64,000 nt of DNA from an uncultured Clostridia bacterium (GTDB taxonomy: Bacteria; Bacillota; Clostridia; Oscillospirales; Feifaniaceae): contig CALWCA010000004.1 in NCBI GenBank assembly GCA_944376235.1, forward strand, positions 62,001 through 126,000, in the 5' to 3' direction. The notes under the pieces were generated by a model. It searched no databases. It was given only the letters and a program-made list of their open reading frames with translations, and was not told where the DNA came from. Both the position numbers and the translations under genes were made by a program. Positions 1-64,000 of the stretch are shown piece after piece. Within the stretch, counting starts at the first letter, position 1, and each line of letters opens with the position of its first letter.

Positions 1-1
1 G

Positions 2-463
2 GCCGACATGGAGAAAATCATGGGCGCCATCAACGCCATCCGTGCCCGCCGCTCCGAGATGAATGTGCCGCCGTCGCGCCGCGCCGCGCTCTTCATCGAG
101 ACAAAGGAGCACGACCTCTTTGCCGCAGGCATCCCCTTCTTCCAGAGGCTGGCCGGCATTTCGGAGGTCTCCTTTGAGCAGCCGCCGGCAGACGTCGTCA
201 CCATCGTGACAGACGGAGCGCGCCTCTTCATCCCCCTGGGGGACCTGGTCGACTTTGGGGCCGAGCTTGCCAGGCTGCAAAACGAGAAGAAGAAGCTGCA
301 CAAGGAGATTGAGCGGGCAGGTTCCAAGTTAAACAACCCCGGCTTTTTGGCCAAGGCGCCGGCCGAGGTGGTGGAAGAGGAGAAGACCAAGCTCGGGAAG
401 TTTACCGCCATGCTCGAAAAGGTGGACGAGAGCATCGCAAAGCTCTCGGACAAGCAGAAATAA
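2..463 (+). CDS. valS: Valyl-tRNA synthetase, C-terminal fragment
   Basis: The frame is open from the window edge to a TAA at 461-463, so the 5' part of the gene lies outside. The visible 153 residues match the end of class Ia ValRS: the end of the anticodon-binding region, then a roughly 60-residue Lys/Glu-rich coiled coil (around LARLQNEKKKLHKEIE) that contacts tRNA-Val. ValRS charges tRNA-Val in the cytoplasm. The valS-folC neighbourhood is common in Firmicutes. No T-box can be judged because the upstream region is missing. Confidence 0.9.
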   Translation, partial: ADMEKIMGAINAIRARRSEMNVPPSRRAALFIETKEHDLFAAGIPFFQRLAGISEVSFEQPPADVVTIVTDGARLFIPLGDLVDFGAELARLQNEKKKLHKEIERAGSKLNNPGFLAKAPAEVVEEEKTKLGKFTAMLEKVDESIAKLSDKQK

Positions 464-481
464 AAAAACAACAGGCAAACC

Positions 482-545
482 GGGCCCGCCCTTCGCGCCG
501 GCGCGAAGGGCGGGCCCGCCCGGCGGCGCGTATGCGCCGCCGGGC
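482..545. repeat. Two back-to-back perfect hairpins after valS
   Basis: Hairpin 1 has 18-bp perfect arms at 482-499 and 500-517 with no spacer. Hairpin 2 has 12-bp perfect arms at 518-529 and 534-545 around GTAT. They abut each other between valS and folC. There is no T-run directly after either one, so they are not textbook intrinsic terminators, although they could still stop transcription or protect the 3' end of the mRNA. The same paired architecture recurs elsewhere in the window. Confidence 0.85.
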
Positions 546-589
546 CTTTGCTCAAGTCAGGTATTTTGACACAAAAGGGGGAGGCGCCC

Positions 590-1870
590 ATGACCAGAGA
601 CGAGGCGATCAATCTCATTCACAGCGCCTGGCGTCCGGGGGAAAAGTCCGGGCACCGGCGCATTTTGTATCTGCTGGGGCTTTTGGGCAATCCGCACAAG
701 TCGCTGCGCTTTGTCCACATCGCAGGCACCAATGGCAAGGGCTCCACCGCAGCCATGCTCGACAGTATCCTGCGCGAGGCGGGCTACCGCACGGGGCGCT
801 TTGTCTCCCCGTATCTCGAGCGCTTTGAGGAGCGCATCACGGTGGACGGCGTCCAGATCGAAGAGCGCGAGCTTGTGGCCTGCCTGGAGCAGGTGCAGGA
901 GGCCTCTGCGCAAATGCAGAAGGACGGCCTGACCCCGCCCACCGAGTTTGAGACCGTGTTTGCCATCGCGCTGCTGCACTATGTCAGGCAGGGCTGCGAA
1001 ATCGTGGTGCTCGAGGCGGGGCTGGGCGGCGCGCGTGACATCACCAACGTCATCGACACGCCGGAGGCCGCGGTGCTGACCTCCATTTCGATCGACCACA
1101 CCCGTCAGCTCGGCGAGACGCTGGGCGACATCGCGCGCGACAAGGCCGGTATCATCAAGCCGGGCGGCCGCGTGGTGATTTACCCCGTGCAGGAGCCGGA
1201 GGTGGCCACCATCCTCATGGGGCGCGCCCTTGAGCAGGGCGCCCAGGCGGTGGTTCCCGTCATGACCGAGCTCGAAGTGACCTACTGCAGCCTCGACGGC
1301 AACGCCTTTACTTACCGGGGGGAGGCCTACGAGCTGCCTCTGCCGGGTATGCACCAGGCCACCAACGCCGTGACCGTGCTCGAGACGGTGGAGGTGCTGC
1401 GCGGCCGTGGGTTTGTGCTGCCCTATGAGGCGGTGGCGCGCGGCCTGGACAACACGCGCTTTGCCGGCCGCTTCGAGCTGGTGGGCGAGAACCCTCTGCG
1501 CATGGTGGACGGCGGGCATAACGCCGACGGCATGCAGACCCTGCAGCGCGCCGTGGAGCTGCTGCTGCGCCCCGAAATCGAGCGCCTGATCGTCATTTTT
1601 GGAATGATGGAGGATAAGAAGTGGGAGCCCTGCCTGGCCACGGCGGCCGACATGGCAGACATTCTCATCCTGACAAAAACGCCCGACCCGCGTTCGCTCG
1701 ACCCCGCTCTGGCTGCCTCTTTGAGCACCTGCGCTGACACCAGGGTGGAGCCGCAGGGCAAAAAGGCGCTGGCGCTGGCGCGCAGCCTGGCAACCCCGTG
1801 CGACGGGATTTTGGTGTGCGGCTCCATTTACCTGGCAGGCGAGCTGCGGGCGGAGCTGGCGCGGGAATAG
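590..1870 (+). CDS. folC: Bifunctional folylpolyglutamate synthase / dihydrofolate synthase
   Basis: Adds glutamate to dihydropteroate and to folates, using ATP, in the cytoplasm. The 426-residue product has the Mur-ligase-type P-loop GTNGKGST at residues 46-53, the FolC signature SPYLERFEERI near residue 73, and a C-terminal Mur-ligase domain with DGGHNADGM. The ATG at 590 is preferred over an upstream in-frame TTG at 548: it has a GGGGGAGG Shine-Dalgarno at about 575-583, and the TTG would begin inside the hairpin-flanked intergenic region. Length and motifs are normal for the family. Confidence 0.93.
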   Translation: MTRDEAINLIHSAWRPGEKSGHRRILYLLGLLGNPHKSLRFVHIAGTNGKGSTAAMLDSILREAGYRTGRFVSPYLERFEERITVDGVQIEERELVACLEQVQEASAQMQKDGLTPPTEFETVFAIALLHYVRQGCEIVVLEAGLGGARDITNVIDTPEAAVLTSISIDHTRQLGETLGDIARDKAGIIKPGGRVVIYPVQEPEVATILMGRALEQGAQAVVPVMTELEVTYCSLDGNAFTYRGEAYELPLPGMHQATNAVTVLETVEVLRGRGFVLPYEAVARGLDNTRFAGRFELVGENPLRMVDGGHNADGMQTLQRAVELLLRPEIERLIVIFGMMEDKKWEPCLATAADMADILILTKTPDPRSLDPALAASLSTCADTRVEPQGKKALALARSLATPCDGILVCGSIYLAGELRAELARE

Positions 1871-2057
1871 CCCCCTTGCGCAAGACGGCCCGCACGGACA
1901 GAAAATACCACTTTTTGGAATATCATCGCACAATCCGGCTCAAATCGACCGGCAGACAGCGGTATGGTGGGACAAGCACCGTATCGCTGTTTTTTTGTGC
2001 GCTTTTTTGCACTCTCAGGGCGGCGCAGAAAGAGGCCCTGGGCGCGATGCGGGAGAG

Positions 2058-2104
2058 GGGGCGCTTTGTGCGCACCCGAGCAAGGGGGGCGGACAAAGCG
2101 CCCC
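2058..2104 (+). promoter_or_regulatory. Long inverted repeat next to the spoIIAA ribosome-binding site
   Basis: Arms of 11 bp (GGGGCGCTTTG at 2058-2068 and its exact complement at 2094-2104) enclose a 25-nt loop. The 3' arm ends directly against the AAAAGGAGTG Shine-Dalgarno of spoIIAA (2105-2114). In the mRNA this would form a stem abutting the ribosome-binding site of the sigma-F operon. Function is inferred only. The gap 1871-2119 holds no gene, and no convincing sigma-H promoter was found there; a weak GGAATAT candidate lies at about 1916. Confidence 0.45.
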
Positions 2105-2119
2105 AAAAGGAGTGACGAC

Positions 2120-2443
2120 ATGAATTTGAAGCTGATGGAGGACAAGGGCACGCTGGTGGCGGCTGTCACGGGGGAGATCGACCACCACAACGCCCTGCTG
2201 CTGCGCGAGAAGGTCGACCGTCAGATTGCGGCCATGCGGCCGGCGGAGCTGTGCATCGACCTGTCGGGTGTGGAGTTTATGGACAGCTCGGGGCTGGGCT
2301 TTATCATGGGCCGCTACCGCAGCATGGCGGGACTTGGCGGCAAGGTCTCCGTAAAGGGGGCCAAGGGACGCGTGGAGGCCGTGCTGCAGATGGCGGGGGC
2401 CTACCGCTATGTTGAAAAAATCGAAGGGGGGAATCCGGTGTGA
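2120..2443 (+). CDS. spoIIAA: Anti-sigma F factor antagonist SpoIIAA
   Basis: A 107-residue STAS-domain protein. It binds the anti-sigma factor SpoIIAB and frees sigma F in the forespore after the SpoIIE phosphatase activates it. The signature LSGVEFMDSSGLG (residues 48-60) carries the serine that SpoIIAB phosphorylates (Ser56/57). The ATG follows an AAAAGGAGTG Shine-Dalgarno at 2105-2114; an upstream open frame reaching back to 1964 has no such site. It is the first gene of a three-gene operon and overlaps spoIIAB by four bases, so the two are translationally coupled. Confidence 0.95.
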   Translation: MNLKLMEDKGTLVAAVTGEIDHHNALLLREKVDRQIAAMRPAELCIDLSGVEFMDSSGLGFIMGRYRSMAGLGGKVSVKGAKGRVEAVLQMAGAYRYVEKIEGGNPV

Positions 2444-2868
2444 CAGTCATCAATCAGGTCAAGCTGGTCTTGCCGGCCAAGTCTATCAATGAGAGCTATG
2501 CCCGTATTGCGGCGGCGGCGCTGGCCGCGCAGTTTGACCCCACGGTCGAGCAGCTCGCCGACGTGAAGACCGCCGTCAGCGAGGCTGTGACCAACGTCAT
2601 CGTCCATGCCTACCGCGACAGAAAGGACGGGAAAATTTACATCACCATGAAGCTGACCCAAGATGGCAGAATTGTCATCGCCGTGCGCGATACCGGCTGC
2701 GGCATTGCCGACGTCTCTCAGGCGCGGCAGCCCTGCTTTACCACGGCGCCCGGCGAGGAGCGCAGCGGCATGGGCTTTTCCATTATGGAGACCTTCATGG
2801 ATACGCTGCGCGTCAGCTCGAGGCCGGGGCGCGGCACCACCGTGACCATGAGCAAGAGGCTGCGGTGA
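2440..2868 (+). CDS. spoIIAB: Anti-sigma F factor SpoIIAB (serine kinase)
   Basis: A 142-residue GHKL-type kinase that holds sigma F inactive and phosphorylates SpoIIAA. The N-box EAVTNVIVHAY is at residues 48-58, the G1 box VRDTGCGI near 83-90 and the G2 region ERSGMGFSIM near 110-119. Translation starts at a GTG that overlaps the spoIIAA stop, and the stop overlaps the sigF start. Length and motifs fit the family closely. Confidence 0.95.
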   Translation: MTVINQVKLVLPAKSINESYARIAAAALAAQFDPTVEQLADVKTAVSEAVTNVIVHAYRDRKDGKIYITMKLTQDGRIVIAVRDTGCGIADVSQARQPCFTTAPGEERSGMGFSIMETFMDTLRVSSRPGRGTTVTMSKRLR

Positions 2869-3581
2869 TGGAGGAGGAGAGGTGCCGGCGCACGGAGCTG
2901 CTCAGGGCGGCCAAGGCCGGAGACAAGGCGGCGTTTGACACTTTTTTTGAGGAAAACAAGGGGCTTGTGCGCATGGTGGTCTCCCGCTTTTCGGGGCGCG
3001 GCGCGGAATATGACGACCTCTTTCAGGTGGCCTGCATGGCCTTTGTCAAGGCGGTGGCGGGCTTCGAGCTGTCGGCCGGAGTGCAGTTTTCCACCTATGC
3101 CGTGCCCGTGATGCTGGGGGAGGTGCGGCGGTACTTCCGGGACAACGGGGCGCTGCGCGTCAGCCGCAGCATCAGGGAGCAGGCCCACAGGCTTGCGGCG
3201 CTGCGCGAGAGCCTCTCCTTTTCGCTGGGCAGGGAGCCCAGCGTGAGGGAGCTGGCCGAGGCTTCGGGGATGGAGCCTGAGAGCGTGGCCATGGCGCTGG
3301 ATTCGCTGGCTCCCGTGCTGTCGCTTTCCTGCGCCGGCGAGGAGGGGGCAAGCCCGCTCTTTGAGCTGCTGGGCGACGACCCCACGCAGAGCATGCTGGA
3401 CAAGGCGGCGGTGGGGGCTGCACTCGACAGGCTGCCGGAGCGGCAGAAAAAGCTGGTTTTGCTGCGGTATTACCGCAGCAAAACCCAACAGGAGACAGCA
3501 AGAGAGCTCGGCATTTCGCAGGTGCAGGTGTCGCGCCTGGAAAAAAAGGCGCTGGCCGCCCTGCGGGAGTTGCTGGCATAA
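2868..3581 (+). CDS. sigF: RNA polymerase sigma-F factor (SpoIIAC)
   Basis: The first forespore-specific sigma factor, 237 residues. Region 2 is visible in EYDDLFQVACMAFVKAV and QFSTYAVPVMLGEVRRYFRD; region 4 carries the helix-turn-helix around QQETARELGISQVQVS. The ATG at 2868 shares its A with the spoIIAB stop; a GTG three bases earlier is an alternative. Together the spoIIA genes show that the organism makes endospores. spoIIA is flanked here by folC and pcrA; no dacF or spoVA genes adjoin it. Confidence 0.94.
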   Translation: MEEERCRRTELLRAAKAGDKAAFDTFFEENKGLVRMVVSRFSGRGAEYDDLFQVACMAFVKAVAGFELSAGVQFSTYAVPVMLGEVRRYFRDNGALRVSRSIREQAHRLAALRESLSFSLGREPSVRELAEASGMEPESVAMALDSLAPVLSLSCAGEEGASPLFELLGDDPTQSMLDKAAVGAALDRLPERQKKLVLLRYYRSKTQQETARELGISQVQVSRLEKKALAALRELLA

Positions 3582-3585
3582 CAAG

Positions 3586-3680
3586 CTGGCTGCAGGTTTG
3601 CCTTTGGCAAACCTGCAGCCAGGGGGGCCCGCCAGGGGAGGCCGGGGCAGATTGCCCTCGGCTTTCCCCTGGCGGGCCCC
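3586..3680. repeat. Tandem pair of long perfect hairpins after sigF
   Basis: Hairpin 1 has 17-bp perfect arms at 3586-3602 and 3606-3622 around TTT. Hairpin 2 has 16-bp perfect arms at 3624-3639 and 3665-3680 with a 25-nt loop. The pair starts four bases after the sigF stop and probably ends the sporulation transcript. No T-tract follows either stem. The rest of the 3582-3865 gap holds the pcrA promoter. Confidence 0.85.
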
Positions 3681-3799
3681 TGCTGCGTGCCGGCCTTTGG
3701 GGCCAGCATACAGCGCTCACACTTGGCAGCAGTTTGCCCGCTTCGCGCAGGGCGCACTGCAAAAGGAGGGGCAAAGGAAGGGCGGGGGTGTTGTTTTGA

Positions 3800-3828
3800 T
3801 TGCTTTTTGCCCTAAAACAAGATATAAT
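3800..3828 (+). promoter_or_regulatory. Sigma-A promoter for pcrA
   Basis: TTGCTT at 3800-3805, a 17-bp spacer, and a consensus TATAAT at 3823-3828. It lies about 35 bp upstream of the pcrA start and downstream of the sigF hairpins, so pcrA starts its own transcript. Confidence 0.75.
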
Positions 3829-3865
3829 AACAAGGTTAGAAAAGACAGGGAAGGGAGGAGCCGGC

Positions 3866-6295
3866 ATGGAACATCTGGCGCAGCGATACCTGGCGGCGCG
3901 GCGGGCCGTTTTGGAGGCGCCCTTTGCCGCCATGAACCCCTCGCAGAGGGCGGCGGTGCTGGCCCCGCCCGTGCCCATGCTGATTTTGGCGGGAGCAGGC
4001 AGTGGCAAGACCACGGTGCTGGTCAACCGCATTGCCTACCTGCTTCGCTTCGGCCCCATTTACCAGGACGAGAGCATTCCCGAAGGCTTAAGCGAGCTGA
4101 CGGTGGACATTCTGGAGGAATACGCCAAGGAGCCGGAGCCCGGGATGGAGAGCGAGATTTTGCGCCTTGTGGGGGCAAAGCCGGTCAGGCCGTGGAGCGT
4201 GCTGGCCGTCACCTTCACCAACAAGGCGGCGCGCGAGCTCAAGGAGCGGCTGAGCGTGCAGGTGGGGCCGGGCGGCGACCAGGTGGTGGCCGGCACCTTT
4301 CACTCGCTGTGCGCGCGCATTTTGCGAAAAGATGCCGACTGTCTGGGCTACCCGAAAGACTTTACCATTTACGATACCGACGATTCCCGCCGCCTCATGA
4401 AGGAGTGCATCCGCGAGGCGGGGCTTGACGACAAGAAATTCCCCCCTCCCAAGATGCTGGGCATCATCGGCAGGGCCAAGGACGCGCTGCAGGGGCCTGA
4501 GGAGTTTGCCGCCCAGTACAAAGACGATTTCGGCATGCGCCACGCCATAAAGCTCTATGCCGCCTACCAGGCGCGCCTGGCGGCGGCCGGCGCCATGGAT
4601 TTTGACGACCTCATTTTCCTGACCGTGCGGCTGCTGCGGCAGGAGCCCGAGCTGCGCGAGTACTATGCAAGGCGCTTTGCCTTTGTCATGGTCGACGAGT
4701 ATCAGGACACCAACCATGCGCAGTTTGTGCTCACCGAGCTGCTGTCGTCGGGCGGCGTGCTCATGGTGGTGGGCGACGACGACCAGTCCATCTACAAATT
4801 CCGGGGCGCCACCATCGAGAATATCCTGAGCTTTGAGCGCCGCCACCGCGACGCGGCGGTGGTGCGCCTGGAGCAGAACTACCGCTCCACCGGCACCATT
4901 TTGGACTGTGCCAACGGGACCATTGCCAACAACCTGGGCCGCAAGGGCAAGCGGCTGTGGACGCAAAACGAGCGCGGCGAGCCGGCGCGCCTGTATGTGG
5001 CGCAGGACTCTTATGACGAGGCCCGCTTCATCGCCGAGACCGTGCTCGACACCTGTGCAAGGGAGGCGCGCGACTACGGTGACTTTGCCGTGCTCTACCG
5101 CACCAATGCGCAGTCGGCCGCCATTGAGGAGGCGCTGCTCAAGTCTGGCGTGCCCTACCGCATTTACGGGGGCATGAAGTTTTACGAGCGCAAGGAAGTC
5201 AAGGACGTGGTGTCGTATCTGACGGTGCTGGTCAATCCGCGCGACGATTTGCGGCTGCGCCGCATCCTCAACGAGCCAAAGCGCGGCATCGGGGACACCA
5301 CGGTGGCGCTCATGGAGCAGCTGGCCGCAGCGTCGGGCCTGTCGCTGCTCGAGCTCATCGGGCGCTGCGGCGAGTTTCCCGAGCTGTCGCGCCAAAAAGA
5401 GCGGCTGACCGCCTTTTACGAGCTCATCGAGGAGCTGCGGGAGCTGTCGGAGCACCTGACGCCCTCGCTGCTGCTCGAGCAGGTGGTGGAGCGCACGGGC
5501 TATCTTGCCATGCTGCGCCAGCTTGACGCTGCCGACGGCCGCGAGCGCACCGCCAACATCGACACGCTGGCCGACAACATCCGAAATTACGAGCAGGGGG
5601 TCGACGCCCCCACGCTGGCCGGCTTCCTGGAGGGGGCGGCGCTTGCCACGGACCTCGACAACTACGAGGAGGGCGCCGGCAGCGTGTCGCTCATGACCAT
5701 GCACTCGGCCAAGGGGCTTGAGTTTCCCATCGTGTTTTTGACCGGCATGGAGGAGGAGCTGTTCCCCTCCCAGCACGCGGCTTTGGATCCGGTGGAGCTC
5801 GAGGAGGAACGCCGGCTGTGCTATGTGGCCATCACACGGGCCAAGCAGAGGCTCTATCTCACGGCGGCCCGCCTGCGGCGCACCTACAATATGACGCGCC
5901 ACACCACGCTCTCGCGCTTTCTGGGGGAGATTCCCAAGGAGCTGGTACAGGACGTCACCCCCGCGCCCGCGCCCCTCGGGCGGGGGGCCGGAGCCGCGCA
6001 GGGCGCAGCGCCGGGAGGGCGCACGGCGCCCCACGGGGGTGACCGCTTCAAAAGGCGCGCCGCAGCCGGTATGCAGTCGGCCTTTCTCGGCGGAGGCAGC
6101 GCGCCGGCCGGCGGCACGGACGGGGTGCGCTATGCCGCCGGGGAGAGTGTGGTACACAAGAAATTCGGCCGAGGCGTCGTCCGGGAGGTAAAGGATTCGG
6201 GCGGCGACCAGCTGCTGACCATAGAATTTGAAACGGTGGGCACCAAGCTGCTCATGGCGCGCTTTGCCGCCGCCATGCTCAAAAAGGAGGAGTAG
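3866..6295 (+). CDS. pcrA: ATP-dependent DNA helicase PcrA/UvrD
   Basis: A superfamily 1A 3'-to-5' helicase for repair and removal of recombination intermediates. Walker A GAGSGKTT is near residue 42, the Walker B VDEYQDTN near 275, GDDDQSIYKFRGA follows, and the C-terminal VVHKKFGRGVV segment is the Tudor-like domain of PcrA. The 809-residue length exceeds typical PcrA (about 740), mainly because of a roughly 45-residue acidic insertion (about residues 62-110) between motif I and the VTFTNKAA motif. The ATG at 3866 follows GGGAGGAG; an upstream TTG at 3800 lies inside the promoter. Confidence 0.95.
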   Translation: MEHLAQRYLAARRAVLEAPFAAMNPSQRAAVLAPPVPMLILAGAGSGKTTVLVNRIAYLLRFGPIYQDESIPEGLSELTVDILEEYAKEPEPGMESEILRLVGAKPVRPWSVLAVTFTNKAARELKERLSVQVGPGGDQVVAGTFHSLCARILRKDADCLGYPKDFTIYDTDDSRRLMKECIREAGLDDKKFPPPKMLGIIGRAKDALQGPEEFAAQYKDDFGMRHAIKLYAAYQARLAAAGAMDFDDLIFLTVRLLRQEPELREYYARRFAFVMVDEYQDTNHAQFVLTELLSSGGVLMVVGDDDQSIYKFRGATIENILSFERRHRDAAVVRLEQNYRSTGTILDCANGTIANNLGRKGKRLWTQNERGEPARLYVAQDSYDEARFIAETVLDTCAREARDYGDFAVLYRTNAQSAAIEEALLKSGVPYRIYGGMKFYERKEVKDVVSYLTVLVNPRDDLRLRRILNEPKRGIGDTTVALMEQLAAASGLSLLELIGRCGEFPELSRQKERLTAFYELIEELRELSEHLTPSLLLEQVVERTGYLAMLRQLDAADGRERTANIDTLADNIRNYEQGVDAPTLAGFLEGAALATDLDNYEEGAGSVSLMTMHSAKGLEFPIVFLTGMEEELFPSQHAALDPVELEEERRLCYVAITRAKQRLYLTAARLRRTYNMTRHTTLSRFLGEIPKELVQDVTPAPAPLGRGAGAAQGAAPGGRTAPHGGDRFKRRAAAGMQSAFLGGGSAPAGGTDGVRYAAGESVVHKKFGRGVVREVKDSGGDQLLTIEFETVGTKLLMARFAAAMLKKEE

Positions 6296-6301
6296 GCCGC
6301 C

Positions 6302-7168
6302 ATGTTTTTGTCCGACAACTGGGAGCAGTACCGCATTCTCGACACCTCCGGCGGCGAGAAGCTGGAGGACTGGAACGGCTACATACTGATCCGTCCCGAC
6401 CCCCAGATTATCTGGGACACCCCCAGGAGGCATCCCCTGTGGCGGCGTGCCGAGGGGCACTACCGCCGCTCCGCCACCGGGGGCGGGCACTGGGACAACA
6501 GGGGCATGCCCGAAAGCTGGCTGCTGCGCTATGGGGATTTGACCTTTCAAATCAAGCCCATGGGCTTTAAGCACACGGGGGTTTTCCCCGAGCAGGCCTA
6601 CAACTGGGACGCCTGCCGCCGCGCCATCGGGAAGGCCGGCCGCCCCGTTTCGGTGCTCAACCTGTTTGCCTATACGGGGGCGGCCACGCTGGCCTGCGCC
6701 AAGGCGGGGGCAAGCGTGTGCCATGTTGACGCAGCAAAGGGCATGGTGGCCTGGGCGAAGGAGAATGCGGCGCTGTCCGGCCTGTCGCAGGCGCCCGTGC
6801 GCTACATTGTGGACGACTGCAAGAAATTCGTGGAGCGCGAGATTCGGCGCGGCCGCCGGTATGACGCCGTGATTTTGGACCCGCCCTCCTACGGCCGGGG
6901 GCCTTCGGGAGAGGTGTGGAAGCTCGAGCAGTCCATTTTCCCTTTTTTGGAGCTGCTGGTGCAGGTGCTCAGCGACAGCCCGATTTTCGTGCTGCTCAAT
7001 TCCTACACCACGGGGCTTTCGGCCTCGGTCATGGCCTGCCTGCTGGGCAAGACCGTCATGCCGCGCTTTGGCGGCAGGGTGTTTGCCGACGAGCTGGGCC
7101 TGCCGGTGGAGGATTCGCTGCCGCTTCCCTGCGGCAGCAGCGCCTGGTGGGTGCCGGACGCCCTGTAA
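6302..7168 (+). CDS. Class I SAM-dependent methyltransferase (RlmI/RsmD-like, probable rRNA)
   Basis: A 288-residue Rossmann-fold methyltransferase. The SAM-binding loop is LFAYTGAATLACAKAGA (about residues 120-136), the acidic residue after strand 2 is in VDAAKGM, and motif IV is LDPPSYGRG, where an NPP(Y/F)-like element is expected for base N/C methylation. It resembles the catalytic half of COG1092-type 23S rRNA methyltransferases but lacks an N-terminal PUA domain. It starts six bases after pcrA, so it is probably co-transcribed. The target base cannot be told from sequence. Confidence 0.8.
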   Translation: MFLSDNWEQYRILDTSGGEKLEDWNGYILIRPDPQIIWDTPRRHPLWRRAEGHYRRSATGGGHWDNRGMPESWLLRYGDLTFQIKPMGFKHTGVFPEQAYNWDACRRAIGKAGRPVSVLNLFAYTGAATLACAKAGASVCHVDAAKGMVAWAKENAALSGLSQAPVRYIVDDCKKFVEREIRRGRRYDAVILDPPSYGRGPSGEVWKLEQSIFPFLELLVQVLSDSPIFVLLNSYTTGLSASVMACLLGKTVMPRFGGRVFADELGLPVEDSLPLPCGSSAWWVPDAL

Positions 7169-7303
7169 AAAGAAAAAGACGGGCAAAAACGCCGTGCCCT
7201 TTTGTCAAGAGGGCTTTGGACGCCCGGCAGTCCCCCCTTTTTTCCGCCGGGTGCAACGGGGGACTCAGGCGGCATGTGCCAAAATGAGGAGTGAGCGCAA
7301 ACC

Positions 7304-8161
7304 ATGAACAAAACAGAGGATATGATTCAGACCATAGAGCTTGGCTTCTCCTATCCCGGAGAGGGCGGCGCCCCGGTGCTGCAGGGCGTGAGCCTGACGG
7401 TGGAGCGGGGGAGCTTTGTGGCCGTTTTGGGCCACAACGGCAGCGGCAAGTCCACGCTGGCCAAGCAGATGAACGCCGTGCTGCTTCCCACCGAGGGAAA
7501 GGTGCTCGTGGAGGGCATCGACACGAGGGAGGAGGCGCGTGTGTTCGAGGTGCGGCAGAAGGTGGGCCTTGCCTTTCAGAACCCCGACAACCAGATTGTG
7601 GCGACCATTGTGGAGGAGGATGTGGCCTTTGCGCCCGAGAACCTCAACATCCCGCAGGAGGAGACGGCGCGGCGCGTGGAGTATGCGCTGCGCGCCGTGG
7701 ACATGTGGGAGTACCGCACCCACTCGGCGCACCAGCTGTCGGGCGGGCAGAAGCAGCGCGTGGCCATTGCCGGCATCATCGCCATGATGCCCCACTGCAT
7801 CGTGCTCGACGAGCCCACCGCCATGCTCGACCCCGTGGGGCGCGAGGAGGTGCTCTCGACCGTCCGGCGGCTCAATCGGGAAAACGGCATCACCATTGTC
7901 ATGATTACGCACTACATGAAGGAGGCCGCCATGGCCGACCGCGTGGTGGTGATGGACAAGGGGAAGGTTGTGCTTGACGGCACGCCGCGCGAGGTCTTTT
8001 CCGAGGTTGACTACCTCGAGAGCCTGGGCCTCGAGGCGCCGCAGGCCACTACGCTCATTCACCGGCTGCGCGGCGACTGCCCCTCCCTCCCGGCCGACGT
8101 GCTCGACGAGGAGGAGGCGGCGCAGGCAATCCTGCATCTGTTTGAGGGGGTGGCCGGATGA
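7304..8161 (+). CDS. ecfA1: Energy-coupling factor transporter ATP-binding protein EcfA1
   Basis: One of the two ABC ATPases that power group II ECF vitamin/metal importers. Walker A GHNGSGKST is near residue 46, the Q-loop follows AFQNPDNQ, the signature is LSGGQKQR, and the Walker B region is IVLDEPTAMLDP, where the Met before LDP is typical of EcfA1. It is 285 residues and overlaps ecfA2 by four bases (ATGA). No substrate-specific EcfS gene adjoins, so this is the shared module serving S-components encoded elsewhere. Confidence 0.93.
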   Translation: MNKTEDMIQTIELGFSYPGEGGAPVLQGVSLTVERGSFVAVLGHNGSGKSTLAKQMNAVLLPTEGKVLVEGIDTREEARVFEVRQKVGLAFQNPDNQIVATIVEEDVAFAPENLNIPQEETARRVEYALRAVDMWEYRTHSAHQLSGGQKQRVAIAGIIAMMPHCIVLDEPTAMLDPVGREEVLSTVRRLNRENGITIVMITHYMKEAAMADRVVVMDKGKVVLDGTPREVFSEVDYLESLGLEAPQATTLIHRLRGDCPSLPADVLDEEEAAQAILHLFEGVAG

Positions 8162-9024
8162 GCAGGCTGGAAGTGAAGGGCCTGACGCATGTCTACTCCA
8201 AGGGCACGCCCTTTGAGCGCACGGCCATCGAGGATTTGAATTTTACGGTGGAGTCCGGCGGGTTTGTCGGCATCATCGGCCACACCGGAAGCGGGAAGTC
8301 GACCATGGTGCAGCATCTCAACGGGCTCATGAAGCCCACGAGCGGCCAGGTGCTGCTCGACGGGAAGGATATCTGGGAAAAGCCCGAGGAAATCAGGGCC
8401 CTGCGCTTTCGGGTGGGGCTGGTGTTCCAATATCCCGAGTATCAGCTCTTTGAGGAAACGGTGTATAAGGACATCTCCTTTGGCCCGCGCAACATGGGGC
8501 TGGAGGAGCGGGAGATTGACGCACGGGTGCGCGAGGCCGCCCTGCTGTGCGGCGTGGGCGACGAGCTGCTTGAGCGCTCGCCCTTTGAGCTGTCGGGCGG
8601 GCAGAGGCGGCGCGTGGCCATTGCCGGTGTTCTGGCCATGCAGCCGGAGGTGCTCATCATGGACGAGCCGACGGCGGGGCTTGACCCCAGGGGGCGCGAC
8701 GAGATTCTCTCGCATGTGCACCGCTACCACGAGCAGCGTGGCGCCACCGTGCTGCTGGTGTCGCACTCCATGGAGGATGTGGCGCGCCATGCCACCAGCG
8801 TGCTGGTGATGGAGCATGGCAAAATTGCCATGCACGGCAGCGTGTCCGAAGTCTTCTCCCGGGGGGAGCGGCTGTCGGAGCTGGGGCTTGCCGTGCCGCA
8901 GGTGACGGCCGTGTTTGCAAGGCTTGCCCGCGCGGGGCTGCCCGTTCCCACCGACGTCTTTACGGTGGAGCAGGGGGAAGCCGCGCTGCGCAGGCTGCTT
9001 CGGGAGAGGGGGGTCATTTCGTGA
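8158..9024 (+). CDS. ecfA2: Energy-coupling factor transporter ATP-binding protein EcfA2
   Basis: The second ECF ATPase, 288 residues. Walker A GHTGSGKST is near residue 39, the Q-loop is VFQYPEYQLF, the signature LSGGQRRRVAIAG, and the Walker B region LIMDEPTAGLDP, which fits EcfA2. It forms a heterodimer with EcfA1 that drives EcfT at the membrane. Four-base overlaps on both sides show tight translational coupling within ecfA1-ecfA2-ecfT. Confidence 0.93.
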   Translation: MSRLEVKGLTHVYSKGTPFERTAIEDLNFTVESGGFVGIIGHTGSGKSTMVQHLNGLMKPTSGQVLLDGKDIWEKPEEIRALRFRVGLVFQYPEYQLFEETVYKDISFGPRNMGLEEREIDARVREAALLCGVGDELLERSPFELSGGQRRRVAIAGVLAMQPEVLIMDEPTAGLDPRGRDEILSHVHRYHEQRGATVLLVSHSMEDVARHATSVLVMEHGKIAMHGSVSEVFSRGERLSELGLAVPQVTAVFARLARAGLPVPTDVFTVEQGEAALRRLLRERGVIS

Positions 9025-9848
9025 AGGACATCACACTCGGGCAGTTCTTTCCCGGAGACACCCTGATTCACCGGCTGGACGCCCGCGTCAAGCTGGTACT
9101 GGTGATTCTCTTTATCGTGGAGCTTTTTCTGGTCAAGACGCTGTGCGGCTTTGCCTTCATGGGCGTGCTGCTGGCCCTGGCGGTGGCAATTTCCAAAGTG
9201 CCCCCCAAAATGATGCTGCGCTCGCTCAAGCCCCTGCTGCTGCTGCTGGCCTTTACCTCCGTTCTCAACTTGTTTTACACCAAGGGAGACCCCCTGTTTA
9301 CCATTTGGAAGCTGACGGCCTCGTGGCAGGGCCTGGAGCTGGCCCTCTTTATGATGCTGCGCATCTCGCTGCTCATCATGGCATCCTCCCTTCTGACCTA
9401 CACCACCTCGCCCATCATGCTGACCGACGGCATGGAGCGCCTGATGGGGCCGCTCAAGGCCCTGCATGTGCCGGTGGGGGAGCTGGCAATGATGATGACC
9501 ATTGCGCTGCGCTTCATCCCCCTTTTGGTGGAGGAGACCGACAAAATCATGTCGGCGCAGAAGGCCAGGGGAGCCGATTTTGAGTCGGGCGGCGTGCTCA
9601 AGCGCGCCAAGGCGCTCATCCCCATTCTGGTGCCGCTCTTTGTCTCCTCCTTCCGCAGGGCAGACGAGCTGGCGGTGGCCATGGAGTGCCGATGCTACCA
9701 CACCTCCGGCCCGCGCAGCCGCCTGAAGGTCATGAAGATGTGCTTTCGCGACTATGTGGCGCTGGCCGTCATGCTGGCGGCCATCCCCGCCATCCTGCTT
9801 GGGACCAATCAGGTGCTCTTTTCCATCATACCGTCGGCCCTGGGCTGA
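9021..9848 (+). CDS. ecfT: Energy-coupling factor transporter transmembrane protein EcfT
   Basis: A 275-residue integral membrane scaffold that links the EcfA dimer to S-components. It has several hydrophobic helices (for example around residues 25-60 and the C-terminal LAVMLAAIPAILLG) and the cytoplasmic coupling segment AQKARGADF followed by ECRCYH, the positions of the two conserved Ala-Arg-Gly-type coupling motifs. The second motif is degenerate (ECRC rather than EARG). GTG start overlapping ecfA2. Confidence 0.9.
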   Translation: MKDITLGQFFPGDTLIHRLDARVKLVLVILFIVELFLVKTLCGFAFMGVLLALAVAISKVPPKMMLRSLKPLLLLLAFTSVLNLFYTKGDPLFTIWKLTASWQGLELALFMMLRISLLIMASSLLTYTTSPIMLTDGMERLMGPLKALHVPVGELAMMMTIALRFIPLLVEETDKIMSAQKARGADFESGGVLKRAKALIPILVPLFVSSFRRADELAVAMECRCYHTSGPRSRLKVMKMCFRDYVALAVMLAAIPAILLGTNQVLFSIIPSALG

Positions 9849-9876
9849 TATGGCAGGATTGATTCATGCGGGCGGG

Positions 9877-9930
9877 CCCCTGCGTCGGACGCAGGGGTTA
9901 GGGCGCAAAGCTCCCGCCGCAGCCGGGAGC
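9877..9930. repeat. Pair of short perfect hairpins between ecfT and truA
   Basis: Hairpin 1 has 9-bp arms at 9877-9885 and 9889-9897. Hairpin 2 has arms GCTCCCG at 9910-9916 and its complement at 9924-9930, and flanking GCAAA/TTTGC extends it. A weak T-rich stretch (GTGTTTGCG) follows. This is a smaller version of the tandem-hairpin arrangement seen after valS and sigF and may end the ecf transcript. Confidence 0.6.
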
Positions 9931-9963
9931 GTGTTTGCGTGAAGGAGGCGTGTTACGGACCCC

Positions 9964-10734
9964 ATGAGAAAGATTTTGCTGGAGCTCTCCTATCTGGGAG
10001 GGGCCTACGCCGGCTTTCAGGTGCAGAAAAACGCCCCCACGGTGCAGCAGACCGTGCAGGACGCGCTGGAGGCGCTGCTGTCGCAGCGCCCGCCCCTGAC
10101 CGGCTGCTCGCGCACCGACGCCGGCGTGCACGCCAGGCGTTACTACGCCGCCTTCCCGACGGAGAGCCCCATTCCCGTGCAGCGCATCCCCGCAGCCCTC
10201 AATTTTCATCTTCCGAAGGACATCTCGGTGCTGGGGGCTTGCGAGGTGGACGAGGCCTTTCACCCGCGCTACGACGCGCTGGCCAAGACCTACCGCTACC
10301 GCATCTGGCTGCCTGCCTCGCGCAATGTGTTTGAGGCGCAGACCAGCTTCCACCACCCCCGCCCGGTCGACCTGCAGGCCTTTGTCCGGCTGGCGCCCCT
10401 CTTTGAGGGCACGCACGACTTCTGCGGCTTTGCGGGGTCGGGGGGCTCTGTCAAATCGACGGTGCGCACCGTCTACCGGTGCCGGGCCTTTGAGCAGGAG
10501 GGCATGCTGACGCTGGAAATCACGGGCAACGGCTTTCTCTACAACATGGTGCGCATCGTGGCGGGAACGCTGCTGGCCGCGGCGACGGGAGGGGATACGG
10601 ACATTCTCTCCATTTTGCAAAGCAGGCAGCGCGGCAGGGCGGGCCCCACGGCGCCGGCCCATGGGCTGACGCTGTGGCAGGTCTTTTACCGGCCGGGGAC
10701 GACCGGGTTTGAGCAGACGGAGGTGCCCTTTTGA
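9964..10734 (+). CDS. truA: tRNA pseudouridine(38-40) synthase TruA
   Basis: Converts uridines 38-40 in the anticodon arm to pseudouridine. The 256-residue product carries the catalytic-Asp motif CSRTDAGVHA (about residues 46-55) and the C-terminal GNGFLYNMVRIVAGTLL block. The ATG at 9964 lies downstream of a GAAGGAGGCG Shine-Dalgarno. The stop overlaps the next gene's TTG start by four bases. Confidence 0.94.
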   Translation: MRKILLELSYLGGAYAGFQVQKNAPTVQQTVQDALEALLSQRPPLTGCSRTDAGVHARRYYAAFPTESPIPVQRIPAALNFHLPKDISVLGACEVDEAFHPRYDALAKTYRYRIWLPASRNVFEAQTSFHHPRPVDLQAFVRLAPLFEGTHDFCGFAGSGGSVKSTVRTVYRCRAFEQEGMLTLEITGNGFLYNMVRIVAGTLLAAATGGDTDILSILQSRQRGRAGPTAPAHGLTLWQVFYRPGTTGFEQTEVPF

Positions 10735-11936
10735 AAAAAGAACCTTCAAATAAGAATGCGGGAAACGGCGCGGACGGCAAGGTGAGAGGCCCTGTCCTGG
10801 TGGACAACCGGGAGGCCCGCCGGCGCGCCCGCAAGGCCCGCAGGCGGCGGCGCATGGCGGCGGGGATTTTCCTGCTGGCGGCGCTGCTGCTCATGATTTT
10901 CCGCGAAGACATTGATTTTTACCGCCTGCGCCGCTACCTGACGGGGGAGGGGCAGGAGACGGTGGAACGTTTTGCGGTGGATTTCGACACAAATGGTGCG
11001 CTGGCACTGGGTGCCTCCAGGGAAAATGTGGTGCTGTGCTCAGGCTCGGTGCTTGCCGTTTACCGGCAGGATGGCAGCCAGCGGCTCAGTGAAACGGTGT
11101 CGCTTTCCAATCCGGCTATTGCAACAGCCGACCAATATGCGTTAGTATATGACCGTGGGGGAAGCAACGTCTACCTCGCGGGGGCGGGCTCGCTGTCCTG
11201 CACCATGGAGAGCGAGACGCCGGTTTTGACGGGCGACGTGGGAAAAAACGGCAGCTTTGCCATCGTCACGTCGCCGCCCGAGGCGCTGTCTGCGGTGGAG
11301 GTTTACAGCCGAGCAGGCAGGCTGCGCTACCGCTTTGTCTCCTCGAGCAGCTACATCAGCGGCGTGGCCGTCTCCAACGACGGGGACTGCCTGGCCGTGG
11401 CCGGCTTTTCGGTCAGCGAGGCAAAACTGAGCGGCGTGCTGCGTTTTCTCGACACCTCTTCCGAACAGCCGACCGCCGAGGTGCTGCTGCCCGACGAGCT
11501 CATTCTCGACATCGGGCGCACGGGCGACGCCCTGTTTGTGGTGACCGACTGTGCGCTGCGCATCTACGACCTCAAGAGCGGGCAGCTCGAGAGCGAAATC
11601 GGCTTTGACGGGCAGCATCTGCTGCACTACACGCTGTCGGACAGCGAGGGCGCCGTGCTGACGCTGGGCCGCTACACCGTGGGGCAGGGCAGCACGCTGC
11701 TGCACTACGGGGCGGACGGCGAGCTCAAGGGCAGCACCGTGCTCGAGCAGGACGTGCAGGCCCTTTCGGCGGGGCACGGCCGTGTTTTGGCCCTGCTGGG
11801 CGACGGCGCCATGCTCTTTGACGCCAATGCAGCCCTTTTGGAGGAGCGGCAGGTTGCCTCGGTCCGCGCAGGCGTGCTGCTCAAGGGCGGCGTGGCCGCA
11901 CTGGTGGACGGAAGCGGCGTGGAGCTGCTCCCGTGA
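10731..11936 (+). CDS. DUF5711-like membrane-anchored protein
   Basis: A 401-residue protein of unknown function. It has a very basic N-terminus (Arg/Lys cluster, residues 29-41), one transmembrane segment (about 43-57) and a large presumably extracytoplasmic part rich in beta strands with WD/beta-propeller-like spacing (repeats of the type AVYRQDG, VEVYSRAG, LRIYDLKSG). This matches my recollection of the DUF5711 family in Clostridia, often beside cvpA. It starts at a TTG that overlaps the truA stop. The TTG is accepted because no better start lies ahead of the transmembrane segment. Confidence 0.65.
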   Translation: MKKEPSNKNAGNGADGKVRGPVLVDNREARRRARKARRRRRMAAGIFLLAALLLMIFREDIDFYRLRRYLTGEGQETVERFAVDFDTNGALALGASRENVVLCSGSVLAVYRQDGSQRLSETVSLSNPAIATADQYALVYDRGGSNVYLAGAGSLSCTMESETPVLTGDVGKNGSFAIVTSPPEALSAVEVYSRAGRLRYRFVSSSSYISGVAVSNDGDCLAVAGFSVSEAKLSGVLRFLDTSSEQPTAEVLLPDELILDIGRTGDALFVVTDCALRIYDLKSGQLESEIGFDGQHLLHYTLSDSEGAVLTLGRYTVGQGSTLLHYGADGELKGSTVLEQDVQALSAGHGRVLALLGDGAMLFDANAALLEERQVASVRAGVLLKGGVAALVDGSGVELLP

Positions 11937-11958
11937 TTTTTTTGGAAAGGAGCGTACT

Positions 11959-12684
11959 ATGGGAGCTCTGCTGGATATTGTTTCAATTGTGATTTTGGTG
12001 GCGTGTGTCTGGTCGGCCGCCCGGCGAGGCTTTATCAAGACCATCATCGGCCTTGTGGGTACGCTGGCGGCTGTGGTGCTGGCGTCGGCCTTCGGCCCGG
12101 CGGCGGCCTCGGTTATCCGCACGCGGATGGTGGGCCCCTTTTTCGAAAGGACGGTGGGCGACTACCTGATGACCTACATGAGCGGCGTGGGCGAGAGCGC
12201 CGAGGCCTTTGCCGAGCAGTTCAACCAGCTGCTCGCCGAGATGCCCGAGGTGCTGGAGGCCTATCTGCGGCGCTTTTCGGTCAGCCCCGAGGAAGTGCGG
12301 CAGAGCTTTGAGTCCTCGGCGACCATCGAATCGGCCCGCGAGGCCGCCGTCTCGGCCATCAGCACGCCCCTGTCGCAGGCGGTGAGTAGCGCGCTGGGCT
12401 TTTTGCTGGTCTTTGTGGCGGCCCTGCTGCTCATCAAGCTGCTGACCGTGCTGCTTGACACCGCGGCAAAGCTGCCGGTGCTGCGCAGCGTCAACAAGGG
12501 CCTCGGCGTGGCGCTGGGCGCCCTGCAAGGCGTGGTGATTGTCTGCTTTTTTGCAGGCGTCATGACGCATCTGGCCCCCTTTTTGGAAAACTACATGACA
12601 ACCGCATTCGACGCAAATACCATCAGCTCCACGCTGGTGTTCAAATACTTTTATGAGCTGAGCCCGTTTAAGAGGCTCTTGTAG
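11959..12684 (+). CDS. CvpA-family membrane protein
   Basis: A 241-residue protein with an N-terminal hydrophobic helix followed by RRGFIKTIIGLVG, the characteristic CvpA start, and three more hydrophobic segments (about residues 30-50, 140-160 and 180-205). A soluble, acidic loop lies between helices 2 and 3. CvpA proteins are linked to colicin V production and envelope homeostasis in other bacteria; the role here is unknown. The ATG at 11959 follows GGAAAGGAG. It lies directly downstream of the DUF5711-like gene and is probably co-transcribed. Confidence 0.8.
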   Translation: MGALLDIVSIVILVACVWSAARRGFIKTIIGLVGTLAAVVLASAFGPAAASVIRTRMVGPFFERTVGDYLMTYMSGVGESAEAFAEQFNQLLAEMPEVLEAYLRRFSVSPEEVRQSFESSATIESAREAAVSAISTPLSQAVSSALGFLLVFVAALLLIKLLTVLLDTAAKLPVLRSVNKGLGVALGALQGVVIVCFFAGVMTHLAPFLENYMTTAFDANTISSTLVFKYFYELSPFKRLL

Positions 12685-12753
12685 GGCGGTGTGCAGCACC
12701 GTCCGAGCGCAGAAAAAAATTTAGTTTAGTTTGGAATCAGACGAGGTGAACAT

Positions 12754-15072
12754 ATGCTTTGCAGCCGCTGTAAAAAGAGAACCGCCGTTGTCTTCGTGAC
12801 GCGGCAGGAGAATGACAAGACCATCAACGAGGGATACTGCCTTCTGTGCGCCAAGGAGCTGGGCATCCAGCCGGTCAACGACATGCTTGCGCAGATGGGC
12901 CTTGGCAGCGAGGAAATTGAGCAGATGGAAAACGAGCTTCAGGATTTTCTGGAGGGCAAGGTGGACGATGCCGACGGGCACGCACTGGCCATGCCGCCCT
13001 TTTTACAAAACATGCTCAAAAATCCCCAGATGTTTGCCATGGGGCCCTTCGGCGCCATGCAGCCGCCGCCCGGGCAGCAGCCGGCGCAGCAGCCGGCGCA
13101 GCAGGGGGAGACGCCGCGCCGCCCCGGCAGGAAGAAGGCGCAGCCAAAGCTGCTCGAGCAGTTTTGCATCAACTTGACCCAGCGCGCCAGGGAAGGGCGC
13201 CTGGACAAAATCGTGGGCCGCGAGCGCGAGACCGACCGCGTGCTGCAGATTCTCAACCGCCGCCAGAAAAACAACCCCTGCCTGATCGGCGAGCCCGGCG
13301 TTGGCAAGACGGCGGTGGCCGAGGGCCTTGCCATCCGCATCGCACAGGGCAGGGTTCCCGCCCGCCTGCAGGACAAGGAGATTTATCTGCTGGATCTGAC
13401 CGCCCTTGTGGCCGGCACCCAGTTTCGCGGCCAGTTTGAAAGCCGCATCAAAAACCTGATCGCCGAAATCAAGGAGCAGGGCAACGTGATCTTGGTCATC
13501 GACGAGGTGCACACGCTGGTGTCGGCCGGCGAGGCCGAGGGCTCGATGTCGGCGGCCAATATCCTCAAGCCCGCCCTCTCAAGAGGCGAAATCCAGGTGA
13601 TTGGTGCCACCACCTTCAACGAGTACCGCAAGTCGATTGAAAAGGACGCCGCGCTCGAGCGGCGCTTCCAGCCCGTCACCATCGAGGAGCCCTCGCTCAA
13701 GGACACGGTGGACATTCTCGAGGGCATCAAGAATTACTACGAGAGTTATCATCACGTCAGCATCGACCATGAGACGGTGGAGGCCGCCGTGCAGCTCTCG
13801 GAGCGCTATATCACCGACCGCTTTTTGCCCGACAAGGCCATCGACCTCATCGACGAGGCGGCCTCGCTGTGCAACATCCAGGACGAGGCCGGCAACAAGG
13901 CGCTGCTGCTGCGCCGCCGCATCGACGAGCTGAGTGAAAAGGAGGCGGCTCTCTCGCCAGACGACAGCAGCTTCTTCGAGTCGCGCGCCGAGCTGGTCAG
14001 CGAGCGCATGCGTCTTCAGGAGGAGCTCGACGGCCTTGAAAAGGAAAAGAAGGTGCTGCGCGTCACGCCGCAGCAGCTGGCGCAGGTGGTGGAGCTTTGG
14101 ACCGGCATCCCGGCCGCCAAAATCGCGGAAAGCGAATTTGACAAGCTCAGCGCCCTGCCCGACGAGCTGCGCTCGCGCGTCGTGGGCCAGGAGGAGGCCA
14201 TCGACGCCCTGGTGCGCGCCCTGCGCCGCAACCGCGCCGGCATCTCTGCCAAGCGCAAGCCGGCCTCCTTCATTTTCATCGGGCCGACCGGCGTGGGCAA
14301 GACCGAGCTGTGCAAGACGCTGGCGGGCGCCCTCTTTGACACGCCCGAGACCATGATCCGTCTTGACATGAGCGAATTTATGGAAAAGCACTCGGTGTCG
14401 CGCCTGATCGGCTCGCCGCCAGGCTACGTCGGCTACGACGAGGCGGGCCAGCTCACCGAAAAGGTGCGCCGCAAGCCCTACTGCGTCATCCTCTTTGACG
14501 AAATCGAGAAGGCGCACCCCGACGTGCTCAACGTCCTGCTGCAGATTCTTGACGACGGCCGCGTGACCGATTCGCACGGGCGCACCGTCAACTTTGAAAA
14601 TACCGTCATCGTCATGACCAGCAACGCCGGAAGCGATCGCCGGGACACCCCGCTCGGCTTTGGCGGCACCACCGAGACGCGCAGCAGGGAAAAGGCGCTC
14701 AAGGCGCTCGAGAGCTTTCTGCGCCCCGAATTTATCAACCGCGTGGACGAGATCGTGGCCTTCCGCCCGCTCTCGAAGGAGGACTTCGTGAAGATTGCCG
14801 GCATCATGCTCGACGACCTGCAAAAGGCCGTGCAGCAAAACGGCCGAACTCTGACCATCGGCGAGGGCGTGGTGCAAAAGCTGGTGGAGGACTCCTACAG
14901 TGAAAAGTATGGGGCGCGCAATCTGCGCCGCGCCGTGGAAAAAGAGGTGGAAGACGCCCTGGCCATGCTCATTGTGGAGTCGCGCGGCAAGGACGTGGAG
15001 CACCTGACCGTGCAGCTCGAAGAGGGAAAAATCGTGGCAAGGTCGCTGGACAAAAAGGAGCTGCAGGCCTAA
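12754..15072 (+). CDS. ClpE-type AAA+ unfoldase with N-terminal zinc finger
   Basis: A 772-residue two-ring Clp/Hsp100 ATPase. The N-terminus has a CxxC-x22-CxxC zinc finger (Cys3, Cys6, Cys29, Cys32) as in ClpE, then a Pro/Gln-rich linker (about 105-130). The first Walker A, GEPGVGKT, is near residue 179, a short middle coiled coil lies around 390-440, and the second Walker A, GPTGVGKT, is near 510. DTPLGFGG near residue 632 is a plausible ClpP-docking loop. It probably unfolds proteins for ClpP. ClpC is less likely because the double Clp_N repeat is absent. No clear CtsR box was seen upstream. Confidence 0.85.
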
Positions 15073-15084
15073 AGCCCTTTTGAT

Positions 15085-15100
15085 GGCAAGGCTCCCTTTT
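15085..15100. repeat. Short dispersed repeat (first copy)
   Basis: A 16-base block GGCAAGGCTCCCTTTT that recurs at 54196-54211. Here it is followed by CCCAAAGGG, so a short palindrome forms, but the rest of the second copy is not conserved. It lies in the 138-nt gap between the ClpE-type gene and the tRNA terminator and looks like a decayed palindromic repeat unit. Confidence 0.5.
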
Positions 15101-15210
15101 CCCAAAGGGCCCTGTGGAAACAAGGCCTTTCCGAAATATTGCCCTGTGCAAAAACTGCCCCTTTTTGGACAGGGTGCGGGGGCCCTAAAGCCCTCTTTCT
15201 CCAAAGGCAC

Positions 15211-15248
15211 AAAAAAGAACACCGCACGGCAAACGCCGTGCGGTGTTC
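15211..15248 (-). terminator. Intrinsic terminator of the tRNA operon
   Basis: Perfect 14-bp stem (15217-15230 with 15235-15248) around AAAC, followed on the minus strand by six Ts (15216-15211). The stem begins immediately after the encoded CCA of tRNA-Gln, with no spacer. Confidence 0.9.
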
Positions 15249-15325
15249 TGGCTGGGATGGCTGGACTCGAACCAGCGGAATGCAGGAGTCAAAGTCCTGT
15301 GCCTTACCGACTTGGCTACATCCCA
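15249..15325 (-). tRNA. tRNA-Gln (anticodon TTG)
   Basis: Read on the minus strand: acceptor TGGGATG pairs with CATCCCA, the anticodon loop is CTTTGAC (TTG, complement at 15290-15292), the T-loop is GGTTCGAGTCC, and CCA is encoded. Last gene of a four-tRNA operon. Confidence 0.94.
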
Positions 15326-15389
15326 ATGTGGAGGCGCCCTCAAAGGGGTAAAATGGGGGGGACGCAGGGTGTGCGTCCCCCTCGAAAAA

Positions 15390-15467
<78 letters not shown>

Positions 15468-15479
15468 GAATCATTCAAG

Positions 15480-15556
15480 TGGCGCGCCCGAAGGGACTCG
15501 AACCCCTGGCCCACTGCTTAGAAGGCAGTTGCTCTATCCGGCTGAGCTACGGGCGC
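15480..15556 (-). tRNA. tRNA-Arg (anticodon TCT)
   Basis: Acceptor GCGCCCG/CGGGCGC, anticodon loop CTTCTAA (TCT, reading AGA/AGG), T-arm GGTTCGAGTCC, CCA encoded. Only 12 bases separate it from tRNA-His. Confidence 0.94.
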
Positions 15557-15573
15557 ACATTGCGAAAATTTGT

Positions 15574-15647
15574 TGGAGCAGGTGATGGGAATCGAACCCA
15601 CATGGCCAGCTTGGAAGGCTGGAGTTCTACCACTGAACTACACCTGC
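15574..15647 (-). tRNA. tRNA-Gly (anticodon TCC)
   Basis: Acceptor GCAGGTG/CACCTGC, anticodon loop CTTCCAA (TCC), T-arm GGTTCGATTCC, CCA encoded. First gene of the Gly-Arg-His-Gln operon on the minus strand. Confidence 0.94.
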
Positions 15648-15673
15648 ACGATACGCATATAAGATGCTTAATC

Positions 15674-15702
15674 AATTTACCACATCCATCCGAAAAAGTC
15701 AA
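15674..15702 (-). promoter_or_regulatory. Promoter of the tRNA operon
   Basis: On the minus strand: TTGACT (15702-15697), a 17-bp spacer, and TAAATT (15679-15674), about 26 bp ahead of tRNA-Gly. Confidence 0.8.
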
Positions 15703-15865
15703 GAGCGTTTTGGGATTCACAGACGCGCCGGCCCAAAGAAATGCATCGAGTCCGGCGGACGGCGCAAAACGGGGAAGGCGCATTAGAAAGGCGAGCGTGC
15801 AGCGCCGGCGGCCCGGTACAGTGAAAGGGCTTTTACGGGGCAGGTGTGCGGCGTTTGTGCAGGGT

Positions 15866-15894
15866 TTGCTAAACGGTGCGTTTCGTGTTATAAT
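15866..15894 (+). promoter_or_regulatory. Promoter for hflX
   Basis: TTGCTA (15866-15871), a 17-bp spacer, and TATAAT (15889-15894). It is followed by a roughly 110-nt leader that contains an AGCGCCC/GGGCGCT stem (about 15918-15954). Apart from this promoter and the tRNA promoter, the 15648-16012 gap shows no gene. Confidence 0.75.
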
Positions 15895-16012
15895 ATCATC
15901 GGAAGAATATGCGTTTTTATGTCGAAGCGCCCTCTCGCGAGGGACGGGCGCTTTGAAACACCCTGCGGCACCCCGATTGAGGCGTGCCTTTTGTCATCAT
16001 GGGAGGCAGTGC

Positions 16013-17308
16013 ATGGAGCACAGGGCAGGAGAAGAAGCAATCAGGGCGGTGCTTGCCGCCCTGTTTTGGGCCGGGGAGGATGAGGCACGGCAGCAGGAAG
16101 ACCTGCAGGAGCTGTCCCGCCTGGCCGAGACGGCGGGCTATACGGTCACGGGCATTTTGACACAGCAGCGCGGCAGCCCCGACGCGCGCACCTATTTGGG
16201 CGAGGGCAAGCTGCGTGAGCTGCGCGAGTTTGTGAAGGCAAACGAGGTCGAGCTCATCCTTTTTGACAACGAGCTCACCCCTTCGCAGATCAAAAATATT
16301 GAAAAGGCCTGCGACTGCCGCGTTTTTGACTACAGCATGCTGATCCTGGAGATTTTCCATCAGCATGCGCTCACCCGTGAGGGCAGGCTGCAAGTGGAGA
16401 TGGCGCAGCTTCAGTATACGCTGCCGCGCCTGACCGGAAGAGGCATCGAGCTGTCGCGGCTGGGCGGCGGAGGCGGCGCAGGCGGCGCAGGCGCACGCCG
16501 AGGCAAGGGCGAGACGCTGCTCGAGCTGCAGAGGAGAAACGCGCGCAAGCGCATGGCGGCGCTGCGCGCAGAGCTTGCCGCGCTGCGCCGCACGAGAGCG
16601 GAGCAGCGCCGCGCGCGCATGAGGTCGGAGCTGCCGCGCGTGGCCATCATGGGTTATACCAATGCCGGCAAGTCCACGCTGCTCAACACGCTGACCGGAG
16701 CGGGGGTTTTGGCCGAGGACAAGCTCTTTGCCACGCTGGATCCCGTCACCAGGGTGCTGACGCTGCCGGGCGGCTCCAAGGTGCTGCTGTCGGACACGGT
16801 GGGCCTGATCCGCAATTTGCCCCACCACCTCATCGAGGCCTTTGCCTCCACGCTGGAGGAGGTGTCGCAGGCCGACCTGCTGCTGCATGTGGTCGATGTC
16901 TCAAATCCCGGGTGCGACGGGCAGATCGCGGTGTGCCAGGAGCTGATCGAGCAGCTTGGCGCCGGCCATCTCCCGGTGGTCACGGCGCTCAACAAAATAG
17001 ATTTATGCAGCAGGGGGCAGCCTTTGCCTCACCTGCCGTGCAGTGTGGAAATTTCGGCGGCGACGGGGCGGGGCATTGACCGGCTGCTCGCCGTGATGGA
17101 GAGCACGCTGGCTAAGAGCCGTCAGACGGCGGAGCTGCTTTTCCCCTATGCGCAGGGCAAACTGGCAGAGCAGCTGCGCAGGCATGCCGAAATCCTCAAG
17201 CTCGAGTATCGGGAAGACGGGATTTTTCTCAAAGTGCGCGCCGCCCCGGCGGCACTGGGGCGCGTGGCGGCATGGCGCGTGCGCGCGGGGGAGCAGGGGG
17301 ACTGCTGA
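16013..17308 (+). CDS. hflX: Ribosome-associated GTPase HflX
   Basis: A 431-residue GTPase that splits or rescues stalled 70S ribosomes. The N-terminal HflX domain contains DARTYLGEGKLREL and HQHALTREGRLQVEMAQLQY; a Gly-rich loop (around residue 150) precedes a basic helix pair. The G domain has the P-loop GYTNAGKST, switch DTVGLIRNLPHHL and TALNKID. The ATG at 16013 follows GGGAGG; the frame is open far upstream across the tRNA genes, but that part is not coding. Confidence 0.93.
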   Translation: MEHRAGEEAIRAVLAALFWAGEDEARQQEDLQELSRLAETAGYTVTGILTQQRGSPDARTYLGEGKLRELREFVKANEVELILFDNELTPSQIKNIEKACDCRVFDYSMLILEIFHQHALTREGRLQVEMAQLQYTLPRLTGRGIELSRLGGGGGAGGAGARRGKGETLLELQRRNARKRMAALRAELAALRRTRAEQRRARMRSELPRVAIMGYTNAGKSTLLNTLTGAGVLAEDKLFATLDPVTRVLTLPGGSKVLLSDTVGLIRNLPHHLIEAFASTLEEVSQADLLLHVVDVSNPGCDGQIAVCQELIEQLGAGHLPVVTALNKIDLCSRGQPLPHLPCSVEISAATGRGIDRLLAVMESTLAKSRQTAELLFPYAQGKLAEQLRRHAEILKLEYREDGIFLKVRAAPAALGRVAAWRVRAGEQGDC

Positions 17309-17350
17309 CGCGCCGGGGAGCCCGGTCTGGAGCACACAGGGGGGTTGAAC

Positions 17351-18007
17351 ATGTCGACACAACTGAGCTATCTGACGCTTGCCGGCGGCGGGCAGTCGCT
17401 GTATGAGGACCGCAAATCCCGCTTTCTGGGACACGCGGCGGCCGTTGCCACCGAAGAGCAGGCGCTTTGCTTTTTGAAATCGGTGCGCGAGACCTACCGC
17501 GACGCCAGCCACCACTGCTACGCCTGGCGGCTGCGCGACAACCACCTGGCGCGCTATTCCGACGACGGGGAGCCGGCCGGCACGGCGGGACTGCCCATGA
17601 TGGAGGTGCTGACGGGGGGAGACATCGTCGACGTCATCGTGGTGGTGACGCGCTATTTCGGGGGCACGCTGCTGGGCACGGGCGGCCTTGTGCGCGCCTA
17701 CACCAAGGCGGCGCAGCGAGCCGTGGCTGACGCCGGCGTGGCCCGCATGACGGCCTGCGACCTTGCCATGTGCGCCGTGGCCTACAACAAAAAGACGCAG
17801 GTGGAGGCCCTGATTGCGCAGCACGGCGGCGGCGTGGACGAGCTCGAATTCGGCGCCGACCTGCTGTATACCTACTATACGCCGGCAGCGCGCACAGACG
17901 GGTTTGAGGCGGCGCTCACCGAGCTCACGCTGGGGCAGGCGCAGCCCATCCGGGTGGAGCGGCAATACCGTGCGCTGCCGGTGCCCTGCGATTTTGAAAA
18001 ATTTTGA
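17351..18007 (+). CDS. YigZ/IMPACT-family protein
   Basis: A 218-residue protein with the UPF0029/IMPACT N-terminal domain: DASHHCYAWRL, SDDGEPAGTAGLPM and RYFGGTLLGTGGLVRAY are family signatures. A short C-terminal alpha/beta domain (DUF1949-type) follows. The E. coli homologue is YigZ; the molecular role is not settled. The ATG at 17351 is preferred to a TTG at 17345 because the GGGGGG Shine-Dalgarno is better spaced. It lies 42 bp after hflX and is probably co-transcribed. Confidence 0.88.
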   Translation: MSTQLSYLTLAGGGQSLYEDRKSRFLGHAAAVATEEQALCFLKSVRETYRDASHHCYAWRLRDNHLARYSDDGEPAGTAGLPMMEVLTGGDIVDVIVVVTRYFGGTLLGTGGLVRAYTKAAQRAVADAGVARMTACDLAMCAVAYNKKTQVEALIAQHGGGVDELEFGADLLYTYYTPAARTDGFEAALTELTLGQAQPIRVERQYRALPVPCDFEKF

Positions 18008-18024
18008 CAAAAGGGGAAGGAGTT

Positions 18025-18053
18025 TTGCAAAGCGCGTCGTATTGTCGTATTAC
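18025..18053 (+). promoter_or_regulatory. Candidate promoter for the dgt-dnaG-rpoD-xpt run
   Basis: TTGCAA (18025-18030), a 17-bp spacer, TATTAC (18048-18053), about 100 bp before the TTG start of the HD-domain gene. No other strong sigma-A site was noticed before rpoD. Confidence 0.5.
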
Positions 18054-18151
18054 AGGGGAGAAGCCGCCCCGTGCCTTCTGCCGGGAAGGACCGGCAGGGC
18101 AGGGCGGCGGCAGGACGCTGCGCGGCGCGGCCGCGAGAAGGGAGACATGCC

Positions 18152-19147
18152 TTGACTGACAGACAGGAACTTGAGCGCAGGGAGCATTTGTTTTTGGCGC
18201 CCTGGGCCACTTTTGCCGACGGCACGGCCGGCAGGCGCCGTCCCGAGCCGCCCTGTCCGCTTCGCACCGAGTTTGTGCGCGACCGCGACAGGATTGTCCA
18301 CTGCAAGTCCTTTCGCCGGCTCAAGCACAAGACGCAGGTTTTCCTGTCGCCCGAGGGCGACCATTACCGCACGCGTCTGACCCACACGCTGGAGGTGGCG
18401 CAGATTGCGCGCACCATCGCCAGGGCGCTGGCGCTCAACGAAGACCTCACCGAGGCCATCTGCCTGGGCCACGACCTCGGGCACACCCCCTTTGGCCACT
18501 CGGGGGAGGAGATGCTCAATTCGCTGTCGAGCACCGGCTTTACCCACTATGAGCAGAGCCTGAGGGTGGCGGACGTTTTGGAGAAGGAGCGCTGCGGCCT
18601 CAACCTGACGCAGGAGGTGCGAGACGGTATCCTCTGCCACTCGCTGCGCGACGCCGCCGCCACGCCCGAGGGCCGGCTGGTCTACTGGGCCGACCACATC
18701 GCCTATGTCAACCACGATATTGACGACGCCATCCGCGCCGGCGTGCTGCGCGAAAGCGACCTGCCGCCCATCGTCCCCGCCGTGCTGGGGAGCAGGCATT
18801 CGGTGCGCATCAACACCATGATTTGGAGCATGCTCGAGGGCAGCGTGCAGGGGGACGTCGGCATGACGCCGCCGGTGCTCGAAGCTTACGAGACGCTGCA
18901 TGCCTTTTTGTTTGAGCGGGTGTATTTCAACCCCGTGGCCAAGGCCGAGGAGGGCAAGGCCAAGCAGGCCATCGGCGCCCTGTTTGAGCACTTTATGCAA
19001 AAGCCGCAGGAGCTGCCGCAGGAATACCAGAAATACATGGAGCAAGACGGGCTTGAGCGCGTGGTGCTCGACTACATCTCGGGCATGACCGACCGCTACT
19101 GCATCGCCCGCTTTGAAGAGATTTTCGTGCCCAAGGTGTGGCGGTAA
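18152..19147 (+). CDS. dGTP triphosphohydrolase-like HD-domain protein
   Basis: A 331-residue dNTPase-like protein that would hydrolyse dGTP to deoxyguanosine and triphosphate. HD-domain residues are visible in RLTHTLEVAQIARTIAR and ICLGHDLGHTPFGHSGE (His...His-Asp) with the later Asp in YWADHIAYVNHD. The TTG at 18152 follows GAAGGGAGAC at about 18137-18146; an earlier in-frame ATG at 18071 has no ribosome-binding site. It is shorter than E. coli Dgt (about 505) and matches the short Firmicutes class often placed just before dnaG. Confidence 0.88.
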   Translation: MTDRQELERREHLFLAPWATFADGTAGRRRPEPPCPLRTEFVRDRDRIVHCKSFRRLKHKTQVFLSPEGDHYRTRLTHTLEVAQIARTIARALALNEDLTEAICLGHDLGHTPFGHSGEEMLNSLSSTGFTHYEQSLRVADVLEKERCGLNLTQEVRDGILCHSLRDAAATPEGRLVYWADHIAYVNHDIDDAIRAGVLRESDLPPIVPAVLGSRHSVRINTMIWSMLEGSVQGDVGMTPPVLEAYETLHAFLFERVYFNPVAKAEEGKAKQAIGALFEHFMQKPQELPQEYQKYMEQDGLERVVLDYISGMTDRYCIARFEEIFVPKVWR

Positions 19148-19196
19148 CAAGCGCCGCAGGCAGGGCTTTTGACAAAACAGAGAAAGGAGACGCGTC

Positions 19197-20939
19197 TTGG
19201 CCATTCCCCAGAGCTTTATCGAAGAGCTGAAGAGCCGTGTGGAAATTGAAGATTTGATCGGCGGCTATGTCAGGCTGCGGCGTCAGGGCAGCAACCTGAC
19301 GGGGCTGTGCCCCTTTCACAGCGAGAAGTCGCCCTCCTTTACGGTGTTTGTGGGCAGCCAGAGCTACTACTGCTTCGGCTGCCACGCAGGGGGCGACGCC
19401 ATCAATTTCGTGCGCGCCATGGAGCATCTCGACTATGTCGACGCCGTGAAGTTTTTGGCCGACCGAGCAGGGATGACGGTGCCGCAGGAGGAGGGGTCGC
19501 GGGAGAGCGCCGCCCAGCGCGCCGACATCCTGGAGCTCAACAAGACGGCGGCGCGCTGGTTTCACGAGCAGCTGCGCAAAACGCCGCAGGCGGTGCGCTA
19601 TCTGTCGGGCAGGGGGCTTTCCGAAAAGACCATCCTGCACTTTGGCCTGGGCTACGCGCCCGAGGGGTGGGACAACCTGCTGCGTCATCTGGAGCAAAAG
19701 GGCTACACCATGCCCGATGTGAAGCGCGCGGGACTTGCCGCCGTCAACCAGAGCGGCAGGTATTACGACTATTTCAGGGGCCGCATCATGTTCCCCATCA
19801 TCGACGTGCGGGGCGATGTGGTGGGCTTCGGCGGGCGCGTACTGGACGACAGCAAGCCAAAGTATCTCAACTCGCCCGATACGCCGGTCTTCAAGAAGAG
19901 CCGCAGCCTGTTTTCGCTGTGCAACGCCAAGGGCACGCGCGAGGGGCAGCTGATTTTGGCCGAAGGGTATCTCGACGTGATTTCGCTGTACCAGGCCGGC
20001 TTTGCGCAGGCCGTCGCCACGCTGGGCACGGCGCTGACCTCGGAGCAGGCCAGGCTCATGAACCGCTACGCAAAGGAGGTCGTCATCGCCTACGACATGG
20101 ACGAGGCGGGCCGGCGCGCTACGCAGAGGGCGTCGGAGCTGCTGACGGCGGCGGGCCTCAAGGTGCGGGTGCTGCGGCTGGACGGGGCCAAGGACCCCGA
20201 CGAATATCTGCGTACCCACGGGCCCGAGCGCCTCAGGGCGCAGCTTGGCCGCACCGAGGGCTATGTGGAGTACCAGCTGTCGCAGGCGGCAGCTGGCCTT
20301 GATTTGGAGGACGCGGCGGGCAGGGTGAGCTATCTCAAGGAGGCGGCTGCCATTTTGGCCCGGCTTGACAGCCCGGTCGAGCGCGACGTCTATGCCGGCC
20401 GTGTGGCCGCGCAGCTCGGCGTGGAGAAGGACAACCTGCTCACCGAGGCAAACCGTCTGCGCAAAAGCGACAGGAAAAAGGCGCAGCAGCAGGACCTCGT
20501 GCAGCAGCAGAGGCTGCTCAAGAGCGGTGTGGGCCGCGTTGACCCGGACAGGGCGCGCCATCTGAGGGCGTCGCGTGCGGAGGAGGGCATCCTGTGCCTG
20601 CTCTACGACCACCCCGACTACTATGACGAACTGGCAAAAGAGCTCTCGCCCGACGATTTTGTCACCCCCTTTCACCGCAGGGTGCTGGTTTCCATGGCAA
20701 ACGCCATTGAAATGGGGGAGCGGCCCGACCTGTCGGGCTTTCGGGAGTTTTCCATTGAGGAAATCGGGGTGATCCAGGGCATTTTGCTGGGGCGCGAGCG
20801 TTTCTCGGGAACCAGGGAGGAGCTCAGGGAGCTCATGGAAACGCTGCAGCAGGAGCGCCGTCGCGGCGCCGCGCGGCAGCACAGGATGGACGACGAGGAG
20901 CTGCGGCGTTACCTGCAGTCCATGGGAGAGAGAAAATAA
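19197..20939 (+). CDS. dnaG: DNA primase DnaG
   Basis: Synthesises RNA primers at the replication fork. The N-terminal zinc finger is CPFH-x17-CFGC (Cys38, His41, Cys59, Cys62), followed by the RNA-polymerase domain with YFRGRIMFPIID and the TOPRIM block LAEGYLDVISLYQAG and IAYDMDEAG. The C-terminal part is the DnaB-binding region. 580 residues, normal length. It begins at TTG behind AGAAAGGAGAC. The dgt-dnaG-rpoD order is the macromolecular-synthesis arrangement without rpsU. Confidence 0.95.
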   Translation: MAIPQSFIEELKSRVEIEDLIGGYVRLRRQGSNLTGLCPFHSEKSPSFTVFVGSQSYYCFGCHAGGDAINFVRAMEHLDYVDAVKFLADRAGMTVPQEEGSRESAAQRADILELNKTAARWFHEQLRKTPQAVRYLSGRGLSEKTILHFGLGYAPEGWDNLLRHLEQKGYTMPDVKRAGLAAVNQSGRYYDYFRGRIMFPIIDVRGDVVGFGGRVLDDSKPKYLNSPDTPVFKKSRSLFSLCNAKGTREGQLILAEGYLDVISLYQAGFAQAVATLGTALTSEQARLMNRYAKEVVIAYDMDEAGRRATQRASELLTAAGLKVRVLRLDGAKDPDEYLRTHGPERLRAQLGRTEGYVEYQLSQAAAGLDLEDAAGRVSYLKEAAAILARLDSPVERDVYAGRVAAQLGVEKDNLLTEANRLRKSDRKKAQQQDLVQQQRLLKSGVGRVDPDRARHLRASRAEEGILCLLYDHPDYYDELAKELSPDDFVTPFHRRVLVSMANAIEMGERPDLSGFREFSIEEIGVIQGILLGRERFSGTREELRELMETLQQERRRGAARQHRMDDEELRRYLQSMGERK

Positions 20940-20981
20940 AAAACACACAGCATAGAAAAACACAGCGAGGAGTATGCAGAC

Positions 20982-22076
20982 ATGGCAACCGAAAAGAAGC
21001 TGACAGTGAGGGAACTGCTGGAGCAGGCAAAGGCGAAGGGGAGCATCTCGGGCAAGGAGCTGGTGGCCTACATCGACGAAAACGAGCTTGAGCTCGATAC
21101 TATCGAAAAGCTGTATGAGAACCTGGAGACGAGCGGCGTCAAGATTGAGGACGACTATGAGGACATCAACTTAGCCGACCTTGAGACGCTGGAAATCGAG
21201 GAGCACGAGGAGCCCGAAATCGACGCCGTTTTGACCAGCGAGGGCCTTGCCATCGACGACCCTGTGCGGATGTATCTCAAGGAAATCGGCAAGGTGCCGC
21301 TTTTGACGTCGGAGCAGGAGATTGAGCTGGCCTGCCGCATGGCGGAGGGCGACGAGCAAGCCAAAAAGCAGCTGGCCGAGGCCAACCTGCGCCTGGTGGT
21401 CAGCATCGCCAAGCGCTATGTCGGGCGCGGCATGCTCTTTCTCGATTTGATTCAGGAGGGAAATCTCGGCCTCATCAAGGCGGTGGAAAAGTTCGACTAC
21501 ACCAAGGGGTATAAGTTTTCCACCTACGCCACCTGGTGGATCCGTCAGGCCATCACGCGCGCCATTGCCGACCAGGCCAGAACCATCCGCATCCCCGTGC
21601 ACATGGTCGAGACCATCAACAAGGTGATGCGGGTGTCGCGTCAGCTGCTGCAGGAGCTGGGGCACGACCCCACCAGCGAGGAGATTGCGCGCGAAATGGG
21701 CATGTCGGTGGACAAGGTGCGTGAGATTTTGAAGATTGCCCAGGAGCCGGTGTCGCTCGAGACGCCCATCGGCGAGGAGGAGGACAGCCATCTGGGCGAC
21801 TTCATCCCCGACGACGACGCGCCCGCCCCCTCGGAGGCCGCCTCCTACACGCTGCTCAAGGAGCAGCTCATTTCGGTGCTGGGTACGCTGACGCCCCGTG
21901 AGGAGCGGGTGCTCAAGCTGCGCTTCGGCCTGGAGGACGGCCGGGCCCGCACGCTGGAAGAGGTGGGCAAGGAATTCAACGTCACCAGAGAGAGGATCCG
22001 TCAGATTGAGGCCAAGGCGCTGCGAAAGCTGCGCCACCCCAGCCGCAGCAAGCGGCTCAAGGATTTCATGGAATAA
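20982..22076 (+). CDS. rpoD: Primary RNA polymerase sigma factor (sigma A/RpoD)
   Basis: A 364-residue group 1 sigma factor. Region 1.1-like acidic N-terminus, region 1.2 [14 protein letters not shown], region 2 [19 protein letters not shown] and [19 protein letters not shown], region 3 and region 4 with [21 protein letters not shown]. It recognises the TTGACA/TATAAT promoters seen throughout the window. Length fits the short Firmicutes form. Confidence 0.96.
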
Positions 22077-22100
22077 GCCGGGCAAAAAGGAGGACGAGCC

Positions 22101-22667
22101 ATGGAGCTTCTCAAACAGCGTATTTTGCAGGAGGCCAGCATGCTGCCGGGCAACGTGCTGTGCACCGACACCTTTATGAGCCATCGCATCGACGTGGCGC
22201 TCATCGACCGCATCGGAGAGGAGTTTTACCGTCTCTTCCGCGAGACGAGACCCGATAAAATTGTCACCGTGGAGGCGTCTGGCATTCCGGCGGCGCTGTC
22301 GGTGGCGCGATGCTTCGGCCTGTCGCTCATCGTGGCCAAAAAGGGGGGCGAGGTGTCGGGGGAAAACGACTACCGCGCCCATCTGCTCTCCTACTATGAC
22401 AAGCAGGACTACAATTTGCGCGTTTCGCGCCTGCTTCTCGAGCGCGGCAGCCGCGTGCTGCTCATCGACGACTTTCTTGCCACCGGAAACACCGTGGGCG
22501 CTATGATGGAGATTTTCAAAACGGCGGGGGCCGAGCTGGTGGGCGTGGGCATCGTGGTGGAAAAGGGCTTTCAGCACGGCGGCGACGAGCTTCGCAGCAA
22601 GGACGTCAACCTTCAGAGCCTGTGCATTGTGGAGAGCATGGAAAACGGCATTACATTCAGAGAGTAA
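22101..22667 (+). CDS. xpt: Xanthine phosphoribosyltransferase
   Basis: Salvages xanthine to XMP with PRPP in the cytoplasm. The 188-residue product has the PRPP-binding motif VLLIDDFLATGNT (about residues 117-129) and VTVEASGIPAAL, closely fitting Xpt. It starts 24 bp after rpoD behind AAGGAGG, so it is probably read from the rpoD transcript; there is no room for a purine riboswitch, which often controls xpt in other Firmicutes. Confidence 0.9.
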   Translation: MELLKQRILQEASMLPGNVLCTDTFMSHRIDVALIDRIGEEFYRLFRETRPDKIVTVEASGIPAALSVARCFGLSLIVAKKGGEVSGENDYRAHLLSYYDKQDYNLRVSRLLLERGSRVLLIDDFLATGNTVGAMMEIFKTAGAELVGVGIVVEKGFQHGGDELRSKDVNLQSLCIVESMENGITFRE

Positions 22668-22731
22668 AAAAACGGAAAGTTCGAAAGACAGCGCCGTTGG
22701 CACAGCAGTGCGGCGTGGGAAGCCGAGCCGA

Positions 22732-22771
22732 GGCGAAGGTGCAAGGCGCCTTCGCCCCGGCCTTCTTTTTT
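22732..22771 (+). terminator. Probable terminator after xpt
   Basis: GGCGAAGG/CCTTCGCC stem with a T-run at about 22764-22771, roughly 65 bp after the xpt stop. The rest of the 22668-23083 gap shows no gene; its 3' end holds the tRNA-Ser promoter. Confidence 0.5.
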
Positions 22772-22987
22772 CGGTCTTTGCCGCAATAGGGCGGGACGGT
22801 GGAAAAGCCTGGGTTGAGGAGACTTTGAGAAACGCCAAAGGGAGATGCGCGCGGGCCTGTATGTTGCGCAAGGCCTGCGCGGGCAAAGAGGCCGCCGCCA
22901 AGGGAATGGCACAAGGCAGAGGCGGACGGCGGAACGGAACAGACGGAAAAGAAGGCTGCCTGGGCCGGAAAATTGTCGCAGGAGCTG

Positions 22988-23016
22988 TTGACGCGGGCAG
23001 CGTTATCTGATATAAT
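22988..23016 (+). promoter_or_regulatory. Promoter of tRNA-Ser
   Basis: TTGACG (22988-22993), 17-bp spacer, TATAAT (23011-23016), about 67 bp before the tRNA. Confidence 0.85.
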
Positions 23017-23083
23017 AACTTGCGCGCATTGCAAAATGGCGTGCCGCCTGATGTGTGCAGCAAGTCCCATTTTTTGAGCATAT

Positions 23084-23172
23084 GGAGAGGTATCGAAGTG
23101 GTCATAACGGGGCTGACTCGAAATCAGTTTGCGCGAAAGCGCACGCGGGTTCGAATCCCGCCCTCTCCGCCA
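23084..23172 (+). tRNA. tRNA-Ser (anticodon CGA)
   Basis: Acceptor GGAGAGG/CCTCTCC, anticodon loop CTCGAAA, a long class II variable arm (TTGCGCGAAAGCGCA), T-arm GGGTTCGAATCCC and encoded CCA. Confidence 0.95.
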
Positions 23173-23182
23173 ACAAAAAGTT

Positions 23183-23215
23183 CCTTGAAACCGTATGGTT
23201 TCAAGGGGCTTTTTT
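23183..23215 (+). terminator. Terminator of tRNA-Ser
   Basis: Perfect 10-bp stem (23183-23192 with 23197-23206) around GTAT, followed by a six-base T-run at 23210-23215. Confidence 0.88.
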
Positions 23216-23365
23216 GTGTTTTTGTGCAAGGACGTTTTTGGAAAAAGGGGAGGCCTTCCTCTTTGAAAGGGAAATATGGGCCTTTGTCCATGGAAGGCTT
23301 GAAGCGGCAGGGGGATTTGTGGTACTCTTATAAAAACAAATGCCCTGAAGGGGGGAGATACTGCC

Positions 23366-23740
23366 GTGAATCTCTATGAGTCGGCCGAAAATTATCTGGA
23401 GACCATTTTAACGCTCAAGCAGCGCCTTGGCGTGGTGCGCTCCATCGACATTGCAAACGAACTGCAGTTTTCCAAGCCCAGTGTCAGCGTGGCCATGAAG
23501 AAGCTGCGTGAAAACGGATACATTGAGATGGATGCCGAAGGGTTTATCACACTGCTGCCGCCGGGAGAAGAGGTTGCGCGGCGCATCAGCGAGAGGCATG
23601 AGCTGCTCACCGAGTTCTTTGTGCGCCTGGGCGTCAGCCGTGAGGTCGCGGCGGCCGATGCCTGCAAGATCGAGCATGATTTGAGCGAGGAGACATTTCA
23701 GAAAATCAAGCTGCACGCGCAAAAAATCAGCGTGAAGTGA
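23366..23740 (+). CDS. Short DtxR/MntR-family metal-dependent regulator
   Basis: A 124-residue DNA-binding protein. The winged helix (about residues 24-60, IDIANELQFSKPSVSVAMKKL) is followed by the dimer/metal region RHELLTEFF and DACKIEHDLS. Aligned by eye with MntR and DtxR, the residue at MntR Glu99 is Cys, which is the DtxR-like (Cys102) pattern, and MntR Asp8 is replaced by Asn; the His of RHELL and the Glu-His of IEH are kept. There is no SH3-like third domain. GTG start behind GGGGGAGA. The regulated genes are not evident; the next locus is the collagen-like system. Confidence 0.8.
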   Translation: MNLYESAENYLETILTLKQRLGVVRSIDIANELQFSKPSVSVAMKKLRENGYIEMDAEGFITLLPPGEEVARRISERHELLTEFFVRLGVSREVAAADACKIEHDLSEETFQKIKLHAQKISVK

Positions 23741-23834
23741 CGGCTGTCGGCAAAGCCCGATGTCCCGGCTGCGCTTCCGCCTGACCGGGATGCCCGGCTT
23801 GGGGCCGTCAATCAGAAAAGGACGCAAGCTTGAT

Positions 23835-23871
23835 GAGGCCGCCTTTCCGAAAGGGAAGGCGGCCTCTTTTT
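23835..23871 (+). terminator. Terminator after the DtxR-family gene
   Basis: Perfect 11-bp stem (23835-23845 with 23856-23866) followed by a T-run. The rest of the 23741-24060 gap shows no gene. Confidence 0.85.
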
Positions 23872-24060
23872 GTTTGCCGGGAGGGTGAACGGGTAAAGTG
23901 CCTTTTGGGATTTCTGGGATGGAACGGACATGCTGCAGTTGACATGGCGCAGGCGGCTGTCTGAAAAGACGTTTGGCAAAAGCCCTTTTGGAGGGCACAA
24001 AACAGGCGTTGGCAGAATACTGTGCAAGAGAGGATATCAGCAGCAGGGGGGACGAATGTG

Positions 24061-25149
24061 ATGACCATTAGCTTGTGCATGATTGTCAAAAACGAGGAGG
24101 CGGTTCTGGCGCGGTGTTTGGACAGTGTGAAGGAGGCTGTCGACGAGATTGTCATTGTCGACACGGGCAGCACCGATAAGACAAAGGAAATCGCGGCGCA
24201 ATATACCGATTTGGTTTACGATTTTGCGTGGGACGACGACTTTTCGGCGGCGCGCAACGCCTCGTTCTCCAAGGCGACAAAGGATTTCATCCTGTGGCTG
24301 GATGCCGACGACGTGCTGCTGCCTGACGACTGTCAGATGCTAAAGCAGCTCAAGCAGACGCTGCCAGATGACGTTGACGTTGTCATGATGCGCTACAACA
24401 CCGCCTTTGACGAAAATTCAAACCCGACCTTTTTTTATTACAGAGAGCGCCTCGTTCGAAGAGGGCTGCCCTGCGCCTGGAAAGGGCGCGTGCACGAGGC
24501 CATTGAGCACGGCGGCAAAAAGCTTTATTCGGACATTGCCGTGACCCATCAGTCGGTGAAAAAGGTCTACAGCGAGCGAAATCTCAACATCTACCGCAGG
24601 CAGCTGCGTGAGGGTCCGCCCATGGCCCCGCGCGACACCTTTTATTACGCCAGGGAGCTCTACTATCACCGGTATTACGAGCAGGCCGAGCAGGTGCTCA
24701 CAGAGTTTCTCGAGCAGGGGCGCGGATATTTGGAAAACAACCTTGAAGCCTGTAAAATTTTAGCCTATTGCCGGCTTGAGCAGGACCGGGTGAAAGAGGC
24801 GATGGAGGCGCTGAGCAGATCCTTTTGCTATGACGCGCCGCGCGCCGACTTCTGCTGCGAGCTGGGCAGCGCCTGGATGAAGCTGCAAAATTATAAGACA
24901 GCCGCATTTTGGTATGAGCTGGCCCGCACCCTGCCCAAAAAAGAGAAGAGCGGGGCCTTCATCAACGAGAACTGCTATGGGTATCTGCCCTGTATCCAGC
25001 TTTGCGTGTGCTACGACAGGCTTGGAGAGCATGAAAAAGCCTGCGAATTCAACCGGCTTGCCGGAACCTACCGGCCCAATTCACCGGCGTATTTGAAAAA
25101 TTTGGAATACTTTGAGCGACTTTTTTCGAACTCCCGGAACTCTTTTTGA
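24061..25149 (+). CDS. Family 2 glycosyltransferase with TPR-like C-terminus
   Basis: A 362-residue protein. The N-terminal GT-A fold shows LCMIVKNEEAVLARCLDSV, IVDTGSTDKTKEIA and the catalytic DAD (81-83) in LWLDADDVLLP. The C-terminal half (about 190-362) is helical with TPR-like repeats (YYHRYYEQAEQVLTEFL, ILAYCRLEQDRVKEAMEAL, YELARTL). Glycosyltransferases of this type often sit beside collagen-like spore-surface proteins, and the next gene encodes one 66 bp downstream, so it probably glycosylates that protein's Thr-rich repeats; this is inference. The ATG at 24061 follows AGGGGGGACG. Confidence 0.85.
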   Translation: MTISLCMIVKNEEAVLARCLDSVKEAVDEIVIVDTGSTDKTKEIAAQYTDLVYDFAWDDDFSAARNASFSKATKDFILWLDADDVLLPDDCQMLKQLKQTLPDDVDVVMMRYNTAFDENSNPTFFYYRERLVRRGLPCAWKGRVHEAIEHGGKKLYSDIAVTHQSVKKVYSERNLNIYRRQLREGPPMAPRDTFYYARELYYHRYYEQAEQVLTEFLEQGRGYLENNLEACKILAYCRLEQDRVKEAMEALSRSFCYDAPRADFCCELGSAWMKLQNYKTAAFWYELARTLPKKEKSGAFINENCYGYLPCIQLCVCYDRLGEHEKACEFNRLAGTYRPNSPAYLKNLEYFERLFSNSRNSF

Positions 25150-25172
25150 ATACATTACAATGAGACAGTGCA

Positions 25173-25181
25173 CATATCGTA
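25173..25181 (+). promoter_or_regulatory. Possible sporulation-type -10 element
   Basis: CATATCGTA fits the CATANNNTA -10 shared by mother-cell sigma E/sigma K promoters, 35 bp before the collagen-like gene. No convincing -35 at the right spacing was found, so this is only a candidate. A TATACT also occurs at 25189-25194. Confidence 0.25.
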
Positions 25182-25203
25182 ACTGTTTTATACTACAGGT
25201 TAA

Positions 25204-27054
<1,851 letters not shown>

Positions 27055-27113
27055 GCCTTTTGCAAAAAGCGCGGCATCGGCTCAAAACCAAATAGGAGAA
27101 AAAAGATTTTTTG

Positions 27114-27151
27114 GCGGGCAGGCGCAGCAGAAGCGGCGCCTGCCCGCTTCT
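27114..27151 (+). terminator. Probable terminator after the collagen-like gene
   Basis: Perfect 12-bp stem (27114-27125 with 27136-27147) followed by a short T-rich stretch, 60 bp after the stop. The remainder of the gap up to 27263 shows nothing recognisable. Confidence 0.6.
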
Positions 27152-27263
27152 TTGCTGCCGTTTTCATGCCGAGAGCCGGGAGAATCAGGAGCTGGGGTTG
27201 ATTTTGAGGTGCCTAGGGGAGGGCTTTTAGGGCATATGGGCCTTGAAGGGGTGCGCCCCAGAC

Positions 27264-27306
27264 AAAAAAACGCACATCCCGGCTTATTATAAAAGCCGGG
27301 ATGTGC
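27264..27306 (-). terminator. Terminator of the glutamate-synthase-like gene
   Basis: Perfect 15-bp stem (27271-27285 with 27292-27306); read on the minus strand it is followed by seven Ts (27270-27264). It lies ten bases past the minus-strand stop. Confidence 0.88.
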
Positions 27307-27315
27307 GAAAAGAGC

Positions 27316-28842
27316 TCAGCGCGCCATCCAGTTGCCACTGAGAAGGGCAAGCGCGTCGGCCGTTAGGGGGATGAGATCGCTTGCGTCGGCGTGGCGCAGG
27401 TGGAACTTGCGGTTGAGCGCGGCAAAGTGCTGCAGCCCGTAGCCGATGCGGTTGAGATAGGAGAAGACGCCGATGGCACCGGGCGAAAAGCTGTCGGCCT
27501 CGCTGCCGTAGAGCGCACGCAGGAAGGGAAGATCCAAAAAGAGCTCGTCTATCGTGCTGCCCATCTGGGCAAGATGGGGCGGCGTTTTTCCGGCCGCAAC
27601 AAGCTCCCCGACTTTTTTGGCACTGGTGGCTGCCGCCATGGGGGCCCGGCACATGCCCACAAGGCGGATGTGGGGCGCGCCCAGCGCAAGCGCCTTGTAG
27701 ACCTGATCCTCCATGGTAAAGCCGCCGGCAATAGCCACCGCCGGCAGGTCGAGCCCCTCGGCCGCCAGCTTTTTGAGAATGCCGGCCACCGTGCTCTCGA
27801 GCGCGACGGTGGGCAGGCCCCACTCGTTCATCATCTTGCAGGGGCTGTAGCCCGAGCCGCCGCCCGCTCCGTCAAAGGTCACAAGGTCAACGCCGCAGGC
27901 GCAGGCCAGCCGCAGCAGATGCTCAATGTCGACCGGGTCGTAGCCCGCCATCTTAAAGCAGACGTTTTGCATGCCCAGGCCGCGCAGATGCTCGATGCGC
28001 CTCAGCAGGCAGTCCTCACGCCACATGGGCAGCCGCCCAAAGGTGTGGAAGGCGGGACAGGCTCTCTTTTTCCAGGCCTCCTGCACGGCGGGATCCTCGG
28101 GATCGGGCAGCACGAGGAAACCGTGCTCCTTTTGCCTGAGGGCCTCCTCCAGCGTCCCGATGCGGTTGGCCGGCTGCGTGCCTTTGGCGGACTGCCCGAA
28201 CTTAAACTCGATGGCCTTGGCCCCGCATTCCAAAATGGCGTAGTCCGACACGCCCTGCAGATCGTCGTCGTAGTTGGTCTGCAGCACGATTTGCCCAAAG
28301 CCCCGGTTGTATCGCTCAAAGGCGTCCAGCATCTCCTTTAGCTTGGGCGCATGCACAACCTTGCCCTTTTCATAGCGCAGCGAGGGGTCCTTGCTGACCG
28401 CGCCCTCCCCAATCACCGCGACAACGCCGGCCATGGCGGCCCCGGCAAAATAGTCCTGCCAGTTGAGCTTGATGACGGCCGGCAGGACAATGGGAAGGGC
28501 CAGCTTGACGGGGTGGGTGCGGCCGATGACGGTGTCAAGCCCGACGTGGTAAATGCTGGCAAGGTCGGGGTCTTCGGGGGCCCCCACTGCGCCGAAGACA
28601 CGCCCGTTGATGTTGAAATGGGAATAGTCTACCGGATAGCGCTTTTCGGAGGCAATCTGATTGTCGCCCGTGGTGTTGGGGTAGACCATCTCCATGCCGC
28701 GCACGGCGGAAAGCCCGATTTCACAGGAGCCCAGGCAGTCCGCCGTGCACATGGCGCACATGCCGGAAAAGGTGCACGGGTGCGCGGCGTCGCGCAGGAA
28801 GGTGCGGTTGAAGCTGGAGCCGAGCAGAGGACTGTAAGACAT
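27316..28842 (-). CDS. FMN-dependent glutamate-synthase-domain protein (stand-alone)
   Basis: A 508-residue protein corresponding to the synthase (FMN / Fe-S) domain of glutamate synthase without the glutaminase domain. Visible are an N-terminal Cys cluster CTFSGMCAMCTADCLGSC (a ferredoxin-like or Fe-S arrangement), the FMN-binding GVDLVTFDGAGGGSGYSP, and IAGGFTMEDQVYKALALGA. The substrate is unknown; archaeal-type GltB and methylamine-glutamate-type relatives share this layout. The ATG at 28842 has AAAGGGGTG six bases ahead; a GTG at 28851 is the alternative. It is the only gene of its transcript. Confidence 0.8.
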   Translation of the reverse strand: MSYSPLLGSSFNRTFLRDAAHPCTFSGMCAMCTADCLGSCEIGLSAVRGMEMVYPNTTGDNQIASEKRYPVDYSHFNINGRVFGAVGAPEDPDLASIYHVGLDTVIGRTHPVKLALPIVLPAVIKLNWQDYFAGAAMAGVVAVIGEGAVSKDPSLRYEKGKVVHAPKLKEMLDAFERYNRGFGQIVLQTNYDDDLQGVSDYAILECGAKAIEFKFGQSAKGTQPANRIGTLEEALRQKEHGFLVLPDPEDPAVQEAWKKRACPAFHTFGRLPMWREDCLLRRIEHLRGLGMQNVCFKMAGYDPVDIEHLLRLACACGVDLVTFDGAGGGSGYSPCKMMNEWGLPTVALESTVAGILKKLAAEGLDLPAVAIAGGFTMEDQVYKALALGAPHIRLVGMCRAPMAAATSAKKVGELVAAGKTPPHLAQMGSTIDELFLDLPFLRALYGSEADSFSPGAIGVFSYLNRIGYGLQHFAALNRKFHLRHADASDLIPLTADALALLSGNWMAR

Positions 28843-28874
28843 ACATGACACCCCTTTTTGGTAAGATTTGCTTC

Positions 28875-28880
28875 ATTATA
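28875..28880 (-). promoter_or_regulatory. -10 element for the glutamate-synthase-like gene
   Basis: A consensus TATAAT on the minus strand, about 33 bp before the start. The -35 (TGCCAG, 28903-28898 at 17 bp) is poor, so activation may be needed. Confidence 0.5.
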
Positions 28881-29068
28881 ACATGCTTGGCCGCCCCCTG
28901 GCAGGGGAGAGAGGGCAAAGTTTCAAAAAAGAAGGGGAAAACCTCAAAGAGGAGCAAAAGCAGGTGCGGTGCGGAAAAAGGGAAAAGGCAGGACTGGCAG
29001 GATGAAAAGGGGAGAGGGGGGCGCAGCCGGAAGACGCGCAGCGCGCTCATGCGCCGCAAGGCGCAATA

Positions 29069-29152
29069 TTTTTCTTTCGGGGGGGGGTTCCCCTCCCCGA
29101 AAGAAAAACAAGCCCCGCAGCAGGGCAGGAGGATCTGCCCTGCTGCGGGGCT
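29069..29152. repeat. Tandem pair of long hairpins
   Basis: Hairpin 1 has 14-bp perfect arms at 29069-29082 and 29095-29108, extending through the loop to almost 20 bp, with T- and A-rich bases that could end transcription in either direction. Hairpin 2 has 18-bp perfect arms at 29111-29128 and 29135-29152 with a 6-nt loop. They lie downstream of the minus-strand lipoprotein gene. The 28843-29209 gap otherwise shows no gene. Confidence 0.85.
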
Positions 29153-29209
29153 TTGCGCGCTGCGCGCACCGGGCCCGCCCGCACAGGGAGGGCCCTCGCC
29201 AAGGAGCGG

Positions 29210-29695
29210 TTACGCGGCAGGCTGTTGCTGGTAAAAGCGAAGAGTGAGCGTGTCCTGCGAGCTGACGAGGGCAAGGCCGCCGCCCTCGCAGGCCCAGAGG
29301 TATTGCGTCGTGTCGTCCTGCTGGGTCTGGGCGGCTTCTCCAAGCGAGCCTTCAATGGTCTCCAGCCACTGCTCGCAGGTGCCGTCGACTTCGGCCGAGA
29401 AGTCGAGCAGGCAGCCCAGATCAATGGTGGCCAGAAAGGGGATGGACTGCCCAAACAGGGAGAGGGAATATTCGCGAAACAGGGTCTCCTGCGTCCCTTC
29501 TATCAGGGTGCGCTGGCCCTCGCCCAGCGTTTCGACAAGCTGCTGCTCAGGCTGCCCCAGCAGGGCGACGCAGTCGGCGATGGTCTGGGCGTCTTGCTGT
29601 GTGTCCTGACCGTTCTGGCCGTCGTCACAGGAGCAGCAGGCAAAGCAGAGCAGCCCGCATAGGAAAAGAGCCAACAGGCGTTGGGATGTTCTCAT
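29210..29695 (-). CDS. Putative lipoprotein of unknown function
   Basis: A 161-residue product. A basic start and hydrophobic stretch (MRTSQRLLALFLCGLL) run into a Cys-rich lipobox-like site (FACCSC near residues 18-23), consistent with a secreted lipoprotein, then an acidic Gln/Asp/Thr-rich domain with no family I recognise. The ATG at 29695 is preferred to one at 29719 because GGAAAGGACG lies between them. It is downstream of, and probably co-transcribed with, the small membrane protein gene that ends at 29747. Confidence 0.55.
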   Translation of the reverse strand: MRTSQRLLALFLCGLLCFACCSCDDGQNGQDTQQDAQTIADCVALLGQPEQQLVETLGEGQRTLIEGTQETLFREYSLSLFGQSIPFLATIDLGCLLDFSAEVDGTCEQWLETIEGSLGEAAQTQQDDTTQYLWACEGGGLALVSSQDTLTLRFYQQQPAA

Positions 29696-29746
29696 AAAAA
29701 ACACGTCCTTTCCGAACAAATGAGGTTGAGCTGTTTTCTTGCAGGT

Positions 29747-30040
29747 TCAGCTCAAAAGGAACCTGCGCAAAGAGGTGTAGAGCCCCTGCAGGCAGGCCAG
29801 CAGCCCGCCCACAACCAGGGCGATCCCGATGGGGCTGATGAGAAAGGCCAGAACAATCAAAACAAGACCGCCGGCCACCGACAGCGAAAAGAGCATGGGG
29901 AAGGCGAGCAGCAGCAGCAGTGCCGCCAAAAGGCCCAGCACGAAGGTCGAAAGCCCGACAATGAGCTTGAGAAGGCCGACGACAATGGCCAAGAGCAGGA
30001 CAAAGGGGGCGGCAAGAAGCTTCAAAAAGAACTCAAAAAT
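29747..30040 (-). CDS. Small membrane protein (CD1845-like), probable ATT start
   Basis: About 97 residues with three hydrophobic segments and a basic C-terminus (YTSLRRFLLS). The order of hydrophobic blocks and the SPIGI motif recall small CD1845-type proteins found in clostridial conjugative elements, but no other element gene is nearby. The first conventional start is TTG at 30025, which has no Shine-Dalgarno at a usable distance. An ATT at 30040 lies exactly nine bases after AAAGGAG (30056-30050), and using it restores a FEFFLKLLAAP start, so ATT initiation is proposed. Confidence 0.55.
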   Translation of the reverse strand: MFEFFLKLLAAPFVLLLAIVVGLLKLIVGLSTFVLGLLAALLLLLAFPMLFSLSVAGGLVLIVLAFLISPIGIALVVGGLLACLQGLYTSLRRFLLS

Positions 30041-30550
30041 GACAATTCACTCCTTTGAGGTGCAAGGGCCCTTAAAAGGCCGTCATGCGGAAAGGGTTAG
30101 CCGGCAAAGCCGGAAAAAGGGTGCGCGCCGGCTGTATATACCCAGCCTGCTCCCCTTTTTAGACGCAGCAAAATCAAAAAAGTTTATGCGCCCTGGCAGA
30201 TTTTTCGCCCGCCCGGCGGACAATCTGCCATATTGCGGGCTGTGGGCGCGCTGTGCGTCAATGCCCTTTTTCTTATCATATCACAAAGTGAAGCCGATGG
30301 GAACGCGCCGCAGGGCAAAACAAAGGCCCACAAAAAGAGGGGCAGGCCAGAATAGGCTGCTGAAACGGAGCCTTTCCCGGCGGCAGGCGCTCCCGTGCCG
30401 GATTTGGATGCCGGGTGCGGTGCGGTAAAGGAAAAGCCTTGGAGCGGTGGGGTGAGGGAGCTGTTCAAGAGGGGAGGACGGGAACTTTTTTGCGGACGCA
30501 CGGACGGGCGGAAAAGGACGCCGGGCCTGCCGGGGAGAGAAGGGGGAGCC

Positions 30551-30580
30551 TTGCCGTGCGGGGGAGCTCTGTGGTACAAT
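30551..30580 (+). promoter_or_regulatory. Candidate promoter for the WG-repeat protein gene
   Basis: TTGCCG (30551-30556), an 18-bp spacer and TACAAT (30575-30580), about 85 bp before the gene. The 30041-30664 gap otherwise shows no gene or recognised RNA. Confidence 0.5.
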
Positions 30581-30664
30581 AACAGACAAAGGACTTTCGG
30601 CTTTTTGCCCCTCAAGCGGCGGCGGGCCGGGAGCAGCCAGAAGGCCTGAAGGAGGTGGGGTGCC

Positions 30665-33298
30665 GTGAATCGAAGTGCCGATTTTCAAAAGGAGCGCGGG
30701 ATGCAGCGTCTGCCGAGCTGGATGCTGGTTTTGCTGACCGGCGCAATGGTGGCGGCGGCCCTGCTGTTTTTGCTGGTGCCCTGGATGCAGAGCGGAGGGG
30801 AGCAGGCGGGATATCTCAGCCCTGTGGTGCTGGTGGACGGGCAGACGGCAGAGGTGCCGGAGCAGCTGCTGTATCACGAGGACGATGCGCTCTATCTGCA
30901 TGCGCAAAATCTGGCGCAGGTGCTTTCCGGCGTGCAGCTCTCACGCGACGAATATGGGCAAACACCGGCGCTGCTGGTTTTCTGCACGGAGATCGGCTGC
31001 TCTGCCGCCGTTCTGGAAGACGGGAAGATGTGGCTGCTCGATGAGGCCGAGGAGCCCATGCTCACGCCCATGGCCCACAGGCCCCTGCTGCAGGGCGAGG
31101 ATTTTCTGGTGCCCATTGAAGGGGCGTCGCTGGCCTTTTGCTGTGTGATTTCGTGGGACGAACAAAGCGGCGTGCTTTCTATCTTAACGCAGGAAACCGC
31201 GCTGGAGGAGACCGAAGCCCTGGTACAGTCCCAGGGATATGTTCTGCTGCCTGCCAGCACGTCGGCGGCGGAGCGGCAGCTTTTTTCGGGGGTCTTTCCC
31301 GTGCAAAGCGGGGAGGGCTCCACGCTGTTTTCCCGCAGGGCGGGGCCGCTTTTCCCGCCCATGGCGGGAAGCTTTGAGCGCTGTCATTACGGATACCGCT
31401 ATGTCGGCGCCGACGGAATGGAAGGCCTTTACAGCATGGAAGGGGTGCAGCTTCTGCCCCCGCAGTATCAAAGCATTGTTTTTCTCGAGGTGGCGGCGGG
31501 GCTGGTCGTGACCACCGACGGGGCCGGGATGCAGCGCCTGTGGATGGTGTCGGACGGAGGGATCCTGCCCCTGACAAGCCAGGACTGCCTGGCAATCGGC
31601 CATGGCTACAGCGCCGGCGAGCAGCAGGAGGAGCAGCCGCACCTGCTGGAAAGCGAGCTCATCGCCGTCTGCCACGAGAACGGCCTCTGGGGAGTTTTGG
31701 ATTGGGAGAGCGGGCGCATGTGCGTGCCCTGTGACTACGACGCCATTGGCGGATATATGGACGTGGGGCTGTTTGCCTATACGGTGGAGGGGGAAGCCTC
31801 GGCGCTGTCGGGAGTGCAGCCCACGCTCACGCTGTGGTATGAAACGGCCGAGACAAGAGGGCTTGTGGTGCAAAAAGACGGCCTTTGGGGTGTCGTCGAC
31901 CTGGAAGGACAGGCCGTGGTGGAGTTTGCCTACGAGGCCATTTTTGCGGCGCCCTTCGGCGATGCGCCGGGGTGGTACGGCCTGCGCGACGGCGCCTATG
32001 AGCTTTTGGGCGAACTCAATGCGGGACAGCGCCCGGTGCTTGACGCGGCGGCGCAGGCGGCGCTGTCGGGCGCGGGACTGGTGCTGCTGGAGCGTCAGGA
32101 GCGCGGCGTGCTGGTGGCGGACACCGCCACGGGCACCGCATATCTGCTGCCCCACGACACGGGGGAGCGCCTGTTTGAAGATGCGCCCTTGTTTACCGTG
32201 GTCAATGTGGTTCAGCGAAACGGGGCGCTCGAGGTGTCGGGCGTTCCCATGCCGCCTTATGCGACCTTTCCCGTGGTCAGGGCGGGGGAGCAGCCCGCGC
32301 AAAGCGCGCTGGCCTATGCCGAGCAGCTTTTTTCGGGCATGCTCTATAGTGGCGGCGGACTGGGCCTGACCGACTATGCGCTGTCCGACGTGTCGGTGAT
32401 GGAGGTGGGCGACGTCTACTACAGGCTGTCTTTGCAGGCGCAGGTGGTTCCCCAGAGGCAAAAGGACAGTGAGGCGGGCACCCTGTGGGGGGAGCCGGGG
32501 GAGGACGGCGTGTGCCGCCTGTCGCTTGAGACGGTGCTGTATCAGGCGGTCGGGCAGGACGGACAGGCCTACCTGTGCGCCGTGGGGCAGCAGGAGTATT
32601 CCCCCTTTGCCGAGCTGCCCGAAAAGGCTGCCGTGGAGACCACCGAATACCGCTACACGCCGGTGCCCCTGGAAAAACGGTATGCCGAGCTCATGGCGGG
32701 GGCCGTGGAGGAGCATGTCTTTTACGAGGACGAGCAGGCCACCTATATCGAGGAGCGCCGCCTTGTGCATACCGAGGGCGCCATGGGCTACAGCTATCGC
32801 ATTACGGTGTCCCGGCTGGAGGACGGCCGGCGTACGACGCTGTTTGACATGCCCGATTCACTGGGGGATTTGAAGGTGATTGAACGCATGCAGCAGGGCC
32901 TGCTGGTGACGACCTGGCGGTACGCCTATGCCTCGTCGGGCTGGGAGGGCAGCGTGGGCTACCTGACAGACGAGGGCTTCTCCCCCCTGCTGGAGAGCGC
33001 CTTTTTCGTCGGGCGCAGAGACCAAAAATGCTACTTTGTGGGCCAGCGCGGCGAGGTGAGGGGCATTTACGCCATGAATTTGGAAAACGGCCGCCTGAGC
33101 CTGCTGTGCAGCCTGCCGGAAGACGCCTTTTCCACCGTGCGCCGCAGCCTCTTCTTACAGGCGATCAAGGAGGATCGCATGGTGCTGGCGTGGCCGGTGA
33201 CGCAGGACGAGCACCGCTACGAGGTCTTCTCCATCTCCCTGCCCCAGGGGCAGACAACGCGCCTGTGGCCCTGTGAAGAGGCCTCGGGACAGACATGA
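30665..33298 (+). CDS. Large membrane-anchored WG-repeat protein
   Basis: An 877-residue protein with an N-terminal membrane anchor (about 20-41), then a copper-amine-oxidase-N-like domain (about 55-165), and at least two WG (KWG) repeats: NGLWGVLDWESGRMCVPCDYDAI (from about 336) shown here only in part as NGLWGVLDWESG, and DGLWGVVDLEGQAVVEFAYE (from about 404). The C-terminal third is beta-rich and unrecognised. Such proteins are exported and face the wall; no function is known. GTG start behind GAAGGAGGTGGGG. It appears to be transcribed alone. Confidence 0.65.
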   Translation: MNRSADFQKERGMQRLPSWMLVLLTGAMVAAALLFLLVPWMQSGGEQAGYLSPVVLVDGQTAEVPEQLLYHEDDALYLHAQNLAQVLSGVQLSRDEYGQTPALLVFCTEIGCSAAVLEDGKMWLLDEAEEPMLTPMAHRPLLQGEDFLVPIEGASLAFCCVISWDEQSGVLSILTQETALEETEALVQSQGYVLLPASTSAAERQLFSGVFPVQSGEGSTLFSRRAGPLFPPMAGSFERCHYGYRYVGADGMEGLYSMEGVQLLPPQYQSIVFLEVAAGLVVTTDGAGMQRLWMVSDGGILPLTSQDCLAIGHGYSAGEQQEEQPHLLESELIAVCHENGLWGVLDWESGRMCVPCDYDAIGGYMDVGLFAYTVEGEASALSGVQPTLTLWYETAETRGLVVQKDGLWGVVDLEGQAVVEFAYEAIFAAPFGDAPGWYGLRDGAYELLGELNAGQRPVLDAAAQAALSGAGLVLLERQERGVLVADTATGTAYLLPHDTGERLFEDAPLFTVVNVVQRNGALEVSGVPMPPYATFPVVRAGEQPAQSALAYAEQLFSGMLYSGGGLGLTDYALSDVSVMEVGDVYYRLSLQAQVVPQRQKDSEAGTLWGEPGEDGVCRLSLETVLYQAVGQDGQAYLCAVGQQEYSPFAELPEKAAVETTEYRYTPVPLEKRYAELMAGAVEEHVFYEDEQATYIEERRLVHTEGAMGYSYRITVSRLEDGRRTTLFDMPDSLGDLKVIERMQQGLLVTTWRYAYASSGWEGSVGYLTDEGFSPLLESAFFVGRRDQKCYFVGQRGEVRGIYAMNLENGRLSLLCSLPEDAFSTVRRSLFLQAIKEDRMVLAWPVTQDEHRYEVFSISLPQGQTTRLWPCEEASGQT

Positions 33299-33403
33299 TG
33301 AGGCCGCCTGCTTTGAGGCTTTTTGAAGCGACGGCATCGATGCCGGGATGCGGCCGAATCTGCGCAAATGGGGACGCTGCGCGGCAAAACTCCCAAATTC
33401 TGC

Positions 33404-33431
33404 TTGACAAGCGCATAAAATCTAGTATACT
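33404..33431 (+). promoter_or_regulatory. Strong promoter for the riboswitch-ATPase transcript
   Basis: Consensus TTGACA (33404-33409), a 16-bp spacer and TATACT (33426-33431), directly upstream of the manganese riboswitch. Confidence 0.88.
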
Positions 33432-33442
33432 ACTTTGTAGTA
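33428..33442 (+). promoter_or_regulatory. Dyad over the -10 and start region
   Basis: TACTAC-TTT-GTAGTA, a perfect 6-3-6 inverted repeat overlapping the -10 and the likely transcription start. Position and symmetry suggest a repressor operator; it resembles BlaI/CopY-type sites, but the regulator is unknown. Confidence 0.4.
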
Positions 33443-33452
33443 GATAAGGAAG

Positions 33453-33556
33453 ACCATGAGGGAGTAGTTTGCGCACCGGTTTGCCGCTGTGTTTCAAGTC
33501 AACATACATGGCGTCCTCTGGAGCCTGGCTTGGATGAAAGAACGAGACTCATGTAT
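33453..33556 (+). promoter_or_regulatory. yybP-ykoY manganese riboswitch
   Basis: P1 is CATGAG (33455-33460) paired with CTCATG (33548-33553). The conserved GGGAGTAG follows P1, the opposing internal loop shows GTCAACATAC (33499-33508), and ACGAGACTC closes the aptamer. These are the hallmark elements of the yybP-ykoY aptamer (Rfam RF00080), which senses Mn2+. It sits between a strong promoter and a P-type ATPase, the usual context for metal efflux genes. Confidence 0.88.
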
Positions 33557-33593
33557 AGACTGCCACATGGTATTCTATACGTGGGTCTTTTTT
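33546..33593 (+). terminator. Riboswitch expression-platform terminator
   Basis: A 13-bp stem (33546-33558 with 33575-33587, two G-U pairs) followed by six Ts. Its 5' arm overlaps the 3' strand of riboswitch P1, so Mn2+-stabilised P1 would block terminator formation and turn the ATPase gene on. Confidence 0.85.
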
Positions 33594-33634
33594 ATCGAAA
33601 AATTCAGGCGTAATGTGGACATAAGAAAGGATGA

Positions 33635-36292
33635 ATGGAACGGATGAACTACTATCAGGAGAACGAAAACCGCGTTCTCGAGACCCTGCAGAGCGGCAGG
33701 GAGGGGCTGAGCGGCGCCCAGGCAAGGGAGCGGCTTGAGCGTCACGGGCCCAACAAGCTGCAGGAGGCGCCAAAGGATTCCCTGCTCATGCGGTTTTTGA
33801 AGCAGATGAACGACCCCATGACCATGATTTTGATTGCGGCGGCGGTGCTCTCGGGCGTTACGTCGTTTTATTCGGGGGAGAGCTTTGCCGACGTCGTCAT
33901 CATCATGGCCGTGGTCATCATCAACGCGGCCCTTGGCGTGTATCAGGAGGGGCGCGCCGAAAAGGCCATTGAGGAGCTGCAGCAGATGGCGGCCTCCACC
34001 AGCCGTGTGCTGCGCGACGGAAACGTGGTCGTCGTCAGGAGCGAGGAGCTGGTGCCGGGAGACGTCGTGCTGCTCGAGGCGGGCGACGCCGTGCCGGCCG
34101 ATGCACGCCTGATTGAGTGCGTCAGCCTCAAGCTCGAGGAGGCCGCCCTGACCGGAGAGAGCCTGCCGGTGGAGAAATCGCCCGAAAAGCTGGTGGGGGA
34201 CGACATCCCCCTAGGTGACCGCAAAAACATGGTCTACCTGGGCAGCACCGTGGTCTACGGTCACGGCCGCGCCGTTGTGACCGGGACGGGCATGAACACC
34301 GAAATGGGCAAGATTGCCGGCGTGCTGGCCCAGGCCGGAAGCGGACAGACCCCTCTTCAGAGAAAGCTCAGCGAGCTCAGCAAAATTCTCACCTTCCTGG
34401 TGGTGGGTATCTGTGTGGTCATTTTCGGCTTTTCGGTGCTGCGCGCCGGAAGGCTGACCTTTGATTCTATGATCGACCTCTTCATGGTGGCGGTCAGCCT
34501 GGCGGTGGCCGCCATTCCCGAGGGCCTTGCCACGGTGGTCACCATTGTGCTGTCGATCGGCGTGACCAACATGTCCAAGCGAAACGCCATCATCCGCCGC
34601 CTGACAGCGGTGGAGACGCTGGGCTGTGCCCAGATCATCTGCAGCGACAAGACCGGCACGCTGACCCAAAACAAGATGACCGTGACCGAGTGCTACGGGG
34701 AGGACGAAAAGCTGCTTGCCACCGCCATGGCGCTGTGCTGCGATGTGGAGGTGTCGGCCTCGGGCGAGATGGTGGGAGACCCCACCGAGGTGGCCCTGGT
34801 CGCCTACGCCGAAAAAATCGGGCTGCCCAAGGCCGAGCTGACACGCAATATGCCGCGCGTGGCCGAGGCGCCCTTTGACAGCGTGCGCAAGATGATGAGC
34901 ACGGTGCACAGCGTGGAGGGCAGCGTGGTGCAGTTCACCAAGGGCGCGCCCGACATCGTGCTCTCGCACTGCACCTCCTATTGGAAGGACGGGCAGGAGC
35001 ACCCCATGACCGAGCAAAAGCGCCGTGAGATCCTTGCCGCCAACAAGGCCATGGCCGACAAGGCGCTGCGCGTTCTGGCGGTGGCGCTGCGGCGCTACGA
35101 GAAGATGCCCTCGGGGCTGACCCCCGAGAAGCTGGAAGAACAGCTCTGCTTTGTGGGGCTTGCCGGCATGATTGACCCCATCCGCCCCGAGGTCAAGGAC
35201 GCCATCGTGGAATGCCGGGAGGCCGGCATCCGCCCCGTCATGATCACGGGCGACCACCTCGACACCGCCGTGGCCATCGCCAAGGAGCTGGGCATCCTGA
35301 CAGACGGGCTTCAGGCCATGACGGGCAGCCAGCTTTCCGCCATGGATGACGACGAGCTGCTGGAAAACATCGAAAAATACGCCGTCTATGCGCGCGTGCA
35401 GCCCGAGCACAAGGTGCGCATTGTCGATGCCTGGCGCTCTAAGGGCTACGTCACGGCCATGACGGGCGACGGCGTCAACGATGCGCCCAGCCTCAAGCGC
35501 GCCGACATCGGCGTGGGCATGGGTATCACGGGCACAGACGTCACCAAAAACGTGGCCGACATGGTGCTGGCCGACGACAATTTTGCCACCATCGTGGGGG
35601 CCGTGGAAGAGGGCCGGCGCATCTACGACAACATCCGCAAGGCCATCCAGTTTTTGCTGGCCTCCAACATGAGCGAGGTGCTCAGCGTCTTTACCGCCAC
35701 CATGCTGGGCTTTACCATCCTGCGCCCTGTACACCTGCTTTGGATCAACCTGATCACCGACTGCTTCCCCGCCCTTGCTCTTGGCATCGAAAAGGGGGAG
35801 GACAATCTGATGAAGCGCAAGCCGCGCAACCCCGCCGAGGGCGTGCTGGCTAAGGGGCTGGGGGTCGACGTGGTCTACCAGGGCGCGCTCATCACCATCC
35901 TGACGCTGACGGCCTATTTCGTAGGACATTACATGGAGTCGGGCGTCTGGGAAATTGCAGAATCGCCAGACGGCATCACCATGGCCTTTTTGACCATGAG
36001 CATGGCCGAGATTTTCCACAGCTTCAACATGAGAAGTCAGCGCGGCAGCATCTTCTCGCTGTCGAGCCACAACAAGGCGCTGTGGCTGGCCTTTGGAGCA
36101 AGCCTGCTTTCGACGCTGGCCGTCATCTATATCCCGGCGCTGGCGCGTGCCTTCCAGTTTGAGACCGTGAGTCTCGAGGAGTATATCGTCGCCATGCTGC
36201 TTGCCCTTTCCATCATCCCCATGGTGGAGATTGTCAAGGTCTTTTTGAGAAAAGACAAGAAGGAAGAAAAAAAGCCGGCGAAAAAGGCCTAA
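33635..36292 (+). CDS. P-type cation-translocating ATPase (PIIA, probable Mn2+/Ca2+ exporter)
   Basis: An 885-residue P-type pump. TGES is in ALTGESLPVEKS, the phosphorylated Asp in CSDKTGTLTQNKMT (about residue 337), the hinge in MTGDGVNDAPSLKRADIGV. Ion-site residues of the SERCA-type (PIIA) class are present: PEGL in M4, LLASNMSEV in M5, NLITDCFPALALG in M6. Sequence alone says Ca2+-type; the Mn2+ riboswitch upstream argues for Mn2+ export. The start at 33635 is uncertain because an ATG nine bases later is equally plausible. Confidence 0.9.
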   Translation: MERMNYYQENENRVLETLQSGREGLSGAQARERLERHGPNKLQEAPKDSLLMRFLKQMNDPMTMILIAAAVLSGVTSFYSGESFADVVIIMAVVIINAALGVYQEGRAEKAIEELQQMAASTSRVLRDGNVVVVRSEELVPGDVVLLEAGDAVPADARLIECVSLKLEEAALTGESLPVEKSPEKLVGDDIPLGDRKNMVYLGSTVVYGHGRAVVTGTGMNTEMGKIAGVLAQAGSGQTPLQRKLSELSKILTFLVVGICVVIFGFSVLRAGRLTFDSMIDLFMVAVSLAVAAIPEGLATVVTIVLSIGVTNMSKRNAIIRRLTAVETLGCAQIICSDKTGTLTQNKMTVTECYGEDEKLLATAMALCCDVEVSASGEMVGDPTEVALVAYAEKIGLPKAELTRNMPRVAEAPFDSVRKMMSTVHSVEGSVVQFTKGAPDIVLSHCTSYWKDGQEHPMTEQKRREILAANKAMADKALRVLAVALRRYEKMPSGLTPEKLEEQLCFVGLAGMIDPIRPEVKDAIVECREAGIRPVMITGDHLDTAVAIAKELGILTDGLQAMTGSQLSAMDDDELLENIEKYAVYARVQPEHKVRIVDAWRSKGYVTAMTGDGVNDAPSLKRADIGVGMGITGTDVTKNVADMVLADDNFATIVGAVEEGRRIYDNIRKAIQFLLASNMSEVLSVFTATMLGFTILRPVHLLWINLITDCFPALALGIEKGEDNLMKRKPRNPAEGVLAKGLGVDVVYQGALITILTLTAYFVGHYMESGVWEIAESPDGITMAFLTMSMAEIFHSFNMRSQRGSIFSLSSHNKALWLAFGASLLSTLAVIYIPALARAFQFETVSLEEYIVAMLLALSIIPMVEIVKVFLRKDKKEEKKPAKKA

Positions 36293-36350
36293 AGGAAAAG
36301 GCCACGGCAGGCTTTGTGCGGCAATGCGGACAAAAAGAGCAAGGAAAAAA

Positions 36351-36388
36351 GGCGGCCAGGCCCTTTGGGGCCTGGCCGCCTTTTGTTT
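36351..36388 (+). terminator. Terminator after the P-type ATPase
   Basis: Perfect 13-bp stem (36351-36363 with 36368-36380) around TTTG and followed by TTTTGTTT. Confidence 0.9.
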
Positions 36389-36542
36389 CGGGATGCACGC
36401 AAAAACCGCCGGTTTTGCAGGGAGGGATTTCTAAAAGGCATTTTTTGCGCAGAAAAGACAGGGCAAAAGAGGCAGGATTGCGGGAAAACGGCGAAAAAAG
36501 GCCTTCTTGCGGGCGGCTCTTGTGGGGAGAGGCTTGTTGCTG

Positions 36543-36905
36543 CTATTTCTCAGGGACAATCTCAATCCAGTAGCCGTCGGGGTCGCTGATGAAATAGATG
36601 CCCATGGCCTCGTTTTCGTAGCAGATGGCTCCCATCTGCTCGTGCAGCCGGTGGGCTTCCTGCATGTCGGGCACCGACATGGCCAGGTGATACTCGCCCT
36701 CCCCCAGATCGTAGGGCTTCGTGCGGTCCTTCAGCCAGGTCAGCTCAAGACGAAAGTCGCTCTGCCCGTCGCCCAAAAAGACCAGCTTAAAGGAGCCGTC
36801 GGCTGCGGTTTTCTCCGAGACGGGGCGAAGCCCGAGCGCCTTGTCGTAAAAGGCAAGGCTTTTTTTAAGGTCGAGCACGTTGAAGTTGAAATGGTTGAAT
36901 TTCAT
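36543..36905 (-). CDS. VOC-family protein (glyoxalase I-like)
   Basis: A 120-residue single-module vicinal-oxygen-chelate protein. The beta-alpha-beta-beta-beta pattern starts with FNHFNFNVLDLKKSLAFYDKA, has FRLELTWL and HLAMSVPDMQEA, and ends with ISDPDGYWIEIVPE. His5, Glu54, His73 and Glu117 occupy the usual metal-ligand positions of glyoxalase I. It may detoxify methylglyoxal, but VOC proteins have many activities. It lies on the minus strand just downstream of the PLP enzyme gene (41 bp), so the two are probably co-transcribed. Confidence 0.8.
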   Translation of the reverse strand: MKFNHFNFNVLDLKKSLAFYDKALGLRPVSEKTAADGSFKLVFLGDGQSDFRLELTWLKDRTKPYDLGEGEYHLAMSVPDMQEAHRLHEQMGAICYENEAMGIYFISDPDGYWIEIVPEK

Positions 36906-36946
36906 GGCAAGAGGCCTCCTGTGGTTGAATTTGGGAAGGGCTGCGC

Positions 36947-37975
36947 CTAGTCCAGAATGTGCACCCCGCCGACAAGCTCCTGCTCAAAGGCCTTTCGGTG
37001 GTGCTTCGTGTAAATGCCGGGCAGGCCGCCGGTGTGCAGGAAAATCACCTGCTCGCCGCGCCGCAGCTTGCCCTCCTTGACCATGTCGATCACGCCGGCA
37101 AAGGCCTTGCCGGTGTAGCAGGGGTCGAGAATGACGGCCTCCCTGCGGGCCATGAGGTAAATGGCCTGCCGCACCTCGGGACTGGGGTTGTTGTAACCCC
37201 CTCGGGTGTAGTCCGTCTGCACGTCAAACTCGTCGGCCGAGGCCGTGCAGTCAAGGCCCCAGGCCGCCTTTGCCTGCTCAAAATAGGCCAAAAGGCGCTG
37301 CTCAAGCCCGGGCTCCTGCGGCATGATGGAAATGCCGGTCAGACGCAGGGGCGAGCGCTCGTTTTTGAGGCCGCAGAACAGCCCCATATATGTCCCCATG
37401 CTGCCCACGCTGCACACCACCCGCGCGCCCGGAATGCCCTGTGCAAGCGCCTGCCCCGTCAGCTCGACGGCGCACTCATAGTACCCCAGCATGCCCAGCG
37501 TGTTGCTGCCCCCGATGGGGATTTCATAGACCTTCTCCCCTTGCGCCTCATAGCGGCTTTTCACCTGCGCCACCACCTGGGCATACTGCTCGGCGGCAGG
37601 GCGCCCGTCGTCTTTTTTGAGCACCACCTCGGCGCCCATGAGACGGTCGAGCAGGATGTTGGCCGAGACCTCCCCGGGATAGTCGTCCAGACACACGATG
37701 ACGCACTTCATGCCGTATTTTGCCGCCACGGCCGCCGTCAGACGCCCGTGGTTGGTCTGCGCGCCGCCCATGGTGAGCAGCGTGGTGGCGCCCTGACGCT
37801 TCGCGTCGGCAAGCAGGTATTCGAGCTTGCGCAGCTTGTTGCCGCCCACGCCCAGATTGGTCAAGTCGTCGCGCTTGATGTAAAAGTCAAGGCCAAGCTC
37901 CTCCGAGATGCGAGGCAGCCGTTCCAAGGGGGTGGGGGTGTTCAAAAACGAGACCTTTTCCTGTCCGAAAAGCAT
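36947..37975 (-). CDS. D-cysteine desulfhydrase / ACC deaminase-family PLP enzyme
   Basis: A 342-residue fold-type II PLP enzyme. The PLP lysine is in GVGGNKLRKLEYLLADAK (about residues 44-61), the substrate loop is MGGAQTNHGR, the phosphate-binding part is in CSVGSMGTYMG, and LHTGGLPG lies near the C-terminus. Likely reaction: D-cysteine to pyruvate, H2S and ammonia; ACC deaminase cannot be excluded. The ATG at 37975 has AGGAGGGG five bases ahead; an in-frame ATG 24 codons upstream does not. A TATACT -10 is at 38041-38036 on the minus strand. Confidence 0.82.
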   Translation of the reverse strand: MLFGQEKVSFLNTPTPLERLPRISEELGLDFYIKRDDLTNLGVGGNKLRKLEYLLADAKRQGATTLLTMGGAQTNHGRLTAAVAAKYGMKCVIVCLDDYPGEVSANILLDRLMGAEVVLKKDDGRPAAEQYAQVVAQVKSRYEAQGEKVYEIPIGGSNTLGMLGYYECAVELTGQALAQGIPGARVVCSVGSMGTYMGLFCGLKNERSPLRLTGISIMPQEPGLEQRLLAYFEQAKAAWGLDCTASADEFDVQTDYTRGGYNNPSPEVRQAIYLMARREAVILDPCYTGKAFAGVIDMVKEGKLRRGEQVIFLHTGGLPGIYTKHHRKAFEQELVGGVHILD

Positions 37976-38154
37976 GGGATCCCCTCCTGTCTGTGAAATG
38001 TTTGGCCGTGCGGCACTGCGTTTTTTCATATTTTCAGTATACCACACGGAAAAAAGGAAAAAAAGCGCATCCTAAAAAGAGGACTTGAGACCTGTATATT
38101 TGCACAAAGGGAAAGGGGGATTTTGCCGGATATGTAAAAAAGAGCGGACAGGCC

Positions 38155-38187
38155 TTGACAGCACGCTTTAGTAACTGTTAAAGTTAC
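38155..38187 (+). promoter_or_regulatory. Promoter and dyad of the thioredoxin operon
   Basis: TTGACA (38155-38160), a 17-bp spacer, a weak -10 TTAAAG (38178-38183). The inverted repeat GTAACT-N5-AGTTAC (38171-38187) covers the -10. It could be the binding site of the Rrf2 regulator encoded at the end of the operon (inference). Confidence 0.55.
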
Positions 38188-38244
38188 AGTAAAAGAGGCG
38201 CCTGTGCGGCGCCGTCAAATTCAAAAAGATACGGAGGAGACAAC

Positions 38245-38571
38245 ATGGCCATTCAGACATTGACAAAGGAAAACTTCACCAAAGAGGTGCGCCAGGCAAA
38301 CGGACCGGTGCTGGTGGATTTTTGGGCGCCCTGGTGCGGCTACTGCCGCCGACTGTCCCCGACGCTGGACGCTCTGGCCCAGGAGTTTGAGGGAAAGCTT
38401 GACCTTGGCAAGGTGGATGTCGACGAGCAGCCCGAGCTGTCGGACGAATTTGAGATCATGACACTGCCAAGCCTTGTGCTCTTTCAAAACGGACAGGCTT
38501 CGGAGCCGCTTGTCAATCCGGCCTCCAAGGGGGAGATTGAGAGCTGGCTGGAGCAGCAGGGCGTCAGGTAG
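38245..38571 (+). CDS. trxA: Thioredoxin
   Basis: A 108-residue thioredoxin with the active site WCGYC (Cys31, Cys34) in DFWAPWCGYCRR; the common residue between the cysteines is Gly-Pro, so the Tyr makes this a variant that may shift the redox potential. The cis-Pro of TLPSLVLF is present. It is first in an operon with trxB, an SDR gene and an Rrf2 regulator. Confidence 0.93.
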   Translation: MAIQTLTKENFTKEVRQANGPVLVDFWAPWCGYCRRLSPTLDALAQEFEGKLDLGKVDVDEQPELSDEFEIMTLPSLVLFQNGQASEPLVNPASKGEIESWLEQQGVR

Positions 38572-38591
38572 GAAAGAGGGCTGCGGAAAGA

Positions 38592-38612
38592 GCGGGGAGG
38601 GTGCCTCCCCGC
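38592..38612 (+). other. Hairpin between trxA and the SDR gene
   Basis: Perfect 9-bp stem (38592-38600 with 38604-38612), 3-nt loop, no T-run. It could act as a processing or partial termination site lowering expression downstream of trxA. Confidence 0.4.
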
Positions 38613-38657
38613 AGGACGGAAGGGGCGGCAGGGCCGCCGGTGTGAAAGGAGAAAACG

Positions 38658-39404
38658 ATGCTGCTTGAGGGAAAGGTGGCCATTGTGACGGGGGCGTCCC
38701 GGGGAATCGGGTTTGCCGTGGCGAAGGCCTATGCGTGCGAGGGCGCGCGTGTGGCCGTGTGCGGAAGCAGAGAGGAGACGGCGCAAAAGGCGGTGGCGCA
38801 GCTTCAAAAGCTGTGCCCCGGAGCGGAGTTTCTCCCCGTTGGGGTGGACGTGTCGGACGCAGACGCCATCCGCGCCATGGTGGCCCGGGTGGTGGAGCGC
38901 TGGGGCAAGATCGACATTCTGGTCAACAACGCCGGCATCACCGGGGCAAAGCCCATTTTCGACATGACCGACGAGGACTTTGAGAGCATGATTGACATCA
39001 ACCTCACGGGGCCCTTCAAGTGCACCAGGGAGGTTGCCAAGGTCATGAAGCAGACCGGCGGCTGCATCATCAACACCAGCTCTCTGGTGGGAACCTACGC
39101 CAGCCGCATGCAGACGGCCTATGCGGCCTCCAAGTTCGGCATCAACGGCCTGACCAAGGCCTGCGCCAGGGAGCTGGGGCCCTATGGCATCCGGGTCAAC
39201 GCGGTGGCGCCCGGCGTGGTGCAGACCGACATGGTGGCGCAGTCGGTCGACGAGCAGATGCTCGCGGCGCTCAAGGGCATGACGCCGCTTGGCCGCGTGG
39301 CGCAGCCGGACGAGCTGGCGGGGGCCTATGTCTATCTGGCCTCCGACGCCGCCTCCTTTACGACGGGCGCCATTCTGGCGGTCGACGGCGGCATCGTGAT
39401 GTAG
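38658..39404 (+). CDS. FabG-like short-chain dehydrogenase/reductase
   Basis: A 248-residue SDR. Cofactor motif TGASRGIG (about residues 12-19), NNAG, catalytic Ser in NTSSLVG and YAASK (Tyr/Lys). The C-terminal PGVVQTDM and GAILAVDGG fit the 3-oxoacyl-ACP reductase (FabG) subclass, but it lies between trxA and trxB instead of in a fatty-acid cluster, so the substrate may differ. RBS AAAGGAG. The operon position suggests a reductive or stress-related role. Confidence 0.8.
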   Translation: MLLEGKVAIVTGASRGIGFAVAKAYACEGARVAVCGSREETAQKAVAQLQKLCPGAEFLPVGVDVSDADAIRAMVARVVERWGKIDILVNNAGITGAKPIFDMTDEDFESMIDINLTGPFKCTREVAKVMKQTGGCIINTSSLVGTYASRMQTAYAASKFGINGLTKACARELGPYGIRVNAVAPGVVQTDMVAQSVDEQMLAALKGMTPLGRVAQPDELAGAYVYLASDAASFTTGAILAVDGGIVM

Positions 39405-39424
39405 CTTACGGGAGGGAGAAGAGC

Positions 39425-40360
39425 ATGCAGGACAACCATGTGGACGTGGCAATCGTGGGCGGCGGCCCGGGCGGCTATACGGCGGCGCTCTATTGTGCCA
39501 GGGCGGGGCTTGAAACGCTGGTGCTTGAAAAGCTGTCGGCCGGAGGGCAGATGGCCACCACCAGCCAGGTCGAAAACTACCCCGGCTTTGACGAGGGCAT
39601 CGACGGCTTTGAGCTGGCCGAGAGAATGCAGCGCGGGGCGCAGCGCTTCGGCGCGCGCACCCTGCTTGCCGAGGTGACGGGGCTTGATTTGAAGAGCAGC
39701 CCCAAGGTGCTTGAGACCAGCGCCGGCAGGGTGACGGCCTTCGCCGTGATTTTGGCCACGGGGGCCTCGCCGCGCGCGCTGGGCGTGCAGCGCGAGGACT
39801 TCTTCAGAGGGCGGGGCGTGGCCTACTGCGCCACCTGCGACGGCATGATGTACCGGGGCAAGACGGTGGTCGTGGTGGGCGGAGGCAACTCGGCGGCCGA
39901 GGACGCGCGCTATCTGACGCGCATCTGCCGCAAGGTCTACCTCGTGCACCGCAGGGACACGCTGCGCGCCTCAAAGAGCTATCTCAGCGCGCTGGAGGGC
40001 GCCGACAACCTGGAATTTGTGTGGAATGCCACGGTGACGGCGCTGCAGGGGGAAAAGCGCCTGAGCGGCGTGACGGTGCGCGACACCGTCACGGGCGAGC
40101 TGCGCGACATCGCCTGCGACGGGCTGTTTGTGGCCATCGGCCGCGAGCCCAACACGGCGCTGTACCGGGACATGCTGCCGCTTGACGGGCAGGGATATCT
40201 CATTGCTGACGAGACCACAAAAACGGCGCTGCCCGGCGTCTTTGCCGTGGGGGACGTGCGCCAAAAGCCGCTGCGTCAGATTGTCACGGCGGCGGCCGAC
40301 GGGGCGACGGCCTCCAAATTCGCGGAGGAATATCTGCAAGAGCAGGGGGAATCGGTGTGA
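39425..40360 (+). CDS. trxB: Thioredoxin reductase
   Basis: A 311-residue NAD(P)H-flavin disulfide reductase that reduces thioredoxin. The FAD dinucleotide motif is GGGPGGYTAAL, the redox site is CATC (135-138), the NADP fold starts GGGNSAAEDA with HRRDTLRAS, and the second FAD motif is FAVGDVRQKPLRQ. RBS GGAGGGAG. Its stop overlaps the rrf2 start by four bases. Confidence 0.93.
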   Translation: MQDNHVDVAIVGGGPGGYTAALYCARAGLETLVLEKLSAGGQMATTSQVENYPGFDEGIDGFELAERMQRGAQRFGARTLLAEVTGLDLKSSPKVLETSAGRVTAFAVILATGASPRALGVQREDFFRGRGVAYCATCDGMMYRGKTVVVVGGGNSAAEDARYLTRICRKVYLVHRRDTLRASKSYLSALEGADNLEFVWNATVTALQGEKRLSGVTVRDTVTGELRDIACDGLFVAIGREPNTALYRDMLPLDGQGYLIADETTKTALPGVFAVGDVRQKPLRQIVTAAADGATASKFAEEYLQEQGESV

Positions 40361-40779
40361 CGGCGGAATTTACCGTGGCGGTGCACGCGCTGGTCTACCT
40401 GCACCACCGGGGCGGCTGGCTGTCGAGCGAGGAGCTGGCCCAAAATGTGTGCACCAATCCGGCGCGCATCCGAAAGATCATGGCAAAGCTCAAAAAGGCG
40501 GGGCTGGTGCAGGCCCATGAGGGCCGCGTGAAGGGCGGCTACGCCTGCGTGCAGCGCGCGCCTGACATCTCGCTCGACGAGGTCTTTGCCGCCGTGGACG
40601 ACAGGGTGGTCAAGAGCGCGTGGCGCTCGGGCGGGCCCGAGATGCCCTGCCTGATCGCCTCGGGCATGGCGGCCGTGATGGACGGGCTTTACGACGAGCT
40701 CGACGCCCTGTGCAGGCAAAAGCTCGCGCAGGTGACGCTGGGGGACGTGGAAAAACGACTGCATCTTCCGGGCAGGTGA
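40357..40779 (+). CDS. Rrf2-family transcriptional regulator
   Basis: A 140-residue winged-helix protein. HTH region LSSEELAQNVCTNPARIRKI (about 22-41), then RVKGGYAC, typical of Rrf2/IscR. Cysteines are at 32, 64, 98 and 119, but the three-Cys cluster of Fe-S-binding IscR is absent, so a thiol switch or another ligand is more likely. GTG start overlapping trxB. It is the last gene of the thioredoxin operon and is probably its autoregulator. Confidence 0.85.
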   Translation: MTAEFTVAVHALVYLHHRGGWLSSEELAQNVCTNPARIRKIMAKLKKAGLVQAHEGRVKGGYACVQRAPDISLDEVFAAVDDRVVKSAWRSGGPEMPCLIASGMAAVMDGLYDELDALCRQKLAQVTLGDVEKRLHLPGR

Positions 40780-40938
40780 GCGTCCCTGAAAGCTCTTCTT
40801 TCACACTTCCGGCAGGGACGGAAAAGGGCGGCAGCCGGAATGTTTTTGCCCCTTTTGCCGTATGATGCTGTATGAAATCGCGCTTTTGCAGGACGACGCG
40901 GGATATTTCGGGGGAATAAAGGCAGGAGGAATGGACGT

Positions 40939-41319
40939 ATGGCATTGTTTGACAAGGTGTCCGGATTTGCAAAAAACGCATCGGACAAAACGGCCGTGAT
41001 GTTTGAAACGGCCAAGCTCAACTCAAAAATCAGCGCACAGGAAAAGGCCATCGCCGCGCTGACCCTGCGTCTGGGCGAGTATTATCTGGCCCAGTGCGAC
41101 GCAGGTACCCTGGCGGTGGAGGGAGAGGCGGCTGAGATCTGCGGCGAGATTGCAGCGTGCAGACAGAATATCGTATCACTGCAGGCCGAAATCGAGGCCG
41201 TCCGCGCGGCAAGGGACTTTGACGAATCGGACACGGGAGTCAAGTTCTGCCCCGAGTGCGGCGAGGCGCTGGCCTCCGAGGCCAGATTTTGCCCCCGGTG
41301 CGGAACAAAGCAGGAATAA
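40939..41319 (+). CDS. Coiled-coil protein with C-terminal zinc ribbon
   Basis: A 126-residue protein: helical first part (about 20-90) and a C-terminal zinc ribbon CPECGEALASEARFCPRCG (Cys104, 107, 118, 121). Small proteins of this type are common in Firmicutes and mostly uncharacterised. The RBS is GGCAGGAGG. It is followed by a tandem hairpin pair. Confidence 0.75.
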   Translation: MALFDKVSGFAKNASDKTAVMFETAKLNSKISAQEKAIAALTLRLGEYYLAQCDAGTLAVEGEAAEICGEIAACRQNIVSLQAEIEAVRAARDFDESDTGVKFCPECGEALASEARFCPRCGTKQE

Positions 41320-41351
41320 GCCTTTCTTGCCTGTAAGAAAAGAGGCCTTGA

Positions 41352-41437
41352 GAGGGGGCGGGGGCCCTGCGGCTTTTGCCGCAGGGCCCCCGCCCCCTCA
41401 CCTTGCAGGCTGCGGCAAAAGCCGCAGCCTGCAAGGT
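41352..41437. repeat. Tandem pair of long perfect hairpins (longest in the window)
   Basis: Hairpin 1 has 22-bp perfect arms (41352-41373, 41378-41399) around TTTT. Hairpin 2 has 17-bp perfect arms (41400-41416, 41421-41437) around AAAA. Both tops share the CTGCGGC/GCCGCAG stem but the loops are complementary (TTTT against AAAA), so each loop could pair with the other. They follow the zinc-ribbon gene. Confidence 0.88.
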
Positions 41438-41588
41438 GACGAACAAGAGGGCAACGCCGGGCCTCAACACAGGGCTGCGCGCCGTGATAGATGGCCCAGA
41501 CCCCATGTGATACGTAAAAAGCGGGGAGATCGCCCCAAAAAGAAGCAAAAAGCTTCAAAATTCGTTTTGGGACAGGACAAGAAGCATG

Positions 41589-41617
41589 TTGCGTTTTGGG
41601 CTGTCACCTGATAAAAT
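41589..41617 (+). promoter_or_regulatory. Promoter for the metallo-hydrolase gene
   Basis: TTGCGT (41589-41594), 17-bp spacer, TAAAAT (41612-41617), about 90 bp before the start. Confidence 0.65.
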
Positions 41618-41703
41618 AGGAAATACCATCCAAACGGGAAATCTATACGGGAAACGGCCGATTCGGCCCTTTTTGGCCAGGCCGGTGCGAAGGAGAAGTC
41701 AAG

Positions 41704-42348
41704 ATGTCGGACAAAATGACCTTGCTGCGCGGAGTGAAAAAGCTCAAACAAGCGGGTGTGCGTCTGGAAAAAGAGTGTGTTATTTATGTGGATCCCTTTA
41801 ATTTATTGACCGATACGGGCGATGCGGCCTGCATTCTCATCACGCATGCGCATTACGACCACTATTCGCCCGACGATATCCGGCGCGTCATGCGCGACGA
41901 CACGACCTTTGTCGCCCCGCATGACGTCTGCGAGAAGCTGGCGGTCGATTTTCCGGGCGCCAAGCTGCGGGAGGTGGCCGCGGGGGATATGCTGTCCTTT
42001 TGCGGGATTGGGATTGAGGTGCTGCCCTCCTACAACGTCGGCAAGCCCTATCACCCCAAGGAAAACGGCTGGGTGGGCTACATCATCCGTACGGGGGACG
42101 GAGCCTACTATCTGCCGGGGGACTGCGATGTGACGCCGGAATTTCTCGAAGCCGATGCCGATGTGGTGTTCGTGCCCATCGGGGGAACCTATACCATGGA
42201 TGTGGAGCAGGCGGCTCAGGCCGTCAATCAGATGAGGCCCGAGCTTGTCATCCCCTTCCACTTTGGCGATGTGGAAGGCGTGGGCGTGCGGGAAGACGGG
42301 GAGCGATTCCTCTCCCTGCTTGACGGCGTGGAAGGCATCCTTCTGTAA
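41704..42348 (+). CDS. MBL-fold metallo-hydrolase (UlaG-like)
   Basis: A 214-residue metallo-beta-lactamase-fold protein with THAHYDHYSP (His48, His50, Asp52, His53), a later Asp in LPGDCDVTPE, and HFGDVEGVG. The family (COG2220) includes UlaG lactonases and other hydrolases of cyclic phosphates or lactones; the substrate is unknown. ATG behind GAAGGAGAAG. It ends ahead of an intrinsic terminator. Confidence 0.8.
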   Translation: MSDKMTLLRGVKKLKQAGVRLEKECVIYVDPFNLLTDTGDAACILITHAHYDHYSPDDIRRVMRDDTTFVAPHDVCEKLAVDFPGAKLREVAAGDMLSFCGIGIEVLPSYNVGKPYHPKENGWVGYIIRTGDGAYYLPGDCDVTPEFLEADADVVFVPIGGTYTMDVEQAAQAVNQMRPELVIPFHFGDVEGVGVREDGERFLSLLDGVEGILL

Positions 42349-42374
42349 TTTTGAGAAAACATGGCCCGCCGGGT

Positions 42375-42414
42375 ACGCCGCCGCACTCCTTTCGCGGCGG
42401 CGTTTCTTCTGTTT
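42375..42414 (+). terminator. Terminator after the metallo-hydrolase
   Basis: Perfect 10-bp stem (42375-42384 with 42394-42403) and a T-rich stretch. The 42415-42652 part of the gap shows nothing recognisable apart from the Shine-Dalgarno of the next gene. Confidence 0.7.
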
Positions 42415-42652
42415 TGCAAAAAAGAGCATATCTTTTCAAAAGAGACGCCACGGCAGGGACACGGGCTGGTGAGCCGGAGCTGTCTGCACTGTGGGCAGCA
42501 AAGGCCGGGCTGCCGGTGGGGCTGCGGCGCCCGGCACAAAAATGCAGCCTGCCGGCCTGCCTGCCGAGGGACCCTGCGGGGACGGACTGTCACGGGGTTC
42601 AGAGTGGGGCGGGCGGCACAAAACCGGAGAGTTGCCGAAAGGGGGATCTTGT

Positions 42653-44167
42653 ATGGAGCGAAGCAAATGGCTGGCGCTTCAAAACGGGAGCGACATCAGG
42701 GGCCTTGCCATGGGAGAGGGCGCGGTGCTGACACCCGCTTCGGCCGCAGGCATCGGAGAGGCCTTCGGGCGGCTGACCGTTGAAAGGACGGGGAAGGAGC
42801 ATCCGGTGGTGGCGGTGGGCCGCGACTCCAGGGAGAGCGGCCCCGGCCTGGCTCAAGCGACGGCAGACGGGCTTGCAAAGGCGGGCTGCCGCCCCTTTTT
42901 GACGGGGCTGTCCACCACGCCCTCCCTGTATCTGGCCTGCGTGAGAGAGGGTTTTGGGGCCGACGCCTCGGTCATGGTGACGGCAAGCCATCTGCCGCCC
43001 GACAAAAACGGCTTTAAGTTTTTTACGCCCGAGGGTGGCTGCGGCAGGCAGACGGTGCGCGCCGTGCTGGAGCGGGCGCAGGAGCGGCGCCTGCGTGCCG
43101 GGGAGCATGAATGCCGGCCGGTGCTGCCGGCCTATGCCGGGCTGCTGCGCGAGCAGGTGAGAAAGCATGTCGGGCTGCGCCGCCCCCTTGCCGGGTGGCA
43201 CATTGTGGTGGATGCCGGCAGCGGTGCGGGCGGCTTTTATGCGCGCGACGTGCTGCAGGAGCTGGGCGCCGACACCTCGGGCAGCCTCTATCTTGAGCCG
43301 GCCGGATGCTGCCCCGGCCACGAGCCAAACCCCGAAAAGGAGGAAAATCTGGCCGAGCTGTCTCGTGCCGTGCGGGGTACGGGCGCTGATCTTGGCATTG
43401 CCTTTGACACCGACGCCGACCGCGCCGCCCTCATCGACGCGCAGGGCGGCTGCCTGAGCCGCAACCGGCTGATTGCACTGGCGGCCGCCGTGCTGGCGCC
43501 GCAGTATCCGGGCGGCATCGTTGTGACCGACTCCGTGACCTCGTCGGGGCTGACGCAGTTTTTGGGCAAGCAGGGCCTTGTGCACCATCGCTTCAAGCGT
43601 GGCTATCAAAACGTCATCGACGAGGCGCGCAGGCTGAGCGAGGCCGGCTTTTGCGTGCCGCTTGCCATCGAGACCAGCGGCCATGCCGCGCTGCTGGAAA
43701 ACCGCTTTCTCGACGACGGGATGTATCTGGCCACGCGCCTGCTGGCCGCCATGGTGCAGTGCCGCAGGCGGGGAGGGGAGCTGACAAATTTGCTCAACGG
43801 CCTGCGCGAGCCGGCCCAAAGCGCGGAATACCGCATTCCAATGAAAAAAGAGACCCCTGCGCGGGCACAGGGCGAGATCCTCCGGCGTCTGGCGGCTTTT
43901 GTGGGACGCCATCCCACGCTTTCGCCCGCGCCCGACAATCACGAGGGGCTGCGCGTCAATGTGGCGCCCCAGGCCGGGGACGGCTGGTTTTTGCTGCGGC
44001 AGTCGCTGCACGACCCCGTGCTGGTGCTCAACCTGGAATCCGAGCACCCCGACGGCGTGGCCTGCATGGAAAAGCTGCTGTGCTCCTTTTTCGAAGAGAT
44101 TGCCGACCTGCTGGAGGCGCCGCCGCCCTTTGCCGGGGCTGCGCGCACGGGGGAAAAGAAACAATAA
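42653..44167 (+). CDS. Phosphomannomutase/phosphoglucomutase-family protein
   Basis: A 504-residue alpha-D-phosphohexomutase. The catalytic Ser is in VTASHLPPDKNGFKFF (about residue 111), the metal loop is DTDADRAALID (about 252-262; most family members have DGDADR), and the sugar-binding loop is ETSGHAA (about 342). It interconverts hexose 1- and 6-phosphates for envelope glycan or glycogen precursors. ATG behind GAAAGGGGGA. Confidence 0.88.
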   Translation: MERSKWLALQNGSDIRGLAMGEGAVLTPASAAGIGEAFGRLTVERTGKEHPVVAVGRDSRESGPGLAQATADGLAKAGCRPFLTGLSTTPSLYLACVREGFGADASVMVTASHLPPDKNGFKFFTPEGGCGRQTVRAVLERAQERRLRAGEHECRPVLPAYAGLLREQVRKHVGLRRPLAGWHIVVDAGSGAGGFYARDVLQELGADTSGSLYLEPAGCCPGHEPNPEKEENLAELSRAVRGTGADLGIAFDTDADRAALIDAQGGCLSRNRLIALAAAVLAPQYPGGIVVTDSVTSSGLTQFLGKQGLVHHRFKRGYQNVIDEARRLSEAGFCVPLAIETSGHAALLENRFLDDGMYLATRLLAAMVQCRRRGGELTNLLNGLREPAQSAEYRIPMKKETPARAQGEILRRLAAFVGRHPTLSPAPDNHEGLRVNVAPQAGDGWFLLRQSLHDPVLVLNLESEHPDGVACMEKLLCSFFEEIADLLEAPPPFAGAARTGEKKQ

Positions 44168-44184
44168 AGGAAACTGGAAAAGAC

Positions 44185-46137
44185 ATGATTTGGATTACAG
44201 CGACACAACTGCAAAAATCCTTTGGGGAGCATGTGGTGCTGTCGGACGTGAGCTTTGAACTGCGGCAGGGAGAGCATGTGGGCCTCATCGGACGAAACGG
44301 GAGCGGCAAGTCCACCCTGTTTCGCCTGCTGTGCGGACAGATGCAGCCCGACGGCGGGACGCTGACCGTCGCGCCGGGGCTTCGCATGGAGGTGCTTGAG
44401 CAAATCCCATATTACCCTCCGGGCACCACGGTGGAGCAGGTCATGCGCACCGGCTTTGCCCCCCTGCACGACATGGAGGCGCAGCTTTCCGCCCTGCGCG
44501 AGCAGATGGAACGCGATTCCTCCCCGGCGCTGCTGCAAAGCTACGACAGGCTGCATGCGCGCTATGAGAGCGAGGGCGGCTACGAGCAGGATCTCTCCTT
44601 TGCCCGCGTGGCGACGGGGCTGCACCTGGAAGAGCAGTTTCTCGCACGCCCCTTTGAGGCGCTGTCGGGCGGGGAAAAGACCAAGGTCAACCTGGCCCGC
44701 ATCATGCTGGCAAACCCCGACATCCTGCTGCTCGACGAGCCCACCAACCACCTGGACATGGCCTCCATCGAGTGGACGGAGGAGTTTTTGTTTCACTATA
44801 AGGGCACCGTGCTGCTCATTTCGCACGACCGCGCCTTTCTCGACGGCACCGTGAACCGCATCATGGAGCTGGAATACGGCAAGATTACCGACTACGCCGG
44901 AAACTACAGCGAATATATGGACTACAAGGAGCAGCTTGCCGAGCTGCAGCAGCGCCACTATGAGCGCGAGCAAAAGGAAATCAAGCGCCTGGAGACCGTG
45001 TCGACCAGGCTGCTGGGCTGGGGCATCCAGACCGAGCGGCTGTCGCGCGCGGCGCTGAGCATGAGAAAGCGCATTGCCCGGCTGCGGGAAAACCAGACCC
45101 AGAGGATGCGGCAGAACAACCGCCGCATCCGCGCCTCGCTCGACGACGGCGGCCGCAGCGGCTTTGACGTGCTCTCGCTCAAGGACGTGGCGGTGGGCTA
45201 CGACGGCAAAAAGCTGCTCGAGCATGTGAGCTTTGAGCTCAAAAAGGGCGAGCGCGTGGCGCTGCTGGGCGACAACGGCGCCGGAAAGACCACCCTGTTC
45301 AAGCTGCTGTGCGGCGAGCTGCCGGCCATGGAGGGACGCGTGAAGTGGGGCGTCAACGTCAAGGTGGGGCTCATGCCCCAAAACCTCGTCTTCGAGCACC
45401 CCGAGCGCACGCTGCTCGACACCCTGCTGTGGGAGCGCCGGGGCCTGACCGCCCAGATGGCGCGCGACCGCCTGGCCTCCTATGACTTTCTGGGCGAGGA
45501 GGTCTTCAAGCGGGTGGCAGATTTGTCGGGCGGCGAGCGTGCCCGCCTCAAGCACTGCCTGCTCTCCTTTGAGCCCATCAACCTCTTTTTGCTCGACGAA
45601 CCCACCAACCATCTCGATATCCCCTCGCGCGAGTGGGTGGAGAGCGTGCTTGAGGAGTATGAGGGCACGCTGCTCTTCATCTCGCACGACCGCTACTTCA
45701 TCAGCCGCATGGCTTCCCGCATCCTCACGGTGGAGCAGGGCACGGTGCATGATTTTCACGGGGACTTTGAGGCCTATCAGCAGGCGCGCGAGGCGCGCCG
45801 TCAGGCGGCCTCTCCGGCGGCGCAAGCGGCGCCGGCGAAGGAGACCCCGGCAGCAAAGGCGCCGGCCGACGGCGGACGATCCCTCTCCCCGCTTCGGCAG
45901 GAGCGCACGCTGCAGCGCCGTCAGGCGGCCTGTGAAAAGGAGATTGCGGCTCTTGAGCAGCAGCTTTTGCAGCTCAAAGAGGAGATGGAGCGCAGCATGA
46001 GCGACTATGAGGCGCTCTTTGAGCTGACGCAGCGCCAGGCCGCCCTCGAGACGCAGCTCGAGGAGCTGTATGAGCAGTGGTCGGGCTTTGCCGAGCAGCT
46101 TGAGGCGCTGGAATCGGAAAAAGAAAAAGAGCAGTGA
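44185..46137 (+). CDS. ABC-F family ATPase (YdiF/Uup-like)
   Basis: A 650-residue soluble protein with two ABC cassettes and no membrane domain. First: Walker A IGRNGSGKST, signature LSGGEKTK, LLLDEPTNHLD. Second: LGDNGAGKTT, LSGGERAR, LLDEPTNHLD. A helical linker joins them and a C-terminal coiled coil (about 580-650) follows an Ala/Pro-rich spacer. ABC-F proteins act on ribosomes. A drug-resistance role cannot be concluded from the sequence. ATG at 44185. Confidence 0.9.
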   Translation: MIWITATQLQKSFGEHVVLSDVSFELRQGEHVGLIGRNGSGKSTLFRLLCGQMQPDGGTLTVAPGLRMEVLEQIPYYPPGTTVEQVMRTGFAPLHDMEAQLSALREQMERDSSPALLQSYDRLHARYESEGGYEQDLSFARVATGLHLEEQFLARPFEALSGGEKTKVNLARIMLANPDILLLDEPTNHLDMASIEWTEEFLFHYKGTVLLISHDRAFLDGTVNRIMELEYGKITDYAGNYSEYMDYKEQLAELQQRHYEREQKEIKRLETVSTRLLGWGIQTERLSRAALSMRKRIARLRENQTQRMRQNNRRIRASLDDGGRSGFDVLSLKDVAVGYDGKKLLEHVSFELKKGERVALLGDNGAGKTTLFKLLCGELPAMEGRVKWGVNVKVGLMPQNLVFEHPERTLLDTLLWERRGLTAQMARDRLASYDFLGEEVFKRVADLSGGERARLKHCLLSFEPINLFLLDEPTNHLDIPSREWVESVLEEYEGTLLFISHDRYFISRMASRILTVEQGTVHDFHGDFEAYQQAREARRQAASPAAQAAPAKETPAAKAPADGGRSLSPLRQERTLQRRQAACEKEIAALEQQLLQLKEEMERSMSDYEALFELTQRQAALETQLEELYEQWSGFAEQLEALESEKEKEQ

Positions 46138-46193
46138 CCTGCGCGCGCAGGGCGCCCCGCCCCCGCCCCGCCCGTCCGGCGGGAGGGGGGGGG

Positions 46194-46217
46194 CTTTGCC
46201 CTTCGCAAAGGGCAAAG
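46194..46217. repeat. Perfect hairpin between the ABC-F and MFS genes
   Basis: 10-bp arms (46194-46203, 46208-46217), 4-nt loop. A G/C-rich imperfect palindrome lies directly upstream (about 46160-46190), so this is probably another degraded tandem-hairpin site. Confidence 0.55.
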
Positions 46218-46262
46218 GGGGGCAAGCCGGCGCCGCAGAGAGGAAGGGGACAAGACAACGCC

Positions 46263-47456
46263 GTGAAAAAGGAGCGTTACAGCTATATCATCATGCTCGG
46301 GCACCTGTGCGCCGACTTGGGGGGCGGGGCGCTGCCCGCCATTTTGCCTTTTCTGGTGGCGGACAGGGGCATCACCTACGAGGCGGCCGCCGGGCTGACC
46401 TTTGCGCTGAGCAGCGTGGGCTCGCTCATCCAGCCCCTCTTCGGCTCGATGGCCGACAGGACGTCGCGGCCCTGGCTCATGTCGCTTGGCATCCTGCTGT
46501 CGGGCTGCGGCGTGTCCATGCTGGGCTTTCTCGACAGCTATCCGGCCATGTTTGCCGCCGTCATGCTGACCGGCATCGGCTCGGCCCTCTTCCACCCCGA
46601 CGCAGGCCGCATGGCAAACTATGTGGCGGGCGAGGCCAAGGGAAAAGGCATCAGCAACTTCTCGGTGGGCGGCAACATGGGAGGCGCGCTGGGCCCTGTT
46701 TTGGCGGTCTGGGGCATGACCGTGTTCGGCGTCAGGGGCACGGCGGTGCTGGCGCTGCCGGCCGTGGCCATGGCCCTTTTCATGGTGACGCAGCACGGCC
46801 GCTTTGCCGAGTTTGCCGCGCAGGGAGGCCGCGAGACGGCTGCGGCGGCCGCCGCAGGGCAAAGAGACGACTGGAAATCCTTTGCAAAGCTGACCGGCGT
46901 CGTGTTTTTGCGCTCGACCATCGCCACCGGCATGAGCACCTTTTTGCCCCTGTTTTGGCAAGGGGTGCTGATGCAGTCGGAGCAGGTCTCGGGCAGCGTG
47001 ACCACCGTTTTGGCGCTGTCGGGCGCCGTGGCTACGCTGGTCGGCGGCCGCATGGCCGACGTCCTGGGCTGCAACAGGGTCATCCGCGCGGGGCTGACGG
47101 TGCTGCCTCTTTGTTTGCTGAGCGTCACGCTGTCGCGCTCGGTACTGCTCTCCACCCTGCTGCTGGTGCCCGCCGCCGCCGCCCTCAATCTGGCCTACAG
47201 CCCCTCGGTGACGCTGGGTCAGAAATTCGTGCCCAACCATCTGGGGCTGTCCTCGGGCATCACGATGGGCCTGGCCGGCAGCTTCGGCGGCGTGGTTTCG
47301 CCCTTTTTGGGCAAGATCGCGGATGGGGCAGGCGTGGAGCGGGTGCTCTGGATTCTGATTGGCATGGCGGCGGTGGCGGGTGCTGCCTCCTATTTTGTGC
47401 CCGACGCCAAAAAGCCCCCCGTGCAGGCGGGCGCCGAAAGCAGGACATGCCCGTGA
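46263..47456 (+). CDS. Major facilitator superfamily transporter (Fsr-like)
   Basis: A 397-residue, about 12-helix permease. Signatures include HLCADLGGGALPAILPFL, GSMADRTSRPWLMSLG (the MFS A-motif after TM2) and GNMGGALGPV. Overall layout resembles fosmidomycin-resistance-type transporters (Fsr), but the substrate is unknown. GTG start behind GAGGAAGGGGA; the frame continues upstream to 46134 without a ribosome-binding site. Confidence 0.82.
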   Translation: MKKERYSYIIMLGHLCADLGGGALPAILPFLVADRGITYEAAAGLTFALSSVGSLIQPLFGSMADRTSRPWLMSLGILLSGCGVSMLGFLDSYPAMFAAVMLTGIGSALFHPDAGRMANYVAGEAKGKGISNFSVGGNMGGALGPVLAVWGMTVFGVRGTAVLALPAVAMALFMVTQHGRFAEFAAQGGRETAAAAAAGQRDDWKSFAKLTGVVFLRSTIATGMSTFLPLFWQGVLMQSEQVSGSVTTVLALSGAVATLVGGRMADVLGCNRVIRAGLTVLPLCLLSVTLSRSVLLSTLLLVPAAAALNLAYSPSVTLGQKFVPNHLGLSSGITMGLAGSFGGVVSPFLGKIADGAGVERVLWILIGMAAVAGAASYFVPDAKKPPVQAGAESRTCP

Positions 47457-47596
47457 GCGGCCGCGCGCCCTGTGTGACTTGAGTGCCCTGTGTGCCCTTG
47501 CAATCGGGAGGGGCATGTGATATATTGGAAAAAAGAGCCCTTGTGCGCCGCGCCCTTGCGTTGGCGGCGGACAAGCTGCAAAAAGGAGATGCTGTC

Positions 47597-48109
47597 ATGA
47601 CACTGGACGAGGCCATTCGAACCAGGCGCAGCGTGCGCCGCTACACCGGCAAGCCCCTGACCGACGAGCAGGTGAGGCACCTGATGGAGGCCGCCATGGC
47701 CACCCCTTCGGCCTGCGACTGCCGGCCGTGGGAATTTGTGGTGGTGCGCGACAGGGAGCAGCTTGCGCGCATTGCGGCCTGCGGGAAATACACCGGCATG
47801 GCCGCGCAGGCCGGCGCCGTCATTGTCATTTGCGCCCTGCCGGGACGTCAGGAAATCTGCCCCGGCTTTTTCCCGCAGGACTGCGGCGCCGTGGCCATGA
47901 GCATCTGGCTGACGGCGACGGCCATGGGGCTGGGCGCCGTGTGGTGCGGCGTTTACCCCGACGAGGGCATGGTGGGCCGCGTGGCGCAGGTGGTCGGCAC
48001 GCCGCAGGACGTGGTGCCCTTCGGGCTCATCTGCGTGGGCGAGCCGGCCGAGCACCCCGAGCCAAGGGACCGGTATGAGTCCTCGCGCGTGCACGCCGAT
48101 CGCTGGTGA
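47597..48109 (+). CDS. Nitroreductase-family flavoprotein
   Basis: A 170-residue single-domain FMN nitroreductase. RTRRSVRRYTGKPL, AMATPSACDCRPWEFVVV and GLGAVWCGVYPDEG are family signatures. It is shorter than the E. coli enzymes (about 217) and matches the small Firmicutes class. Reduces nitro compounds or quinones with NAD(P)H; substrate unknown. ATG behind AAAAGGAGA. Confidence 0.85.
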   Translation: MTLDEAIRTRRSVRRYTGKPLTDEQVRHLMEAAMATPSACDCRPWEFVVVRDREQLARIAACGKYTGMAAQAGAVIVICALPGRQEICPGFFPQDCGAVAMSIWLTATAMGLGAVWCGVYPDEGMVGRVAQVVGTPQDVVPFGLICVGEPAEHPEPRDRYESSRVHADRW

Positions 48110-48140
48110 AGCAAAGGGCTGCGGCGGCGCCCCTCAAAAG

Positions 48141-48165
48141 CCCGCCCGAGGCGGGCGGGTCTTTG
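48141..48165 (+). terminator. Probable terminator after the nitroreductase gene
   Basis: 8-bp perfect G/C stem (48141-48148 with 48152-48159) followed by TCTTT, then a second small stem AGGGGGA/TCCCCCT (48169-48187) and a degenerate piece related to the dispersed palindromic repeat. Confidence 0.55.
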
Positions 48166-48367
48166 TGCAGGGGGAGAGAGTCCCCCTCTGTGTGAAGGGG
48201 GCCTTTGGCGCCACGGGAAGAGCTGCCGCGAGGTGAGGAGCTGCCTGCACCGGCAAGAGGCCGCCGCAGGCAGGCCTCCAGGCTTTTGACGCCCCTTTTC
48301 CGCAAACCCCCGGAGCAACCCGATACGATACCATACAATAACAAAACGATAAAGGAGGCGTCCCCCC

Positions 48368-49243
48368 ATGAAACTCATGAATTTCTGGCAGGACGGCGAA
48401 GTCCACGTCGGCGTTATCACCGAGCAGGGCGTTGCGGATCTGACGGCCGCCGTCAAGGAGTGCGGCTGTGAGGACTGCAAGGCGCTTGGCACCATGGAGA
48501 CCCTCATCGCAGCAGGCGAAGAGGGCAAGAAAAAGGCCGAGGAGATTGCGGCAAAGGCCCCCAAGAGGAAGCTCGAGGAGCTGACCTATGCCCCCGTTGT
48601 CACAAAGCCCGAAAAGATTTTCTGCATCGGGCTCAACTATCTGGCCCACGCGATGGAAGGCGGAGCGCGCCTGCCCGTGGTGCCCGAGGTCTTCAGCAAG
48701 TTCAACACGGCCCTTGCCGCCAACAACGAGGAAATCCCCCTCCCCAAGGCGGGCAGCCGCTTTGACTACGAGGCCGAAATGGTCATCGTCATCGGCAAGG
48801 AGGCCAAATGCGTCTCCAAGGAGCAGGCCATGGACTATGTCTACGGCTACACCGTGGGCAACGACCTCACCGCCCGCGAGCAGCAGGGCAGGGTCAGCCA
48901 GTGGCTGATCGGCAAATCGCCCGACAAGTTCGGCCCCGTGGGTCCCTGCATCGTCACCAAGGACGCCATCGACGGCGGCAATATGCCCATCCGCCTGTGG
49001 TGCAACGGCGAGCTGCGCCAAGACTCCAACACCAACGACCTGATTTTCGACATCCCCACCCTGGTCAGCTACATCTCGCAGTTTGTCACGCTCAAGCCCG
49101 GCGATTTGATTTTCACCGGCACCTGCGCCGGCGTCATCAGCGGCATGAAGCTCGATCCCGACAAGAAGCCCTGGCTCAAGCCGGGCGACGAGGTGGTCGT
49201 TGAAATCGAGGGCATCGGCAAGCTGCGCAACGTGATGGCGTAA
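48368..49243 (+). CDS. Fumarylacetoacetate hydrolase (FAH)-family protein
   Basis: A 291-residue protein with the FAH fold: FCIGLNYLAHA, SRFDYEAEMVIVIG (Glu metal ligands), YTVGNDLTARE, and GDLIFTGTCAGV. The family includes 2-hydroxyhepta-2,4-dienedioate isomerases and acylpyruvases; the substrate is unknown. Preceded by AAAGGAGG. It lies between a nitroreductase and a GtrA-like gene, which gives no pathway clue. Confidence 0.85.
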   Translation: MKLMNFWQDGEVHVGVITEQGVADLTAAVKECGCEDCKALGTMETLIAAGEEGKKKAEEIAAKAPKRKLEELTYAPVVTKPEKIFCIGLNYLAHAMEGGARLPVVPEVFSKFNTALAANNEEIPLPKAGSRFDYEAEMVIVIGKEAKCVSKEQAMDYVYGYTVGNDLTAREQQGRVSQWLIGKSPDKFGPVGPCIVTKDAIDGGNMPIRLWCNGELRQDSNTNDLIFDIPTLVSYISQFVTLKPGDLIFTGTCAGVISGMKLDPDKKPWLKPGDEVVVEIEGIGKLRNVMA

Positions 49244-49408
49244 GACGCGGCAAAGCGGCTGGGCGGTCCGCAAGTGTGCAGGCCGGGAGCCGCAGCGATT
49301 TTCCCGTCTGTGCGGCCAGGGCGCGGCGCGCAGGTGCACGCGGGCCGGGGCGCTGCACCGGCCGAAAAGGGCGGCGCACAAGAGACGCCGCCTGCAATCG
49401 GGAAACCC

Positions 49409-49448
49409 ACCGCCTCCCGCACGTCCCGAGCGGCGTGCGGGAGGCGGT
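49409..49448. repeat. Perfect 15-bp hairpin after the FAH gene
   Basis: Arms 49409-49423 and 49434-49448, 10-nt loop, followed by TTTGCG. It may be the terminator. The rest of the 49244-49608 gap shows no gene. Confidence 0.65.
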
Positions 49449-49608
49449 TTGCGCATTGCACAAAAAGGGGGCGTGCGCGCTTTTTTCTTCCGGGGAGGCA
49501 AAGCCAGGGCAAAGGCCGTCCTTCCCGGGGAAGGGAAGCCAGCCTGCCCCTCAAAAGGGCGCGGGCAAAAAAAGAGGAGGCCTTTTGGGGCAAAGGAGGG
49601 CTGAGGAC

Positions 49609-50067
49609 ATGACAAAACAGACCGGGCAGGAGCGGCCGCTTTGGCGCAGGCTGCTTCAGTGGAGCTTCCTGCGCTATGTTTTGGTGGGCGCGAGCGGCGC
49701 CGCAGTGGACTTTTTGGTCTTTTTGCTCAGCTATCAGGCCATGCGCGGCCTGGTGCCCTCCCTGGCCCGGGGCGCCGCCAACGCCGCCGGAATGCTGGTG
49801 GGGGCGGCCTACTGCTTTCTGCTCAACCGGAGCTGGAGCTTTCGCTCCCCGGGCCGCTTCTGGCGTCAGGCGGCGGGCTACGCCGCCCTCATGACCTTCA
49901 ACATCTTTTTGTCCAGCTTTGTCATGGGGCAGCTCACCGAGCGGCTGGGCCTGCCCCTGCCTTTGTGCAAAATCGCCGTGATGGGCATGATTTTTCTCTG
50001 GAATTACCTCATCAGCCGCTTTCTCATCTTTCGGGAAAAACACACCGCCCGCCGGCAGGAGGGCTGA
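49609..50067 (+). CDS. GtrA-family membrane protein
   Basis: A 152-residue protein with four hydrophobic helices. RYVLVGASGAAVDFLVFLL, FLLNRSWSF and WNYLISRFLIF are GtrA/DPMS1-type signatures. Proteins of this family flip or help transfer polyprenol-linked sugars. ATG behind CAAAGGAGGG. It is followed by a clear terminator. Confidence 0.85.
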   Translation: MTKQTGQERPLWRRLLQWSFLRYVLVGASGAAVDFLVFLLSYQAMRGLVPSLARGAANAAGMLVGAAYCFLLNRSWSFRSPGRFWRQAAGYAALMTFNIFLSSFVMGQLTERLGLPLPLCKIAVMGMIFLWNYLISRFLIFREKHTARRQEG

Positions 50068-50080
50068 AACCCAGCCGACG

Positions 50081-50109
50081 AAAAAAGACGTCCAAAAGAC
50101 GTCTTTTTT
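50081..50109 (+). terminator. Terminator after the GtrA-like gene
   Basis: AAAAAAGACGT (50081-50091) pairs perfectly with its complement at 50099-50109; the 3' arm supplies the T-run. Confidence 0.85.
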
Positions 50110-50134
50110 CATGAGCTTTTTGTGCAAAACGCCC

Positions 50135-50163
50135 TTGACTTCCCCTCCTCTTTCGGGTATAAT
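50135..50163 (+). promoter_or_regulatory. Promoter of the ylxM-ffh operon
   Basis: TTGACT (50135-50140), a 17-bp spacer, TATAAT (50158-50163). Confidence 0.9.
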
Positions 50164-50172
50164 AAGCAAAGT

Positions 50173-50193
50173 TGTAAAGCAAAACGCTTTACA
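50173..50193 (+). promoter_or_regulatory. Dyad in the ylxM leader
   Basis: TGTAAAGC-AAAAC-GCTTTACA, a perfect 8-5-8 inverted repeat 10-30 bp after the -10 and ending two bases before the Shine-Dalgarno. It may be an operator or a start-of-mRNA hairpin; no regulator is known from this window. Confidence 0.45.
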
Positions 50194-50211
50194 CAAGGAG
50201 GAGGGTTGACC

Positions 50212-50610
50212 ATGCACGAAAAGAATCTGGAGGTTGCCTATCTGCTTGACTACTACGGCGGGATGCTGACCGAAAAGCAGCGTGAGGTGGTCGACCTCTA
50301 CTACAACGAGGACCTGTCGCTGGCCGAGATATCCGAGCATGCCGGCATCACGCGCCAGGGTGTGCGCGACAGCATCAAGCGCGGCGAGGCGCAGCTGCTC
50401 GAAATGGAGCAAAAGCTCGGCCTCATGGCGCGCATCCGGGCGATGGAGCAGGCGCTGGAGGACGTGGTGTCGCTGTCGGAGGAGCTTGAGCGCTATGCTG
50501 CCGACAACGTCTATGTCAAGCCTCTGGCCGATTTGAGCCGGCGCGTGCGTGAGGCGGCCTGTCTCGCGGGCGTCAGAGCGCAGGAAGGGGGGGCGGCAAA
50601 TGGCGTTTGA
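50212..50610 (+). CDS. ylxM: Putative HTH regulator YlxM (UPF0122)
   Basis: A 132-residue helix-turn-helix protein: LTEKQREVVDLYYNEDLSLAEI and HAGITRQGVRDSIKRG form a sigma-region-4-like HTH. YlxM sits upstream of ffh in most Firmicutes and modulates the signal-recognition particle. The ATG at 50212 follows AAGGAGGAGGG. The gene overlaps ffh by 11 bp, so expression is coupled. Confidence 0.9.
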   Translation: MHEKNLEVAYLLDYYGGMLTEKQREVVDLYYNEDLSLAEISEHAGITRQGVRDSIKRGEAQLLEMEQKLGLMARIRAMEQALEDVVSLSEELERYAADNVYVKPLADLSRRVREAACLAGVRAQEGGAANGV

Positions 50611-51937
50611 ATCGCTGTCTGAGCGTCTGTCGGCCGCCTTCAAGCGGCTGCGCGGCAAGGGCAAGCTGACCGAGGCCGACGTCAAGGAGGCCATGCGCGA
50701 GGTGCGCCTGGTGCTGCTGGGGGCCGACGTCAACGTCAAGGTGGTCAAGGCCTTTGTGGCCGCCGTCACCGAGCGCGCGACGGGGGCCGAGGTGCTTGAG
50801 AGCCTCACGCCCGCCCAGCAGGTGATCAAGATTGTCAACGAGGAGCTTGTCAAGCTCATGGGAGGCGAGAGCACAAAGCTCAAAATCGCCTCCGCGCCGC
50901 CTACCGTTGTCATGATGGTGGGGCTGCAGGGCTCGGGCAAGACCACAAGCACCGCCAAGCTGGCCGGTATGTATGCCAGGCAGCAGAACAAGCGGCCCCT
51001 GCTGGCTGCCTGCGACGTCTACCGTCCGGCCGCCGTGGACCAGCTCAAGGTGGTGGGCGAGGGCGTGGGCGTCCCGGTGTATGCCGAGCCGGGCGAGACC
51101 GACGTGGTGGAAATCGCAAAGCGCGCGGTGGCACACGCCAAAAAGCACGGCAACGACATGGTCTTTTTGGACACCGCCGGCCGCCTGCATGTCGACGAGG
51201 CGCTCATGGACGAGCTCAGGCGCCTCAAGGAGGCCGTGTCGCCCACCGAGATCTTGCTGGTGGTCGACGCCATGACGGGGCAGGACGCCGTCAACGTGGC
51301 AAAGAGCTTTGACGAGCTGCTCGACATCACGGGCATCGTCATGAGCAAGATGGACGGCGACACGCGCGGCGGCGCCGCCCTTTCGGTTAAGCACATCACC
51401 GGAAAGCCCATCAAATTTGTGGGGACGGGGGAAAAGCTCTCGGACATCGAGGTCTTCCACCCCGACCGCATGGCCTCGCGCATTCTCGGCATGGGCGACA
51501 TGCTGACGCTTATTGAAAAGGCGCAGCAGACCTTTGACGAGAAAAAGGCGCAGGAGATGGAGCAAAAGCTGCGCGCCCAGAAATTCGATTTGAACGACTT
51601 TTTGGAGCAGATGCGCCAGATGAAGCAGATGGGCGGCGTGGAGCAGCTCGCGGCCATGATGCCGGGCGTCAAGGCCTCGGCCCTCAAGGACGCCGAGTTT
51701 GACGAGAAGGCGCTGGCGCGTGTGGAGGCCATCATTACCTCCATGACGCCAAAGGAGCGCGCCCATCCCGAAATCCTTGGGGCCAGCCGCAAGCGCCGCG
51801 TCGCGGCGGGGGCCGGCGTCAGGGTGGAGGACGTCAACCGTCTGCTGCGCCAGTTCGAGCAGATTGTCACGCTGACAAAGCAGCTCGGCGGCCTGGCAAA
51901 GGGCAAGCGCCGGGGCGCTATCCGCTTCCCCTTTTAA
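50600..51937 (+). CDS. ffh: Signal recognition particle protein Ffh
   Basis: The 445-residue SRP54 GTPase that delivers ribosomes to the membrane. The N domain is LTEADVKEAMREVRLVLLGA; the G domain has GLQGSGKTT (about 110-118), DVYRPAAVDQL, DTAGRLHVDE and SKMDGDTRGGA; the M domain is Met-rich (about 330-430, DFLEQMRQMKQMGG). It starts at ATG inside ylxM. Its last codons are duplicated in the 3' untranslated region. Confidence 0.96.
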   Translation: MAFESLSERLSAAFKRLRGKGKLTEADVKEAMREVRLVLLGADVNVKVVKAFVAAVTERATGAEVLESLTPAQQVIKIVNEELVKLMGGESTKLKIASAPPTVVMMVGLQGSGKTTSTAKLAGMYARQQNKRPLLAACDVYRPAAVDQLKVVGEGVGVPVYAEPGETDVVEIAKRAVAHAKKHGNDMVFLDTAGRLHVDEALMDELRRLKEAVSPTEILLVVDAMTGQDAVNVAKSFDELLDITGIVMSKMDGDTRGGAALSVKHITGKPIKFVGTGEKLSDIEVFHPDRMASRILGMGDMLTLIEKAQQTFDEKKAQEMEQKLRAQKFDLNDFLEQMRQMKQMGGVEQLAAMMPGVKASALKDAEFDEKALARVEAIITSMTPKERAHPEILGASRKRRVAAGAGVRVEDVNRLLRQFEQIVTLTKQLGGLAKGKRRGAIRFPF

Positions 51938-51942
51938 GTCCG

Positions 51943-51960
51943 GGGCAAGCGCCGGGGCGC
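51943..51960 (+). repeat. 18-bp direct repeat of the ffh 3' end
   Basis: An exact copy of 51901-51918, six bases after the ffh stop. Further on, GAGACCGGGAGCCC occurs twice (about 51974 and 52028). No other feature was seen in the 51938-52168 gap except the rpsP leader. Confidence 0.7.
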
Positions 51961-52168
51961 GCGGAAGGGAACCTGAGACCGGGAGCCCACGGGGCGCAGG
52001 AAAGACCCTTTGACAGGGGGCCGGAGAGGAGACCGGGAGCCCGGTGAAAACCGAGGCACAAAGGGCCTTCCGTGCAGACGGGTATTCCCTTTTGCAACAA
52101 AAAACAGCAACCCATTAGCCGAAGGCAGTTTACCAATAAAAAATAATTTTGTTTGAGGTGGAACAACA

Positions 52169-52411
52169 ATGGCAGTGAAAATCAGACTGCGCCGCATGGG
52201 CGCCAAGAAAAATCCTTTCTACAGAGTGGTCGTGGCCGACTCCCGCTATCCCAGAGACGGGCGCTTCATCGAGGAGCTGGGCACCTACAATCCGCTGGTC
52301 AGCCCCAGCGAGTTCAAGGTTGACGCCGAGAAGGTCCAGGCCTGGATCCGCAACGGCGCGCAGCCGACCGACACCGTCAAGGCGCTGCTCAAGAAAAACG
52401 GTGTTCTCTAA
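52169..52411 (+). CDS. rpsP: 30S ribosomal protein S16
   Basis: An 80-residue S16: [24 protein letters not shown] at the start shortened here to [20 protein letters not shown], and [14 protein letters not shown] are diagnostic. AGGTGGAAC ribosome-binding site. It heads the S16-KhpA-RimM-TrmD run. Confidence 0.97.
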
Positions 52412-52444
52412 GCGGGCGCCATTGTTGCTTGTGGAGGAATCCCC

Positions 52445-52681
52445 ATGTTACAGGAACTCTTAATTTGCCTGGCGAAGAATCTGGTCAACAACCCTGACGC
52501 GGTGTCTGTCACCGTTTCCACGAAGGAGGACGGCACGGTGCTCTACGAGCTGCGCGTGGCACAGGGGGAAATGGGGCGTGTCATCGGGAAGCAGGGGCGG
52601 ATTGCCAAGGCCATCCGCTCGGTCATGAAGGCCGCCGCGACCAAGGCCGGCGAGAAAATCCAAGTGGATATTGTTGGATAA
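52445..52681 (+). CDS. khpA: KH-domain RNA-binding protein KhpA (YlqC)
   Basis: A 78-residue protein made of one KH domain with the RNA-binding GKQG loop in GRVIGKQGRIAKAIRSVM. Partner of KhpB in small-RNA binding and cell-elongation control in other Firmicutes. It starts at ATG behind GTGGAGGAA, 33 bp after rpsP. Confidence 0.93.
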   Translation: MLQELLICLAKNLVNNPDAVSVTVSTKEDGTVLYELRVAQGEMGRVIGKQGRIAKAIRSVMKAAATKAGEKIQVDIVG

Positions 52682-52869
52682 ACCGTGCAATGCGATGCAG
52701 CTGACAGAGGGCGGCCATGCCGCGCTGTTTGATGCATCGCTTGCCTTAAAAGGACAAAAACGCGCGGGGCGCGGGGCGTGTGTCCGCGTGCCGGGGACGG
52801 GGCGGACGCAGCCCTGCGCGCGGGACAACGCGCCGGGGCGGCACCGCCTCCCGGCGGAAGGGGAGGGCC

Positions 52870-53370
52870 ATGACACTTCTGGAGACCGGAAAAATTGTGA
52901 CGACCCACGGCGTGCGCGGAGAGGTGCGCGCCGAGGCCTGGAGCAACGCGCTGGAGGATTTGCTGGACTACCCCGTGTTTTACCGGGCGGACGGCAGCAG
53001 CCTTGTGGTGGAGCGCAGCCGTGTGCACCGGGGGGCGGTCAACCTGAAATTCAAGGGCTACGACGACATTGACAGCGCCATGACGCTGATCGGCACCGTG
53101 CTCCACATCGACAAGGACGCCGTTTCGCTGCCTGAGGGCACCTATTTTATCCAGGATTTGCTGGGCATGCGGGTGCTCGACAGCGACACCGGCGAGTGCT
53201 ACGGCGTGATTGTGCAGGTGCAGCCCACGGGGGCAAACGACGTCTACCACATCAAGACGCCCGACGGCAGGCTGCTGCTGGCGCCCGCCATCCCGCAGGT
53301 GGTGCGGGAGGTCGACGTGGCCTCCAAGACCATGAAAATCACGCCGATGGAGGGGCTGTTTGACCTATGA
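52870..53370 (+). CDS. rimM: Ribosome maturation factor RimM
   Basis: A 166-residue 16S-processing factor: N-terminal beta-barrel starting GKIVTTHGVRGEVRAEAW and the C-terminal PRC-barrel (DLLGMRVLD, LLLAPAIPQVVREVD). The ATG at 52870 follows GGGGAGGG; the frame is open upstream without a start. Overlaps trmD by four bases. The 188-bp gap before it holds no gene. Confidence 0.93.
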   Translation: MTLLETGKIVTTHGVRGEVRAEAWSNALEDLLDYPVFYRADGSSLVVERSRVHRGAVNLKFKGYDDIDSAMTLIGTVLHIDKDAVSLPEGTYFIQDLLGMRVLDSDTGECYGVIVQVQPTGANDVYHIKTPDGRLLLAPAIPQVVREVDVASKTMKITPMEGLFDL

Positions 53371-54122
53371 CCTTCATTGTGCTGACGCTCTTTCCCGAGC
53401 TGTGCGCCGCAGTGCTGGGCGAGAGCATTTTGGGGCGGGCTGCCGACAAGGGCATTTTGCACACCGACATCCGGGGCATCCGCCAGTATTCGACCGACCG
53501 CCACCGGCGGGTGGACGACTACCCCTTCGGCGGAGGCGGCGGCATGCTCATGACGCCGCAGCCGCTCAAGGCCGCCGTGGACGCCGTGACGGCAGACTAC
53601 GGGCACCGGCCCCACACCATCTACCTGTCCCCCAAGGGCCGGGTGTTCAGCCAGGCCGTCGCCAGGGAGCTTTTGGCCTATGACAAGCTGCTCTTTTTGT
53701 GCGGGCACTACGAGGGCGTGGACCAGAGGATTTTGGACACCGTGGTCGACGAGGAGCTCTCGCTGGGCGACTTCGTGCTGACGGGCGGCGAGCTGCCGGC
53801 GCTCTGCATCATCGACGCCGTGGCGCGCATGGTGCCCGGCGTTTTGGCGGGGACAGAGAGCTATGAAAACGAATCCATTTATTCGGGGCTGCTCGAATAT
53901 CCGCAGTATACGCGGCCTGCCGTCTTTGAGGGCATGGAGGTGCCGGAGGTGCTGCGAAACGGCAACCACGGCGAGATTGCAAGGTGGCAGCGTGAGCAGT
54001 CGCTGATTGTGACGGCGCAGCGCCGGCCCGACCTGCTGGCGGCGGCGGCGCTGACCCCGCAGGAAAAGGACATGCTGCGGCAAAGGGGACTGTGGCCAAA
54101 GCAGCCACGGGAAGACGTGTAA
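53367..54122 (+). CDS. trmD: tRNA (guanine37-N1)-methyltransferase TrmD
   Basis: Makes m1G37 in tRNAs read with CNN codons. The 251-residue SPOUT enzyme has DYPFGGGGGMLM, LCGHYEGVDQR, and LGDFVLTGGELPA, which form the knotted SAM site. It starts at ATGA overlapping rimM. rplS, the usual next gene, is missing here; an envelope-polysaccharide run follows. Confidence 0.95.
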   Translation: MTFIVLTLFPELCAAVLGESILGRAADKGILHTDIRGIRQYSTDRHRRVDDYPFGGGGGMLMTPQPLKAAVDAVTADYGHRPHTIYLSPKGRVFSQAVARELLAYDKLLFLCGHYEGVDQRILDTVVDEELSLGDFVLTGGELPALCIIDAVARMVPGVLAGTESYENESIYSGLLEYPQYTRPAVFEGMEVPEVLRNGNHGEIARWQREQSLIVTAQRRPDLLAAAALTPQEKDMLRQRGLWPKQPREDV

Positions 54123-54195
54123 AAAAAGAAGGGGGCCGGTGCGCCGGCCTGCCGTAGGCCGGCATGTCCTGCCGGCGCGTCGGGAGACGCTTTTT

Positions 54196-54247
54196 GGCAA
54201 GGCTCCCTTTTTGTGAAAGGGCTGCGTCCGCGAGGACGCCGCAGGGA
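54196..54247. repeat. REP/MITE-like palindromic unit
   Basis: GGCAAGGCTCCCTTTT (as at 15085) with CCCTTT-TTGTG-AAAGGG (54205-54221) and GCGTCC-GCGA-GGACGC (54224-54239), followed by CGCAGGGA. Two stems joined by a short linker, lying in the trmD / O-antigen-ligase gap. Similar to small palindromic units dispersed in intergenic regions of gut Clostridia. Confidence 0.6.
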
Positions 54248-54279
54248 AATCAACGCGAAAACAAAGGAGGGATACGGCG

Positions 54280-56199
54280 GTGGAAGGAGGACGAAGGAGG
54301 GCCTCGTCCGGCGGGATACCGGCTGTGCTTGCGCTCATTCGCGACAGCTTTTTTTACCGTCTGTCGGCGGCCGTTGGCGGCGCCATCTACCGGGGCGCCA
54401 TGAACAGCTGGCTGGTGCGGTGGCTGTCCAAGACCACCGTGCTGCCGGGAGACGGGCTGTTCCACGAGCTGTTTTTGGTAAAGCCGGCCGCCGCCTGCAA
54501 AAGGCTGCGGCTGGGCCTTGCCGAACAGGTGGAAGACAGCCTGCTGGTCGGGCTGTGGAAGGGCTTTGTCAGGCACCTTTTGGCGCTGGATATGGTGTCG
54601 TGGGGCGGGGGCCTTCTGGCCTTTGGCGTCACGCTGCTGGGCGTGACGGGCCTGCGCGCCCTTCAGGGGGAGATCGAGAGCTTTTACGGCGTTCAGGCGG
54701 CCTTCGCCGCCGCCTCGGTGCTGGGAGGCTTTCTGTGTGCCACCTGCCGGGAGCCGCTCGGCGAAATGCTGCTCGACAGCGGCATTTTGCGCTGGCTGTT
54801 CGTTGACTTTATCGGGGTGCGCGAGTCGTCGCTGTCGGTCGACAGGGCGGAGCACAGCCTCTTTGTCCCGGTGGCGGCCGGCATCCTGCTGGGGCTGCTC
54901 ACGCTGAGGCTGCGCATTTTGTATCTGTTCCTCGGGGTGGCGGCCGTGGTGGGCGCGGCGCTCATTTTGTGCGTGCCCGAGACGGGGCTGGTGCTCATCT
55001 TGCTGGCGCTGCCCTTTTTGCCCACCATGCTGTTGGCGGCAGCCTGCCTGTATGTCGACATGGCCTTTTTCTTCAAGCTGCTGCGCTGCAAGCGGGTGCT
55101 GCGGCTGGAAGCTGTGGATCTCGGCGTTGCGGCGTTTGGCGTGGTGCAGCTGCTGCTGGGCGGGCTGACCTCGCTGCGCCCGGCGCAAAGCATTCGCCAG
55201 GTGGCCGTTTACGGAGTTTTTATGCTGACCTACTTCATGGCGGCAAACAGCGTGCGCAGTAGGCAGATGGCGCAAAAGACGGTGCTTGCCCTCATACTCT
55301 CCTGCTTTGCGGCCTCCATGCTGGGCGTCTATCAGAATTTTGTCGGCGTGGAGAGCACGGCAAGCTGGATTGACAGCGAGATGTTTGCCGAGATCGGCTC
55401 GCGCGTCGTCGGGCCCTTTGACAACCCCAACGTCTTCGGAGAGTATCTCATCATGCTGCTGCCGCTTGCCGTTGCGCTCGTTCTCACGCGGCGCGGCGCA
55501 CAGAGGCTGATCGGCATTGCGGTGACGCTGGCGGCCGGAGCGGCGCTGGTCTACACCTGGTCGCGCGGGGCCTGGCTGGGCGCCATGGCCTCGATTGGGC
55601 TGCTGCTGGTGCTCTATCACGCCGTGCTGCTGCGCCTGGTGGTGCCGGCCATTGTGGCGCTGCCCTTTGTGGCGGCCGCGCTGCCCTCGGCCATCGTCAG
55701 CCGCCTGACCAGTATCGGCAATCTGGCAGACACCTCCACAGCCTACCGCGTCTCGATCTGGACGGCCAGCGTCAACATGCTCAAGGACATTTTTGAGTCG
55801 GGCATCGGCACCGGCTCGGCGGCCTTTTCGGCCGTCTATCCCGCCTACGCGCTGGGCGGCGCGGCCTATGCGCTGCATGCCCACAACCTGTATCTGCAGA
55901 TTTTCGTGGAGCTGGGCGTGGTGGGCATTGCCGTGTTTGTGCTCATGCTGTTTTTCTTTTTCCGCAGCGTCTTCTCCTGCTACAGGACGCTGGGCGACCG
56001 TACGCAGGCCACCACCATCCTGGCGATGGGCCTTGGCGTATTTGCGCTGCTGGTGCAGGGGCTGACCGACAACGTCTGGTACAACTACCGCATTGTGCTG
56101 CTCTTTTGGCTGCTCATGGGGATCGTCATCGGCATGGGCCGCGACGACGGCCTGTCCGACGCCAGGAGAAGACGGGAGGAACCCCATGAGAGTGCTTGA
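54280..56199 (+). CDS. O-antigen ligase/polymerase-family membrane protein
   Basis: A 639-residue protein with about 12 membrane helices. An N-terminal soluble part (about 1-105) precedes the first helices; the Wzy/WaaL-type core includes VVGPFDNPNVFGEYLIMLLPL, YTWSRGAWLGAMAS, GIGTGSAAF and HAHNLYLQIFVELGVVG, the large loop and conserved His/Arg-bearing motifs of the ligase family. It probably joins or polymerises a lipid-linked polysaccharide. GTG start; it overlaps the next gene by 14 bp. Confidence 0.83.
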   Translation: MEGGRRRASSGGIPAVLALIRDSFFYRLSAAVGGAIYRGAMNSWLVRWLSKTTVLPGDGLFHELFLVKPAAACKRLRLGLAEQVEDSLLVGLWKGFVRHLLALDMVSWGGGLLAFGVTLLGVTGLRALQGEIESFYGVQAAFAAASVLGGFLCATCREPLGEMLLDSGILRWLFVDFIGVRESSLSVDRAEHSLFVPVAAGILLGLLTLRLRILYLFLGVAAVVGAALILCVPETGLVLILLALPFLPTMLLAAACLYVDMAFFFKLLRCKRVLRLEAVDLGVAAFGVVQLLLGGLTSLRPAQSIRQVAVYGVFMLTYFMAANSVRSRQMAQKTVLALILSCFAASMLGVYQNFVGVESTASWIDSEMFAEIGSRVVGPFDNPNVFGEYLIMLLPLAVALVLTRRGAQRLIGIAVTLAAGAALVYTWSRGAWLGAMASIGLLLVLYHAVLLRLVVPAIVALPFVAAALPSAIVSRLTSIGNLADTSTAYRVSIWTASVNMLKDIFESGIGTGSAAFSAVYPAYALGGAAYALHAHNLYLQIFVELGVVGIAVFVLMLFFFFRSVFSCYRTLGDRTQATTILAMGLGVFALLVQGLTDNVWYNYRIVLLFWLLMGIVIGMGRDDGLSDARRRREEPHESA

Positions 56200-57295
56200 G
56201 ATTCTCAGCGATTCCAACCGGGGCGGCGCGGGCGTCTATCTGGAAAATTACGCCGCAAACGCCTCGCCCGACACGGAGATCGTGGCGGCGCTGCCGCAGG
56301 GGGCCATGATGGCGGGACGTCTGCGCCGGGCGGGCGCGCAGGTGGTGGAGTGTGCGCTGCATGCCGACACCTCCTTTGACAGGCACGACGTGGCGGTGCT
56401 GCGCACCTGCATCGAGACCTTCGCGCCCGACGTGGTGCACACCCACGGCAGCCTGTCGGGACGCATCGCGGCGCGGCTGGCAGGCCGGTGCAAAACGGTC
56501 TACACCAAGCACACGCTCAGCCCGCCGCGAAGGGGGATCAAGGGCAGGGCGGCGGCCGCCCTGGACAACCGCGTGACCGACGCCGCCATCGCCGTCTCGC
56601 GCGCGGCGCAGGACAACCTCCTGCAGGACGGCCTTGACCCTTCGAAGGTTTTTCTCATCTACAACGGCATCACCGGCTTTTCCCCGGCGGGCCCCGAGCA
56701 AAAGAAAAGGGCCCGCGAGGCGCTGGGCATCCCGCAGGGCGGCATCGTGGCGGCCTGCGTGGCAAGGCTTGAGCCGGTGAAAAACCACCGCATGCTGCTG
56801 GAGGCCTTTGCCCAGGCGGCCTGTGGGGACGGCCCGCCCCTGACGCTGCTGCTGTGCGGGGACGGCTCGCTGCGGCAGCCTCTCGAGGCCCTGGCCGCGC
56901 GGCTGCCGGGCGGGGACAAGGTTCTCTTTTTGGGCGAGCGCGAGGACGTGGCGCCGGTCTATGCCGCAGCAGACTTCTTTGTGCTGACCTCGCACAGCGA
57001 AAACATGCCGCTCACGGTGCTCGAGGCCATGTCGGCGGGGCTGCCGGCCCTTTTGACCGATGTGGGCGGCATGTCGGAGGCGGCGCGGGAAAACGAGACG
57101 GCGCTCTTCACGGCGCCGCAGGACAGGCAGCGCACGGCGCGCGCCCTGCGCGCCCTTGCGGACGACGGCGCGCTGCGCCTTCGGCTGGGAGCGGCCGCCA
57201 GGGCGCGCTTTGAACAGACCTTTACGGCGCAGGTTTTTGCGCGGCAGACAGACAGTCTTTACAGAAAGCTGGTGACAGGGTGTGAATGGGAATAA
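56186..57295 (+). CDS. GT4-family glycosyltransferase
   Basis: A 369-residue GT-B enzyme. The N-terminal half starts MRVLEILSDSNRGGAGVYLEN, the C-terminal half has VARLEPVKNHRMLLEAFA, CGDGSLRQPL, and the EX7E motif ENMPLTVLEAMSAGLP. It overlaps the O-antigen ligase and the DUF4330-like gene, so it is translated from one operon. The donor sugar is unknown. Confidence 0.9.
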   Translation: MRVLEILSDSNRGGAGVYLENYAANASPDTEIVAALPQGAMMAGRLRRAGAQVVECALHADTSFDRHDVAVLRTCIETFAPDVVHTHGSLSGRIAARLAGRCKTVYTKHTLSPPRRGIKGRAAAALDNRVTDAAIAVSRAAQDNLLQDGLDPSKVFLIYNGITGFSPAGPEQKKRAREALGIPQGGIVAACVARLEPVKNHRMLLEAFAQAACGDGPPLTLLLCGDGSLRQPLEALAARLPGGDKVLFLGEREDVAPVYAAADFFVLTSHSENMPLTVLEAMSAGLPALLTDVGGMSEAARENETALFTAPQDRQRTARALRALADDGALRLRLGAAARARFEQTFTAQVFARQTDSLYRKLVTGCEWE

Positions 57296-57788
57296 GGGAA
57301 GCCGCCGCAGGCGCGGCGTGAATTTCTTTGATCTTTTTGTGCTGCTGCTGGTGGTGGCGGTGGGGCTGCTTGCCGCCTACTTCATCCGGGGCACCCGGGT
57401 GCTGCCCGCGACGGGGGGCACCCCCATTGAAGTGACCTACAAGGTGGAGATTTCAAACGTCAGCGAGCAGGTGCGCGACTCGGCAAAGGCCGGCGTGGCG
57501 GTGCGCGACGGAGTGCGCAAGAGCATGCTGGGCGAAATTACCGAGGTCAGCTCCAGCCCCGCCTTCCAGATGAAGGCGGACATGGAGACCGGCGAAGTCA
57601 AGCGCGCGGAAATCGAGGGACGCTACAACGTCACCGTCACCTGCAAGGCGCAAGGGCAGCTTCGCGACGGCCGCGTGGTCATCAACGAGTTCACCCTGGG
57701 CGTCGGCACGCAGGTGGCGCTGCAGTCGGCCGGCATCTCGGGCGTGGGCTACTGCGTGGCGCTCGACTACGTTGAGACAGAGCAGTGA
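57282..57788 (+). CDS. DUF4330-like membrane protein (first copy)
   Basis: A 168-residue protein with a basic start, one transmembrane helix (about 15-35) and an extracytoplasmic beta-rich domain. FDLFVLLLVVAVGLLAAYF followed by a short linker and a soluble domain is the DUF4330 layout. No function is known. GTG start overlapping the GT4 gene. Confidence 0.7.
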   Translation: MNGNKGSRRRRGVNFFDLFVLLLVVAVGLLAAYFIRGTRVLPATGGTPIEVTYKVEISNVSEQVRDSAKAGVAVRDGVRKSMLGEITEVSSSPAFQMKADMETGEVKRAEIEGRYNVTVTCKAQGQLRDGRVVINEFTLGVGTQVALQSAGISGVGYCVALDYVETEQ

Positions 57789-57799
57789 GGAGGCAGCGT

Positions 57800-58303
57800 A
57801 TGGGAAAGAAAACTTCGGAAAAAAGAGGCAAGCTGTTTGGCGTGCTCAACATCCTTGACCTCATCATTTTGCTCTTTTTGCTGTCGCTGGGAGCGGCGCT
57901 GGCTTTTCGCGGAAACGTCAAAGACCAGCTCGGCAGCACGGCCGATGATGTGACGGTGGAATTCTCGGTGCGCATTGAGCCGGTGCGCGTCATGACCTAT
58001 ATGGCCGTGGAGGAGGGCGACCCCCTCTTTGACAACGAGACCGGCACCCGCATCGGCACCGTGACCCGGGTGTCCGCAACACCCTATATGAGAGAGGTTA
58101 CGCTTGCAGACGGCTCTATTGTGACAAGCCCCGACCCGGAATACCTGACCCTGCTCATCTTTGCACAGGGCACCGGAAAAACCAGCGAGGTCGGCATTTT
58201 GCTCGACGGCTCGCGCCTGTGCTCCCCCGGCGGCACCATCAAGCTGGCCTCCACCAGGCTCGATACCACCGGCACCTTTGATACCGTGGAGGTTGTCTCA
58301 TAA
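57800..58303 (+). CDS. DUF4330-like membrane protein (second copy)
   Basis: A 167-residue relative of the previous protein: basic start, LNILDLIILLFLLSLGAAL helix (about 18-36), then a beta-rich domain with LFDNETGTRIGTVTRV. The ATG at 57800 follows GAGGAGG six bases before it; an in-frame GTG at 57785 is the alternative. Sequence identity to the first copy is low, but layout is the same. The pair probably forms part of the polysaccharide machinery. Confidence 0.7.
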   Translation: MGKKTSEKRGKLFGVLNILDLIILLFLLSLGAALAFRGNVKDQLGSTADDVTVEFSVRIEPVRVMTYMAVEEGDPLFDNETGTRIGTVTRVSATPYMREVTLADGSIVTSPDPEYLTLLIFAQGTGKTSEVGILLDGSRLCSPGGTIKLASTRLDTTGTFDTVEVVS

Positions 58304-58353
58304 AGAAGGGCTCTTTTGTTGAAATATTGTGCAAAAAAACGGCGTCCGACTTG

Positions 58354-58382
58354 TTGACTTGTTACAAAAAATTGTCTATTAT
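58354..58382 (+). promoter_or_regulatory. Promoter of the HPr gene
   Basis: TTGACT (58354-58359), a 17-bp spacer, TATTAT (58377-58382), about 85 bp before the start. Confidence 0.8.
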
Positions 58383-58466
58383 GTTTATATAGAGAATACC
58401 GTGAAAAACGTGAGCGGAGCGCGGCGTGCAGGCGCGCGCCGATGCGGCGGGGAAGGCGGACAAAAC

Positions 58467-58730
58467 ATGGTCAAACAAGAGCTTGTATTGAACAATTCAG
58501 TGGGTCTTCATGCTCGTCCCGCGACCTTCTTCATTCAGAAGGCCAATGAGTATAAAAGCTCGATCTGGGTGGAAAAGGAGGATCGCCGCGTCAACGCCAA
58601 GAGTCTGCTGGGCGTGCTCTCGCTGGGGGTTGCCTCCGGAGACACCATTTTGGTTGTGGCCGAGGGAGAAGACGAGGATGCGGCCGTTGCCGGACTTCTC
58701 GATTTGGTCAGCAACAATTTCGGAGAATAA
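58467..58730 (+). CDS. ptsH: Phosphocarrier protein HPr
   Basis: An 87-residue PTS phosphocarrier. Active-site His15 is in GLHARPA and the regulatory Ser46 in VNAKSLLGVLSL, so it can serve both sugar transport and HPr kinase/CcpA signalling; catabolite-repression HPr (Crh) is excluded by His15. It has its own promoter and terminator. ptsI is not adjacent. Confidence 0.92.
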   Translation: MVKQELVLNNSVGLHARPATFFIQKANEYKSSIWVEKEDRRVNAKSLLGVLSLGVASGDTILVVAEGEDEDAAVAGLLDLVSNNFGE

Positions 58731-58757
58731 CAGGACGGGTTCATGCACAGGTTATGA

Positions 58758-58786
58758 GGGCAGGCGACGAGTCGCCTGCCCTTTTT
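58758..58786 (+). terminator. Terminator after the HPr gene
   Basis: Perfect 10-bp stem (58758-58767 with 58772-58781) around CGAG, then five Ts. Confidence 0.9.
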
Positions 58787-58824
58787 GAGCTGTATGAGCG
58801 CATACCGGAGGAAAGGAGGGCCCT

Positions 58825-61092
58825 ATGGCGGACCGGAAAGAAGCGGCGCGTCCAAAGACGCAGCCGGAAGGAGAGGCCGATGCGCCGGCAGTGGCGGCTC
58901 CCGCAAGGGGAGAAGTGCCGGGGGAGGCGGCTGCCGGAGAGAACGCGGCGCGGGGGAGAAAAGCGCCCGCCGGAGGGGCCGCGCCGGCGCACAGGGAGGC
59001 GGCAGAGGCCGGGGGAAAAGAGGCGCCGCCGGCTGTGGCAGCCCGCCAAAGGGGGCCGGTGCGCGGAGAAAGCACAGCCGCAAAAGAGAGGGCTTTAAGG
59101 CAGGAGATGCCTTTTCGGGAGGCCGCGCCGGCGGGGCAGCAGCCGAGGAGCGAGACGGCGCCCGGGCAAGAGCCGACCAAAGGGGGTGCCGGGGCAGCTT
59201 CCAAAGACGCTGCGGGTGAGAATTTTGAGCAGCGTCTGCTGCGGCTGCGCCGCAAGGCGCGTGCGCTGCCCCTGCTGCCAGGCGTCTATTTCATGAAAAA
59301 TGCCGAGGGGAAAATTATCTATGTGGGCAAGGCCAAGGCGCTGCGCAACCGCGTGTCGAGCTACTTTGTAGGCGTTGAGAGCCATACGCCCAAGGTGGCC
59401 TCCATGGTGGCGCAAGTGGCCGATTTTGACACCATCATCACGGCCAACGAGCTTGAGGCGCTGGTGCTGGAATGCTCGCAGATCAAGCAGTATATGCCCC
59501 ACTACAACATCCTGCTCAAGGACGACAAGAGCTATCCCTACATCAAGGTGACGGTGAAGGAGCCCTATCCGCGCGTGACGCTCACCCGCCGCCGGGAGGA
59601 GGACGGCAGCCTCTACTTCGGGCCGTACAGCGGCAGTGTCAGGGACGTGGTCTCGACCATTCAAAAGACCTTTCTTCTGCCCTCGTGCAGCCGCGTGTTC
59701 CCGCGCGACATCGGCAAGGGCAGGCCCTGCCTCAACGCCGCCATCAAGACCTGCATGGCGCCTTGCTCGGGCAAGGTGACGCAAGAGCAGTACCTTGAGG
59801 CGGTGGACGAGGCGGTGGCCTTTCTGGAGGGAAAGCAGGGCGACCTGGTGAAGGAGCTGTCAAAGCGTATGGAGCAGGCTGCCGAGCAGCTGCGCTTTGA
59901 GGAGGCGGCGCGGCTGCGCGACCGTCTGCAGGCGCTGCAAAAGCTCGAGCAGGGCCAGAAGGTGGTGGATGCGCCAAATGTGCAGCGCGATGTCATCTGC
60001 CTGCGCTTTGACGACAAGAACGCCGCCGTGGTGGTGCTCACCATCCGAAACGGGCGGCTGACCCTGGCAGACAGCTTCCTCTTTGAGCGGACCCAGCTCG
60101 AGCCGCCGGAGGCCGGCATGTCGGCCTTTGTCAAGCAGCACTACCTGCAGCGCACCGACATCCCGCGCGAGATTTTGCTCTCGGTGCTGCCAGACGAAGC
60201 GGACCTGCTCGAGCAGTATCTCACGGGCAGGGCGGGGCGCAGGGTGCATCTGCGGGTGCCGCAGCGCGGCGAGGCGCGCCGCGTGCTGGAGCTTGCCGAG
60301 CGCAACGCGGAGCAGAGCCTGGCCCGGCTGTCCGACCGCGAGGAAAAGGTGCGCCGGGGCGTGGCCGAGCTGGGCGCGCTGACCGGGCTGGCACAGCCGC
60401 CGCGCCGCATCGAGGCGGTGGACATCTCCAACACGAGCGGCAGCGAGGTGGTGGGCGGCATCGTGGTCTTCGTGGACGGGAGGCCCTCCAAGAAGGACTA
60501 CAAGCGATACAAAATCAAGACCGTGGAGGGGCAAGACGACTACGAATCCATGCGCGAGGTGGTGTGGCGCCGCATGCGGCGCTTCCAGAAGGGGGAGGCC
60601 GGCTTTGAGACGCTGCCGGACCTGCTGCTGCTCGACGGCGGCAAGGGGCAGCTCTCGGCCGTCCGGGAAATTCTCGATGAGCTTGAGATTGACATTCCCG
60701 TCTTCGGCATGGTCAAGGACGACAGGCACCGCACGCGCGGCCTGGTGGGCGAACAGGGCGAAATCACGCCGCGTCCCGTCAGCCCGGCATTTGTGCTGCT
60801 GGCCCAGATCCAGGAGGAGGTCCACCGCTACGCCATCGCTTACCACCGGGCGCTGCGCGGGAAAAAGACCTTCTCCTCCCAGCTTTCCAATATCCCGGGC
60901 ATTGGCAAAGCCCGGGCTGCGGCGCTGCTCTCGGAGCTCAAGACGCTTGACGCAATCAAACGGGCCGCGCCGCAGGAGCTGGCCGGGGTGCCGGGCATGA
61001 ACCGGGCGGCGGCGCAGGCCGTGTGGCAGCACTTCCACGGGGAAATTTCACAAAATATGGAAGATGTTGACCAAACGGGCAAAAGCAAGTAA
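58825..61092 (+). CDS. uvrC: Excinuclease ABC subunit C with long N-terminal extension
   Basis: A 755-residue UvrC (typical length about 600). The GIY-YIG nuclease begins only at LPLLPGVYFMKNAEGKIIYV (about residue 148); the UVR motif lies around 345-375, the RNase-H-like domain at about 420-640 (VDISNTSGSEVVGG), and helix-hairpin-helix motifs at the end (IPGIGKARAAALL). The first 145 residues are low-complexity Ala/Gly/Glu/Lys/Arg-rich sequence. The ATG at 58825 has GAGGAAAGGAGGG upstream; no good internal start precedes the nuclease domain, so the extension is likely translated. Confidence 0.92.
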   Translation: MADRKEAARPKTQPEGEADAPAVAAPARGEVPGEAAAGENAARGRKAPAGGAAPAHREAAEAGGKEAPPAVAARQRGPVRGESTAAKERALRQEMPFREAAPAGQQPRSETAPGQEPTKGGAGAASKDAAGENFEQRLLRLRRKARALPLLPGVYFMKNAEGKIIYVGKAKALRNRVSSYFVGVESHTPKVASMVAQVADFDTIITANELEALVLECSQIKQYMPHYNILLKDDKSYPYIKVTVKEPYPRVTLTRRREEDGSLYFGPYSGSVRDVVSTIQKTFLLPSCSRVFPRDIGKGRPCLNAAIKTCMAPCSGKVTQEQYLEAVDEAVAFLEGKQGDLVKELSKRMEQAAEQLRFEEAARLRDRLQALQKLEQGQKVVDAPNVQRDVICLRFDDKNAAVVVLTIRNGRLTLADSFLFERTQLEPPEAGMSAFVKQHYLQRTDIPREILLSVLPDEADLLEQYLTGRAGRRVHLRVPQRGEARRVLELAERNAEQSLARLSDREEKVRRGVAELGALTGLAQPPRRIEAVDISNTSGSEVVGGIVVFVDGRPSKKDYKRYKIKTVEGQDDYESMREVVWRRMRRFQKGEAGFETLPDLLLLDGGKGQLSAVREILDELEIDIPVFGMVKDDRHRTRGLVGEQGEITPRPVSPAFVLLAQIQEEVHRYAIAYHRALRGKKTFSSQLSNIPGIGKARAAALLSELKTLDAIKRAAPQELAGVPGMNRAAAQAVWQHFHGEISQNMEDVDQTGKSK

Positions 61093-61144
61093 AATAGGGA
61101 GTAGCAAGCAGGGCACAAGCGGTGCAAGGAGGGCTGTGTCGCAC

Positions 61145-61702
61145 ATGAGAGTGATTACCGGAAAGGCGCGGGGGACAAGGCTGCAGACGCTGGAGGGCGA
61201 TGCAACGCGGCCCACCATCGAGCGGGTCAAGGAGGCCATGTTCAGCGCCATCCAGTTTGAGATTGAAGGGCGCACGGCGCTGGATTTGTTTGCGGGAAGC
61301 GGACAGCTTGGCATTGAGGCGCTGTCGCGCGGGGCGCACCGGTGCGACTTTGTGGACAGCGCGCCGGGCGCGGTGCGCGTGGTGACGGAAAACCTCAAAA
61401 AGTGCCGCATGATTGAGCAGGCCGCCGTCCATCAAAAGACGTGGGACGCCTTTTTGAAGACCTCCAAGACCCGCTACAGCCTGATCTTTCTCGACCCGCC
61501 CTACCGCTCGGGGCTCTGCCTTGCGGCGATGGAGGCGCTGTGCGAGGGGCATTTGGCAAACCATGCCATTGTCGTGTGCGAGACGGCGCCGGAGGAGACG
61601 CTGCCTGAGCAGGTGGGCCCGCTTGCGCTGTCCAAGACGACAAAGTACGGCAATACCCGCGTCTTTTTGTATCGGACGGTGGGACTGGGGGAAGGAAAGT
61701 GA
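61145..61702 (+). CDS. rsmD: 16S rRNA (guanine966-N2)-methyltransferase RsmD
   Basis: A 185-residue methyltransferase: RVITGKARGTRL at the start, ATRPTIERVKEAMFSAI, SAM site ALDLFAGSGQLGIEALSRGA, and motif IV FLDPPYRSG. It modifies G966 of 16S rRNA. ATG at 61145; a GTG at 61136 is in frame but too close to AAGGAGGG. Overlaps coaD by four bases. Confidence 0.93.
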   Translation: MRVITGKARGTRLQTLEGDATRPTIERVKEAMFSAIQFEIEGRTALDLFAGSGQLGIEALSRGAHRCDFVDSAPGAVRVVTENLKKCRMIEQAAVHQKTWDAFLKTSKTRYSLIFLDPPYRSGLCLAAMEALCEGHLANHAIVVCETAPEETLPEQVGPLALSKTTKYGNTRVFLYRTVGLGEGK

Positions 61703-62184
61703 CAAAAGTGATTTGCCCCGGGAGCTTCAATCCCGTCACGAGAGGGCATGTCAACGTCTTTGAACGCTGCTCGCGCCTGTTTGACGAGGTGGTGGTGGTG
61801 GTCATGCACAACGCCGCCAAGACCTACCATGTTTCGGCGCAGCAGAGGGTGGACTGGATTGAGCAGTCGGTGGCCCATCTGCCCAACGTCAGGGTCGACG
61901 CCTGCGGCGGCCTTTTGGCCGAGTATGCCGTGCAGTGCGGAGCCAAATTCATTGTCAAGGGCGTGCGCGACGCCGCAGACATGGTGGTGGAAACCCAGAT
62001 GTACTACGCCAACCGCGAGGCGTCGCAGGGACGGGTCGACACGCTGCTGCTGCCGACGCAGGAGGAGTTTGTCTATCTGAGCTCCTCCATCGTGCGCGAC
62101 GTGGCCTCCTACGGGGGCGACATCTCCGCCTTTGTGCCGCCTGTTATTTTAGAGCAGGTGGCCAAGGCCTATCGGAAGGGATAA
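61699..62184 (+). CDS. coaD: Phosphopantetheine adenylyltransferase
   Basis: A 161-residue enzyme of coenzyme A synthesis that adenylates 4'-phosphopantetheine. Nucleotidyltransferase motif CPGSFNPVTRGH (TRGH at 14-17) and the ATP loop YLSSSIVRDVA are clear. GTG start overlapping rsmD. rsmD-coaD is a conserved pair. Confidence 0.95.
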   Translation: MTKVICPGSFNPVTRGHVNVFERCSRLFDEVVVVVMHNAAKTYHVSAQQRVDWIEQSVAHLPNVRVDACGGLLAEYAVQCGAKFIVKGVRDAADMVVETQMYYANREASQGRVDTLLLPTQEEFVYLSSSIVRDVASYGGDISAFVPPVILEQVAKAYRKG

Positions 62185-62224
62185 AAAAACACTCCCCCGA
62201 CGGGGGAGCGGGGAGGAAGATATC

Positions 62225-62776
62225 ATGAATTTAGAGGATCTGTTTGACCGGCTGCAGGAGCTGTTTGAGGAGTCCTGGCGCATGCCCCTGTCCAACGGCA
62301 AGGCCGTGGTGGATGTGCTGGAGGCCACCGAGCTGGTGCGCGAGCTGCGCTCCAACCTGCCGGTGGAGCTGGAGCAGGCGCGGCGCATTGTGGAGGAGCG
62401 AAAGGAGATTGTCACCACGGCGCGCCGCGAGGCCGAGGTGATGCTCAAAAACGCCGAGGAAAAGGCAAAATTCATGACGTCGCGCGAGGAAATCGTGGCG
62501 GCGGCCAACCGCGAGGCCAATGAAATCCTGCTCGAGGCCAAGCGGCAGGCAAGCGAGGTGCTCAAGCAGGCCACCGAGCAGGCCACCGAGCAGCTCGAGC
62601 TGGCCGGAAAGCAGGTGGCCGAGCAGGTGGCCGACACCAACGCGCGGGTCAAGGAGCTGCGCACCACCACCAACGAGTATGTCGAGCAGGTGCTGGCCAT
62701 GGTCGACAAGAGCCTCAGCCAGGCTGTGGCCGATGTGAGGCAGGCGCAGCAGAATTTCAAGTCGGCGCGGCTGTAA
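62225..62776 (+). CDS. Coiled-coil protein of unknown function (rsmD-coaD neighbour)
   Basis: A 183-residue, almost entirely helical protein: an N-terminal short helix (LEDLFDRLQELFEESWRM), then a long Glu/Ala/Arg coiled coil (about 45-180; LEQARRIVEERKEIVTTARR, ANREANEILLEAKRQASEVL). It resembles ATP-synthase b-chain-like or DivIVA-like cell-division helpers annotated beside coaD in Clostridia, but nothing fixes its function. A CTCCCCCGACGGGGGAG hairpin (62192-62208) lies before its ribosome-binding site. Confidence 0.65.
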   Translation: MNLEDLFDRLQELFEESWRMPLSNGKAVVDVLEATELVRELRSNLPVELEQARRIVEERKEIVTTARREAEVMLKNAEEKAKFMTSREEIVAAANREANEILLEAKRQASEVLKQATEQATEQLELAGKQVAEQVADTNARVKELRTTTNEYVEQVLAMVDKSLSQAVADVRQAQQNFKSARL

Positions 62777-62817
62777 GAAATGAATATACATTAAAACAAG
62801 AATAATTATTCATATTG

Positions 62818-62855
62818 AAGAAAAGCGTCTTCGGGGAAGGCGCTTTTCTTTTGTG
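62818..62855 (+). terminator. Terminator after the coiled-coil gene
   Basis: AGAAAAGCG/CGCTTTTCT stem with a loop around TCTTCGGGGAAGG, then TTTTG. Confidence 0.75.
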
Positions 62856-62885
62856 AAAAAAAGAGCTGCCGGGGTTATTTTCTTG

Positions 62886-62913
62886 TTGCAATTTTCAAAA
62901 TCTATGGTAAACT
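62886..62913 (+). promoter_or_regulatory. Promoter of the mraZ operon
   Basis: TTGCAA (62886-62891), 16-bp spacer, TAAACT (62908-62913), immediately upstream of the MraZ repeats. Confidence 0.6.
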
Positions 62914-62922
62914 GATGTCATA

Positions 62923-62958
62923 GTGGAGTAAAAGGGAGTTAAAGGGAGCCAAGTGGGG
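62923..62958 (+). promoter_or_regulatory. MraZ operator: four direct repeats at 10-bp spacing
   Basis: GTGGAG (62923), AGGGAG (62933), AGGGAG (62943), GTGGGG (62953), each starting exactly 10 bp after the last. MraZ binds such GTGG(A/T)G-type repeats near the start of its own operon. The position, just after the -10, suits repression of mraZ-rsmH. Confidence 0.85.
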
Positions 62959-63034
62959 ATTTTCCCAAAGGTATAAAAATACAAACGAATGTTCTTTTTC
63001 TCCATATCCGTTTTGCCGAAAGGGGGGACAAGCC

Positions 63035-63454
63035 GTGCTCATCGGTCAGGTACAACACAGCCTTGACGCCAAGGGAAGACTCATCATCCCGCAGAGGTTC
63101 CGCAGCGATTTGGGAGACCGGTTTGTCGCCACCAGAGGGCTTGACGGCTGCATTTCCCTCTATCCGATGGAGGAATGGGAGCGGCTGGCCCAGCAGATCC
63201 GGTCGGCGCCCATTGCGGAGGGGCGCACGATGCAGAGATATTTTTTCGGCTTTGCCGAGGAGCAGCAGCCCGATTCGCAGGGGCGCGTTTTGATTTCGGC
63301 CAAGCTGCGGCAAATTGCCGGGCTCCAAAAGGAAGTTGTGATTGTGGGCGTTGAGTCGCACGTGGAGGTCTGGGACGCGCAGGCCTGGGAGCGTGTGGAG
63401 GGCAGCGTGGAGGACGAGGATGTCATTGCGGCGCTGTCGCGCAGTGGATTCTAG
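63035..63454 (+). CDS. mraZ: Transcriptional regulator MraZ
   Basis: A 139-residue AbrB-fold regulator of the division/cell-wall cluster. The two MraZ domains each have the D-x-x-GR signature: LDAKGRLIIPQRFR (near residue 10) and PDSQGRVLISAKLR (near 80). It binds its own promoter repeats as a ring. GTG start behind AAAGGGGGG. Confidence 0.95.
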   Translation: MLIGQVQHSLDAKGRLIIPQRFRSDLGDRFVATRGLDGCISLYPMEEWERLAQQIRSAPIAEGRTMQRYFFGFAEEQQPDSQGRVLISAKLRQIAGLQKEVVIVGVESHVEVWDAQAWERVEGSVEDEDVIAALSRSGF

Positions 63455-63469
63455 CGGGGAGGCGGCGTC

Positions 63470-64000
63470 ATGACCCATGTTCCGGTGCTGCTGCACGAGG
63501 CGGTTGCGGCGCTTGACATCAAGCCGCAGGGCGTTTATGTCGACGGCACGATGGGCGGCGGCGGCCACAGCCTGGCCATTGCGCAGCGTCTGACGACGGG
63601 GCGGCTGATCTGTATTGACAAGGACGATTATGCCCATGAGCGCGCCCGCGAGACGCTTGCGCCGGTGGCGCAGCGCGTGAGCTTTGTGAAGGACGACTTT
63701 TGCAATCTTGCCGCGATTTTGGACAGGCTCGGGCAGCCCGCCATCGACGGGCTGCTGCTGGATTTGGGGGTCTCCTCCTTCCAGCTTGACGACGCCGCGC
63801 GCGGCTTTTCCTATACCAAGGAGGCGCCGCTCGACATGCGCATGGACAGGAGCGGCCCCGTCACGGCGGGGGACATTGTCAACGGCTGGGACGAGCGCGA
63901 GCTTGCCGACCTGCTCTTTCGCTATGGGGAGGAGCGCCATGCCAGGCGCATTGCGGCCGCCATTGTGCGGCACAGGCAGGAGCGCCCCATTGAGACCACG
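63470..64000 (+). CDS. rsmH: 16S rRNA (cytosine1402-N4)-methyltransferase RsmH, N-terminal part
   Basis: The first 177 residues of MraW/RsmH; the gene runs off the window. HVPVLLHEAV at the start, SAM motif YVDGTMGGGGHS, FVKDDFCNL, and GLLLDLGVSSFQLDDAARGFS are diagnostic. It starts 15 bp after mraZ behind GGGGAGG. The mraZ-rsmH pair opens the dcw cluster. Confidence 0.95.
   Translation, partial: MTHVPVLLHEAVAALDIKPQGVYVDGTMGGGGHSLAIAQRLTTGRLICIDKDDYAHERARETLAPVAQRVSFVKDDFCNLAAILDRLGQPAIDGLLLDLGVSSFQLDDAARGFSYTKEAPLDMRMDRSGPVTAGDIVNGWDERELADLLFRYGEERHARRIAAAIVRHRQERPIETT

Follow-up and report, generated by a model that had tools for sequence, protein, structure and literature searches.

An ordinary UvrC with a long, probably repeat-grown N-terminal tail in an uncultured Clostridia bacterium

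The DNA analysed here, hereafter the window, is a stretch of 64,000 nucleotides from contig CALWCA010000004.1 of an uncultured gut bacterium of the Clostridia (family Feifaniaceae; assembly GCA_944376235.1). Near its end, on the forward strand, lies uvrC, an open reading frame at 58825-61092 that begins with ATG and encodes 755 amino acids. An in-frame TGA is found upstream at 58795, and no stop occurs within the frame. In the window genome (G000) and in four relatives (G001 to G004) uvrC is preceded by the same gene, which we take from its sequence to encode an HPr-like protein. The features of the locus, in positions of the window, are as follows.

58756-58786, + strand: strong, terminator-like hairpin in the gap from the HPr-like gene to uvrC, with 12 pairs (GAGGGCAGGCGA / TCGCCTGCCCTT) and a trailing run of T; folded in four species
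58807-58820, + strand: Shine-Dalgarno region GGAGGAAAGGAGGG, read from the sequence; duplex -12.4 kcal/mol, with matching sites in G002, G003 and G001
58825-59232, + strand: low-complexity segment at the UvrC N terminus (codons 1-136), from start distance and composition; modelled at pLDDT 32-39, free of secondary structure through residue 133
58882-58989, + strand: repeat unit, copy 1 (codons 20-55), from protein-level self-comparison
59026-59133, + strand: second, decayed copy of the unit (codons 68-103), agreeing with the first at 17 of 36 residues, a score reached by 0 of 2000 shuffles
59059-59061, + strand: GTG in frame at codon 79, a candidate internal start whose Shine-Dalgarno site is the best of the internal ones; duplex -10.9
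59107-59109, + strand: final ATG in frame ahead of the domain (codon 95), a weak candidate internal start that is absent in G002; duplex -7.3
59233-61092, + strand: normal UvrC including the stop codon (leading helix, GIY-YIG domain, four-Cys region, UVR motif, RNase H-like domain, HhH), from Pfam, TIGR00194, structure matches and alignment

The protein matches the UvrC family model TIGR00194 with 560.7 bits, against a curated cut-off of 285.45, and five Pfam domains, each above its own cut-off, follow one another in the canonical order: PF01541 (GIY-YIG) at residues 153-227, PF02151 at 341-373, PF22920 at 388-501, PF08459 at 519-671, and PF14520 at 686-732. Across 29 aligned UvrCs the invariant positions include Y155, Y166, K169, R176, Y180, E216, and N228 on the GIY-YIG side, D533, D604, and H667, and the four cysteines C288, C302, C310, and C314. 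Catalytic roles in both nuclease domains are presumably held by residues of this invariant set; the UvrC mutants Y19F, Y29F, Y43F, and N88A appear in the titles of structure entries. In Foldseek comparisons the core falls on solved UvrC domains. Compared with standard bacterial UvrC (TIGR00194; 1ycz, 1yd6, 2nrt, 3c65, 8b0q), the window protein has all domains and conserved residues, but its GIY-YIG domain is preceded by some 135 additional residues: residue 4 of 1ycz, the solved GIY-YIG domain of Thermotoga maritima UvrC, pairs with residue 140 of the query. The sequence-only reading had recognized a long low-complexity N-terminal extension on UvrC, and Pfam, the 1ycz alignment, composition, and start distance all bear this out, although its count of about 145 residues was slightly high. 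The protein is thus a complete, ordinary UvrC with a lineage-specific tail that is predicted to be disordered. By analogy with its family, the core presumably works with UvrA and UvrB in nucleotide excision repair, making the normal two-sided incision.

An N-terminal extension has been described for the UvrC-related Bacillus-II GIY-YIG proteins; in that description (PMC1564403) they are remote paralogues that have lost the C-terminal segment. The window UvrC does not belong with them, as its C-terminal half is present.

Over codons 1-137, the span used for tail statistics, the extension consists largely of 38 Ala, 17 Glu, 17 Gly, 15 Pro, 14 Arg, and 7 Lys. Hydrophobic residues make up 7% of the tail versus 33% of the core. 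Of 206 called genes (~289 kb of the genome), nine contain a stretch of 60 residues in which hydrophobic ones account for no more than 12%; the uvrC tail is tied for the least hydrophobic such stretch, and several of the other genes look secreted, membrane-bound, or of doubtful start. AlphaFold2, run with 29 sequences, gave pLDDT values of 32-39 and no secondary structure over roughly the first 130 residues; in the model a helix follows at 134-146, and the UvrC core is confidently predicted. The low values in the tail are due partly to the near-absence of aligned sequence and not to disorder alone. The disorder suggested earlier is thus upheld as a prediction. Pfam and NCBIfam returned no domain or family match in about the first 136 residues, and Rfam returned none around the uvrC start. 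The open frame over 137 codons survives in 26% of dinucleotide shuffles of the tail sequence and is therefore by itself no evidence for the tail.

The comparison drew on four genomes from the genus of the window and on eight from its family; G001, G002 (“Candidatus Galloscillospira excrementipullorum,” DVNV01000055.1), and G003 belong to the same genus as the window genome, and G004 to a sister genus. The distance from the start to the LLPGVY motif is 149 residues in G000, 129 in G002, 49 in G003 (TTG start), 24 in G001, and 17 in G004, so that intermediate tail lengths exist within a single genus. G000 and G002 have in common the ATG start codon, the frame, and the repeat unit, and their tails are similar. 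A AAAGGAGG-type Shine-Dalgarno sequence lies directly upstream of the uvrC start in G000, G002, G003, and G001, and in the window the modelled anti-Shine-Dalgarno duplex at ATG 58825 (-12.4 kcal/mol) is the best of six in-frame candidates before the GIY-YIG domain. These results favor translation from the extended start behind a strong ribosome-binding site, as originally proposed. The first 41 nucleotides of the coding sequence are identical between G000 and G002; at 0.16 changes per site this has a chance of about 0.0008, for a run length picked after inspection, and it would fit a constraint on the initiation region. The alignment, together with the matching Shine-Dalgarno sites, leads us to infer that the start is homologous and that the tail was not gained by capture of an upstream start: the ancestral start would have been kept, and DNA inserted downstream of it, ahead of the GIY-YIG domain.

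The terminator-like hairpin upstream has the same 12 pairs in G000 and G002, and folding gave similar hairpins in G003 and G004; it is absent from the list of the pattern scan. Its T-run ends about 20 nucleotides before the uvrC Shine-Dalgarno site. Since the promoter scan found no site between the hairpin and the start, uvrC expression may depend on read-through or attenuation at the hairpin.

Within the tail, a 36-residue unit occurs twice. The two copies in the window share 17 of 36 residues, a score that none of 2000 residue shuffles matched. In G002 the two copies lie 132 nucleotides apart and are 97% identical across 107 nucleotides, with 35 of 36 residues the same, and all four copies align without gaps. 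Tandem Repeats Finder (TRF) reported no array in the tail segment of the window, and the DNA self-match of that tail is no better than chance (28 of 100 shuffles reach it), so the duplication in G000 is visible only in protein-level comparison. Searches of the window's own genome found no donor for the tail, either as protein (best other E value, 0.006) or as DNA (best other E value, 0.0019, over 38 bases). Four records of a plasmid collection gave short matches, all from query position 719 or beyond, inside the domain, and none to the tail.

Substitutions were compared between G000 and G002. For the proximal tail (59 aligned codons), dN is 0.182, dS 0.192, and omega 0.95 (bootstrap, 0.41-2.6), versus a dS of 0.161 and an omega of 0.11 (0.06-0.19) for the core (618 codons), which is 97% identical between the two. 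Mismatches at the three codon positions are even in the tail (12/8/9) and concentrated at third positions in the core (11/10/72). Aligned end to end, the whole tail has an omega of 0.52 (0.34-0.80), below 1, with a doubtful alignment in the distal half (dS 0.63). Between the two copies in G002 there are three silent changes and one amino acid change; the resulting omega of 0.13, from these tiny numbers, could be a sign of constraint. Codon usage in the tail is poor by the standards of this genome. Its score is -1.297 versus -0.859 for the core, as low as in only 2.1% of 578 genome windows, and none of its 17 Gly codons is GGC, versus 57% across called genes. Its purine content is attained by just 0.2% of 585 windows. 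The tails of G002 and G003 are likewise poor in codon usage score and rich in purine. A recent expansion of G/C-rich sequence, one of the two origins first put forward, thus gains support from the tandem repeats, the lineage-restricted length, the non-native codon usage, and the fast amino acid change.

A survey placed the tail among UvrCs at large. A uvrC match was obtained in 379 of 394 genomes of the order and in 292 of 299 genomes of a phylum sample. By assigned starts in 66 distinct UvrC loci, a subset of which several were picked for long open frames and from which L046, lacking the motif, was left out, most proteins have 13-33 residues before PGVY versus 151 in the window. A start close to the GIY-YIG domain is thus usual, though not strictly defining, for UvrC, and the window protein departs from it. 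Six of the 66 start more than 40 residues before PGVY: the window, G002, G003, G053, G035, and L087. We judged the last to be an artefact, with its best-scored start at 107 and ATG starts present at 16 and 18. Further candidates among the chosen longest frames of the order were mostly upstream sequence in frame or run-ons past a stop, and the same holds for the longest frames examined from the phylum sample (12 loci) and for G012. One locus, L121 (G610), possibly has a moderate tail of maybe 46-66 residues. The number of extended UvrCs is accordingly an "at least" figure, among the matches listed for order and phylum.

The uvrC of G053 (L094:102-2276; family f6, genus g10) encodes 725 residues, with a Lys/Glu-rich tail of ~110 residues before a normal UvrC. 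It resembles the window protein in having a long, charged, low-complexity tail, but the window tail is rich in Ala, Gly, Glu, and Arg, the two tails do not match each other, and the G053 tail looks independent. Within its genus, too, length is graded: the motif is preceded by 43 residues in the sibling G035 and by 37 in the sibling G012. Our search of the literature (titles and the starts of abstracts) found no paper on an extended or disordered UvrC N terminus.

Low-complexity tails occur elsewhere in the genome. A gene that we take from its sequence to be Lgt (L099:833-2107 in G000:C4; L133 in G002) encodes an Ala/Pro/Gly/Glu-rich C-terminal tail, which is matched over its full length in G002, while the matches in G001, G003, and G004 end 28, 54, and 68 residues sooner. 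In G002 it includes a perfect tandem repeat of 14 residues (two copies). Lgt differs from UvrC in being a membrane enzyme extended at its C-terminal end; both tails are of low complexity and tandemly repeated in G002. Because of the Lgt repeat, tail growth by duplication is not peculiar to UvrC in these two species. Apart from these, the product of L102:1698-4076, presumably P-type ATPase-like, has several N-terminal tandem Cys/His units of the type CGCGHDHGHGHGHEH, and its first ~110 residues are unmatched in G003 and G001. L104:5304-7919 encodes an 872-residue membrane protein with a hydrophilic, charged N-terminal part of ~300 residues.

The best explanation as a whole, to which we assign a probability of about 0.75, is an ordinary UvrC whose N terminus was lengthened by an inserted, repeat-grown, little-constrained disordered tail. 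Given the repeats in both species and their common start, we would reconstruct the events as follows. The ancestral start codon was probably separated from the GIY-YIG domain by an insertion of purine- and GC-rich DNA. The insert would have grown largely as a unit of ~44-48 codons was duplicated in tandem and in frame, with point changes then driving the copies apart. In G002, renewed duplication or homogenization may have come after an earlier duplication and decay. The conservation of the start site and the lack of alternatives near the domain suggest that the tail is translated. With a sequence so little constrained, it would most likely be at most a passive flexible bristle on the enzyme, and it looks tolerated rather than clearly useful.

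It is possible, but we consider it unlikely, that the tail is instead a selected disordered segment that tunes UvrC, by binding DNA or a partner (UvrB, SSB, RNA polymerase) or by shielding, with composition and length mattering rather than sequence. Extensions of 114-151 residues before PGVY evolved twice in the order with unlike composition (Ala-Gly-Glu-Arg in G000 and G002, Lys-Glu in G053), the whole-tail omega lies below 1, and eukaryotic glycosylases are described as DNA repair enzymes in which disordered tails have roles (PMC9266487). On the other hand, the net charge of the tail, +1 in G000 and -2 in G002, offers no net positive charge for DNA, in the comparison of these two genomes no motif is conserved past residue 15, G001 and G004 manage without a long tail, and G000 and G002 have also extended Lgt, a membrane enzyme. 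The DNA- or partner-binding role raised by the sequence-only reading consequently finds no positive support in the near-zero charge, the lack of a motif, or the family searches. A broader version, in which the UvrC N terminus repeatedly takes up composition-driven disordered tails, and these tune excision repair through length and disorder rather than sequence (e.g., via effects of spacing or crowding where UvrB is in complex with DNA), as in two independent lineages of one order, strikes us as rather improbable.

Translation from an internal start, either GTG 59059 or ATG 59107, would leave a tail of about half the length or yield two forms, and we hold the odds of this to be slim. The duplexes at the two codons (-10.9 and -7.3) and the 661-residue product from ATG 59107 are compatible with it. 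It is opposed by the stronger site at ATG 58825 (-12.4), of the same kind in G002, G003, and G001; by the absence of ATG 59107 from G002, whose internal candidates lie at other places; and by the first 41 nucleotides, which are unchanged between species while the remaining tail varies. Most homologues do start at the domain, as the sequence-only reading had allowed in naming an internal start as its refutation, but such a start near the domain is contradicted in the window sequence, where in-frame ATG, GTG, and TTG are all absent between codons 95 and 157. An assembly artefact or frame error can be given next to no credence: the genus genomes compared are all fragmented (70-410 contigs in the three relatives, 22 in the window genome), yet two genomes of different species have the start, frame, and unit in common with cores 97% identical, and the segment contains no in-frame stop.

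On the preferred reading of a lengthened, ordinary UvrC, the window protein would provide a clean case of a core bacterial enzyme gaining a long disordered tail, with the start kept, a unit duplicated in frame, the copies decaying, and evolution running nearly free. Start-site pipelines that trim such genes to the domain would err here. If the tail is useful after all, UvrC would become a test case for a sequence-independent function of disorder.
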